Origin: Stromatinia cepivora
Taxonomy: Eukaryota > Ascomycota > Leotiomycetes > Helotiales > Sclerotiniaceae
Direction: 5' to 3'
Assembly (NCBI GenBank): GCA_014898415.1
Contig: RCTD01000001.1
Location: 868,001-932,000 of the forward strand
Length of the DNA stretch: 64,000 nt
Position 1 is the stretch's first letter; every line of letters begins with the position of its first letter. The position numbers were made by a program, and so were the translations under genes. The notes below the pieces were generated by a model. That model searched no databases. It worked only from the letters and a program-made list of their open reading frames with translations, and had not been told where the DNA came from. Positions 1 to 64,000 of the stretch are shown here, piece after piece.

Positions 1-749
1 TATAAGATATAAAACTACAATTCTTTTTGAGCAATAAAGAGATATAATATTATCTTATAAAATTAAAAAACCTTTATATTTTCAATTTCGACGAAACTTT
101 AATATATCATCCGGCCTTTGAACATAATATCCCCCTTTCTCTTTCCATTATTGATTTATCAATCTTTATAATATTATAATCTTTTATAGTTTTTTGAGAT
201 ATTAGATTTATAATAGGAAAACGTTTTTGAATCATTTGTATTCTTTTAATAAAAGATATTAATGATTTCCAAGCTTTTTTTATCCCTTTTTTAATATTAT
301 ATATAATTTGATAATCGATTTTCTTTTATATTATTCTCTCTTTAATCGCTCTATTTTTCTGTTCTTTTTCAATTTTCTTTTCGACTTTTTTTTACTTCTT
401 AATTTTCTTTTCTTATTCAGCAATTAGTACTTTCATCGATTGGTAGGTTCTAATTCTTTTGATTTATAAAAGGGAATATAAAAAAGCATCTCTGCTCTTT
501 TTTTTTATTAGGTTTAGATGTTTAGAATAGGTTCTTTTCTTTCTTTCGATCTTCAAAGCTTTTTCTAAACCTTTTGCTTTATACAATTGGATATTAGTAT
601 TAATTGTATATATAAATGCAGCCTTAAAAAGCTTCTAAATGATATCGGGATCCTATTTGAGGCGAAACTTTAATTTAAAGTGATAAAGAGTTTTAATTAT
701 ATATAATATTTTTATTTTATTCCCTATGAATTATATCGATATAAATAAT
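1..749. other. AT-rich DNA, no gene seen
   Basis: Very AT-rich sequence without an open frame or an RNA gene I can recognise. It probably belongs to the downstream part of the pogo-like relic or to another decayed transposon. Confidence 0.5.
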
Positions 750-1850
750 ATAAAGATTTATTCTGGTTTGATATTGCGAATAATAATATTCTTATTTATA
801 GAATAAATACCGGCTTTTTCGAAAGATTTCAGAATATTATGAATAATAGTAGATTGAACTCAAACAATCTTAAATATCATCCAAAAATTATATTTCGATA
901 TTCTAATAATACTTTTGCTTTTGTATATTAGATTATTAAATTCTATATTATAATTTATTGAAAAAAAAAGGAAATAATTTATATCAAGAGATTAAAATCG
1001 ATATATAAAATAGAGAAAAAGAATTAATAAAATGATCTTTAATTCGTTATATTTCGATATAAATTCTATATTTATATAATTAGAATAATTATTTACAATC
1101 AATAGATGATATCCTTTCTTTATTTTTGAATGAGTATAATATTGAAAGACCTTATTAAACTAAATAAGGCCGAATATATTCGACGATTATCCATTACTTG
1201 AAGTTTCGAAATAAATTTGATCCTTTATTTTTATCTTATCAATCTATATATCTTATAAATCTTCAGATTCCTTTTTATAAATTAAAATAGATAGAATAAT
1301 CATATTATCGGTATATATATATACTAAAAGGGTAATAAATTCTTTCGATCCATTTTGCCTAATTTTCGTAGCTCTATTACGATTATATATACTAATATTC
1401 ATTATCCTCTTTATAATCCTCCCTAAATCAATTATAAAGCCTTTCTCATCCCAATTGTATATATTCTTGAATAATATATTGTATTTTGTAATTACTTTTA
1501 TTAATTAAATGAAAAAAAGAAGAATATTAATATAACTTTTTTAAATAATAAAATTCAACAACAATACAAAATAATTCAAACTAGATTATAAAAATACTCA
1601 AATATAATAACATTATCAATTTTTATATACAAATTATTAATATATCAAAGATATCGATTTTGAAAATATATTTTATATTTTTTCATAAAATTTGCTATTC
1701 AGTTCTTCCCTAGAAAACAGTTTATGATTTTTTTTACAAAGTTTTTGATTTTGCAATTTATAGAAAATATAGATCTTTATATCAATTTATTAATTTGATC
1801 GATTAAAACCTTTTTTTATTCTTTTGAAAAAGATTAATAAGTTTCAATAT
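750..1850 (-). pseudogene. Fot1/pogo-type DDE transposase relic
   Basis: Decayed Tc1/mariner-superfamily (Fot1/pogo branch) transposase, read on the minus strand across many stops. Around 1,438-1,460 the frame reads YNWDEKGFI-like, the first catalytic-Asp block of fungal pogo transposases. Around 1,060-1,106 it reads LLIVNNYSNYINIEFI, matching the usual LLIVDGHSSHVN block with the second Asp changed to Asn and Ser-His changed to Asn-Tyr. Between them lies a GWSSNEFGL-like stretch. Around 760-860 a block ending FEKAGIYSINKNIIIRNI matches the C-terminal GxxKTGIxPFNPxxV region. Nearly all lesions fit RIP transitions. The N-terminal DNA-binding part should lie around 1,500-2,000, but I could not trace it, and terminal repeats were not found. 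The family assignment is from recalled motif patterns. Confidence 0.72.
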
Positions 1851-2039
1851 ATATGATATTACAAAAGATAGTTTTACTTTTATAATATTGAAAAAATATT
1901 AAACAATTGATTTTGAAGAAATTTGTTATTTAAGTATATTTAGAATATTTTTCCCTTTTAATTTAAATTAATATAAGCTTTATATAGATTTCTAAAAGCA
2001 TATCATCGTTATATCCATTTATGGTGGTTGATATTTTAT

Positions 2040-2467
2040 AAAATTAAAAGTGTGTGCAAGATATGGGGTCGTGTACGATGTAGGGAAATCGGTTAATGTA
2101 TAGCTCCTTATCACTGCACCTTCTAAAACATATTGCCATCCGAGCCATTTGAGAGATGGCACGATTCATTGAAGTATATGTGTACCGGCACCTATCTATT
2201 CTGATTCATATCCTACCTCGCCATCTCATTATTGACTCCATTGTTGGCTTGATTACCTTGCTTCTCAACCAAATGCATTGCAAACAAATCATATTCCATC
2301 AATATAGTTTGGTTAAAATTGTACCATAAATATCTCTATCTTAAAGATTTCGAGCCCTTCATTTTTGGCTACTACATTCAACGATCTAACCGTGGAATCA
2401 AATTACAAGATTTACTCAAGGACCTTAGAAGATTTCTTTCTCGTTTTGAGAAGCGATAAGATTCAAG
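2040..2467 (+). promoter_or_regulatory. Upstream region of the AAA+ ATPase gene
   Basis: Base composition changes sharply near 2,020-2,050 from RIP-like AT-rich DNA to balanced sequence. The 400 bases before the gene hold no open frame and presumably contain its promoter and 5' leader. I did not see a strong TATA box. The sequence just before the start (A at -3, G at +4) suits fungal initiation. Confidence 0.4.
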
Positions 2468-4679
2468 ATGGCTACAGACAAACAACGTGCGTATAGAATC
2501 CTGCCTTATAACATTATTTCGTTCTAGTTACTAAACTCATCTGGCAGCACCCAGCATTCTTGTTTTTGGCCAGAGCCGAAAGGAAGGCCTCACGTTTCCA
2601 GTCCTAGAGGGCTCTCACCAGAAAACTAATGAAGCAAAAATCGTGAATGGTGGAGTTGATCTAATGCAGCAATTACTCTCAGACCTGAACGACCAAAATT
2701 TTAACGTGTCCGCCCAACATCTTATTTCCAGTTCTACGGGCAGAGACCATTCCCCGAGCATCCTCGAACTCGATTCAATCGCTGAATTAACGGAGTCAAT
2801 CGCGCAGCCTAATACCACAGATCTCGGGTTCAAGAAATATACTGTGCAGAGGAAACTAGATCTGAAGGTCAACAGGGAGCAAAGTGTCAACGAGGAGAAA
2901 GGTATCGGGGATGATGATGGCAAGGATGAGGAGATCAGCGAGAGGGAAAACAGCCAAAAGAAAATAGTTGTATTTAGTGATCATGGATTGAAAGGGGATT
3001 CTAATACGGCTCTCGATATGCTCGAGGATTCCGAAGTAGAGCTACTGATCTATCAGATGCCTCGACCACTTGAGAAGAAAGCCCTCAAAAAAATCTTAAA
3101 TAGGCCAGAAGAGGAAGGAAATGCCTGGCTGAAGAAGCTGGTTGTTGTTGTTGACGCTGATGATCTTCGCGCGGAGGGTATTCAAATTTCTCGTTATCTT
3201 TCTTGGGAGAAGACAATGGAGGACTTCAAAGAGCATTTTGTTAAAACCTTCGGGTCACAAAGCTTACAAAGCTCCGTGCATCTGCTTGTGCGCTGCGGTT
3301 ACGAAGGCGTTTTCTATTGGCGAGAAACAGAAGTCGACCTCTATTTGATACCGAGCAAGGCTGAAGGTGATCTTATTCGGTCTTGCGATGGACCGATACT
3401 AGGTCTCGAAACTGCGTTTATCGCTGGCCTGACAGCAGCTCTAGCCGCCAGCTCTCTATCGTCATCCGAGGTGCTATCACACGAGTCCTCTACGAATTCA
3501 ATAAAAGAAGGGGTAAAAAAAGCCATCAGCTGGTCTCATCACTTTGCATCAATCGGGTTTCGCAAAGATAATGGAGGAAATATCGATTATCCAAGCGCCA
3601 ATGATATCTCCAACAGCAGGCAGACACTTTTCACGATCATTTCTGTCAATTTCAAAACCAGTGCATCCCCCCCTGCGTCTATTTTCGCAACCGATTACAG
3701 TCCAGCTAAAGTTGCTCATAAAATTGTGGTTAAAGGATCAGAAGAAATATTATCCATTGTTCCCACTGCTCGGTTTGGTGCTCTTGTTACTGCGGATAGA
3801 GTTGAGATCGAGTGCTTTCGAGCTACTGGTAGAGTGATTGATGAATACTTGCACAGTGCTCGAATAAAGCCTTTATCGATTGGTGTCTTTGGTCCACCTG
3901 GCTCTGGAAAGTCCTTTGGGGTGCGACAGGTAGTCCAGACTGTCGCAAAGGATTTTAGACAGCCGATCGAGGAACTGGAAGTTAATCTTTCTCAGTTCTT
4001 AGAGTATTCAGACTTGGTGGCGATCTTTCACACGATTCGGGATATAACGTTGCGAGGTAAAATTCCAATTGTGCTCTTCGATGAGTTTGATACTTCGTTC
4101 AAAGGAAATACGTTGGGATGGTTGAAATACTTCTTAGCACCTATGCAAGATGGTAATTTTCTGGATAATGGCCAAGTTAGACCTTTGGGTCGTGGAATCT
4201 TCATTTTCATTGGTGGTACCTCCAATACTTTCAGGAATTTTACGAGAGATATTGAAGCCCCTGCACAAACGAAAGATCTTGAAGCCCAGGCACAATACCA
4301 ACAGGCCAGAGCAGCGAAAAAACCCGACTTTGTGAGCAGATTGAGTGGATATATTGATATTCGCGGTCCAAATGTGAACGGTACTGGTGATACAATGTAT
4401 CCCGTACGGCGAGCTATACTTCTCCATGCATTGCTTGGAAAGATTATGGGAAAGGACAATATCAATATAAACGAGGGAGTATTGAGAGCGCTTTTGGAAG
4501 TTCCTAAATTCCATCATGGGGCCCGCTCGATCGAGATAATCCTGCAAATGAGTAGTTTGAATGGCTATGATAAATTTATGGCTGCTGCATTACCCTCGGA
4601 CGATCAGCTCAGCATGCATGTAGATGTTGGACGATTTAAAGCCCTTTTGGGATCGGCGGGGGGATGGCGAGCGTTGTGA
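2468..4679 (+). CDS. PfkB-like/AAA+ ATPase fusion protein
   Basis: Predicted ATPase of 716 residues, joined from exons 2468..2486 and 2548..4679. An ATG at 2,468 followed by a 61-base intron (2,487-2,547) extends the long frame upstream. The first in-frame ATG of the long frame alone is at 2,664, and using it would drop about 40 residues. The N-terminal half resembles a ribokinase/PfkB fold: IVVFSDHGLKG (about 144-154), VVVVDADDLRAEGIQISRY (about 204-222), and GLETAFIAGLTAAL (about 290-305), where PfkB kinases have GAGDAF, so the catalytic Asp position reads Thr. The C-terminal half is an AAA+ module: Walker A GPPGSGKSF (455-463), Walker B IVLFDEFD (514-521), FVSRLSG near 600, and HGARSIEIILQMSSL in a helical lid-like end. 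From memory, the same PfkB-like plus P-loop pairing occurs in large bacterial proteins that also carry a RyR domain. No RyR domain is seen here. Cellular role unknown. The frame is intact, unlike everything around it. Confidence 0.85.
2487..2547 (+). other. Predicted 61-base intron of the AAA+ gene
   Basis: Donor GTGCGT at 2,487, branch-like ACTAAAC near 2,530 and acceptor CAG ending at 2,547. Splicing joins phase-1 exon 1 (ATG plus five codons and one base) exactly in frame with the long exon. The next AG (2,553-2,554) would not keep the frame. The added residues (PPSILVFGQ...) fit the first beta strand of a ribokinase-like fold. Confidence 0.7.
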
Positions 4680-5224
4680 GTTTGATGTTACGACAGGTAG
4701 CTAGACATGTGACTATGGGGACCTTAGGCTCAGAGATTACTAGTTATTCTCGCCAGAATCAATTGTTCACTCTCCTGCTTACAAGTCTCAATACATAATA
4801 CCACGTCCTAGTATCGGCTTCCACGTGATACTAGTTGGCCAAGACGTAACACTTTGAGCACCAGTATTACTTCAAGTACCAGATTGAAAACCGACTACCC
4901 ATTATGACTACTCCTCTGCCGACCACCCAGGCCCTGCCCCTCAGGCTACTCCCGCAACTCCAAGTCAGCCTACCGTTCAGCAACAGCCGCCGTTATGTTA
5001 ATTACTTGAGATGTACTACCTACTACAATAGCTGTAGAAATGAGAATGCCATGTCATCCTTATAATCCAAACTTGTCAACGAAAATTTCTAACACTATTC
5101 GTTCCAAAATTTGAGGGAAGTAACTTAATATACCCGGAAGCAACATCCGCATAGCCTCTCTTCAATTCCTATCTCAAGAACTTGCGAAGCAAACAACAAT
5201 AGACCTCAAAACACTTGAAAAGAT
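4680..5224 (+). other. Balanced DNA with possible LINE ORF1 scrap
   Basis: No intact gene. Around 4,905-4,998 one plus-strand frame reads a Pro/Gln/Ala-rich stretch (HPGPAPQATPATPSQPT) that could be a piece of a LINE ORF1 or gag-like protein. This is weak and rests on composition and on the LINE relic that follows it. Confidence 0.3.
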
Positions 5225-5530
5225 ACCCTTTACTATCGCAGCATCATAGTGGCTCCCGCCGAAGATCTCAATCCACAAGACAAAAGAAGCAGCAATAATA
5301 TACCATGAAGACTATCAATTGCGGTACCTAAACGCTCTAGTGATTTATACAAATATTAGCGGCATTGAGGGCAAGATCGGAACAGCAGCCGTAGCACCTC
5401 AACAGAGACAAGTGAAAAAGGTATTCTTCGGTGGTAAACATACCTCTACAGTCCGTGCAGCAGAGCTTAAAGGCATTTACCTTGCACTTAAGATAGTATA
5501 ACAAGAACTTGGCAACTCGCAACAAGAAGT
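5225..5530 (+). pseudogene. LINE (I/Tad-like) RNase H domain relic
   Basis: Plus-strand frame continuing PFTIAAS*WLPPKISI, then YHEDYQLRYLNALVIYTN, ISGIEGKIGTAAVAP and RAAELKGIYLALKIV. This matches the pattern at the end of ascomycete LINE polyproteins (PPWWxPP..., VxYTDGSGIxGKxGAAAV..., AELxGIxxAL). The first catalytic Asp of the YTDGSG motif is Asn here and the Gly that follows is Ile; the Glu of AEL is kept. Stops break the frame before and after. It is a fragment: no reverse transcriptase is seen nearby. Confidence 0.7.
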
Positions 5531-5549
5531 TCTAACCCTAACCCTAAGA

Positions 5550-6164
5550 TGAAGATAATTGCAGGTAAATTTGGGAAAGAAGTCATGGAGTTATTGTTTG
5601 AGAAGTAAGGGGGGGGAGATGAAGATTACAAAAGAGATGGTAAAAGCAGTAGTAGGGAATGAGTACAGTGGGAAATATATGATGAAGGTGTTATTGGAAA
5701 AGCGAGAGGAGGGTTTGGAGATTATAGAAGAGATGGTAAAAGCAGTAGTAGAGAATGAGTATAGTGGGAGATTACAGTAGAGATGGTAAAAGCAGCAGCA
5801 GGGAATGAGCACAGTGAGAAAGATATGAAGTTGTTGCTTGATAAGCGAGGGAAGGACGTGAAGATTACAGAGGGAGTACTGAAAGCGGCGGCAGGGATTT
5901 GGGATAGTGGGAAGATGTGATGATATTGTTGCTGGAGAAGCTAAGGGCACAATCAGGCAGGCACTATGGCAATGCTCTTTGCGCTGCATCAGCTAGAAGC
6001 TATCACACGATTTTTCAGATGCTGCTGGAGAAATGCGACAATGCACCTAACAAAACCAACCATGCTTTACATGATTACCAAATGCAGCTTATGTTTCTCG
6101 AGCAACAGAACAAGAAGCGTTTAATGATGGCACAAGCTGAACAAGACAACATTTCCAGCTTCTA
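5550..6164 (+). pseudogene. Relic of NLR/ankyrin-type repeat gene
   Basis: Plus-strand sequence with several copies of a repeat of about 30 residues, of the type EEMVKAVVENEYSGR...MKVLLEKREEGLEI, spread over three frames. A stop, a G-run frameshift near 5,610 and small indels near 5,770 and 5,915 break it. It then reads GRHYGNALCAASARSYHTI, an ankyrin-like unit, and ends with a Gln-rich tail (ALHDYQMQLMFLEQQNKKR) and a stop at 6,164. The repeat pattern and tail are familiar from C-terminal regions of fungal NACHT/ankyrin (NLR-like) proteins. No NACHT or effector domain is present. Unlike the transposon blocks, damage is by indels and point changes without strong AT bias. Confidence 0.6.
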
Positions 6165-7830
6165 AGTTCCCTAGTAGGACTCTTTGGAGCTTGAAGAAAT
6201 ATTACAAAACGCGATGGAAACCCTCGCTATAGAAGTTATGTTGAAATTCGATGTGGTTCAGAACGATATAATGGGTTGAATGCTTGAACTAGAGCTATTT
6301 CGGGGGACACTGCAAGCCAAGGTAAAGATATAGGTTTAGGAAGAATATCTCGGAAAACAACGTAACCATAGTTGGAGCAGCCATCGATTCTTTGAAGATT
6401 AGGCATTAGCAAAAGACTAGTCCAATAGAGGTGATTGATATTTGAAAAGAGAATATTCTTTTGTATAAGACGACTCAGCCAAAAAAAAAAGGGGGGGGGG
6501 GGGTTTGGAGAGACCGAGAACTAGCATAAGATCAGTCTTTTTGTGACGACGAGTCTAGCAATAGAATGATTTTATATAGGGAAAAACTACCTAGAATTCA
6601 CGCTTGAGAGAGACTAATCACTAAAGTCAGCACAGAAACAAGCGGGGGGGTTGGTGGGGAACTGAAGGAGACGAATTTACGGATGCTAGACTAACTTTGA
6701 AGCTGAATGCTTAGGATCAACTGCTACTGAGAAGATAGTGTTTGATCTTGTTAAGAAACTATATTAGGATTTGGATTTAGGGTTCAAACTTGACAACCCT
6801 GCGCCGTCCTCTCCTCGATCCCAACCTCAACATTTCCAGCCTCAAGAACAAGGGCACACTTAGCAAGGTCAGTGGGCGAGTGAAAGGGAGATTTGGCGAA
6901 GAAAGGTTTGTGCTGATTTAGGACAGCTTCTTTTCGTCAGAGTCTTAGTACTTGCGGGATCTTTGCCTGTCATGCTCTACACTAACATCTCGAGAGTAAC
7001 ATCCACCACGCTCGGAGATTGATTCCGTGAACAGACTGTACATGGTTTTTAAAATGTTGCAAGTGTTCGTTATCCCTCTCTGAGACTTGCATGTTGGATG
7101 ATTACACTCCCTCCTGGCCTTCGGACCTTGTTCTTTGAGATGAACCTATTCAACGTGATCCATCATTTTGCAGGGCGGCAAAAAGAGCCATCCGCTGTTC
7201 GTAGCTCTTTGATTCATCTCCAATGCAGAACGGGCATTGAGTTTTGTCACAAACAGAAAGGGAGATAAAAGAGAATGGCTCGACATCGGGCGAAGTTTCT
7301 ATGTCAACTGTAGTCACTGCAACCTAGAATGGATATCGTTGGGGCACTTCGCACCGGCCACACCTGATCGACGGTCCATTGGTAATCAGGGCGAATATTT
7401 TCAGGCTCGAAGCTCAATCCCATGTGCTCTAGCCACGTGGTTCTTGAATTGCATCATGTTGTCGAAAACCAGATCCTCAGCTTTGCATATAGAATGATAA
7501 CAAACAAAGACGCCATTTGCTGCTTGACCGTGCAAATGAACATTTTCGACGTGATCCTATATGTGAGCAATGCGACGAAACGTGCGTGTCCATTGCTCAT
7601 ATAACAGCCGCTCATTCCCAAGGCAAATAATGCATTGGGTCTTTGCACAGACCACAGAAAATTCATCTGATGATAAGGAGGAAGCCGGAGCGGGAGATTC
7701 CTTTTTGTTTGCATCCTTAAAGATTAAAGCCGGTTATGGTTTACAAGTTTGGAATTCTTGTCGAGATGCGAAAGCAATTATAAAATTGATAATAGAAATC
7801 TTTCGAGAGATAATATTTTGTTGATTCGGG
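6165..7830. other. Balanced DNA, no assignable gene
   Basis: Composition is close to that of the neighbouring gene, but I cannot support a gene. Short open stretches exist (7,237-7,497 plus; 7,454-7,714 minus), without recognisable domains or splice signals. Around 6,690-6,870 one frame reads protein-like text (FKLDNPAPSSPRSQPQ), perhaps another gene relic. The segment ends at a sharp change to AT-rich DNA near 7,830. Confidence 0.4.
6480..6503 (+). repeat. Poly-A followed by poly-G tract
   Basis: A run of A directly followed by a run of G at 6,480-6,503; a shorter G run is at 6,643-6,650. Homopurine tract of unknown meaning. Confidence 0.8.
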
Positions 7831-8321
7831 TTTTTAAAGAAATCATACAAAATCCATTATAATTGATATTGCTCAATAAATTGGTATTAAATAATAAATA
7901 TATCTTTCTCTTTATTTATTATAATCTTACTGGATTGTTTATACAATTGCTTTTTCATTATCTTATTATAAATATAAAAGAAGTAATCCTTTTTGAATTC
8001 CTTTTCAATTTCGGTTTTTAGATTTTTCTTAGTATTCTTAAAGTTCTTTCGAAGATCTTTGTATTACTTTCTAATCCTTTTCGATATATATCTAATGAAC
8101 TTAAAATCCTGTTTGATTTGAGTATATAACTTCTTGAATTGTTATTCAAAATCAATGATATCCGGATTTGCAATTAAGAATGAATTCATTATTTCTATCA
8201 GAACTTCCTTGGAAATGCCTAAATTGTATCGAGTATTTCTATATATAAAAGTACAAATAAATCCATTATCAAAAACCTCATTTTCTAAAAAAGCATTTTA
8301 TATGTTATTGTTGTTATTGAA
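7830..8321. other. AT-rich DNA, nothing recognised
   Basis: Left edge of the large AT-rich block. The open stretch at 8,134-8,364 runs into the inverted-arm repeat and has no recognisable domain. Confidence 0.4.
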
Positions 8322-9136
8322 TGTTGAAGGTCACGTATTTGAAGGTGATAAACCTTATAATTGAGAAGTAGTGGCTCAGAGACTATAATGGAATAAGCAA
8401 ATATCAAATTATAGTAGTAAAAGTTAAATGATATAATGATATTGTATATAATATTAAAATACAGATTCTTAATCTTCAATATTAAAGATATTGCTTTTCT
8501 ATATACCTCTCCCGAATTCTTTTATATATCAATACTTTATTCTTATTCGTCCATTTAAATAAAGATTCATTATTCTAATTATTTTGATTAGTATAATAAA
8601 GGTTCTTGATTTCGAATAATCCTGGTATTCAATTAATTTAGATTTCTTTATTCGAATATCTATGAATTCGATGGTTTTATATATACTAATGAATTTGTAG
8701 AGTTTGAATTCGTATTCATATATTGAATAATTAAATCGATTTGGTTGATTAAATCAATTATATACTAATGAATTTGTAGAGTTTGAATTCGTATTCATAT
8801 ATTGAATAATTAAATCGATTTGGTTGATTAAATCAATTTGGTTAATTTGATCAATTTAATTGATTTAATTGACCAAATTAATCAAATCGATCTAATTGAT
8901 CAAAATGACCTAGTTGATCTTGTTTATTATATTGATCTTATTATTCAGAATGAATATAATATATATATATATAGATCGATTAGATCTATTCGGTCAATTT
9001 GATTGATCTAATTAATTAAATTGAATTGATTAAATTAATCAAATTGACCAAATTGATCAATTTGATCTAATTGGCCTAATTGATCATATTGATTATATTA
9101 TTCTTATTATTCGGAATAAATATATTCTATATATAT
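8322..9136 (+). repeat. Inverted-arm repeat family C, copy 1 (interrupted)
   Basis: Starts with TGTTGAAGGTCACGTATTTG, continues with an arm of about 420 bases, then a stretch dense in short palindromes around TTGATCAATT (8,740-9,110). A 68-base unit is tandemly duplicated at about 8,680-8,815. Copia-A copy A is inserted in it; the repeat resumes at 23,204 and can be followed to about 23,270 by comparison with 38,640-38,750. Related arms lie at 37,965-38,190 and 57,795-58,140 (same sense) and, inverted, at 38,765-38,993 and 58,880-59,306. Confidence 0.75.
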
Positions 9137-9141
9137 ATTCT

Positions 9142-9450
9142 TATCACGGGATAGTATGATTACAGAGCACTTTCAGGGATCGGGGAATAGGTGGTACACA
9201 TAATTGGTAGAGTAAAAGAATTGAATGATTTGCCCTTGATTATATGAATCAAGAGTTGTATATATAGAACAAATAAATGATTATTTAATCGATATGTATT
9301 TTAATTAGACTAGATCTTTATTTATTAGTATATCAGGATCACTTTATTAATCGATAGATTGGTAAGGGTTAGAAGATTTTTCATTCTGATTGGAAAGTAT
9401 ATATTTTGATCTTTTGTAGGATATAGAGGATTATAAGATTTTCTGTGATA
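9142..9450 (-). repeat. Copia-A copy A, left (3') LTR
   Basis: 309 bases, TATCACGGGATAG...CTGTGATA. Aligns end to end with the LTRs at 22,895, 40,717 and 48,665. Confidence 0.92.
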
Positions 9451-10259
9451 TATCTTCTAGATCGAAAAGCGATCTGAAACAAATGGAAAGGTATAGAAAG
9501 TGGTAATTCATATAATTTATGAATAAATATATAAGATGATTATAGGTAGATATTAACAAAGGAGTAGTATAATGTATAAACCTGAAATGATCCTGATATT
9601 TTTGGAATAGGGAAGAATTTGATTGTATATAAATCATAAATTTCTTTTGGTTTTCGATTTATTATCTATGATATTCTTTGAAATCAAGATTTTGAATAAT
9701 AAAAAGAAAGTTTTCTATTGGGAGAATACAAGAGAATAATTAATCCTGTAATGTAGTAATTGAGAATATATATAATTGCTAAATTATAATATATTGATTA
9801 TAATAACGAAATAAAATAAATGAATTTTTTAAAAATATATAAATCTCTTTTTCGTATTTTTATTTTTGTTTTAATCAAATTCTTATTGATTATTATTATA
9901 CCTAAAATTTCGGAATCTAAAAAGATTAAGTAAGCGAATCTCAGTTGTATTAGACAAATAACGATTAAAAAGAAAGTTTTGAAAGAATCGAATATAAGAA
10001 AAGATCTTAGTATTTCTTTGAAGGATTAATAAATCGAATAAAAAGAGTTAATGAATTTAATATAAATAATGAATTAAGATATCGATCTTTGGGAGTATAA
10101 TTTAATTAAATCTATTTTTAGAATAATATATAGTTATTTATTTCAGAAACCATTCCTTTTTATCGAAGGAATTATTATTCGTTGTAATTAATTATCTATT
10201 ATAAATTTAGATAGTAATTTGGAGGTAGGTTTCGTTTTTGAATTCTATTATATAATTGA

Positions 10260-10400
10260 TGTTAACTTTTGATGCAGGAAGTAGTAGTATTGTTGATTAT
10301 GTAGGTTGAACTAAGGATTTATAATTCTAATAGGAGTAGAATTGAGGTTATCCCTAAATATGATTTCAATTCTAATCTTATGATGGTTTTATTTCCAATA
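10260..10400 (-). repeat. Copia-B left (3') LTR
   Basis: 141 bases, TGTTAACTTTTG...TTTCCAATA. Similar to 15,843-16,008 but lacking an internal segment of about 28 bases. Confidence 0.85.
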
Positions 10401-10499
10401 CTTTTTTATTAAAGATATCCTATTCGATCCTTCTAGGTTATTAATCCTAACATTTTTTTGAATTTTTCGAAAGCAATTCTTGTATAAAGCTTTATTATT

Positions 10500-13400
10500 T
10501 TGTCAGTAATTATATTATATATATTGATATAATTAGTAGCGATTTTCTTCTTTTTTATTAAGTCTTTGATGAAATGATAATTGATATTTATATATTTGGA
10601 TTGTTTATATAAATATAAGTTTTTGGTTAAAGTTAAAGTGTTTTAATTGTTATTAAACATTTGAATTGTATTTTTGTTCTTTTTAATATAACTTGATTTG
10701 AATAGATCTTTGAATATTTGTGTAATTCATCTTTTTTGTTTGATGAATATTGCTATTGCAATATATTTTGATTCTGTATTAGAGATAGCTACAGATATTT
10801 ATTTTTTGTTAATCTATAATATAGGGTCTTTATAGAATATTATAATTCCTTTTGAAATACTTTTCCGGTTATATTTGTTATTAATTCAATCTGTATCTGT
10901 ATATACCTTTATTATATTGTTAGGTATATTGTATTTTTTGTAGATATCAAATTGTATTCCTTTTGATCTGAACTATAATTTCTATTTGATTATTGATTAT
11001 AAATATCGTATCAGATTCTTTAAAGCTATAATATGATGTTTTGCTGGTTTTGTTATAAATTGTAAAAGTCTTTCAATTGAGAATATTATATTTGATTGAG
11101 TATATATTATTGAATGAATTATATTTCCTATTTGTTGTTGATATTCGTTTATATTTGCTAATTCATTGTTATTAATTGCTAATTAAAGATAAGTATAATT
11201 TATTATTGATAGTTTTTTGATTTAGTATTGTTTATATGTAATATTATATTTGGTTAGTATAGTATTGAGATATTCTTTTTGGTTTATGGTTAATGTATAT
11301 ACTTTTCTATTACGAATGATTTTAATATTTAGGATTTTATTAATCTTCTTTAGATTCTTGATATTAAAATGGACTAATAATTTTTCATCGAATTAAGTAA
11401 TTTGTAATGATATATATAATATAATAACGATATCATCAATATATATCAATAATATTATATTATGGTCTTTGGATGTATATAGATATAGGTCTACCAAACT
11501 TTGTATAAAGTTTATATTTAAAAGCTTTTTCTTTAATAATAAATTCTAGTTCCTTTTAATTTATTTCAAACTATATAGATTTTATAGAGTTTGTAATATA
11601 TATCCCTTTTCGATTTTGATATTTTGGAGTAATTCGAAGTAGATCTTTTTTTTCAAATATGATTTAGTAAAAACGTTTTTGATATCAAAATATAAGCATT
11701 CCAAATTTTCCTTTGTAATAATAACTAAGAATAGTTTGAATATATCTAATCTCATTATTGATACAAATATTTTATTATAATCTTTTTCTAATATCTAATT
11801 AAATTCTTAAATCATTAATCTTGCTTTAAATTGTTCTATTTTGTTATTCTTAGTCTTAATTATAAATATCCATTTCGTCGAAATCAGATTATTTTCTTTA
11901 AGAAGTATATATTCTTTCTAAATATTATTTTGAATCAAAAATATAATTTTCTTTTGAATAGCTTCTTTCCATTTTTCAAAATATTTTTGATCTGATATTG
12001 CTTCTTTATAAGTTCTTGATATTTTGATTCCCAGAATTTTTTTGATTGGATATATTATATCTTTTATATTGTTTATATCTATTAATGAAATTATGAAATC
12101 TGAAATGATTTTGTTTTTGATATAAGGATTTATTTTGTAAATAATTGGGATTATAATTATAATATGTTTTATACTTTCTTGAATTTTGGTCTATATAGAT
12201 ATTGCAATCAATATCTTTATAATCTTGTTTTTCTGTTCTCCTTTAGGATCTTATTCTATATCTTTTTTCCGTTTTCATATTAGATATTTTAAAGGTTCGT
12301 TTTCAAGATTTATTATATTTTTTTATTCGATTTTAAATGATTATAGATTTATTTTGTTTTCTGATTTTATTAAAATGGATTTGTTAACAAAATTTAAGAT
12401 GGTTTTAAATTTTGCTTTTAATATAAATTCAGGGTTTATAAAAGTTGAATTTTGGGCTGGAACTTTTGGAATAATGGATTCGATATTTAAAGTATTTTTG
12501 GAAAAAGATTCTTGATTTGTTTTTTGGATATTATTATCTTCATTTTTATTATATATTGATATTGATATATCTAATTTATTTGATTTCAATTCAACAATTG
12601 GGGTATTTGGTATAATCATTAAATTCGGTATAATATTTATTGGAAAGAATGTTTAGAATGAAGATGATACAAATATTGCATTTGGTATTCAGGATAGAGA
12701 AGATGTTTTGTTTATTATTGATTTATTATAAGATCTTTGATTTGATTTTATATTCTTTATTCCTTATAAATTTGATTCATAATTTCTTAATTTAAAATCC
12801 AAATCTCTTCCTCGATAAGATTTATTTATAATTATTCTATTTGATTGAAATATATAATCTAATTCTGGAGAATACATTTTGATATATTTGTTCATAACTT
12901 TTGAGTATCCTAGAAATATATCAATTTTCGAAATATCCTGCAACTTGTTGTATCTTTGCTTTTTCGGAATAATCTTGGGATTAATATAAGTATAACATTT
13001 GCTCCTTCAGACTTTGTATATCTTTATATTTGATATTGTACCTATAAAAGTTTTTATAAAGAATCGATTTATTTTGTTTATATTAGGACCAATACTAATA
13101 CAATTCCTAATATAAATATTATATTCTATAATTTCATCCCAAAACTTTAATAGTAATTCAACTTCTTTTAGCATTGTTTTCATATTTGCTTTTGTAATCC
13201 TTATATTCTGTTCTACGAATCTATTTTGATATAAAAAGGCAATTATTGTAATTTCGGATTGTATACCTAATAATCATTTACGAATAATTTGTAAGAGTTC
13301 CAATGTATTATCAATTCTGATTGCAATAATCTTTTCTCTAGTAGTCAATTCCATTTCCTTTTTTTAAGTTTTCAATATTTGAATTGTATCGTCTTTTTGT

Positions 13401-15800
13401 TTAAATAGTATAATCCAATTTACTTTTGTATAATTATCAATAATTAATATGAAATAACGATTCCTTTGAATCGATTTTGGGAATGATTCTGCAATATCGA
13501 AATGTATAAATTCGAGTTTCTTTGATTTGTGCAGATTCAATTACTTCGGAATACGATTGGTTATTTTGATAAGTATATACACTTTATAGATATCTAATTC
13601 AATTGGAATCTTTATTGATTTAATTATATTGGATACTTTGTATAGATTCTTGATCTTATCTGGATCTAGATAATTGAATCTTCGATATCATAATAGATAT
13701 CTCTTTTTCTCTTTGAATATTAATTCATTATCGATATTTTTGGTGCTATCGATTATCTTTGAAAAAAAGCCTTTTTCTTGATCATTTTGATATATACTCA
13801 AATAAAAAGCTATATCCTCATATCCTTTGATCATATATAAAACCATATACATTCCGTTTTGCATTCTAATACAAATGACTTTCTTATTATCCTTCTTGAA
13901 ATATATATAATAAAAGTTGAATTCCCTTTACAATTCTATTTCGCAAATTCTTTTTCCTAACAACAAGTTTACTCCTAGCCCTGATATATATAACATATTT
14001 GAAAGTAGCATTTTAGAATCATCTTTATATACTGTAAGAAAGTTGGGATATCAAGGCCTAACACGTAGCTAGTTCGTAGTCATATAATCACATGACTCTT
14101 CGTAGTTAGATATAAAAGAAAACTCTGCTCCCCTCTCCTTGAAAGAAATCAATCGTTTTTCCACTAATCTTTTTGTACCCCATTTGTACACAATCCAAAC
14201 CATTATCTAAATCTACTAGTTTTACTATTTGAAGCCTCTACAATGTAATCTGATCAATTCCAATTCCCATTTCCCCTCGCAGCGTGCTATCAGGACACAC
14301 GTATCTCGACCTACCTCTTTCACAATACCATATCCATTAAACCTTAATAGCAATAATACATCACTTCCTCATTAATTTTTATTCTTCGTTTAATAATAGG
14401 ATCTATTGATCTGAATAATGAAGATTGATCAGATATATATAAAGAAGCATCTGTATCGGTATACTATTTGCTAAAGGAAATTTTATTAATAATTTCCTTT
14501 ATCAAATTACAATTTTTCTCTATTATATCCTCAATATCGGAATCTGATTCAAAGATATTATTAACAGGGTATACTTAATCTTTTTTGTTGAAATGAATTT
14601 TTTTCGGATTTGATGATCCTTTTCTTTTTTGATAACGAAAATAATTATGAAAGAATTTATTGATTTATACTAAATACAAGCAGTCTTGTATATAATGACT
14701 TTCCTTTTGATACAGATCATAAACATTATTTGGGGTTTCGAAATCTGATTCTTAATATCGAAAAGTATACCTAAATCCTTTTACAATTTGCATTCGTTTT
14801 GATCTATTTTTAAAACGAAATTTCTTAATTTACAAATGCTTAATCTTATTATCAATATTAAAACTAATTTGGATATCCAATATATCCATTACTTTTTGAT
14901 AATCGATTGGAAGATTATATATTAAAATCAAAAACAAAACAGTATCTTGATATACTGATCAATAATTTTCGTTTATAATTTCTAATTTCCTTCTATATTC
15001 TTTCAATTTGTTCCAGACTTCGATAATAGTTATATCGGAATAGATATCAGATTGAAATTTGAAATTCTAGATCATTGTTATATATATATTGATTATGATT
15101 ATATTGATTCTGGTATATTTTGATTTAAAATATCTTCAAAATGTATATACTATTAAATATTTGTTGGTAAAGGCTTTATTGTTATTATTAAATGTTATAC
15201 AAATATATAATAATATATTCGCTTTGTTTTTTAAGTATTCTGATTTCAATTCGATATTGTAATATATACAATTATTGATTTTGTAGGTAGATATTGTATT
15301 AAGTTCTGTAATCTGTGTATATTCGTTTAATGTTTGATCAATTATATAAAATCATTCTTTCCCTTTTAATTGTATCTTCGTTTGTCTAAACTATTATTTA
15401 TGATTATTTTAATCGAATTTCGAAGGATTGTTTGATTTCGATATTGTAAAGGTTTTTTATTGTTTGATGGATATTGAAAATAATCTTTAGGTTTTCAAGA
15501 TAATCTTAAAAAATATATAGTAAGTAGGTTCGAGATAATAAAGAAATATAAAAATAAAACAATAAAAAAATTCGTAAAATTGTATTGTAATATGTTTTTT
15601 TGTAACTATACAAATTTGTTTTTCGTTTCTATTATAATTCTATATTGGCATTATACAGATTGCTCTCCGCTTTGGTCTATAATATTATGAGTTATAAGCT
15701 GTATTGTGATATTTCAATTCTGTTTCGATGATATTGTATGAAAACTTTGATTTTCATTTTGTTTTACCTCTATTAGTTATACTAATTCTTTTTCGATTTG
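10500..15800 (-). pseudogene. Copia-B gag-pol relic
   Basis: Minus-strand Copia polyprotein, full of stops. RNase H end: KYININ-YHFIKDLI-like text at 10,560-10,620, matching the KHIDIRYHF motif. Reverse transcriptase: LLIYIDDIVIILYI with an intact YxDD box at about 11,428-11,460. An open piece at 12,341-12,619 lies where the integrase-RT linker is expected. The integrase should occupy about 12,900-13,900 and gag 14,340-15,800; I did not resolve their motifs. A solo LTR interrupts it at 14,033-14,324. Confidence 0.75.
14033..14324 (+). mobile_element. Solo LTR, family S (little RIP damage)
   Basis: 292 bases from TGTAAGAAAGTTGGG to CCTCTTTCACA, an LTR with near-inverted ends (TGTRAGAAAG / CTCTTTCACA) and a TATA-like box in GATATAAAAGA. 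It is markedly richer in G+C than its surroundings. The flanks share ATAC (14,029-14,032 and 14,325-14,328), a possible 4-base TSD. A second copy at 24,553-24,842 is much more AT-rich. Confidence 0.8.
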
Positions 15801-15842
15801 TTTTGTTTTCTAATCATTATTATACAACCGGATTTTATAATC

Positions 15843-16008
15843 TATTAACTTTTGATACAAAAAGTAATAGTATTATTGATTATATAGATTGAACTAAGGA
15901 TCTATAATTCTAGTAAAAGTAGAATTAAGGTTATCCCCAAATATGGTCTGCGCACCATTGTGATCACGTGACCTCAATTCTAATCCTATGATAGCCTCAT
16001 TTCCAACA
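15843..16008 (-). repeat. Copia-B right (5') LTR
   Basis: 166 bases from TATTAACTTTTGATAC (TG changed to TA) to TTTCCAACA. Contains the palindromic segment GATCACGTGACC that is missing from the other LTR. Confidence 0.85.
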
Positions 16009-16013
16009 ATTGA

Positions 16014-16430
16014 AAGGTTTTATTAATCTTATATTTGTAATTATTGAAATAAGAATCGTTTGATAAAGAAAAAAAAAGAGGGAGGGTTTCTTCATTTGAT
16101 GATAATGATCTATTCGATCCTTCGATACTAGATTTTTCGGATAATGAATTAAATAAAGAAAAGAAAGAAAAAAGGTTATCGAAAATTGTTAGTTTTTCAG
16201 TCAAAACAAAAGATAAAAAGAATTATAAAAAAAGAAATAATTATTTATATATTCGATATATAAAATTGTTAATTGTTAGGAAATATAATTTCTATAACGA
16301 ATATTTTATTGATTCTTTTAAATCGAATAATCATCGATATTGGAATTATGGTATTTATTTATATACTCCTTTACCGGTTTTTCTTTATTCTCTAGCAGAT
16401 TATTATATCGTTATTTATTAACAAAATTTG
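16014..16430 (+). pseudogene. Copia-A accessory antisense ORF 1, copy A
   Basis: Plus-strand reading frame, opposite to pol, lying between the RNase H end and the 3' LTR of Copia-A. It aligns with 41,861-42,285 in copy B. Both copies share Ser/Asn/Asp text ending DLSDN-like, a Lys/Arg-rich middle and a Tyr-rich end (YWNYGIYLYTPLPVFLY). At 16,335 copy A keeps CGA (Arg) where copy B has the stop TGA, so the stop in copy B is probably a RIP change. No ATG start is seen. Function unknown. Confidence 0.5.
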
Positions 16431-16559
16431 AAAGTAAATTCTTTATTTATCCTTTATTTTCATAATATATTGATTGTTAATTGTATAATTTAAATAAGGA
16501 TATAAAATTATAATAAAGGTGATATTAAAGATTAAAAAAAAAGAGAAATTATTTTTTTA

Positions 16560-17130
16560 CCTTTGTATTGTTGTTCTTCTTCTTTTCGTTATATTATTTA
16601 CTAAAATCTTCGAAAAATTGAACAGAAAAGTATATTGTGATTTTGGAGAACGATAATGAAGATAAAAGAGAAAAAGTAATGAAAAAGAAATGGAGAAAAA
16701 AGCGGATAGTATATTTGAAGAAAAAGGAAAGAAAAGATAATCCTTTAGTTTTTGTAATATCAATAATATCAATAGTTTTAATTGCTTCAATTGTTTTTTA
16801 TTTATTGATTATTATAAATAATCCTAAAGTTCTTTTATTTGAATTTCAAATTATTGAATTTAGAAAGAAATTTATTTTTCTTTGAGGATAGGAAAATAAA
16901 GAATAAAGAAATGATCGATCTTAATTGTTTTTTGTTTCCCAATGGATATAGAATATACAAATTGAAATACATTATAGAAAAATATAATGATCTAGAATAT
17001 CAAATAGAATTTATTCTATTTACACCAAAGGGAAGAAATACAAGCTCCAGATTATCATTATTCAAACTTTATAATCCAGATTGTCATTATTCAAACTCTA
17101 GATTATCATTATTCAAATTCTAGATTATCG
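16560..17130 (+). pseudogene. Copia-A accessory antisense ORF 2, copy A
   Basis: Plus-strand frame with a basic, Glu/Lys-rich stretch, one predicted membrane segment (about LVFVISIISIVLIASIVFYL, 16,745-16,805) and a leucine-rich, coiled-coil-like stretch after it. A second overlapping frame continues as FLFPNGYRIYKLKYIIEKY. The same arrangement is present in copy B at 42,340-42,830. Unlike any standard Copia domain; function unknown. Confidence 0.5.
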
Positions 17131-17289
17131 TTATTCAAGCTTTATAATTTTGTTGTTTATATTTTGTAAATTGAAAAAAGATCAAAAGTATTCGAACTTT
17201 TGTTTTGTAAGATTCTTGATGAACCTATCAATAATTATATCGATGATCGATAGATAGATTATATAAAAGTTTTTTTTTGAATATTCTTA

Positions 17290-20200
17290 ATATAACCATA
17301 TATTTTGAATATCGATGTAATATAATTTCATAATGATCCATTCATTCTCATCAATCATCAATTTGATCGCTTATTGATTATTGCAAAAGATCATTATAAA
17401 CTCTTTCATTATTAAATCGATTTTTTTTAAAAAATATAAGATTATTATAATTTCTTTTGATATATATTCGACTCCAAGAAACTCTACTTCAATAATCGAG
17501 ATAATTACAATATCTTATTTGAATATTTTCTATATAATTAAATCACCGAAAAAGGATAAGACATATCCTTAAAATAATCAACGAATATCTAGATCATCCG
17601 TAAAGGAAATATCTGAAAAAACAAAAAATTATAATATTTGATCATCATTATATTGGATCGCAAGATATCTTATATTCCATAAATATTATAAACAATAATT
17701 AATAGCTTTTATATAATCACTCAATAGATTAATCAAATAATAATTCAATTACAAAATAACGAATAATATATCCGCTTTTATAATAATTGCAATATATAAT
17801 ATTGAATCTATTTTCTTTTGATATATTTTTATAATATATACAGAAATTTGATCTTGATTTTTCCGAAATATTATTATCGGGAACAGTATACTTACTATCC
17901 TATTTGTTGTTTTGAATTTCTTAATAATCTTCTTAATATATATATCATAAACTAATTACAACTTTTTCTTGGATTGATCACAAAGTATATATATATCTAA
18001 AAACTATTTAATATTTTCTAGATCTTGTAATTTATATACAGCTTTGATTCCTTTAATGATCTTTATAATAACTGATTTGTTTTTCTTATAATAAATAATC
18101 TAAATATCGTTTACAAAGAAAAGAATTATAACAATATACTCTGAATTAATATATAAATACAATTCCTCCTTGTATTATACTAATCCTAGTTTTTTGAATA
18201 TTCAAATGAAATCCTTAAACCATATAACTGGGGAATCTTGTAGATCATACAAAGCTCGATTGATTATAACATTTTTATTTAGGATTTTGTATTTATCAAA
18301 TAAATAACATACAATTAGAATACCAAAAGAATCATATAGAATATTAACAAAAATATTGATTACATTATATTATTTTGTTTCGAGATCATATTTAGCAACA
18401 ATTACTATTATAATTCGAAATAATCAATTTGCTAATATAATAATATAAATAATTTCAATAGTACTTTTAACTTGAAGATCTTTTTGTACTACTAAATATA
18501 AATAATAATAAATAATTAGATTTTGATTATCATATTTATATATAAACATTTATTAAAGAGGAATCGGTTTTATAGATTCCGATTTAGAATCGATTTTATA
18601 CTAGGTTTTTCTAATCTTAAAATTATCAATTTCAAAATTGCAATTTTGTTTAAATCAATATCCTATTTGATAATTTTCTAATTGATAATAAAAACAAAGT
18701 AATTTTGGAATTACAAATATATGAATTCGAAGAAATAATATTGTTTGTAATCCATTAATCGTAAATCAAATGAAAGATAATAGTAATTTTGCTTCAATTC
18801 TAATAATGATTATATTATGAATTATTATAAATTAAGAATATTCCTTTATATTATTCATTCCTTATTGATCAAATCAAAATATAAAATGAAAATTGTTTAA
18901 ACAAGATAATCTTATTGAGTTTATCCTTTGAAATATAATGATTCTTATATAAGATCCAATATTAGGATTATTCTTTTGATAATATTATTATATATATAAT
19001 TACCTTTATATATATACTGATTATTTTAGAATACAAAAGTTAAATGATTCTCAAAAGAAAAATAACTCTGAATAATAATTGTATAATTGAAATTCAAACA
19101 AATTGATTTAAACCCTGAATATTTCAATCCTTATAATATAAATTCTTTTAGATATTTATTTGAAATTATAAATCTACAAATCTTTTATAAATTGATTAAA
19201 TAAATATATAGAATATAATAATCTTTGTAATAATTGGATTTCCTTTATAGAATACTTTAATTAATCATTTTAATATATATACTTCCTTTTGGAATATTGA
19301 GATTGATCGATTGAAATAGTTTCTGAATTACTTTTATATATATTATAAAGAATATCAATAATACAATCAATAAGTTTATATTCTATATTCTCTATATCAA
19401 TATATTCGATAAAATCGGAATCTATATTATTATTATAAATATCTTTTTGAGCAATATCAATATCTTTATTTACAAGATATAATTGCTTTTTAATAAAAGA
19501 ATCAATTTCTTCAATTTCTTCAATAAGAAAATCAATTGATATTTGTATATCTTTATTGTATACTTTATCTTTATTATCTAAAGGATTAAATAGATTAGAT
19601 AATCCTAAATCGACTTCTTTATTCCTATTATCATCCTTCAAATCTATATCTACTTCTAAAACCAATTCATTTATAAATAATAAATCTAAACTATATTTGA
19701 TAAATGAATCAAGGATTTTTTGATTTGTAAAAATAAATAAATAAATAAAGTCTTTATAATTATCCTTATTTTGAATAATTGTCTTGTTCATTTCGATATA
19801 ATTTTGTAGATCAAGGATTCTAACAAACTATTTAAACTCTTTTATAATATAAATATCGATTATTCGATTAATAAAATCTATATAATAAATGAATTCCTTA
19901 TTGAATATTATATTTCGAATAATAATAATTCTATCGAATTTGAATATTCATATACAATAAATCAATATATCTGGGATATAGCTCATTAAATATTCAATAT
20001 ATATTCAAGGATTGATTTTGTATTATTTCCTATTAATTCTAGTTTCTCTGTTTTTATTCAAAGAGTAAACTCAGTATTTATATTTGTAGATTCTATTCCA
20101 ATTAGAATAAAGATCATTAGATATTTTCTTTACAAATAAAGGATTATTTTTGCAAAAGTAATTATAGAATTATATATCGAATATCTTATTAAACGATTTA

Positions 20201-22890
20201 AAGGATTTAATCTTCAAAGAATTTATATTATATAAATAAATAATAATTTATATCATTTCTATTTACAATTTATCCGATAAATTCGTTATAATCTATATTT
20301 TTATTTATTTTATAATTATTTCTTATTCTATATATTTTGATTCTTTATTAGATTTATATATATAAAATAGGGATAGTTCGAATTCAATATCTTTTTGTTT
20401 AATTCATTTCTTAAATAATATTGTTTTTATAATTCCAATAACAGATATATTATTATTTTATTTGATTATTATAATCATTAATCTATATTTATAGTGAATC
20501 CAGATTATAAAGTTTTAAATAATTGTAAATACTTTATTATATATTTTGTAATAGATTGAATATAAAAAGATCTTACTATCATACATTTCTTTGATTAATA
20601 GGAATCATAATATATTATTATATTCTTTATTGAAATCAAAAAAATCCTATTGGATTTTGTAGAAAAGTTAAGGTGACTAATGATCATTTGAAATACGAAA
20701 AATGACTTGTTTTGTATAAATACGAATATAATCGATATAATTGAAACAAATAATACCTTTTATTTTGATATTTTGTACTACAAATATTAAATGTTTAAAA
20801 GCTTCTTTTCCCAAATACTCAAAGTATTTATACTATATTTCATTTGTATTTTCTTTTAGAAAAAATGAATCACAAAACTAATAAAATACTTTGTTTATTT
20901 TTCTATTCATTATTAAATATATTATAAAAGAATTGTTTATAAGAATAAATAAAAGAGTGTTTAAATAAATAGAAAATGATTTGTATTCTAAAAATATAGG
21001 ATTTTCAATATAAATGTATTAAATAATTATTATACTATTTATATGATCTTTTTTATGAAGAATATAATTATATTCTAAAAACTATAAGCCGGCTTTTTTT
21101 AATCGAATCTTCGAAACGATATTGATATGAAAGTTAGGGATAAATGTTATATTGTTCAAGATCAGATTACCATTAGGGTAATCTTCTTTTTTGATGATCC
21201 TTTTGATAATGTAAATTCTGTATTCTAGGATTTGGAAATTGGAAATGTCTATCTCTATAAGATCATTAGGATCGGATAATCAATATTGATGATTATTCAA
21301 TAGAGATATATCATTTATAATATATATAGTACTATAATTATCGAATAAAATATTATTGAATAAATAATATATTTTTATTATTATAGAGTATATCCTTGAT
21401 TAATTGTATCGAATATCCAAGATAACAATGTTGATTGAAGATTTTAAAGAATTAATAGAATTTTTCATTTATTTCCTTTTGATTCAATTAAAATGAAATT
21501 ACTTCTATGAATACGATTTTGTTCGATTCCTAATTATTTATAATTCATTTTCATTGAATATCTTTTTGAATAATGGATTGATTCTTTTGGTGAATGCTAA
21601 TTTTATAGTTTTGCAATTGTAAGCAATGTAATTATGATTAATTCTATTGTTTTATTCAGATTCGGTTTTACAAGGATATTCTCAGATTTTCTTGATCCTT
21701 TGATTGCTTTTAGAATTGATACTTTTTTTATTCTTCTTAGATTTTTTATCATTTTGAAAAAAGGTAAATATAGAATATATTCCTCTTTTAATGTTTAAAA
21801 AAATAAAATCCTGAAAGATTAATCCTTCAAAAATGTTTTTGAATTGTTTAAATAAAAAATTGAGTAATCTAAATTGATTATTCATTTCGATTTACATAAT
21901 TATAATATTTATTTAAATTAGGAATATCCTGGTACTAATAGTTTATAGAAAAGTATTGATAACAATTTCATTCTATATTTTAATGATTTTATATACAAAA
22001 GTTTTGATATAAATTATAATCTAATCCTTATACTATTTGATAGAATCGATTCTATTAAACGAAACTTATATTAAAATAGATTGATATTCTTATAATATTG
22101 CGAGCTTAACAATAATTACTATAGATATAAGCTTCCTTTTGAATATATTGATGATCATCTTAAATAGAAAAGTTGTAATACCCTGATTGAAAATAAATAA
22201 CTTTATAAAATATATATAATCAATTAACGATTCGATCCATTTATAAATATCCCAGAAAGCTTTGTAATTCTATATATATTCTTATTATCGATATCGATAC
22301 TCCAATTGAAAAGAAACAAATTTGAAGAAGATTTCTTAAAAAATAATTGAAAATGAAATAATGAATCTATTAGGAATAAATTCTGATATATTATTATCAG
22401 AATCTTTTATCTTTGTATTTCTATTTGCATTTTCCCTAAATTAAATCATTACAAAATATTCCGAGAATTCTTTTTGATATTGAATTTGTTTCTCTTAATT
22501 ATATTTGATTTGAAGATCGATAATAAAAAATAAAACAAATGATTTGATTAAAAGCTAATCAATCTGAATATAGATAAATTCATTTATTAGATCGGAACTT
22601 GGAATAGATATAACTGATATAGAAACAAATAGATCCTTCTCTAGATTAATTGAATCCCAGATTTCTTGAATTTGATATTTATTTTTCAAATGTAGATACT
22701 ATTCCGATTATTGAATATGGATTATAAAAAAAAGATTGTTTTGATCTTTTGCTATATTGAATAAAGATAATTGAATTGATATAAATATTGAATTATAAAT
22801 GAAATAAAAATAATATTTTAAAAATGATTTTTTGAATACTTAGTAATCATCGAATAAAAAGTTGTATAGATTTAAAGATTATCAAACTTA
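17290..22890 (-). pseudogene. Copia-A gag-pol relic, copy A
   Basis: Minus-strand Copia polyprotein with frequent stops. RNase H: text matching TTSTTEAEFLAL near 17,470-17,500 and KADIxFxI...LNxYLINxSxDHIKAI near 17,680-17,790. Reverse transcriptase: LFFVNDI at about 18,100-18,125, where the YxDD-type box has its first Asp changed to Asn. An open linker-like stretch is at 19,270-19,791. GAG-pre-integrase: YKRLGHLGEEALEHL-like text near 20,800-20,870. Gag should fill about 21,700-22,890; the minus-strand piece at 21,682-21,885 is undefined. Confidence 0.8.
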
Positions 22891-22894
22891 TAAT

Positions 22895-23203
22895 TATTAT
22901 AGAATAATATAATTACAAAATACTTTTAGGGATCAAAGAATAAATGGTATATATAATTAATAAAGTAAAAGAATTGAATAACTTACCCTTGATTATATAA
23001 ATCAAAAGCTGTATATATAGAACAAATAAATGATTATCTAGCCGATATATACCTTAATTAAACTAGATCTTTGTTTATTAATATATCAGAATCACCTTAT
23101 CAATCAATAGATTGATAAAGGCTAGAAGATCCTTCATTCCAATTGGAAAGCATACGCTTTGATCCTTCATAGGATACAGGGGATCACAGGGCTTTCCGTG
23201 ACA
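22895..23203 (-). repeat. Copia-A copy A, right (5') LTR
   Basis: 309 bases from TATTATAGAATAG-like text to GCTTTCCGTGACA, aligned end to end with the other three LTRs of the family. The right end is the best preserved. Confidence 0.92.
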
Positions 23204-23270
23204 ATTCTATATATATAGATCTTTATATTATGGAATGATTAATAAGAATTATTTATTATTCAATAACAAC
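23204..23270 (+). repeat. Family C copy 1, continuation after Copia-A
   Basis: Resumes with the TSD ATTCT and runs through ATAGATCTTTATATTATGG to ATTCAATAACAACAACAA, matching 38,690-38,752. After this the match stops. Confidence 0.7.
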
Positions 23271-23439
23271 AACAATCTCTTATAATAAATATTTTATAAT
23301 TATATATATTTTTACTTTTTAGATTATATAAAAATAGATCTATATACTTTTTATATCATTTTGAATCATTATTGATATATATAATAATAATAAATCATTT
23401 TGAATTATTTATAATTTATTGTAATTCAATATACTTGTT

Positions 23440-24552
23440 ATTGTAAACTTAAATTGGATATATATACAATTTTAGAATAATCAAAATCTTATACTAAAAT
23501 AATGAAATCTGATCGTTTCTATATATAACTTAAATTCACGGAAACTATTAATATTTATTTGAAAGATTAATTTATATTTTGAATTATTTCAATAAATCTT
23601 GATAATTTAATTCTTTCTAATAGTTTTGTAAAATTATCTATTAATTATTTATCAATTGATATTTATATTAATTTAATTAGATCTTTATTTATTAAATCTT
23701 TAATTAAATAATATTTAATATCAATATATTTATTCCTATTATAATATATAGGGTTTTCTGATATGAATATAACAGTTTTATTATCAATATATAATGGAAA
23801 TATACTTTGATTATATTGATCTAATTATTTCAATATTTTTTGGAGATATATAACTTTTCTAACAGCTAGATTAATAGAAATTAACTTAGATTCAATTATA
23901 TTTTGAATTGGTATTGATTGTAATTTAGTTCTCTAATTAATTGATTCATTTCTATATATAAATATATAACTATTAATTGATTTAATTGATTTTTTATCTT
24001 CTATATAATCTGTATTATTATATCCTTTTATAAAATTATTATTATCTTTTTTCTAAATGATTTTAAATAATTTGAACTCTTTTAAATATCTAAATATTCT
24101 TTTTATTTAAGTTAAATAATCCTTGCGAGGATTAAATATAAATCTAATTAATTTTAATATTACAAAAACAATATCTTATCTAATTTCTAAAACTAAATAT
24201 AATAATTTTCTAATAGTTTTTTGAACTCATTTAATATTGTTTATATTTAATTTTTCTAGATTTATATTCAAATCATTTTTGGGTTTTATAAAAGTAATAA
24301 TTATATTACAATTTTCCAAATTTAAATCTTTTAAGTATTTATTTATATATTCTTTTTGTGATAATTCAAAAGAATCATTTTTTCTTTTAATTTGAATATC
24401 TAAATAATCTTTTATAAAGCCTAAATCTTTCAGATCTGAATAATTTTTAAGATTTTTAATAAAATCTTTTATTAGATCTTTTATAGAATCTATAACAATT
24501 ATATCATCGATAAATATATTTAATATTAAATTAAAAGTTTTTTATAAAATAT
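23440..24552 (-). pseudogene. Copia-C RT/RNase H fragment
   Basis: Minus-strand Copia relic from a family different from A and B. RNase H end KYIDIKYYLIKDLI at about 23,680-23,730 and reverse-transcriptase box FIDDIIVID at about 24,490-24,520. It stops at the solo LTR at 24,553. No LTRs of its own were identified. Confidence 0.7.
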
Positions 24553-24842
24553 TGTGAGAAAGTTGGGATATCAAGGCCTAATGTGTAATTAGTTCGTAGT
24601 TATATGATTATATGATTCTTTGTAGTTAGATATAAAAGAGGATTTTGCTTTCCTTTCTTTAAAGAAATCAATTGTTTTTCCATTAATTTTTTGTATATTA
24701 TTTATATATAATCCAAACTATTGTTTAAATCTATTAGTTCTACTATTTGAAGTTTTTATAATATAATTTGATTAATTCTAATTCCTATTTTCTTTTGTAA
24801 TATACTATCGGGATATATATATTTCGATTTACTTTTTTTATA
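24553..24842 (+). mobile_element. Solo LTR, family S (heavily AT-shifted)
   Basis: 290 bases from TGTGAGAAAGTTGGG to CTTTTTTTATA, aligned throughout with 14,033-14,324. Most differences are C to T or G to A. No clear TSD. Confidence 0.75.
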
Positions 24843-25433
24843 ATAGTGATTTATACTGGATTCGAATTGTATGATTTATATTGTATAAATATATTCGTAA
24901 GGAAATTATAATTGAAAAGAAAGTAGAATTAATAATTTGTAAATAAGAATAAAATTGATTTTAAAAAGATAACTTTTTCAAAATATAAGATTATTAAATT
25001 TTGAATAAAGAAGTTTCGATTATCGAAATTCTTTTATTTATTTTTATTCATTATATCAAAAACGAATCATTTTTTAATAGAATTATTATTTTATTTTTTG
25101 TTTTCAAAGGAATATATCAATAAAGGTTTTATTCGGAAATGTAATTAATAATATCAAAAGTATATTAGAATTCTAAATACAATAAAGTTTTTATTTATAA
25201 ATGAATTATTTATCTTTATAAATAAGAAAATTCCAATTCTAAATGTTACGGTTGTTAGAAGGATATTGTTAGTAAAGCTAAAAAAACTCTACAAGAAAGC
25301 GGTTTTATTGTTAAAAACAAATATACAATTAATAGTATATTATTATTCGATTAGAAAACTTTATAAAATCTTTGTATTTATTAAATTCTAATATATAATC
25401 AACAATTTGTTATTATTCTGATATCGTTCTTTA
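24843..25433. other. AT-rich DNA, nothing recognised
   Basis: No motif or open frame I can assign. Confidence 0.4.
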
Positions 25434-27060
25434 TTGGATTTAAAAAAAGAAGGTTTTTTTTTAAATAAAAAAAGAATAATGAAAAGTTTTATAATTGTTT
25501 TAGAATTAATTGATTTTTTATTATTTGTAATTTTGATAATTCTTTTTATTTTACTTTTAAAAACGATTCATCAATTAATCATTATCGATATCCCTTTGAA
25601 TAATTATAATAGGAACAAAAAGTATTTCAGATCTATTAATCAATTCAAATACTTTTCAAATTCGAAGGGAAAATGTATCGAGGATTTAGAGTGGTAACGA
25701 AAATAAAGCATTAATATCAAATCATCAATTTATTATACAATTTGAAATAGAATTAATATAAAGATTCGAAAATATATAAGAAAAGTTCGAAATCTTTAGA
25801 TTAGAAAATCAATAACAGATCAAAAAGATTTTTATTTGTTTTATATAAAAAAGAGCAATTAATTTATTGATAATAATTATCAATAATAAAGAAATAATAT
25901 TTAATTCTATTTCAATTCTTCAAAGAAGATCTCTGAAACTTTAAAAACTTTGATTCTATAAAGGTTCTATTATTATAGAAACAAAGGATTTCTTTTTTCA
26001 AATTAAATTTATATTTCGGAATAACGATAGATATTATTTTCTGATAAATCAAAAGAAAATAGATTATATTATTTAATACTTCCAAAAACAATCTCTTGCA
26101 ACTTAATATCGATATAAAAGCAAAATAACGGATTTTAATATATTATAAAAAAAGTTCAGAAAATATATATATAATATGATATTAGATAAAAACAATTATC
26201 AATATTTGGTTATACAATAAATAATTTATATTAAATAATAATCTATATAAAATATAAATAGTTTTATAATATATTTTGATAATTTAAAGAAAAAGATTGA
26301 ATCGAAGATAAAAAATATTCGGAAAAAATGTTTTTTAATAAACTTACTTCTTTATATTATAAAAAGAATTTCGGAATTATTTTAATAATCAGAAAACAAA
26401 AACGAATTGATCAAATAAATATATTGTTTAAAGAATATAGATAAAATATATTATATAATGAATCTTTTCGATATATTTTGTAATTGAAAACAAAATAATC
26501 CTTTTATATAATCAAATCATCCTTTCAATTTCCTTTAAAATAAACAATTTCAAAAGCAAAATAATTCATTATTAATTATTAATTATTAATATATAATCAC
26601 AATTTTAATACTTCAAATCTTTCTTTACAAAAAAGAAAGATAAAGGAACTTCGAAAAAAGATTATTAAGAATAAAAACTGCAATATTATTGTTATCAACA
26701 ATCGGGTTATTATTCGAAAAGATATATCAATCTATATATTTATCAATAATATAAAAATAATTATTTTGCTTATAATTGCTTTATATATTCTTTACAAAAT
26801 AATAACCAAGGAAACATTACAATCCAATAATAATTTTAATTATTCTAGTAATCTTGGGTTTTCAATAAAAGAAATATATTATCCTAATTATCGAAACAAA
26901 TTTCAAAATCGATAATATTCCAACAAATATATATTATCTCATCGATTCCAAAGTGTAAATTAATATCATCTAATAAAACAAATATATCGAATAGAATTAA
27001 ATCCCTAATCCTAACAAAAATACTCTATTAATATCAATTAATAAAATTAATATATCCTTT

Positions 27061-27223
27061 TGTTGGATTTTGGATCATACCGTATATCTAAGCATGGGAC
27101 TATACTATAATGGGATTAGCCTGCACGTGATTCTACCGAATCACACAACTTGTATAATAGCTTCTAGCCAGATAACCTTAGAATAATAAGGCTTTTCCAC
27201 CCACTCAATATGACTTGTTAACA
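27061..27223. mobile_element. Solo LTR-like insertion with TSD CCTTT
   Basis: 163 bases from TGTTGGATTTTGG to GACTTGTTAACA (ends TGTT/AACA), flanked by CCTTT at 27,056-27,060 and 27,224-27,228. G+C is clearly higher than in the Gypsy relic around it. No second copy seen in the window. Confidence 0.8.
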
Positions 27224-30044
27224 CCTTTTATAATAATCATCGATTCATTATCGAAATAATAAACGAATATAAAAAAAAGAATATATATTCACCAATTCAT
27301 CATTACCATTCTAAATCTACCAGAAATCGACATTATTTTAAAACTACTTTGGCTTCAAATAATAAACCCAAATATCGATTGATAATCAATTTTGTTCTAT
27401 TTCAAACTTACATTATGAAATTTCGAAATAATAATGATTAAAGAATTATACAAAAAAATAAAAATCGAAATCAAAATCTATATATTACTATCTGAAACCC
27501 AATTAATCACAAAAGCATCATCAAACTCTAAAAGCATCCTTATATTATCATTTTTATAAATACCTTCTAAATATAAAGAATATAAAAAAGCCTTTTTCGA
27601 AAACAAAAATAATATATTCCCTAATTATCATTTAATAGAATACTATATTAATCTTAAATCCGGATCAATTCTCTTTTAAAGACTAATATATATTCTTTTA
27701 GAAAAGGAATTAACAATTCTACAAAAATATTTCGAAAAATATCAAAAGAAAGATTGGATTCGTTATTTAATTAATTTTATTAAAATCCTGATTATATTTA
27801 TTCCAAAGAAAAGAAATAATTATCGATTATATATTGATTATTGTAATTTTAATCGGATTATAAAAAAGAATTGTATTTCTTTATCTCTAATTAATAAATC
27901 ATTAGATTATTTAAAACAAAGAATCTTTTTTATAAAACTCGATTTTAAAGATATATATTATCAAATATATATATAGGAAAACAACAAATAAAAAATAGTA
28001 TTTTATATTCATTACAAATAATTCGAATATCTAATTATACCTTTCAGTCTAACTAATACCCTTATTATCTTTCAAATATATATCAATCAAATATTTGTCA
28101 ATCTTACAAATAATATTTATATTATATATTTAAATAATATTTTTAATTATTTTAAAGATAAAAAAACCTATATTACTGATATCTATAAAATCCTTGCCAG
28201 ATTATTTGAATATAAACTTTATATCAAATTAAAGAAATATATATTCTATATATACAAAATAAAATTCTTAGGTTTTATTATATCAAGGAAAAACAATATT
28301 ATAAAACCGAATAGAATTCAAATCATTATCGAATAATTAGTATCAATATCCTTTTACGAAATTCAAATCTTTTTAGACTTTGTAAACTTTTATTAATGAT
28401 TTATTATAATCTATTTACAAATCATTTATAATTTAATAGATCTATTATAAAGTATTAAAAAGGGAAAGATTATATTGGAATTCAAATAGACAAAAGAGGT
28501 TCAAAATGCTTTTGATAATTTAAAAGAAGCCTTTATTATAATACTAATACTCCAATATTTCGATTCAATATTCCGAATTTTAATCGAAATTGATACTTTT
28601 GAATTTGTATTAGAATATATACTTTTTTAATTGTTCTTTAATAATATAAATGATTTTATTATTTTTCAATAGTATTTTGTTGTTTTTTATTTGCGGAAAT
28701 TCAATTCAGTAAAATAAAGGTATTTCATTTATAATCAGGAATTTTTGATTATTTATATGGCTTTTGTTCAATAGTGGTATTATATTACAAATAATCGATA
28801 TATTATTATAATCAAAACAGATTATAATAATCTTCAATATTTTATAAAGAAAAAAGAATTCAATAGTAAACAAATATAATAGATTGAAATCTTGATTATT
28901 TATGATTTTATAATCATTTATAGGTTGGGCAAATTAAATTCTATTGATGATTTATCGAAATGATCAAATTATATGGAAAATATGAATAATATTAATGAAA
29001 TATTATCTATACTATAAAATAAGTTGAAAAGTATTGTAATAATAATCGTAATTTTCTTTCTTTCGAAAGTAGAAATGGAATCTTTGCAGAATATTATAGA
29101 TCTCTTTTAATGAAAGGGGTATAGTTTGCCCTTATACGATTTTGGAGGATCGTTAATAGGAATTAATTATAAATAATCGATATTATATTGAATAATTAGT
29201 ATATTAACTAATAACGAAATAATATTTAAATTAATATTGGAATCAATAAGAAATGCTTTGTTGTAATTTCAAAAGAATAACGATTTTACAAAAAGCAAAA
29301 AATATCTAGAGTATTGATATAATTTAATTAAAGATACTATATTTTGGAAAGTCGATATTGATGATTTGTTCATTTATAATAAATACATTTTCGTATTGTT
29401 AAATAGAATTATAAAGATCAAAATCTTGAAGATCTATTATAATGATCTTATAGAAGATTATTAAAGTATCAAAAAAACCTAAAAAATCCCGAAAAACAAA
29501 TATTTCTGATTTAATATAATGAAAAATGTAAAAAAGTATATATAAATATATATTATTTATTAATGAACAATTATAAAACGTTATTAATCTTATAATGAAT
29601 TACAAACCCTATTATTCTTTTTGGATCTTTGGAAAGAAATAATAATGGATTTTATTATAGATTTATCTTTTTCAAAAATAGATAAATATATATATGATAT
29701 TATCTTTATTGTTATTAATAGATATATAAAGCTTATCTGATATATTCTAATCAATAAAATGATAATTTCATTCGAATTAGTTAAGGTTTTGTTTCAATAT
29801 ATTTTTAAGGATTTCGATATACCGAAAAAAATAATTTCAAATCGAGGATTATAATTCGTAAACAAATTTTAAGGAAGTTTATTTTTCTATTTAAGAATAT
29901 ATTATAAATTATTAATAATATTCTATTTATAAATCAATAATCAAATAGAACAATAAAATCGGAATTTAATTCATTATATTACTTGTTATATCAATTGAAA
30001 ATAAAACGATTAGAGATTATTGTTATTCTTAATAGAATTCATTT

Positions 30045-30080
30045 ATAATATAATATAATATAATATAATATAATACAATT
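30045..30080 (+). repeat. (ATAAT)n pentanucleotide tract
   Basis: About seven perfect TATAA/ATAAT units inside the Gypsy-1 integrase relic. Confidence 0.85.
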
Positions 30081-30965
30081 AACAAAATACCCTTTAAAGT
30101 AATATATAAATACTTACCTATATTTAGTTATATTAACGAAGATATTAATATTAAAAGAAAAATATTTATTATACAAAAATATATCGAATTATTAAATCAA
30201 AAAAGAATAAAACTAATAGAAATTTGAAATAATTTAATAAAGAAAAGATCAAAAAATAATAAAAAAGATTTACTCTAACGATTCTATATCGATGATAAAG
30301 TTATATTCAATATTAAGAATATTAAACAATTATAATCTAAAAAGAAATTCTTTAATCGTTTTATAAATCTTTTTATTATTATTAATATCAGGAATAATAG
30401 ATAAGTATACAAATTAATACTTTCAATATCATACAAAATATATAATGTTTTTTATATTTCGCTATTTGAACTATAATTTGAATGCGAAAATACTGTCAAT
30501 CCTTTATTTCCTGAAGAAATCGAAGAATATATAGAATATAAAATCGAAAAAATATTAATTTATAAAAAAAGAACAAAAAATATGATATCTAATATAATAA
30601 AAAAACTATTAATCAACAAAAGATATATAAAAAACTTTATAAAACTTAATATATATCAAAAGATATTTAAAGAACTAGAAAAAAGAAAATATATTATTAT
30701 TATAATAATAATAAAGAACAAAGAAATAATATTATCAAAATATATTACAAAAATGAAAGGGATTTATATTCATATTAGAAAATTAGAATATCTATATTTA
30801 AAAATCTTTATACAAATAGCTTATTTTAATATATCATTAAAAATATATTATCTTTATTTTGCTATCAAACATTTGTATTTCCTTTATTTTTTTATCTCCT
30901 CTTTTAACAATCCATCTTTACCTATATTATCCAAATCCTTATCAATATTCAATTTTATTGATTAA

Positions 30966-32425
30966 TAGAACATTTATCAAATATATTTTTCGATAATAGG
31001 ATTTCAATAAAAATTCATGGAATCATTATGAAAATAAATATAAAAAAAGATTTATTTATACTTCGTAATCGAGATCCAAAGGATCTATTAGCATTTAATT
31101 ATCAATCAATTAAATTCAATTCATTATATTCGATTTAAAAACTTTTTCATCAACTAATTATACTTATTTAAAACAGTATTTATATCATTATCATTAAAAT
31201 CTTTTAAAAAATCGAGATTCTTAATTTAAGTTATTGATTTCTTTATTATAAACATTATTAATTTTATTAAGGTTATCAATACTTCTTGATGATCAATTAA
31301 CAATATTATATTTACTTTAAGAATTGGATTTAGTTTATTAGAATTTACTGGAAATAGAAGTAATATATTAATTATCAGGATCTTTTTCTTTTTAAATCTT
31401 TTAAAATTCAATAATTTAATATTAAATTATTATAGATCCTTATCATTATTATCAAAAAATTCAATCAATTCTAATATTTTTTTTTAATAAAAATCAATTT
31501 AAAATTTTTTCTAATAAATTTCGTTTTGATTATTCAAAATACAACAATTTATAATTTTTTCATTACTATTCTACTAATACTTCTAATACTTTTAACCTTA
31601 CCTTTAACTATCTTTCAATATATTAATTTCATTAATAAAACACAAACAGATTTCAATAATTTAAATCGAATCAAAAAAACTTCAAAGATTTCTTTTTCAT
31701 TCTTTTTACTAATAATATCCTTCAATTTATCTTTATTTATTAATTTATTCATCAACTATTAATATAACCATACAACTATTAACAAAAAAAAACAATAAAT
31801 TATATTCAATATATTAACAAAATATCATTACAAATCCATACATATCTCCATCAATTTCATTAACTTTTTTATTTATATATTTAATACCAATACAATTTCC
31901 TTTATATTATAAAATAATTATATTAAATTATATTTTTTTTATTTATAAAAGAAAATCTTTATTTTCTATATAAATTTAATTTATCAATCTTCCAATTTCC
32001 CTAATAATATAATCTCTTCAAACAAATCTATTTCAATTATTTATTATTCAAAACAAAATTATAATGAACAATTTATTATAAAATTCATATTTTTAATAAT
32101 ATTATATAAAATTTCTTCTTTTAAATATATTCTATATATACTAAATCAAATTCTTTTAGAAAAAAGTATTTCTTATTTATTATCTTTTTTTCAAATAAGG
32201 ATTTCGTATTATTATAATAAACAATATATTTAATATAACAAAAATATATCGAATATATAAATTATAAAAATATACAAATCAAATATATTATTAATTCAAA
32301 AAAAAACTAAAACATAATAAAAAGAATAACAAAAGTTTTAAAATATAATATTATAATTACAACAAAAAAATACAAAGATTTGAAAACAAAACTTCAAAAG
32401 ATTTATATAATCTTCAAAAACAAAC
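30966..32425. other. AT-rich DNA, nothing recognised
   Basis: Short open frames at 31,226-31,411 (minus) and 31,526-31,762 (plus) have no recognisable motif and only a composition-driven hydrophobic look. Confidence 0.4.
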
Positions 32426-32426
32426 T

Positions 32427-32828
<402 letters not shown>

Positions 32829-32829
32829 A

Positions 32830-34800
32830 TAATAATAATTTTCATTTTGATTATTATCTTTTAAAGCTTTAAGAGTTAGATCTTTAAAAAGATTATTTAT
32901 ATTAATATGTTTTTTATTATTTTCATTACAGTATTTGATACTCTCTTTAATAACATAATCTCTTGAACTTATTATTTTATTTTTGTTAGGAATATAAAAT
33001 AATAAATTATTCAAAGAATTATAATTTATTAATATATCTTTTTCTGATTTATAATTAAGTTTTTCATTTTTTCGTTCTTTATATTTTAATATATAAAAAA
33101 ATGAATCTAAGGTTTTTATATATTTAAATCCAGAATCTTTATTATATAAAAGTTTAAATAAAGAATTTTTAATAATTTTATTATAGGTTCTATTTTTAAT
33201 ATAATTTATATCTTTTATTAGATAGGATCACAAATTAAAAAAAATATTTAAATCTTTAATAAAGACTAATAATCCTTTTATTAAAAATCTATTTAATTTT
33301 TCGATTATTTTATTTTGAGAATCAATATATAGATTTATATATTCTATTATTATCTTTTTTGATTATTTTGATCTTTATATTAAATTGATTTAATATTAAA
33401 TAATAAAAATCTTTTAATATATCAAAAGTATCAAATTTAAATTTAATAGAATATATCTATATAACTTTTATTGTTCAATTTATAAAGATTATTATATATC
33501 TTTTTTTTCTTAAATTAATTATTAAAGATGTATATATATCAATACTTATTTTATCAAATTTATTTAAATTTAAATCAGATAATTTCTCATTGATATTTTG
33601 ATATATTTTAGTATATAAATAATTATTATATTTATTTAAATTTATATTTAAACCTTTTATCTTTAATAATTTTATAATATAATCTTTATTAATATGGTCT
33701 AAATGTTTATATTCTAGATCTAATTCTTTTTGATCTATATTATTATTATTCGAATTATGAATTTCACTCTTATTTTTATTTAAATTTTCATTATTAATAT
33801 TATTAATAATTTTATGAGAATTATATTTTAATAAGAGTTTATAATTAATATTACAATTTAAATAGAATATGTTTTCTATTCATTTTATTATTATTATTAT
33901 ATTTAATAATTTACAATTAAAATTAAATATATTTTCAAAAAGTATTAAATGGTTAGTTTATTCTTTTTTTATAGTTTCTTTAATATTAATTAGAATTGAT
34001 TTTAAAGTAAATATATATTTTATTTTTCTAAATAAAATTTCTTTATTATTGGTTGTTATGAGGATATCATTTATTCCTTTTGTAGGGGTATCTTCGTTAT
34101 TTGTTGTTATAATGAATTTTGGTTTTTTATATTCGAAATAATTAATAAATCAATCTTTATTAGAGTTATAATCCTTTATTATCTTTGAATCTAAAATTAT
34201 ATTATTTTTAGATTTATTTATTCGATTTATTAATAAAATTATTACATTTATATCAAATTCAGAGTTATTCTTTTTGAAATAATTAATTAATAATTGATTT
34301 ATATATTCTATGTTAAAGCTTTCCTTAAGATTTATATTTTTATAATTCTTTTTATTATTATCCTTTTATTATCTTTTTTATATTTAGATTTAAAGGATTT
34401 TTTGAATTTCTTATTGATTTTTCTAAAATTATTTAATTCTTTATTTATTTTATTAATACGATTTTTATCCCTCCTATCATAGACCTGATTTGTATTAATT
34501 TTTGAGTTATTTTTATTTTTATTATAATCTTTATTATAAATTTTAGAGTATTTTTTAAAGTGTTTATTTTCTAAATGATTCTTTTTATTATAATATATAT
34601 AATTTGGAATAGTATTTAATGGTTTAATAACTTTTTTTATTTTTGCTGAATTTTTCATTCTTAATTCTTCAGATATCAATTCAGATATTAATTTATTTAT
34701 ATTAATATCTATATTAATTATTAATTCTTTTAATATTTCTTTTATTTTTCTTGATTTAAAAGAATTAAATGAATTCTTTAAATTATAAAAAATTATTCAA
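32830..34800 (-). pseudogene. Copia-D gag-integrase relic
   Basis: Minus-strand Copia 5' half. Gag zinc-knuckle remnant in the frame at 34,332-34,679: YYNKKNHLENKHFKKY, which fits CxxCxKxGHxxxxCF with cysteines and glycine replaced. Next to the minisatellite, the frame at 32,808-33,014 reads YIPNKNKIISSRDYVIKES, fitting the integrase C-terminal linker (YDPKTNKIVxSRDVVF). Protease and integrase core should lie between but are unresolved. RT and RNase H would be to the left and are missing, cut off at the microsatellite. Confidence 0.65.
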
Positions 34801-34865
34801 ATTATAATAGAGTTTTGAATTTCATATTTTAAATCTTTTAAATATATATATAATGATATAATATT

Positions 34866-35404
34866 TGTAAGAATTTCTAATAAGTTTATTAAATCATTTA
34901 ATAATATTAACCGAACCGATGGTTATATGATCACGTGATATATTAATAATATAATTTAATATTATTAAATTTCATTATTATATGAGATTTTGATCATATA
35001 TCATATTAGAATGATTTTTAATGGAATAGAATGTGATGGAAGCATATAGAACTTTCTTATTCCTAAGGTTAAATATTATTGGTTACTATTTCATTTCATT
35101 ATATAAAATCATTCTATAAGATTCGATTTAAATCGATCTTATTTATAATCATAGAATATTATAGAATTTCATAGAATCTTGTCAAATATTATAAATAAGA
35201 AGATTTTCTTCAAAGAATTCTTCGAAAAACAAGCAAAATAAAATTCAATATTCAATACATTTATATTTTGACTTCAATCTTATCTCAATCATTATGTATT
35301 CGATCACCCTTTAAGTTATATAACTAAGTCTTCCACAATAATAATAGTAAATAATATTATTATTATATTATTCAATATTATTAACCGATCAACCTCCTCC
35401 AAGA
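34866..35404 (+). mobile_element. Element M, copy 1 (solo LTR-like)
   Basis: 539 bases from TGTAAGAATTTC to CCTCCTCCAAGA, with TSD ATATT at 34,861-34,865 and 35,405-35,409. The reverse complement is at 62,780-63,307. Contains GATCACGTGA near the start and a TATA-like TTATATAA about 90 bases before the end. It begins TG but does not end CA, so calling it an LTR is tentative. Confidence 0.85.
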
Positions 35405-35409
35405 ATATT

Positions 35410-37960
35410 ATTTGTATATTCATTAATATTATTAAAATTTGAATAATTTGATTCTATTAATTTATTAAAATATCGGTCTATTAAATCTAATGAAGATTCG
35501 TTATATATTTTATTAATAGAATTTCAAAGATTTTTAAGTTTATTAATCTTTTTAAAAATTTTCAATTAAATTAATATTTATAATAGATTTAAAAGTAATT
35601 AATATTTTTTTAATATTTTCATAAAAAAAAATTTCTTCTTCATTATATTTAAAATAAAGATCATTATTAATAAAAGGGTCTGTATTATTTGATTTAAAAT
35701 AAAATGATTTTTCAGGTTCTATTTCAGAATTATCAATATAAAATATAAAATTGTTCATTTCTAAATATAATTTTGTTTTATTGAATTATTCTATATAATT
35801 AGAATATCTATTCGAAATAGATTCTTTGCATTTTATTTCTTGATTCATTTTTATTTATAATAATATTTATTAATAGATCAGTTATTTTTTAATTTAAATT
35901 TCAAATATATTAAATATATATTGAATTTAAATAAATTAGGGTATCTTTATATAAGATATATTATTATATTATTCTTTATAGATAATGAAATCGTTCAAAT
36001 ATAACTTTTAAGGATTTAATTTTATTTATTTAATTAGATTTAGTTTTAGGAATATAGATTAGATGATTTATTTTTATAATAATAATTTTGATTTTATTAT
36101 TAAATTATAAGAATAAAATAAGTTTTTGTTTTATATCAAAAAATAAAAACTTATTTTATTTTAATTAGATATATTTATAATACTCTTTAATTAATCGAAT
36201 AGAATATTGAAGCTTTCGATTCGATACTAGTTTAATATATTATAAATTTTATATATAAAATCTTTATAATTTTGAAATTCTATATATTCGAATATATAAT
36301 TAAATATAACTTCAATATGACTAATAATTCGATTTATATTATTATTCGAACTTTTAATATAATATAATTCTATATAGAATATATATATTATTGATATAAG
36401 ATTTTCGAGATAATATTCAATTGTTTAAAAGATTTCTGATGAAATTCGTTAATTTAAATTTCTGATTTTGTATTAAATTATATTCGTTCAATATAATACT
36501 AATTTATTTTTTTATCGAATATATTTATATTTAAACTTTTTATAAATATATAATTTCAATATAAAATCAATATTATTGATTTATTGAATTTCTTCTGATG
36601 AATTTTGAATTAGAATATAATCTTCAATAGATTTAGATTCGAATATATTTGATAATATAGATTCTATTGAATGATTTGAAATATATTAATTCGAATTGAA
36701 TATTATTGAAAAATCTTTGTTTTGATTCTAATTTATTATATTTTGAATTGTTTGAATGAATTGATTATAGTGATTTAATTCGATATTTTCGAATTTGTTA
36801 TTGAATATTGTTTCAATTCTTCTAATAATTTTTTTCATTTTTTTTATTTATAAAATATAATTCAATATGAAATATATATATAATTGATATCAAGAATAAA
36901 ATAGAATTTTGAGTGATTTCGATATAATTATCTTCCATATAATTAATTTCAATAAAATTTCAAAGTTTATATATTGTAATTTCAATTCAATATAATATTA
37001 TTTTGTTTTTTTGATGAATATATTTATATTCGATTCTTTTTTTTTAAAGAATTCTAATATAAATTCAAAATAAAATTCAGAAAAATGTTTTATTAATGAT
37101 TTTTAATATAAAATATATTCCTTTTTATAATCGAAAAGAAAATATAAATTTGTAAATATTATAAAAGATATATAATCCATTTAATATCTTTTATTTTCTT
37201 TTGAATATTGAAATTCCTTATTTTCGATTCATTATTAATTTTGATTTCGAATTTTAATAATATTGGTTTTCGTTTATTTCGTTTAATTCGAAGTTTCGTA
37301 TATATTTGATTTGAATAAAGTTTAAATAATTTATTATATCTTTATTGATATTCTTGAATTTATTAATATATCGAAATTCAGTTTCGATTAGATTGATATT
37401 TATAATTATTTCGGTTTTAAATTGAACATTTTATATAACTTTTGATTCGTTATTTGAAAATTCATAGAATATACTAAATCTGTATTTTGATTTGTCGAAT
37501 TGTAAAGTAAAATTTAGATTGAGTAGTTCTGATAATAATTGATATCCGATTTTCAATTTATAATTAACGAATAATAATGAATTGTTTCGAAATAATTGAA
37601 CTTCTTTTGAATAAATGTTTTTTTGATTCGAATAAATAACTCGAAATATAATATATATATATTTGAATACTTGTATATAATCCTTTTATAATATTCATAT
37701 ATATATATATAAAATATATAATATATGATTGATATATATTAAATAAGATATTTAATAAAAAAGGATAATTTCGATATTATATATAGTATTTGATATTATA
37801 TCGATATTCAATTATAGTTTTGATAATATTCAATATAATATTGATATATGATAATGTATAATAATAATTATAATTTGTATTAATCTTAAATAATAAAGAG
37901 TTTTGATTATATAATTGTTTTTTTCGTAATTATAATTGTTTTAGAGTTTTTCGAGTTTTA
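35410..37960. other. AT-rich DNA with unresolved minus-strand coding relic
   Basis: No gene assignable. On the minus strand about 37,270-37,610 reads fairly openly (KLKIGYQLLSELLNLNF and on), perhaps an unresolved gag. The small minus-strand frame 35,552-35,758 has no recognisable domain. Confidence 0.35.
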
Positions 37961-37964
37961 TAAT

Positions 37965-38993
37965 CAATTGGTTATATATTTGAAGATGATAAATCTTATA
38001 ATTGAAAAATAATAATTCAAAGATTATAATGAAATAAACAAATATTAAATTATAATAATAAAAGTTAAATAATATAATAATATTATATATAATATTAAAA
38101 TGTAGATTTTTAATCTTCAATATTAAGAGTATAATCTTTTTATATATCTCTTCCGAATTCTTTTATATATCAATACTTTATTCTTATTTATCAATTTAAA
38201 TAAAGATTCATCATTTCAATTATCTTGATTAATAGAATAAAAATTCTTTATTTCGAATAATCCTGATATTCAATTAATTTAGATTTCTTTATTCGAATAT
38301 TTATAAATTCGATAGTTTTATATATACTAATAAATTCATAGAATTCGAATTCATATTCGTATATTGAATAATTAGATTGATTTGATTGATTATATCAATT
38401 TGGTTGATTTAATTGATCAAATTAACTAAATCGACCTAATTAATCAAAATAGCCTAATTGATCTTGTTTATCGTATTGATCTTATTATTAAGAATGAATA
38501 TAATATATATATATATAAATCGATTAGATATATTTGATCAATTAGATTGAATTGACCAAATTGAGCAAATTAATTAAATTGATCAATTTAATCTAATTGG
38601 TCTAATTGATCATATTGATCATATTATTCTTATTATTCGGAATGAGGATATTCTATATATACATGAATATATATATATATATATATATATATAGATCTTT
38701 ATATTGTGAAGTGGTTAATGAGAGTTATTTATTATTCAATAACAACAACAAAAATAAGATATTGATATATAAAAGAATTCAAAAAGAGTATATAGGAAGA
38801 CTATACTCTCAATATTAAAGATTAAGAATCTGAATTCGAATATTATTCAGTATTATTAGTTGTATATAATATAATACCCCTATACAACCTTATATTATTA
38901 TTATAACTTTATAATTGCTTATTCCGTTATAGTCTCCGAGCCACTACTTCCAAATTATAAGGTTTATCATCTTCAAATACGTGACCTCTGTGA
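37965..38993. repeat. Family C copy 2, with facing inverted arms
   Basis: Left arm (from 37,970, heavily AT-shifted) and a right arm (38,765-38,993, ending CTTCAAATACGTGACC, well preserved) are inverted relative to each other. Between them are the TTGATCAATT-rich stretch (38,370-38,630) and an (AT)n tract near 38,665-38,692. This copy is the uninterrupted counterpart of the Copia-A copy A target. No convincing TSD. Confidence 0.75.
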
Positions 38994-39033
38994 CGTACAA
39001 GAGCCGTAGTAGAGCTGAATAAACAGGGTCAAT

Positions 39034-39235
39034 TCCTTAAAATCTACAACTGAAGAATTATAATTCGTAAAGAGCAATTAAATATATATATATAAATACT
39101 TATTTGTAAGTTATGGAGCTATGTATATATATTATTAGAATCATCATTTTATTATATTAAATTGTATAAATTATAATGTATATATATAGATGATTAATTC
39201 ATTAATTAATAAAGGAGATAAAAGATATTATATGA
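39034..39235 (+). repeat. Family D repeat, copy 1
   Basis: About 200 bases shared with 56,770-56,975 (GAATTATAATTCGTAAAGAGC through GAGATAAAAG). Short, non-coding; perhaps an LTR piece. Confidence 0.7.
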
Positions 39236-40000
39236 TTAATTTTTTGTAGTTTACAATTTGTGATATTATCTCTTTCTTCGGAAAAACTTATCTTCGAATG
39301 TTTATTCCTTTATTCTATTATTATTTTATCGGAAATCAGATTTTGTGAAGGTTTATAAGCCCTAAATCAATTAAATTGATTATTTTGGTTGATTTGATCA
39401 ATTTATCGGAAATTGATTAAATTAACTAAATTAATTGATCAAATTGATCAAATTGATTATCAATTGATTAAATCAATATTGATTCATATTTTCGTTGATT
39501 TGAGAAATCTTTGAAAAGAAAAAGTTTCAATAGAAAAGAGAAGGGATTTGAATTATAATATAATAATAATGATTGATTAATATAATCAATTCCGAAATCA
39601 ATCAAATTAATCAATCAAATTAATCAAATCAATCAAATAAATAAAATCGATAGAGGTGATATTATATTTCGTTGTTATTATATTCAAATTTCTCTTTTGT
39701 ATAATTTCTAAAATAATAATAAATATGATTCTTTAAATATATTGTTTTTATATTATCTTAATAATTATAATTTATTTGTTATATAAAGCTTGTATTTTAT
39801 ATATATATAATTAAATTCTTTCGAATTTGTATAGATTTTCGATTCTTTTGCGATTATATATATATATATATATATATACCATTATGAAATTATGATATCT
39901 AATTTATTGAATTGAAGAACACTTCCCTTTCCTTTAGTTTTATAGATAAATTGTTATTTATATGATTATAATTATTCTTTTCATTCTTATAAAGCTTTAT
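39236..40000. other. AT-rich DNA with GATCAATT-type palindromes
   Basis: At 39,360-39,650 many ATTGATCAAATT-like short inverted repeats occur, like those in the middle of family C. No gene. Confidence 0.5.
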
Positions 40001-40716
40001 TTAATCAAATAATTGATTAAGGGGACCGGATTGCATTGGATTGATCAGATGAAAATCATACAAAAGGTGTAAAGACATTTTAAAGTTGGAAATAGAATAT
40101 CAAATGAAATCGGTATTATTATTAAATTATAAAATTCTATATAATAGTATTTTTTATACTTTTTTATTATTAAAATTTTCTTTATTTCTTATTCCGAATT
40201 ATTAATTATATTAATAAACGAAAATAATTCAGATATTTGATTAGAAAAAGGATCGTTATATACTTTGTATAATCGATCTGAAAAGAAAACAAGATGAATT
40301 TTCATTATAATTAGAAATTCGAATCCAAAAGAATTCTTAAAGTAATTAATGATTTTAAATCTTCTTTGAATTGAAAAGTTCTGTTTTTTCGATAATCTTT
40401 AAATAAAATAACTCTTTATATTGAATTATATATAATCTCTAATATTGAAATCGATTTTGTATTAATAAATATTTATAGATTTAGATATTTTAATTTAAAT
40501 ATATAATAAACCTTCTTTTATTTGTACAAAAGTTAATCTATTATATTCTATATATATAAGAGTATTATATATATTTATATCGTTTATTGATTTATTAATA
40601 TCTTTCTTTTATTCTTATATACATTTCGATATATATCTATATAGGGTTTTATAGAATATAAACCCTTTTAAAAAATTATATAAAAGAATAAATTGTATAT
40701 AATCCATTATAAATAG
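40000..40716 (-). pseudogene. Gypsy-2 integrase C-terminus, 3' part
   Basis: Minus strand near 40,210-40,330 reads MKIHLVFFSDRLYKVYNDPF, fitting the MKIHPVFHxDRLRKAxxDPLPGQ motif that ends chromovirus integrases before the chromodomain. Upstream (40,400-40,600) text resembling RLTxVxYxxGDLVYLxTKNI is visible across stops. It is separated from its upstream half (48,979-51,120) by the Copia-A copy B insertion. Confidence 0.65.
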
Positions 40717-41025
40717 TATCACGGGATAGTATGATTACACAGCACTTTCAGGGATCGGGGAATAGATGGTACACGTGATTGGTAGAGTAAAAGAATTGAA
40801 TGACTTGCCCTTGATTATATGAATCAAAAGCTATATATATAGAATAAATAAATAATTATCTAATCGATATACACCTTAATTAGGCTAAATCTTTATTTAT
40901 TAGTATATCAGGATCATTTTATCAATTGATGGATTGGTAAAGGTTAGTAAATCCTTTATTCCAATTAAAAAGTATACACTTTGATCCTTTATAAAATATA
41001 GGGGATTGCAAAACTTTCCATAATA
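40717..41025 (-). repeat. Copia-A copy B, left (3') LTR
   Basis: 309 bases, TATCACGGGATAG...TTCCATAATA; the inner end shows RIP-type changes of CCGTGACA. Confidence 0.92.
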
Positions 41026-41860
41026 TACCCTCCAAATCAGAAGACGATCTAAAACAAATGGAAAGGTATAGAAAATGACAATTCATATAATTCATAAATG
41101 AATATACAAAGCGATTATAGATAGATATTAATTAAGGATTGGTATAATATATAAATCTGAAATGATTCTGGTATTCTTAGAATAGAAAAGAATTTGAATA
41201 TATATAAATCGCAAATTTCTTTTGATCTTCAGCTTGTTACCTATGATATTCTTCAAAATCAAGATTTTGAACAATAAAAAGAAAGTTTTCCATCAGAAGA
41301 ATATAAATGAATAATCGATTCTGTGGTGTAGCAATTGAGAATACATGTAGTTGCTAGGCTACAGTGTGTTGATCGCAATAATGAAGTAAAATGAATGAAT
41401 TTTTAAAGGTATATGGATTCTTTCTTTGTATTTTCGTTTTTGTTTTAATCAAGTTTTTATTGATTATTATTATATCTAAGATTTCGGGGTCTAAGAAAGC
41501 TAAATAAACGAATCTCAGTTGTATTAGACAAATAACGATTAAAAAGAAAACTTTGAAAGAGTCGAATACAAAAGAAGATCCCAATATTTCTTCGAGGGAC
41601 TATCAAATCGAATAAAAAGAATTAATAAGTCCAGTGTAGATAATAAACCAAGATATCGATTTCTGAGAGTATAATTTAACTAAATCTGTTCCTAAAATGA
41701 TATACAATTATTTATTTCAGAAACCGTTTCCTTTTGTCAAAGGAATTATTATTCATTGTAATCAATTATCAATTATAAATTCAGATAGTAATTTAAAGGT
41801 AGGTTTTATTTTTGAATCCTATTGTATAATTGAAAGGTTTTACTAATTCTATATTTGTAA

Positions 41861-42285
41861 TTGTCGAGGCAAAGGTTGTTCGATGAAAAAGAGAAAAGAG
41901 GGAGTATTTCTTCATCTAATAATAACGATCCATTCGATCCTTTAACATTAGATTTTTCGGATAATAAATCAAATAAAGAAAAGAGAGAAAAAAGATTGTC
42001 GAAAATTGCTGGCTTTTTAATTAAAACAAGAAATAAAGAGAATTATAGGGAAAGGAACGATTATCCATATATTCGATATATGAAATCGTTGATCATTAAA
42101 AAATATAATTTTTATAATGAATGTTTTGTTGATTTTTTCAAACCGAATAATCGTTGATATTGGAATTATAATATTTATCTGTATACTCCTTTACCGGTTT
42201 TCCTTTATCCTCTAACAGATTATTATATCGCCATTCATCGACAAAATTCGAAAATAAGTTCTTTATTCACTCCCCTATTTTCATA
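41861..42285 (+). pseudogene. Copia-A accessory antisense ORF 1, copy B
   Basis: Plus-strand frame of about 140 codons, opposite to pol. It reads SSNNNDPFDPLTLDFSD, a Lys/Arg/Glu-rich middle, and after one stop (TGA, 42,155-42,157; CGA in copy A) continues YWNYNIYLYTPLPVFLYPL to a stop near 42,288. It begins right after a stop without an ATG, so an upstream exon or a mutated start is possible. No similarity to a known family is recognised. Confidence 0.55.
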
Positions 42286-42339
42286 ATATACTAATCATTA
42301 ATTGTATAATCCAAATAGGGATACAGAATTGCAATAAAA

Positions 42340-42830
42340 ATGATACTAAAGATCGAAAAGAAAAAAGAAATTGTTTTTTTGTTTTTATATTATTGTTCCT
42401 CTTTTTCTCATTATATTATTTATCGAAATCCTCAAAAAACCAAATGGAAAAAATATATTGTAATTTCGGAGAATGATAATAAAGATAAAAGAGAAAGAAT
42501 GATAAAGAAAAAGAGAAGAAAAGAATAGGTAATATATCCAAAGAAAAAGGAAAGGAGGGATAATTCTTTAACTTCTATAGTACCGATAATATCAATAACT
42601 CTGATTACTTCAATTATTCCTTGTTCCTTGATTATTGCGGATAATCCAAAAACTCTTTTACTTGAACTTCAAATTATTAAGCTTAGAAAAAAGCTTATCC
42701 TTCTTCGAAAACAGGAAAATGAACAATAAAGAAATGATCAACCTTAATTGTTTTTTGTTTCCTGATGAATATAGAATATACAAATTAAAACATATTATAG
42801 AAAAGTATAATAATCTAGAATATTAAATAG
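42340..42830 (+). pseudogene. Copia-A accessory antisense ORF 2, copy B
   Basis: Starts with ATG at 42,340; an N-terminal hydrophobic stretch (IVFLFLYYCSS) is followed by a charged KDKRERMIKKKRRKE region. A TAG at 42,526 stands where copy A has CGG. It then reads a membrane-like segment (SIVPIISITLITSII, 42,575-42,620) and LLLELQIIKLRKKLILL, a leucine-rich helix, to a stop at 42,727. An overlapping frame continues to 42,826. Conserved in layout with copy A. Could be a captured gene or an env-like accessory. Confidence 0.55.
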
Positions 42831-43149
42831 GATTCATTCCATCTATACCAAAAAGAAGAAATACAAGCTTCAGATTGTTGTTACTCAAACTTTATAATCG
42901 TTGTTACCCAAATTTTATGATTCTATTGTTTATATCTTGTAGATTGAGGAGGGATCGAAAATATTCGAACTTTTGTCTTATAAGGTTCTTGGTAAGCTCG
43001 TTAGCAATTATATCGGTAATCGGTAGATAGGTTTTATAAAAGTTTCCTTTTGAATATTCTTGATGTAATCATATATTTTGGATATCGATGTAATGTAGTT
43101 TTATAATAATCCATTTATTTTTATCAATTACCAATTTAATTGTTTATTA

Positions 43150-46100
43150 ATTATTGCAGAAGATCGTTATAAACTTTTTTATTATTAGATCGATCTCTTT
43201 TAAGAAATGTAAGATTGTTATGGTTTCTTTTGATATATGTTCGATTCCGAGAAACTTTGTTTTGGTAGTCGAAGTGGTTATAGTGTTTTGCTTGGATACT
43301 TTTTATACGATTAAATCATCGAAAAGGGATATAATATATTTTTGGGATGATTAACGAATATTTGGATCATTTATAAAAGAAATATTTGAGAAAATAAAAA
43401 GTTGTAGTATTTAATCATTATTATATTAAATTACGAGATACCTTGTATTCCATAGATATTGTAAATAGTGATCGATAGCTTTTATATAATCATTCGATAG
43501 ATTGATCAAATAATGGTTTAATTGCAAAATAGCGAATAACATATCCGCTTTTATAATAATTATAGTATATAATATTGAATCTACTTTCTTTTGATATATT
43601 TTTATAATATATATAAAAGCTTGACCTTGATTTTTCCGAAATATTATTATCGAAAATAATGTATTTGTTATCCCATTTATTGTTTTGAATTTCTTAATAA
43701 TTTTCTCAATGTATATATCATAGATTAATTATAGCTTTTTTTTAAATCGATTACAAAATATATATATACCTAGAAACTATTTAATATTTCCTAGATCTCA
43801 TAATTCATATATAGTTTTAATTCCTTTAATAATCTTTGTGACAGCTGATTCGTTTTTTTTATAATAAATAATTTGAACATCGTTTATAAAGAAAAGAATT
43901 ATAACGATATACTCTGGATTAATATATAAATACAATTTCTTTTTATATTATATTAATTTTAGTTTCTTGAATATCTAAATGAAATTCCTAAACCATATAA
44001 TTAGGGAATCTCATAGATTATATAAAGCTCAATCAATTATAATATTTTTATTTAGGATTTTATATTCATCAGATAGATAGTATATAATTGGAGTACCAAA
44101 AGGATTGTGTAGAATATTAACGAAGGTATTGATTATATTATATTGCTTTATTTCGAAATCGTATTTAGCAATGATTACCATTACGATTCGGAATGATTGG
44201 TTTGTTAATATAACAGTATAAGTAATCTCAATAATACTTTTAATCTAAAGATCTCTTTATACTATTAAATGTGAGTGGTAACGAATGATTAGATTTTGAT
44301 TATCGCATTTATATATAAACACTTATTGAAAGGGGATCGATTTTGTAGATTCCGATCCAGAATCGATTTCATATCAGGTTTTCCTAACCTTAAAATTATT
44401 AATCTCAAGATCATAATCCTATTTGAATCAATATTCTATTTGATGATTTTTTAATTGGTAATAAAACAAGGTAATTTTGGAGCTACAAATATATGAATTC
44501 GAAAAAGTGATATTGTTTGTAATCCATTGATTATAGACTAGATAAAAGGCAATAGTAGTTTTGCTTTAATTCCAATGGTGATTATATTATGAATTATCAC
44601 AAATTGAAAATACTCCTTTATATCATCTATTCCTTATTGATTAGGCCAGAATATAAAATGAAAGTTGTTTAAACAGAGTAATCTCATTGAATCTATCCTT
44701 TGAGATATAACAGTTCCTATATAGGATTCAATATTGGGATTGCTCCCTTGATGATATTGTTATATATATAATTGCCTTGTATATATACTAATTGCTTTAG
44801 AATATGAAAGCCAGATGATTTCCGGAAGAAAGGTGATTCCGAGTAATAATCGTATGATTGAAACTCAGATGGATTGATCTGAACCCTAGATATTTCAATC
44901 CTTATAATACAAACTCTCTTAGACATCTGTTCGAAATCATGAATCCGTGAATTCTCTATAAATCGATCAAATGAATGTGTAGGGTATAATAATCTTTATA
45001 ATAATTGGATTTCCTTTACGAAATATTCTGATTGATCATTTCAATGTATATACTTCCTTTTGGAATGTTGAGGTTGATCGATTGGAGTAGTTTCTAAATC
45101 ACTTTCGTATATACCACAAAGAACTTTGGTGGTACAATTAATAGATTCATATTCCATATTCCTTATATCAATACATTCGGTGAGATCGGGATTTGTATTA
45201 TTGTTATGGATATCTTTTTGAACAATGCCAATATTTTTACCTGTGAGATATGATTGCTTTTCAATGAAAGAATCGGTTTCTCCAATTTCTTTAATGGAAA
45301 GATCAATTGGTATTTGTATATCTTTATTATATATTTTATTCTTATCATTTGAAGGATTAAATGGATTAAATAGTCCTAGATCGATTTCTTTATTCCTATC
45401 ATTATTCCCTAGATCTGTATCTACCCCTGAAACTAGTTCGTTTGTAGATAGTAGATCTAAAGTGCGCTTAATGAATAAATTAAGGATTTTTCGATCTGTG
45501 AAAATAGATAGGTGAATGAAATCCTTATGATTGTTCTTGTTTTGAATGATCGTTCTGTTTATTTCGATATGATTTTGTAGATTAAAGGCTTTAACAAGTT
45601 ATTTAAACTTTTCTGTAGTATAAATATCGATTATTCGATTGATAGAATCTATATAATAAATGAATTCTTTATTAAACGTTATATTTCGAATAATAATAAC
45701 TCTATTGAGCTTGGATATCCATATATAGTAAATCAATATGCCTGGGATATAGCTTATTAAATACTCAATATGTATTCAAGGATTGATTTTGTATTATTTC
45801 CTATTAATTCCAATTTCTTTATTTTTATTCAAAGGGTAAACTCGGTATCTATATTTGTAGATTCTATTTCAATTGGGATGGAGATTGTTAAATATTTTCT
45901 TTACAAGCAGAGGATTATCTTTATAAAGGTAATTACGGAATTATATATCGAATACTTTATTGAGTGATTTGAAGGATTTGGTTTTCAAAGGATTTATATT
46001 ATATAGATAAATAATAGTTTGTATCACTTTCATTTATAATTTATCCAGTAAATCTATTGTGATCTATATTTTTATTTGTTTTGTAATTATTTCTTATTTT

Positions 46101-48660
46101 GTATGTTTTGATCCTTTATTGGGTTTATATATATAAGATAGGGATAACTTGAGTTTGATGTTTTTTTGCTTGATCCATTTCTCAAATAACATTGCTCCTA
46201 TAACTTCAATAATAGATATATCATTATCCTGTTTGATTATTACAATCACTAAACTGTACTTATAGTGAATCCAAATTATAAAGCTTTAGATGATTGTAAA
46301 TATTTCATTGTATATTTTGTGGTAGATAGAATATGAAAAGATTTTATTATAGTATATTTTTTTGATCAATAGAAACTATAATATATTATTATATCCTTTA
46401 TCGAAATTAAAAAGATCTTATTGGATTTTATAAAAGGACTGAAATGGCTGGCGATTATTTGGAGTATGAGAAATGATTTGTTTTATATAAATATGAATAC
46501 AATCGGTATAATTGGAACAAATGATATCTTTTATTTTGATATTTTGTATTACAAATACTAAATATTCAAGAGTTTCCTTTTCCAAATGTCCGAAACGTTT
46601 ATATTATATTTCATTTGTATTTTCTTTTGGAAAAAATGGATTGCGAAAATGATGGAATACTTTGTTTATTTTTCTATTCATTATTGAATATATTATAGAA
46701 AGATTATTTATAGGAATAGATAAAAGAGTATTCGAATAAATAGAAAATGGTTTATATTCTAAGAATATAAGATTTTCAATATAAATGCATTGAGTAATTA
46801 TTATATTATTTATATAATCTTCTTTACGAAAAGTATAATTATATTTTAAAAACTATAGGTCGGCTTTTTTTAATCGAATCTCCGAAACGATATTAATATG
46901 AAAATCAGGGATGAATGTTATGTTATTCAAGATCAGATCATTATTAAGGTAATCTTTTCTTTTGATGATTTTTTTGATAGTACAAATTCTGTGTTCTAGG
47001 ATTTGAAAACTGGAAATATCTATTTCTATAAAATCATTGGGATCGAATAATCGATATCGATGATCATTCAACAAAGATATATTATTTATGATATATATAA
47101 CATTATAATTATCGAGCAAGGTGTTATTAGATAGATGGTGTACTTTTATTATTGTAAAGTATATTCCTGATTGATTGTATCAAATATTCAAAATAGTAAT
47201 GTTGATTGAAGGTCCTAAAGGATCAATGGAATCTTTCATCCATTTCCTTTTGATTCAATTAGGATGAAACTGTTTTTATAAATACGATTTTACTTAATCC
47301 TTAATTGCTTATAACTTGTTTTTATTAAATATTTTTTTGAGCGATGGATTAATCCTTTCGGTGAATGTTAACTTTATGGTTTTGTAATTGTATATAATAT
47401 AATTATAACCAATTCCATTGTTCTATTCAGATTCGGTTTTGTAAAGATATTCCTAGATCTTTTTGATCTCTTGATTGTTTTTAAAATTGATACTTTTTTT
47501 TTTTTTTTAGATTTTTTATTATTTTAAGAAAAGGTAAGTATAGAATATATTTCTTTTTTAGTTTTTAAGGAAATAGAATCCTGGAAGATTAATCCTTCAA
47601 AAACGTTTTCGAATTGTTTGAATGAAAAATTGAGTAATTCAAGTTGATTATTCATTTCGATTTGTGTGATTATAGTATTTGTCCAGATTGGGAGTATTCT
47701 GGTATTAATGGTTTGTAGAAAAGTGTTGATAACGATTTTATTCTGTATTTTAATGATTTTGTATATGAGAGTTTTGGTATAAGCTATAATCCAATCCCTA
47801 TATCATTTAATAGAATCGGTTCTGCTGAACGAGGTTTGTATTAGAACAGATCGATATTCTTATAGTATTGTGAGTTTGGCAGTAATTATTGTAGGTGCGA
47901 GTTTTTTTTTGAATGTATTGATGATCGTTTTGAATGGAAGAGCTGTAGTACTTTGATTAAAAATGAATAGTTTTATAAGGTATATTTGATCAATTGATAA
48001 TTCGATTCATTTATAAATATTACAAAAAGCTTTATGATTCTGTATATATTCTTATTATTGGTATCGATATTTCAATTGGAAAAAGACAAGTTCGAAGGAG
48101 ATTTCTTGGAAGGTGGTTGGGAGTGGAGTAGTAGGTTTATTAGGAATGGATCCTGATATATTATCATTAGAATCTTTTATCTTTGTATTTCCATTAGTAT
48201 TTTCTCTGGATTGGATTGCTATGAGATATTCTGAGAATTTCTTTTGATATTAAGTTTGTTTCTTTTGATTGTATTTGATTTAAAAATCGATAGCGGAAGG
48301 TAAAACAAATGGTTTGATTGAGAGTTAATCGATTTGAGTATAGATAGGTTTATTTGTCAAATCAAAGTTTGGAATGGATATCGTTGATATAGAAACAAAT
48401 GGATCGTTTTTTGGATTGATTGAATCTCAGATTTCTTGAACTTGATATTTATTTTTCAAATATAGATATTATTCTGATTATTGAATATGGATTATAAGAA
48501 GAAGATTGTTTTGATCTTTTGTTATATTGAATAAAGATAATTGAATTGATATGAATATTGAATTATAGATAAGATAGGAATGATATTTTAAAAATGATTT
48601 TTTGAATATTTAGTAATTATTGGATAGAAAGTTATATAGATTTAAGAGCTATTGGGTTTA
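43150..48660 (-). pseudogene. Copia-A gag-pol relic, copy B
   Basis: Same domain order as copy A on the minus strand: RNase H near 43,200-43,560, RT box near 43,875-43,892 (again Asn in place of the first Asp), linker at about 45,160-45,600, GAG-pre-integrase near 46,560-46,640, gag beyond 47,400. Open frames are short. No frame is functional. Confidence 0.8.
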
Positions 48661-48664
48661 TAAT

Positions 48665-48973
48665 TATTATGGGATAGTATAATTATATAGTACTTTCAGG
48701 GATCGGGGAATAGATGGTATATGTGATTGGTAGAGTAAAAGAATTAAATGATTTGTTTTTGATTATATAAATCAAAAACTATATATATAGAATAAATGAA
48801 TGGTTATTTAGTTGATATGCATTTTAATTAGATTAGATTTTTGTTTATTAGTATATTAGGATCACTTTATCAATTGGTGGATTGATAAGGGCTAATAGAT
48901 CCTTCATTCTGATTGGAAAGTATACGCTTTGATCCTTCATAAAATACAGGGGATTGCGGGGCTTTCCGTGACA
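48665..48973 (-). repeat. Copia-A copy B, right (5') LTR
   Basis: 309 bases, TATTATGGGATAG...GCTTTCCGTGACA. Confidence 0.92.
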
Positions 48974-48978
48974 AATAG

Positions 48979-51120
48979 AAATTCCGATTAATTGTTTTGA
49001 TAATAATTAACAAATAACTTCAATTATTATTGAAGATATTGATTATAAATCTCAATTTGATTATCGATTTAAAGATAATAAATAATGAATATTTTGAAAT
49101 CGGTTTTTAGAATTTGATTGAATTTTTTTCAGAATTATAATATAAATTGAAATCTACAATTCGATATTATAATTTTAAAGGGATTATAATATCGATATAT
49201 ATAATAGAGATATAATTATATTTGAGTTTAAATATCAATTGATTTATAATAAAATATAGAGATGGTTTGCTTTATTAATCGATTAATAATGATTAGAATA
49301 TTATTGTATCTATATTTATCTTTATTAAAGTTATAATAATTTATAATAATATATTATCATATTCAAATAAAGATTGGAAATAAATATAATAAATTAAAAG
49401 TACAATTATATAGAATGTAATTATATTTACAGAAATGATAATTGTATATATATCTGATTATAATATTGTTAAAATAATAAAACATAGATTTTGTTTGTAT
49501 TAGAATAAATAATGGAAACGAAGTCGTAAGTTTTATGAATTAAATAAATTCGAAGATTATCGATATTAAGCATTATCAAACGATTATTATAGAACAAAAG
49601 GTTATTTTGGAATGATATATACTTATAATTTTTGATAATTTATATTCTGAATATTAACAAATTATTTATAATTTTATTTGCTTTGATAATATAATTAATT
49701 AAATCGAATCGAAGAATAATTTCATTCAAATCGATACTAGTAATTATTGTTTTGTTTGGATAATACTTTTGTAAGATTTCTTTTATAATTTCGATATCAA
49801 TTTGATTGTTTTTAATAAATTATTGAAAACGATTCTTCTTTTTAATATAATTTTGGAAATCCAATTTATTAGTTCGATAAATTAAAATATCGATAAAGAA
49901 ATTATCTTTTTTAGAACGATATATAATGATGAAATTGTAATCGATTAATATTTCTGTTTAATAAATTTATTAGATGTTGAGGATCTTGATAATATAAAAT
50001 ATTCGAAAGTTTTATGATTAATATAAATCTTAATTTTATATAATAAATCAACGAATTTTATTCTCTAATAATTGAAAGATCAAATGATTGATAGTATTTC
50101 TTTATTATAAACTTTATAATTCAATTCAACAATAATTATAATCTTAAAGAAATAAATTATAAGTAATCAATCTTCGTTATACTATTATAATAATATATTA
50201 ACAATTATTCCATTAGAAGTATCTGTTTCGAATATATAGGGGAATCAATGATTATAATATTACAAAAATAAAACAAAGATGAACTTTTTCTTCAAGATGT
50301 TGAATATATTTTAATATATTTCGTTAAATACGAATTTAATATTTACTTTAATGAATTCATTAAAATATTTCATTATTATATTGTAATCTGTAATAAATCA
50401 TTAATAAAAGTTACAAAAACCGAAAAATGATTGAATTTTTTTCATTATTATTGGAAAGATCCAATTCTCAATTATTTCAATCTTCTTAAAATCTATTTTT
50501 ATTTTAATAAAAATAATAAAGTTTAAATACTTGATATATATAATATTGAATTTGCATTTCTTGAAATCCATTTATAGATCAATAACTTTTAATCATTTGA
50601 AAATTAATATGATATAAATTTAATATTTTTCTTTATTCTCAAAATAGATTAGAATATTATTGAAACATATTATATAGAAAAAATTGAGATAATCAAATAA
50701 AACTTTATTTATATAATACTAATAAATTACAGGATCATTTATTAATCTGAATAATACGATTTTGTATTTATATGATCTATATCGGATTCGAAAAGTAATA
50801 TATTTTTTTTGAAATAGAATTCATTCTTATATAATAGAAAATTTAATAAATATTGAACTTAATAAAAATCTTGATATTAAAAAACCGAAAAAATGTTTTG
50901 TTAATTAAAAGAAAGGGATATCGATTTTTATATATCAAAGAATTCAATAATCCAAAATCTATATAAAACCTTAAATTATTATTAGATTTTCTAATAAATA
51001 GAATAAATAGAATAAAAAAGATTTGATTAGATTTAATAAAATCTTTATTAAAATTATTTATAATATATTTTTTAATAATTTTTAATTGTTTCAAAGATAT
51101 CTTGTAAAACAGATTATATT
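48979..51120 (-). pseudogene. Gypsy-2 RT to integrase relic, 5' part
   Basis: Minus-strand Gypsy pol. Reverse transcriptase in the open frame 50,843-51,094: LRFYIDFGLLNSLIYKNRYP then FLLINKTFFRFFNIKIFIKF, fitting LRxCVDYRxLNxxTxKNRYPLPLI. Downstream at about 50,700-50,790 text like FRIRYRSYKYKIVLFRLIN fits FRTRYGxYEYxVMPFGLTN. Integrase N-terminus around 49,440-49,620 (IDNLRIYLIHKTYDFVS, with YYWPDIYxxI after it). Continues beyond Copia-A copy B at 40,000-40,716. LTRs not identified. Confidence 0.75.
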
Positions 51121-53013
51121 ATAAAACTTTCTTTTCTTTATTTTTCAATATGATTTTATAATTATAAGATTGATTAGAAAATAAGGTATTTGATTTATAT
51201 TTGAAAATAACTCAATAATATTATTGATATTTAAATGATATTTCAGGTTCTGAATCGATTTTGATTAATACTTGATCGAGTTTTTCTCGAACTTTTGTAT
51301 TCTTGAATTCGATTAAAGTAGTTAATATTCTTTTTTGTATATCATTTGTTTTATTAAAAATCTATTATATTATCGAATTCTTTTAAAATAATAATAAAGA
51401 ATTCAATTTGTTTATCTTTTTTATATTCTAATTGGAATTTATTAGATTTGAATATATATAAATCGAAAATTTCGGATATTATATGAGAAAGGTATTTATA
51501 GATCTGCAATAATGATATAATTGATCGGAAAAGAAATAGATTGAATTTGAAGGAAATCAGGACTTTTTTTTAAATAAAAGTCTATATTATATTTATATTT
51601 GAAGGTTTTTATTGTATATTATTAATTATAATTGATTTGTTCAATTACAAAAATTTTTAATTCTAATGTTTTTCGAATTGATTATTTTGTTAATCAGTAT
51701 TTTGTTGAACTAATTAATCAATTTTCTATTTCCGAAGAGATAATTGGATAATAAAAAGATTGTTTGAATAGGAGATAATATAAGATCTCTTTTTAGATTA
51801 TTCGAGATCTCGATTCAAGTAATTAAGTTTTATTCGAATTTTTGATAATTAGAATTTATCTAAGATAATATTATAATTCTTTAATTCAATAATAAAAAAA
51901 AGGGATAAAAGATTATTTATAATTATTGATTGTTAAATTAAGGAATATGAAATGAATAATAGTATAATTTTATATATTATTGTACTTTTTGATTTCAATT
52001 GAAATTTTAAATAATATAATTCTTGATTTAAATATAAGAAATAAATAAGTAAGGAATATAGTATTAATAAAAATGAATGCTTTTGATTGATAAATATAAT
52101 TATTTTTTGAAAGATTATAAAAAAAAGTGAATACTTTTTTTTTATAAGTTTTATCAGATTAAGAAATCTTATATTTTGTATAATATTTAGAATAGAAATA
52201 AAATCTAAATATTTGGTTTTAAATACTTCTTTTTCTTTAGATGGATATTCTATATGATTTTAGTTGTAATTTCTAAACTGAAATTCTTTTTAGTATTTTG
52301 ATATTTTGCGAATTCTTTTGTTTCTTTTTTTATTGTTTCGATTTTATTAAGATTATAGATATAAAGTATCAGTATATATATTATCCTAAAAAAGGAAAAA
52401 AATGATGAACATTTGAAATTCGAATAATTATTGGGTATAATAGAGTTTGTATATCCAAAAGAGATATTCCGAGATGAAAATGATTTCGGGAATATAGAAA
52501 TTCCAAAATTGAAATTGTTAAAATTCCGAAAGGGTTGTAAGGGATTTATAATAACTATCGATTTGCAAATAATTATAAAGGTATTTTGTTTAATAGAATA
52601 TTGGTTTCGTTTTTGGAATAAAATTTTATTCTGATTTATTTTAATAAATATATTTACAAATTTTTCGGTAATTTTGTAATCCTTGATAGATATTATTATC
52701 ATTTATAAAAAAAAATCTGAAATCTTTTATTCGAAATCCTTAAATAGGATTTTATTATTGATGATCTTTATTTGGATAACAAATAATCTAAATTTCCTAT
52801 ACTATTCTAGGAAATTACTATATTAAATTATATTAAATATAATTTATATTTTATATTAAGAATAAATATAATCGATTTCAATTAGATTCCAATAGATTGC
52901 TATAAATTATTCAATCAATTCAAATATAATGAATTAAAGTATTCATATATAAAGAATATAATAATATACTTATATTTCCGATTCTATTTGATCGATTATA
53001 TATATATAATATT
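51121..53013. other. AT-rich DNA, probable Gypsy-2 gag region
   Basis: Position just upstream of the RT on the minus strand suggests gag and protease, but no motif is readable. The frame at 52,250-52,702 (minus) and the opposite one at 52,431-52,634 (plus) are undefined. Confidence 0.35.
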
Positions 53014-53018
53014 ATATT

Positions 53019-53210
53019 TGTTACGAACCTCAACTACGAAACTAGGGCTAGCCGAAAGCGGGCCGAATTGTATGCTAGTTTGAAGAGTTTTTATTTATAT
53101 AGAGGGGAATTCTTCAATACCATTAGAAAGAAAGTAATGAAAAGTCTTGATTCTAAATCCAAACCTATTGTTATTCGAATATTAACCGATTCTTTGCTGT
53201 GATTCTTACA
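53019..53210 (+). repeat. Left LTR of the tandem-array element
   Basis: 192 bases; differs from the right LTR mainly by C/T and G/A changes (for example GGGCTAGCC versus GGACTAACC). Includes a TATA-like TATATAGAGGGG. Confidence 0.9.
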
Positions 53211-53284
53211 ATTCTTTTTATTCACCTTTGAGAGCAACTCGTCGGTTAATTTTGGGAATAACCTCATTTTTTTCGATTTATAAA

Positions 53285-53735
53285 AGCCTTCGAACCTTAT
53301 CAAAAACCCTTCGGAATATTATCGAAAAACCTTCGAAAACCCTTCAGAATTCACCTTTCGAAAATTACCCTCAAAACACATACGAATTTAGCCTCGAAAC
53401 GAGCCTTCGAAAACCCTTCAGAATATTATCGAAAAACCTTCGAAAACCCTTCGAAAACCCTTCAGAATTCACCTTCGAAAATTACCCTCAAAATATATAC
53501 GAATTTAGCCTCGAAACAAGCCTTCGAAAACCCTTCGGAATATTATCGAAAACCTTCGAAAACCTTTCGAAATTTACCTCCAAAATATATACAAATTGGG
53601 CCTAGAAATAACCCTTCGAAAACCTTTCGAAATTTACCTTCAAAACATATACGAATTTGACCTCAAAACAAACCTTCGAAAACCCTTTGGAATATTATCG
53701 AAAACCTACAAAAATACTACGAAAAACCTTCGAAT
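53285..53735 (+). repeat. Tandem array 1, unit about 107-117 bases
   Basis: Units built from CGAAAACCCTTC sub-repeats, then TTACCCTCAAAACATATACG and GCCTCGAAACAAGCC. Units lengthen by extra TTCGAAAACCC copies, so plus frames stay open only by chance of composition. Confidence 0.9.
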
Positions 53736-53974
53736 CAAGAAAATCAAGAAAAACAAGAAAAGGAATTGAAAAGATTTATTCGAAAGATATGAATACGATA
53801 TACAAACCGAACCCTACTCTATTTTACGAAATTCGAAAACGAATCCTTAAATTATACAAATCATTCAAACAAAAGAACGAAAAAACAAAAGCATATGGAG
53901 AATCTTCGGGATCCCATCGGAAAAGTGAAGAATTTGAATATAAAAGTTATTGGAAGTTGAAGATATTGAAATTG

Positions 53975-54180
53975 AAGATATTGAAATTGAAATGATGATA
54001 ATGAAGTCTTTGGTATTATCTGTAAGAAGTACAATAAACGGAATTATAATGATAATAATGAAGCTTTTGGTATTATCCTTGAGGAATACAATGAACGGAT
54101 TTATAATGATGATAATGAAACCTTTGGTATTATCTGTAAGGAGTACAATAATATTATCCTTAAGGAATACAATAAGCAAA
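53975..54180 (+). repeat. Tandem array 2, unit about 57 bases
   Basis: Three to four units of ATGATGATAATGAAG...GGTATTATCTGTAAG...ACAATAAACGG. Confidence 0.88.
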
Positions 54181-54597
54181 TTTATATACGATACTAACCA
54201 CACTTTTGTTTCAAATAGAATTCTGGCGGAATGCTTGAAGCCTCTTCCCTTTGACGGAATGCCAGGCCTCTTCCAAAAAAAAAGATGAAACTAGCCCTTG
54301 TGTGATTCTAAAGGATCACTAATGAAAATTGATTGCAAACAATCGGATCCATATCGGAAAGTTAGCATATTAGCTGAAGACGAAACAGTATTTATATTGG
54401 AATCATCATTTTGTTGATACAAATTTAATAGTATTAAAGGATATAATATATTTTGTATTTCAAATTTCAAAAGAAAAAGCAAGTTAAAACCCCCCCCCTT
54501 TTATTATTTACCGAATTTACAGGATCATTGAAATCGACAAGGACGTCGATCCAAAAAGGGAAACATCAATATCCCCTACTCATCATATTAAAAAGTA

Positions 54598-55015
54598 TAC
54601 CGAACCCAAACCAAAAGCATACCGAATTTGAATCGAAAGCATACCGAATCCAAATCGAAAACATACCAAATCGAAAGCATACCAAATCGAAAGCATACCA
54701 AATCGAAAGCATACCAAATCGAAAGCATACCAAATCGAAAACATACCAAATCGAAAACATACCAAACCCAAACCAAAAGCATACCGAATTTGAATCAAAA
54801 GCATACCGAATCCGAATCGAAAGCATACCAAATCGAAAGCATACCAAATCGAAAACATACCAAATCGAAAGCATACCAAATCGAAAGCATACCGAATCCA
54901 AATCGAAAGCATACCGAATCCAAATCGAAAACATACCGAATCCAAATCGAAAACATACCGAATCCGAATCGAAAGTATACCTATCGAAATCGTACCGAAA
55001 TCGTACCGAAATCGA
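54598..55015 (+). repeat. Tandem array 3, 16- and 22-base units
   Basis: ATACCAAATCGAAAGC (16 bases) and ATACCGAATCCAAATCGAAAGC-type (22 bases) units alternate in blocks. A larger block of about 180 bases (starting at ACCCAAACCAAAAGC, 54,603 and 54,767) is itself duplicated. Units contain no stop in several frames, so long frames on both strands here are not evidence of genes. Confidence 0.93.
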
Positions 55016-55253
55016 ATTGAAAGTGGATCGAAAATGAATATATATACAGAGGTTTTTAAATGATATTGAAAAGTTTTCAAAAAAATGAAAATACTGAACT
55101 TCATAAAATAAAGATGTAAGCATTATAATTTCATTATTGAAGGAATTATTATGAATTTAATCGTTGTATAGAATTCTCCATTGGAGTTTCAGCTCGGCCG
55201 ACTATTGTAGAGTAAGAATAAAGGAATTAGAAGAATTAAAAGGATTTCGATGG

Positions 55254-55535
55254 ATCTACGAAAAGGCATACCACACAATACAATGGTTTTACGAAAAAGC
55301 CTACAACACAATACAATGGTTTTACGAAAAGGCATACAATACAATACAATGGTTTTACGAAAAGGCATACAACACAATACAATGGTTTTACAAAAAGGTA
55401 TACAACACAATATCAATGGTTCTACGAAAAGGCATACAACACAATATCGATGGTTCTACGAAAAGGCATACAATACAATATCGATGGATCTACAATGGTT
55501 TCACGAAAAGGCATACAATATAACATCGAATGATA
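55254..55535 (+). repeat. Tandem array 4, 33-34-base units
   Basis: About eight units of TACGAAAAGGCATACAACAC followed by AATACAATGGTTT. The first five are 33 bases and so repeat in frame (YEKAYNTIQWF); later ones are 34 bases with ATATCGATGG. Confidence 0.93.
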
Positions 55536-55615
55536 TTGGTTTTGATTGGATATTTCAACTTAAATGGTTTCATTTCAAAGGCTTTCGAGAACGAAAGCCT
55601 CGGAAAAGAGGGCTC

Positions 55616-55806
55616 TATTACAAACCTCAACTACGAAACTAGGACTAACCGAAAGCGGGCCGAATTATACACTAGTTTGAAGAGTTTTCACCTATATAAA
55701 GGGGAATTCTTCAATACCATTAAAAGAAAGTAATGAAAAGTCTTAATTCTAAATCCAAACCTATTGTTATTCGAATATTAACCGATTCTTTGCTGTGATT
55801 CTCACA
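55616..55806 (+). repeat. Right LTR of the tandem-array element
   Basis: 191 bases, aligned with 53,019-53,210. Confidence 0.9.
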
Positions 55807-55811
55807 ATATT

Positions 55812-57539
55812 TTACTTTTAAATAATATAATATATAGTTCGAATCATTTTATAATCAATAATTATTATAAATTACCTTTAGATTTAATATCATTATTAAA
55901 TTTAATAATAAAATTTGTAGATTTTGATATATATATATCCTGATACAAATTATAATTGATACAAAAGTATAATCCTGATCAATTAGATTAACTTTTTGAA
56001 TAAAAGGAATCCTGATCATTATACAAATTATCATTTTTTGAAAAAGAAAAAGAATCATTAAAGAATCCCAAATAATCAAATTGTTTAATCGAAGTTTTCT
56101 TTTTTGGATTTCAGAATCTTCTGATTTATTTAAATAAAGATCCTTAATCTTCAATTAAAAGAATAAAAGGAATCCTAAATATTACTATTGATCTAAATAC
56201 TTATATTAATATCATTTGAAGTTCAAAAAAAGATTACATTATTATAGAATTCATCATCATTATAATTTTCAAATATCAATTCTCCTTTTTCAAATTCATA
56301 ATCATTATATAAAAATCTTATAATTATAATAAAAAAAAAAAAAAAACAATTGAACCATTAAAAACATCGGTTTTATATATTGGAATCTTCTTTTTATCAA
56401 TCTTCTTTCTTTTAATAATAATATTATCAAAATCTGTATTTATATTCTTTTCGGAGAATTATTGAAATAATTGAAAAGAAGAAAAGAACTCTTCAAAATA
56501 GATTTTCGAAAGTTCAGGATATATAGGAAATGGAGTTCATTATATTATTAAAATAATGATATACTTCTAAAAGGATTTATATCTTCATCAATTAAATCGA
56601 AATAGATCTTCTTTTTTTGAATAAAATGTTCATAAAGATTCATCTAAAAAATATTATTAAAATAAAAATTATTTGAAAGACCATCAAATAACCGAATACT
56701 TATAATGAATTATAGATAATATAATATATAAAAATCATAATAAAACTAAATAAACAAGATCAATTATATTCCTTAGAATTTACATTTAAAGAATTATAGT
56801 TCATAAATAGCAATTAGATATATATATACAAATACCTATTCATAAACTATAGAACTGTATATATATATTATTAAGATCACTATTTTATTATATTAAATCA
56901 TATAAATCGTAATGCATATATACAGACGATCAGCTCATCAATTGATAAGAGAGATAAAAGGTATCATGCAACCTCCAACAATTCCATTATTAAACTTATT
57001 AATAAAATTAAATCGTTTAAAAAAATAAGAGTTTTCGCTTATAACAAAAGTAAAATAATATAAAGATCAAAAACAAGATCCAGAATTCGAATAATAGAAC
57101 GAATTTCCCGAATCGGAAGATGATCTATTAGAAGGATAATTCTTATTGAATTTTAATATTCTTGATTGTTATAGAGTCTTCTTTCGATGTAGCTGTAACG
57201 ATAGTCTAATTCAAGATATAATAGAAAGAATCAATTTATTTATATTAGAGAATAACAAATTATTATATAATATATAATAGAATTAAACCTTTTATAATCC
57301 TTGTAAAAGGAATCAAAATCTTAAACGAATAAAAAACTCTATTTATAATAGCATTCTGAGATATTTATATTAGAATCATTATATTATTTCTCTTTTGAAG
57401 AAAACTAATTTATCTTTTAAATCTTCTTTTTCGATTTTCGTATTAGCAATTCGGGTTTCTTTTTTCTTGCTATCGTAATCTTTTTTTTTCTTGATAACAG
57501 TTTCTATACAAAAGTTTTATTATTATTAAATAATAAATA
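55812..57539. other. AT-rich DNA with family D repeat copy 2
   Basis: No gene assignable. 56,770-56,975 repeats 39,034-39,235, here ending GCAACCTCCAACA, whose reverse complement starts TGTTGGAGG like an LTR. A 22-base A run lies at about 56,331-56,346. Confidence 0.55.
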
Positions 57540-57547
57540 ACTCTTAT

Positions 57548-58656
57548 TAGACTGCGCAAAGATTACCCGCGGGGCAGATAATGGCTCTGGTGGATAATCC
57601 ATGGATAATCCATTAGCAGAGTAGATAATTGAAGAATCTGAATAGGTATATGCAGATAATTAACGGATTATTTATAAATATCTATAAATATCTATCAATT
57701 TATAGATTAGTGAATATTCGCTTATTTTTGAAGTTATTTCTATATTATTATATTAATTTTTATATTAATCTTTATAAATTATATAAATTATTTATTAATG
57801 TTGGAGGTCACGTATTTGAAGATGATAAACCTTATAATTGGGAAGTAGTGGCTCAGAGACTATAGTGGAATAAGCAAATATCAAATTATAATAGTAAAAG
57901 TTAAATAATATAATGATATTATAAATAATATTAGAGTACAGATTCTTAATCTTCAATATTGAGAGTATAATCTTTCTATATACCTCTTCCGAATTCTTTC
58001 ATATATCAATACTTCATTCTTATTCGTCAATTTGAATAAAGATTCATCATTTCAATTATCTTAATTAATATCATAAAGGTTCTTTATTCGAATATCTTTG
58101 ATATTCAATTAAATTAAAGTTTCTTTATTTGAATACTCCTGTATCGATGATTTCGATCGTAGTACGAATAATATCATATGATTGTAGTACGAATTATATA
58201 ATTATAGTATTAATAGTATTATATGAATTCGAATATAATATTTAAAGATTCATAATGATTTATGAATTTTATATTAAAGAATATAAAGAAAATACGAAAT
58301 TTCTTTAAATTTATTGAAATATTATTATTTTATTATAAAGAGATATTTTTCTTAAAAATATTAATTCCTTTTTTCAATTAATATTTTGAAGTATTTAAAA
58401 TGATATTTATTAAATTACAACAATTAATTTATGGATTATTTGCAGATAATCTATTAATCTATAGATTATTTGCAGATAATCCATTAATCCGTAGATTATT
58501 TGCGGATAATCCATTAATCCGTGGGTAGGTGGGTAATCTACAAATAATCTGTGGATAATCTATACAGAACGGATTATTTTAAAATCTCAATGGATAATCT
58601 ACGGGGCGGATTATCTATGGGTACCCGTGGGTTGCGGGTTATTTCTGCGCAGTCTA
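57548..58656. mobile_element. hAT-like non-autonomous element with 8-base TSD
   Basis: Terminal inverted repeats TAGACTGCGCA (57,548-57,558) and TGCGCAGTCTA (58,646-58,656), extended by a looser ACCCGC / GCGGGT match. TSD ACTCTTAT is at 57,540-57,547 and 58,657-58,664. An 8-base TSD and TIRs of this length are typical of hAT elements. Sub-terminal stretches contain many GGATAATCCAT / GATTATTTGCGGATAATCC motifs in both orientations (57,590-57,625; 58,430-58,610), as expected for transposase binding. These ends keep more G+C than the middle. No transposase frame. A family C arm is inserted within (57,795-58,140). Confidence 0.87.
57795..58140 (+). repeat. Family C arm, copy 3 left, inside hAT-like element
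   Basis: TGTTGGAGGTCACGTATTTG onward, aligned with 8,322-8,660; it fades after about 58,140. It lies inside the hAT-like element whereas the opposing arm at 58,880-59,306 lies outside, so the two were not a single insertion in the present layout. Confidence 0.75.
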
Positions 58657-58689
58657 ACTCTTATTAATCATTTCATAATATAAAGACCT

Positions 58690-59312
58690 ATATATATATA
58701 TATTATACTCATTCCGAGTAATAAGATCAATATAATCAATATAATCAATTAGATCGTTTTGATCAATTTGGTCAATTGGGTCAATTGAGTCAATTGAGTC
58801 AATTTGATCGATTTAATTGATCAAATTGATCAAATTGATCAAATGGATCAAATTCATTAATATATTATATATAATCTAATTATTCGATATACGAATATGA
58901 ATTTGAATTCTACGAATCCATTAGTATATATGAAATTATCGAATTGAGGGGTATTCAAATAAAGAAATCTAATTAATCGAATATTAAAAGTATTCAAATA
59001 AAGAACCTTTATAATATTAATCAAGATAATTAGAATAATAAATCTTTATTCAAATCGATGAATAAGAATGAGATATTGATATATAAAAGAATTCGGAAAG
59101 GGTATATAGAAAAACTATACTCCCAAAATTGAAGGTTAAGAATCTGTATTCAATATTATTCAGTATTATTAAATTATATAAAATACTATATCATTATATA
59201 ACTCTATTTTTATTATTATAACTTTATACTTGCTTATTCCATTATAATCTCCAAGCCATTACTTTCTAATTATAAGATTTATCACCTTGAAATACGTGAT
59301 CTCTAATAATTT
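58690..59312 (-). repeat. Family C arm, copy 3 right (inverted)
   Basis: Palindrome-rich TTGATCAATT stretch (58,720-58,870) followed by an inverted arm ending TTTCAAATACGTGATC at about 59,306. This is the fullest inverted arm in the window. Confidence 0.75.
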
Positions 59313-60694
59313 AAATATAATTTCTTTATATAAATAATATCTCTTTATAAATGAAATAAAAATAATTAAATAGAAATATAAAATTCTTTTAATATAATAA
59401 ATTTATTTTATTAAATATTCTAATAAAACTCTTTCTACAATCATTAATCCTGAACTTCGTTCAAAAAGAACTATATATCAAAGTTCCCCTAACTCCAAAC
59501 CCTAACTGGTTTTATTTTAGTTTATTATTATATATAATAAATATATATATTAAAATAAATTATTTATACTTATTAAAAAGTTAAATAGGATAAAAGTTTT
59601 TTTAAAATATAATAGAATCTTTAAAATATTACAAATAATTCTTTTTTATTATAAGTTTTCTTTAAAAATTAACTTATTTATAAAATATTTTTTATTTATT
59701 CTTTATTTAATTTTTTTTCCAATTTCTTTGATTAGAAAATTTATTTGTAAAAAATTCAATTTTTTAAAAGTATTACTAATATATTTTATGAATTGAAATC
59801 TATTTATCATTGATATATATTATTTAATATTAAAATTAATTAATTATTAGTTTTTGATTAATATTCATTATTAACATTAATTTAATAATAATAAAATCAA
59901 AGATTTCAATTAAAATTAAAAACAATTATCTCAATTCGAAATCTAATTATTTCATTTAAGAATTCTAAGATTTCTGATAAATATATAATCAAATTATTAT
60001 AAAAAAGAGCTCTCTTTAAGAATTATAATTTTAAATATTATATATTATAAAATAGAAAGAAACAAAATTCGAAATTATTTATTATAATCGAATATAATAT
60101 ATTATCTTATTTTACTTTAGATTATATAATATATACTATATATTAGTTTTCTAGTTTTGAAAATTCTTTAAATCGAAATAGGAAATTTCAAATAGAATAA
60201 AAGATAGAAATAAAATAATAAAGATTATCTGAGTATTTTTCTTTTCTTAAATAGAATAATTTTCATTTGAAATAATTTCGAATAAAGATTTTAAATTCAA
60301 ATTATTTTAATTTATAAATTATTTGAAAATTACTTTTATTGATTATAATTATTCGAAATGATTTTGATTTATATTTCTAATAGAAAATAATTTCAATTAA
60401 AAAATACTGTAAAAATACTTTTGTTTTAAACTCTTATTTGAAATAATTTTGATTAAACTTTTTAATTGAAAATAATTTTAATTTAAGATTTATATAAAAT
60501 AATTTTGATAAGCTTTTATTTCTATTTCTTTGATAGATTTTTATATATTTATAAAATAACTATTTAAACTTAATCTTATTAATGATTAAATTAGAAAATA
60601 TATATATATATATAAAATACAAAATAAAAATAGATTTCTGACGTTTAATATCTATAAGACGTAGTAGATTCTATAATACAATGGTAATTTAAAT
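59313..60694. other. AT-rich DNA, nothing recognised
   Basis: No motif, open frame or clear repeat apart from a short AACTCCAAACCCTAACTGG piece near 59,490. Confidence 0.4.
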
Positions 60695-60886
60695 GATTTA
60701 AAAAAATTAAAAAAAAATTAAAAAAAAATTAAAAAAAAATTAAAAAACTAAAAAATTAAAAAAAATTTAAAAAATTTAAAAAAATTAAAAAAATTAAAAA
60801 AATTAAAAAAATTAAAAAAATTAAAAAAATTAAAAAAATTAAAAAAATTAAAAAAATTAAAAAAATTAAAAAAATTAAAAAAATTT
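60695..60886 (+). repeat. (AATTAAAAA)n minisatellite
   Basis: Low-complexity array of A-runs separated by TT, unit 9-11 bases, regular in its second half (AAAAAAATT, 9 bases). Confidence 0.95.
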
Positions 60887-61079
60887 GAATATTATCGAAA
60901 TAAATAATCCTAAAATTAACTTGTAAATTAAATAAAGATAGTTTTTTTTTCGATAACTTTTATTATATTAAAAACGAATCATATACAAGTCTTTTTTGTA
61001 TAATTGTCTATATATATTAGAATATCAATTGGATATTCAAACTCTGTATAAATTCTGTATAAGAAAGTATAATTTTGAA

Positions 61080-61800
61080 ATATTCAGGATGCTTATCCCA
61101 GAATCTTAAGAGGGGAGGGGGATCGTATTATATAAATATAATTTAACAGGTACGATTCTAATGAGAATATATAGTTTCATTTGTACGATAATGATAAATC
61201 AACCCTCTTCACACCTACAAGAATAACCCTTTCATCGCGCTCAGAATAACCTTCGATTATGATTTTGTCGGGTTGATCTGGCGGCACTTTGTTACCAGGG
61301 TTCAATCTATGATATCAGCGATTACAGGTCTCAGAACCCTCCCCTTTGATCACTAAACCTTCCCAAGGTCTCCAAGGTATTCTCAACCATTCCCATTTCT
61401 GTATTCCGTACCCCTCGAAACAACTAGTGCCACAGGCGATAAAGTGTTTGTAAGCTATTACGGTAAAGACTGTGAATATATTTTCTTCTGATCGATTACA
61501 AAATCTGCAAGGAAAAGAAACGGCAAGGAGTGAATTGTGTAAAAAACCATAACCATCAGAACTCGACAACCACCGACATGTTTTGCCACAAGAAGCTCTT
61601 TCACATCATTATCAAAACCAATCAGTCCCTTTACATCCATGGCTAACCATCATCAGGAAAGTTGTTTCTCCAGTATCACAGCCGGCAGGATGGTGGATTA
61701 CGATCTATGCTAGAAGCTCAGGGGCAGCCTCAGCAGATCGCTTCTCCCTTAAGGGACCTTAAAATACTTTCTGTACGGACTTTCAAATCCTTTCTGAAAG
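61080..61800 (-). pseudogene. Decayed gene in base-balanced island, unknown product
   Basis: About 700 bases with gene-like composition. On the minus strand two frames overlap: one from an ATG at 61,640 (MDVKGLIGFDNDVKELLVAK, then a hydrophobic FYTIHSLPFLFLADFVI), and one at 61,315-61,569 (ACGTSCFEGYGIQKWEWLRI, PWRPWEGLVIKGEGSETC). Further down (61,200-61,300) LNPGNKVPPDQPDKIIIEGY reads well. A CTTGCAG near 61,505 and GTAATC near 61,318 could be splice sites, but I could not build a full model. Family not recognised; a broken or spliced secreted protein is possible. Confidence 0.35.
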
Positions 61801-62342
61801 GATCATAAATTTATATAAGAAGAATATTATATATATATATATTTGTTAAATAAAGGTTAAAAAATTAGATTCTCAATATTTGAAGAATAATATATATAGA
61901 AAGATTATATATTCCGAATTCAGCAAAAATGAAGTTATTACTATTTCGAATTACGATTATATTCGATGATTAATCATTTATATAATTGATGATTAATTAT
62001 TCATTTATTATTAATCTTATCTATTTCTTGAATTTTTTTTATTCAAATTATTCACTTTATTATTATATTACGAAAATCATATTTATAAAGAATATATTCA
62101 TTTTCAAATATATATAGATTTAATTTCAAATTAATAACTTTAGTTTAAAACTAAAATCATTAATTTAAATTTTAAAGAATTGAAGAATATAATATTCTTT
62201 ATAAATATATTAATTTTGAAGATCATTAATTGAAGAATATGAAGATCATTTTGGATTCATTTATTCTTTCAATAAGATCATTATGATCTTTTTTTTACGA
62301 AAAACTATAAAAAAATATACAGAGGAAGTATTTCTAGTTTCC
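61801..62342. other. AT-rich spacer with probable 3' end of the precursor gene
   Basis: No gene. On the minus strand AATAAA occurs at 62,265-62,260, about 78 bases after the stop of the repeat-peptide gene, a plausible polyadenylation signal. Confidence 0.5.
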
Positions 62343-62757
62343 TTAGGGCTCCTCCCATCTCTTCTCTGCCCAAGGAGGAGCCTCACGTCTCTCCTCCCAT
62401 TTCTTCTCTGCCCAAGGACTAGCATCCCGCTTTTCTTCCCATCTCTTCTCTGCCCAAGGAGCAGCCTCACGTTTCTGGGCCCAACGTTTCTCTTCCCAGC
62501 GCTTATCCTCCCATGGCCCAGCCTCTCTCTTTCCCTCCCAACGCTTATCGCTCCACGGAGCACTTTGAATAATACATATCGATACAAAATCCTAACAGAA
62601 AGGACATTTAAACTTACGCTTCAGCCTCTGGGGCACTATGTCTGTGTTAGTATGATGGTATCCAATATTTGGAAAGACTAAACTCTTACGCAACGGGAGC
62701 AGCAATAGCTAGGCCCAACATAGCTATGCTAGCTGTGAGGAAGTATGTTATCTTCAT
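62343..62757 (-). CDS. Secreted Kex2-type repeat peptide precursor (KEP-like)
   Basis: 103-residue precursor from three exons, complement of 62690..62757, 62618..62641 and 62343..62562. Exon 1 encodes a signal peptide (MKITYFLTASIAMLGLAIAA, cleavage likely near residue 20), followed by a short pro-region (PVAHSAPEAEA). Exon 3 encodes five repeats with consensus (E/D)A-x-PW-x-(E/D)-K-(R/K)-W-E-x-(K/R)-R, 14 residues each (42 bases), plus one inserted WAQKR between repeats 2 and 3. Every unit carries two dibasic sites, and EA follows KR as in STE13-trimmed alpha-factor precursors. Expected secretory processing gives short acidic Trp peptides such as APWAE, GPWED and WEE. No cysteine. The architecture matches fungal Kex2-processed repeat proteins (pheromone and RiPP precursors), but the core is not one I know. 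The frame is undamaged although AT-rich DNA lies on both sides. Gene product class is inferred. Confidence 0.85.
62563..62617 (-). other. Intron 2 of the repeat-peptide gene (55 bases)
   Basis: Donor GTAAGT, acceptor CAAAG at 62,563. It is preceded by the same GC in phase 2 as intron 1, and splicing joins exactly in frame with the repeats. The branch site is weak. The nearer TTAG acceptor would give an implausible 26-base intron. Confidence 0.75.
62642..62689 (-). other. Intron 1 of the repeat-peptide gene (48 bases)
   Basis: Donor GTAAGA, perfect branch sequence TACTAAC and acceptor CAG. Without splicing the frame stops at GCG TAA. Phase 2. Confidence 0.88.
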
Positions 62758-62779
62758 GATGACTTGTTGGTTTCGAGAT

Positions 62780-63307
62780 TCTTGGAGGAGGTTGATCGGT
62801 TAATAATAGTGAGTAATATAATAATATTATTATTTACTATTATTATAGTGGAAGACTTAGTTATATAGCTTAAAAGGGTGATCGAATATATAATGATTGA
62901 AGTCAAAATATGAGTGTATTGAATATTGAATTTATTTTGCTTGTTTTTCGAAGAATTCTTTGAAGAAAATCTTCTTATTTATAATATTTGATAAGATTCC
63001 ATGAAATTCTATAATATTCTATGATTATAAATAAGATCGATTTAAATCGAATCTTATAGAATTATTTTATATAATGAAATGAAATAGTAACCAATAATAT
63101 TTAAACTTAGAAATGAGAAAGTTCTATATGTTTCCATCACATTCTATTCCATTATAAATCATTCTAATATGATACATGATCAAAATTTTATATAATAATA
63201 AAATTTAATAATATTAAATTATATTATTAATATATCACATGATCATATAACCATCGGTTCGGTTAATATTATTAAATGATTTAATAAACTTATTAGAAAT
63301 TCTTATA
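62780..63307 (-). mobile_element. Element M, copy 2, in leader of the precursor gene
   Basis: 528 bases, reverse complement of 34,866-35,404, with TSD GAGAT at 62,775-62,779 and 63,308-63,312. It lies 17 bases upstream of the gene's TSD-adjacent ATG segment, between the ATG (62,757) and a typical fungal leader. Its strand places its TATA-like CTATATAA (about 62,862-62,869) in the sense of the gene. Confidence 0.88.
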
Positions 63308-63312
63308 GAGAT

Positions 63313-63425
63313 GATTTTGAGAAATGTAGTTTGGAGGTGATCGTCCTTGAGTTGAGAGAATGTTTGGATTGTTGAGATGTGATTATTGGGGTGTCAATAA
63401 GGAACGAAGGACCTTTATATATCTC
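63313..63425 (-). promoter_or_regulatory. Native leader and TATA box of the precursor gene
   Basis: Read on the minus strand, 63,412-63,421 is TATATAAAGG, a good TATA box. It is followed by a C/A/T-rich leader (CACATCTCAACAATCCAAAC, CTCTCAACTCAAGG) that continues, if the inserted element is removed, into GAAACCAACAAGTCATC before the ATG. This looks like an intact fungal core promoter and 5' UTR. Confidence 0.65.
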
Positions 63426-64000
63426 TTTTCGTCATCATAAGACGCCCTAATGCGGGGAGAGGCTCACACTTCACAAGGTTGAAAAGCATATCGGCGACTT
63501 CCCCGCTCTTGCTTGTCGATGCCATCGGTACATGCTATCTTGATGAGGAGTAATTACACCGTGTTAATCGCCGACTGTAACCTGCTTACAGACTATGAAT
63601 TTGCATAATACCTGCTCATGAGCCATCCTACCCCTATCATTTGATCTTCGCTAGAAGAATGCCCGAGTGGGTTGAATTCTTGAGATGAGTAGTTCCGCAA
63701 ACGAATACACAATCCCCCAATGTTTGGGGACCAATGTAAGATTATGCCAATATCCGAAGAAGCTAACTTTTATTTGTTCCCTGAAGGCTGAAGTCAAGCG
63801 GCATACTTCAAGCTTTTTCCGGATGATGTTCGTTTTCGAGTGAATAGCATCAGATTACATGGAACTCGCTAATTGCTAAGTACTTTCATCCACTGGTGAC
63901 GAGCGAAGCCTCACTCCGGGGCATCTACCGAATTTGTGCATATGGACATCAAAGCGGGTAGTGATTACCATTATCTACTGGTGCTGCCTCTCATCTTATT
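63426..64000. other. Base-balanced upstream region, no gene seen
   Basis: No open frame worth reporting. CCCCGC near 63,451-63,456 region and a CCAAT-containing small inverted repeat (CCCCCAATGTTTGGGG, 63,715-63,730) could be regulatory, but this is only a suggestion. Confidence 0.35.

What the first reader, a model, noticed from the sequence alone, without database searches (positions are those of the whole stretch)
62343..62757. Candidate undescribed Kex2-processed repeat peptide gene
Directly visible: three exons that splice in frame (both donors GC|GTAAG in phase 2, a perfect TACTAAC branch in intron 1), a signal peptide, and five 14-residue repeats (E/D)A-x-PW-x-(E/D)-KR-WEx-KR. Established: in fungi, secreted precursors cut by Kex2 at dibasic sites and trimmed at XA dipeptides include alpha-type pheromones and cyclic RiPPs (dikaritins). 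Inference: the released peptides would be short Trp-containing acids such as APWAE and WEE. They lack the cysteines and GQ core of ascomycete alpha pheromones. No automatic frame call on one exon reveals this gene because the introns hide the start, and the overlapping single-exon frames on both strands are shadows.
Basis: partly seen in the sequence, partly recalled or inferred. Interest (0 to 1): 0.88.

Follow-up and report, generated by a model that had tools for sequence, protein, structure and literature searches.

The report
Fungal gene for secreted tryptophan tripeptides
A small fungal gene looks built to release many copies of tiny tryptophan-plus-acid peptides, cut out and trimmed by the same layout of cutting sites as the fungus's own mating pheromone, and it lies beside a damaged-looking gene of a peptide-modifying enzyme family.

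Summary
A 101-residue, three-exon precursor is encoded at 62757-62343 (minus strand): signal-peptide-like start, 11 W-x-x cores between dibasic sites. Codon patterns among repeats and one probable relative in Pseudomassariella vexata support this frame. It is a Kex2-processed repeat protein (KEP); no second copy was found in its genome. The predicted peptides need correcting: in front of Trp, each spacer is an unbroken run of XA/XP dipeptides (5 of 5 here, 2 of 2 in the relative), the rule also kept by the 12 counted cores of this genome's alpha-pheromone gene. Ste13-type trimming would leave tripeptides (WAE, WEE, WED) rather than APWAE. It lacks the pheromone core. Outside the window, 2.07 kb away and divergent, lies a UstYa/DUF3328 gene with both HXXHC motifs, but its frame appears broken. 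Best reading: an alpha-pheromone-style KEP releasing linear Trp tripeptides, possibly once UstYa-modified. Rivals: an active dikaritin-type RiPP precursor, a pheromone relic, or a surface repeat protein. New variant of a known kind; nothing here shows expression or product.

The parts
62690..62757 (-). exon 1: start codon, signal-peptide-like sequence (MKITYFLTASIAMLGLAIA) and start of the XA/XP run
   Evidence: splicing script; six-frame translation; signal peptide judged by eye, no predictor run
62636..62689 (-). intron 1, 54 bases, GTAAGA...TACTAAC...TAG
62618..62635 (-). exon 2, 18-base micro-exon (part of the first XA/XP spacer)
62563..62617 (-). intron 2, 55 bases, GTAAGT...AAG, branch site unclear
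62343..62562 (-). exon 3: 11 W-x-x cores separated by KR/KK/RR, five of them preceded by XA/XP dipeptides (the first run begins in exons 1-2); stop codon included
   Evidence: 42-base tandem repeat at 62349-62476

Best explanation
The gene encodes a secreted Kex2-processed repeat protein with alpha-pheromone-type architecture but a different payload. After entry into the secretory pathway, Kex2 would cut after KR/KK/RR, Kex1 would remove the basic residues, and a Ste13-type dipeptidyl aminopeptidase would strip the in-phase XA/XP dipeptides up to Trp. That would release about 11 tripeptides per precursor: WSD, WEG, WED, WEE, WAQ, WAE, WEE, WAE, WEE, WAE and a last WEE(P). The peptides most likely leave the cell as small linear, signal-like peptides with a role other than mating. 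The adjacent UstYa gene suggests that they are, or once were, substrates of oxidative modification. Shown: gene anatomy, frame, repeat and spacer phasing, no second copy found, the probable relative, the neighbour. Inferred: splicing in vivo, every cleavage, the product, the function.
For: Frame and repeats. Dipeptide phasing: the 14 dipeptides in 5 of 5 spacers are XA or XP and end exactly at W; the same holds in 2 of 2 spacers of P0001 and in 12 of 12 counted cores of the genome's WCGRPGQPC pheromone gene (limits in the full report). P0001 (P. vexata) has a signal-like start, the identical heptamer APWSDKR, and eight tandem W-[DE]-[DE] cores, of which seven end in KR and the last runs on to KAKK (pair comparison, 41% identity over 100 columns). 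The genome has a proprotein-convertase P domain and a DPPIV_N protein. A separate pheromone gene and a STE2 gene exist. Ste13 signatures are described for alpha pheromones and some other KEPs, and as absent from the precursors of toxic cyclic tetrapeptides and of epichloecyclins (PMC6339444, Results and Discussion part 1).
Against: No transcript, protein or peptide evidence. Four of 11 cores have Ala at position 2, so WA is itself an XA dipeptide and WAE/WAQ could be trimmed further; my script stops at W by rule. P0001 scored only E = 0.3 against the 5.8-billion-protein database, and short repeats can converge. P0001's second core (WSDKEKR) and its last (WDEKAKK) do not fit a plain tripeptide. 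A UstYa neighbour is unusual for pheromone-like KEPs: in one survey 98.6% of 216 putative fungal pheromones lack one (PMC7329392). No signal-peptide predictor was run, and the signal cut used was set by hand.
Confidence: 0.55

Rival explanations
1. A dikaritin-type RiPP precursor: the Trp cores are cross-linked or oxidised by the adjacent UstYa protein or by another UstYa protein in trans before release.
For: A UstYa gene 2.07 kb from the precursor start, divergent. With 31 UstYa loci in 55.67 Mb, one within 5 kb of a fixed point is expected by chance about 0.6% of the time, assuming even spread. Both HXXHC motifs are present. 22% of 7878 KEPs have such a neighbour within 15 genes, most often the next gene (PMC7329392).
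Against: The neighbour's reading frame seems broken before the first HXXHC motif. The only tyrosinase match on this contig is about 370 kb away. Pfam on 7 chosen open frames of the 30 kb to the right named only the histidine kinase and a MUN-domain protein; the remaining frames there were not scanned. Ste13 signatures are reported absent from precursors of cyclic tetrapeptide toxins. There is no Tyr after the signal region.
Confidence: 0.27
2. A structural or surface repeat peptide (repellent-type, like Rep1): the short peptides or the whole protein coat the cell wall.
For: Some KEPs have such roles (Rep1, mentioned in PMC6339444). The repeats are uniform in composition.
Against: Tripeptides seem too short to assemble as Rep1 peptides do (inference). 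Exact dipeptide phasing has no evident reason in a structural protein; the Ste13 signature is said to be absent from Rep1.
Confidence: 0.08
3. A degenerate relic of an alpha-pheromone precursor: a duplicate that lost its cysteine core and now makes nothing of use.
For: Same spacer rule as the C28 pheromone gene. It sits at the edge of an AT-rich block of about 53 kb, beside a broken-looking gene.
Against: The frame is open over 11 cores and differences among copies are mostly at third positions, which points to constraint. The P. vexata sequence keeps W-acid-acid cores. The intron layout differs from the pheromone gene, where an intron splits the first core.
Confidence: 0.1

Closest known systems
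Kex2-processed repeat proteins (KEPs) as surveyed by Le Marquer 2019 (PMC6339444) and Umemura 2020 (PMC7329392)
   Same: signal-like start, tandem cores between KR/KK/RR sites, short precursor
   Different: cores here predicted as tripeptides; Umemura's survey asked for at least three repeats of 8 residues or more between Kex2 sites, which would likely pass over such units; Le Marquer's reported motif sizes begin at three residues
Ascomycete alpha-pheromone precursors (this genome's own: C28:153905-154847, 12 uninterrupted WCGRPGQPC cores)
   Same: Kex2 sites plus in-phase XA/XP spacers ending at a Trp
   Different: no Cys, no PGQPC core; separate gene; different intron layout
P. vexata BCR38DRAFT_522593 (P0001, uncharacterised)
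   Same: signal-like start, APWSDKR heptamer, tandem W-acid-acid cores, XP runs before Trp
   Different: no spacers between the later cores, non-repeat tail; weak database score (E = 0.3)
Dikaritins (ustiloxins, phomopsins, asperipin-2a) and UstYa/DUF3328 oxidases
   Same: Kex2-type multi-core precursor next to a UstYa gene
   Different: no Tyr in the cores, Ste13 signature present, neighbour frame appears broken, no further cluster genes recognised in what was scanned
Basidiomycete KEPs with Ste13 signature and Trp-ending cores (Pleurotus and Lentinula -AADW; PMC9769878, passages)
   Same: short Trp peptides near acidic residues, with Ste13-type spacers in the Pleurotus precursors
   Different: Trp is at the C-terminus there and at the N-terminus here; other phylum; no sequence relation tested

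Membership tests
KEP | signal peptide | tested here: inconclusive
   hydrophobic start with AIA|AP seen by eye; no predictor available
KEP | at least three similar repeats separated by KR/RR/KK, at least four fragments (Le Marquer definition) | tested here: met
   11 W-start fragments; criterion. Their pipeline itself was not run. I file the gene as a KEP under this definition
KEP, Umemura survey cut-off | at least three repeats of 8 residues or more between Kex2 sites | tested here: not met
   3 or 7 residues between sites apart from the leader fragment; criterion. I treat this as a survey threshold, not as what makes a KEP
Alpha-type mating pheromone | Ste13-type XA/XP spacers after Kex2 sites | tested here: met
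   4 of 4 spacers that follow a Kex2 site, plus the one after the signal region; the other 6 cores follow the site directly
Alpha-type mating pheromone | conserved pheromone core (two Cys in this lineage type) | tested here: not met
   no Cys in the 101 residues; a WCGRPGQPC gene found at C28
Alpha-type mating pheromone | activates Ste2 | not testable with these tools
   one STE2 match, at C5
Dikaritin RiPP cluster | multi-core Kex2-type precursor | tested here: met
Dikaritin RiPP cluster | UstYa/DUF3328 gene nearby | tested here: met
   C1:933697-933828, 32.3 bits; last-exon piece at 37 bits (cut-off 25)
Dikaritin RiPP cluster | intact UstYa frame with HXXHC...HXXHC | tested here: inconclusive
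   both motifs present, the second across a probable intron; the family-like stretch upstream ends at L026:1409 in one frame while HQLHC starts at L026:1403 in another, so no intron fits between. The motif frame is itself open from L026:1190, and an assembly error is not excluded
Dikaritin RiPP cluster | cross-linked or otherwise modified product | not testable with these tools
   needs mass spectrometry

The most novel reading that the evidence does not exclude
A lineage of KEPs has turned the alpha-pheromone processing scheme to making Trp-acid tripeptides that a UstYa-type copper enzyme modifies. They would be among the smallest dikaritin cores, with Trp in place of Tyr, and a link between pheromone and RiPP precursors.
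Probability: 0.15. Interest if true: 0.75.

Novelty: new variant of a known kind. Interest (0 to 1): 0.47.

Why it matters
If right, fungi make a secreted tripeptide class that a survey with a minimum repeat length of 8 residues would likely pass over, using the pheromone maturation route for a product that lacks the pheromone core. The mixture of a pheromone-type Ste13 signature with a UstYa neighbour bears on the question whether fungal RiPPs arose from pheromone precursors, raised in PMC9233826 (passage). The predicted products can be checked directly by mass.

Tried and rejected
Tried without result: MF_alpha_N (PF05436) search of the genome, silent also in the 14 control genomes, so uninformative. 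Pfam on the precursor and on P0001: no family. The profile search (317 candidates) returned P0001, which was in the query, and P0002, a low-complexity piece on a 747-base contig. A long composite query for longer relatives scored only the 7,999 candidates sharing most words and gave 7 hits up to E = 10. By eye, three are low-complexity pieces (P0003, P0004, P0005), three are cysteine-core pheromone precursors (P0006-P0008), and P0009 looks unrelated; none of the 7 is a longer Trp-tripeptide KEP. Dropped: membership in the mating pheromones, because there is no Cys/PGQ core. The flank 63300-64000 is unique in the genome. The flank 61150-61800 shares short end pieces with 36 other listed places, repeat-like. 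Literature: seven searches (listings of 20 of 62, 9 of 9, 12 of 12, 20 of 129, 20 of 81, 13 of 13 and 12 of 41 papers) showed no listed title or abstract start naming Trp tripeptide KEPs; supplementary tables of the KEP surveys could not be read.

Full report
What is there. The window lies at C1:868001-932000 of a 55.67-Mb genome in 48 contigs. On the minus strand, exons 62757-62690, 62635-62618 and 62562-62343 splice in frame to a 101-residue protein: MKITYFLTASIAMLGLAIAAPVAAPEAEAAPWSDKRWEGKREAGPWEDKRWEEKRWAQKREAAPWAEKRWEEKRDASPWAEKKWEERREAPPWAEKRWEEP. The host is taken as a filamentous ascomycete from its STE2 gene and a WCGRPGQPC pheromone gene; the species was not identified.

Is it real. 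In exon 3 there are 10 W-x-x-[KR][KR] modules plus a last WEE. Shuffling the codons 20,000 times gave a mean of 0.8 and a maximum of 5. Over the nine-codon core of the five repeat units, differences fall 10/15/39 on codon positions 1/2/3. The synonymous fraction is 0.50 in this frame and 0.09, 0.25 (6 pairs with stops left out), 0.07, 0.26 and 0.04 in the other five. These copies are few and related, so the test shows the frame, not a rate. No second copy was found in the genome: one search returned only this gene's exons 3 and 1, and of 6 matches of a tandem W-x-x-KR pattern 4 are in this gene, with 2 matches of the backwards control.

A relative. Of 64 candidates, one scored: P0001 of Pseudomassariella vexata, 94 residues, E = 0.3 for a database of 5.8 billion. 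Its sequence shares the start MK...IAAP, the heptamer APWSDKR, and eight tandem W-[DE]-[DE] cores (seven closed by KR, the last followed by KAKK). The pairwise comparison gives 54.7 bits and 41% identity over 100 columns, a figure inflated by repeats. I take it as a probable relative; convergence is not excluded.

What is released. One search splits the precursor at dibasic sites and strips leading XA or XP dipeptides. The five spacers read AP-VA-AP-EA-EA-AP, EA-GP, EA-AP, DA-SP and EA-PP, and each ends exactly at Trp; the other six cores follow the dibasic site directly. The two spacers of P0001 (AP-AP and DP-AP-KP) do the same. So do the 12 counted cores of the genome's own alpha-pheromone gene, for example DA-EP before WCGRPGQPC. 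By analogy with Ste13 processing, described for alpha pheromones (PMC6339444; PMC9769878 passages), the mature N-terminus is Trp and the cores are tripeptides. Limits of this count: the signal cuts were set by hand; the script stops at W by rule, and four of 11 cores have Ala second (WAE three times, WAQ once), so a peptidase could in principle go on; of the 12 pheromone cores, 11 spacers follow a dibasic site, while the first of the second exon follows a single Arg and was cut by hand at EA-EA; a further pheromone core that an intron splits was not counted.

Processing enzymes. A proprotein-convertase P domain is at C28 and a DPPIV_N protein at C23. Their presence is expected in such a fungus and does not single out this substrate.

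Not the known pheromone. A gene with 12 uninterrupted cysteine cores is at C28:153905-154847, and the one STE2 match is at C5. The candidate has no cysteine.

The neighbour. PF11807 (UstYa) gave 52 matches in the genome, 31 loci when merged at 5 kb. One is at C1:933697-933828; its likely start is L026:827, that is C1:932827, 2,070 bases from the precursor's start and pointing away from it. A UstYa locus within 5 kb of a fixed point is expected about 0.6% of the time, assuming even spread. Pieces read apart show the second motif region at 37 bits (cut-off 25) and the HQLHC region at 22 bits (below cut-off); the three upstream pieces match no UstYa profile. Both HXXHC motifs are there, the second across a probable intron. 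Two such motifs are given as the mark of these enzymes, and as a copper centre in one of them (PMC12048977, passage; PMC12435403, abstract). The stretch upstream of HQLHC that resembles the family (ENQDLYLIN, like ENKGIYLLN of L018, a weak match of E 0.38) ends at L026:1409 in one frame, while HQLHC starts at L026:1403 in another, so no intron fits between. The motif frame is open from L026:1190, so a shorter or altered product is not excluded. Further right, a histidine kinase with HAMP repeats follows. Pfam was run on only 7 chosen frames of the 30 kb to the right and one at the left end of the window. The only tyrosinase match on this contig is about 370 kb away.

Reading the conflict. Ste13 signatures are said to be absent from precursors of cyclic tetrapeptide toxins (PMC6339444, Discussion part 1), which favours linear peptides. 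A close UstYa gene is rare beside putative pheromones (3 of 216) and commoner beside KEPs as a whole (22%; PMC7329392), which favours a RiPP. The broken-looking frame tips me to linear products today, with a possible modified past.

Why it may have been passed over. Umemura's survey required at least three repeats of 8 residues or more between Kex2 sites. Here fragments between sites are 3 or 7 residues, apart from the leader. Le Marquer's pipeline had no such limit, but its tables could not be read here.

Papers: PMC7329392 (abstract, sections 6, 7, 8, 13), PMC6339444 (abstract, Results, Discussion part 1, pipeline section), PMC9769878 (abstract, section 7, passages), PMC9233826 and PMC12048977 (passages), PMC12435403 (abstract). 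All others: search listings only. The -3,-1 rule for signal cleavage, residue masses and general Kex2/Kex1/Ste13 knowledge beyond these papers are recalled.

Noticed in passing
window 8001-61000: About 53 kb of very AT-rich DNA (GC 0.10-0.34 per kb) inside a 4.5-Mb contig. TpA/ApT stays below 1, so that simple RIP index does not mark it; could be a centromere-like or decayed repeat block.
   Followed up: partly
window 60698-60885: 20 copies of a 9-base unit TTAAAAAAA.
   Followed up: no
window 54447-55156 and 55161-55642: Tandem-repeat frames: KHTESKSKAYRI type open on both strands, and FYEKAYNTIQW type in two plus-strand frames; probably satellite-like repeats, not genes.
   Followed up: no
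L041 (C28:153905-154847): Alpha-pheromone precursor gene with 12 uninterrupted WCGRPGQPC cores, a further first core split by an intron, and an NMVGGACFEAKR stretch between two groups of cores.
   Followed up: partly
L026:2476-2931: Repeats of the HPSPPLIHLHPSSIST type open in three frames between the UstYa gene and the histidine kinase.
   Followed up: no
C21:502731-506784 of the genome: Four UstYa matches close together: a candidate RiPP or cyclic-peptide cluster elsewhere in this genome.
   Followed up: no
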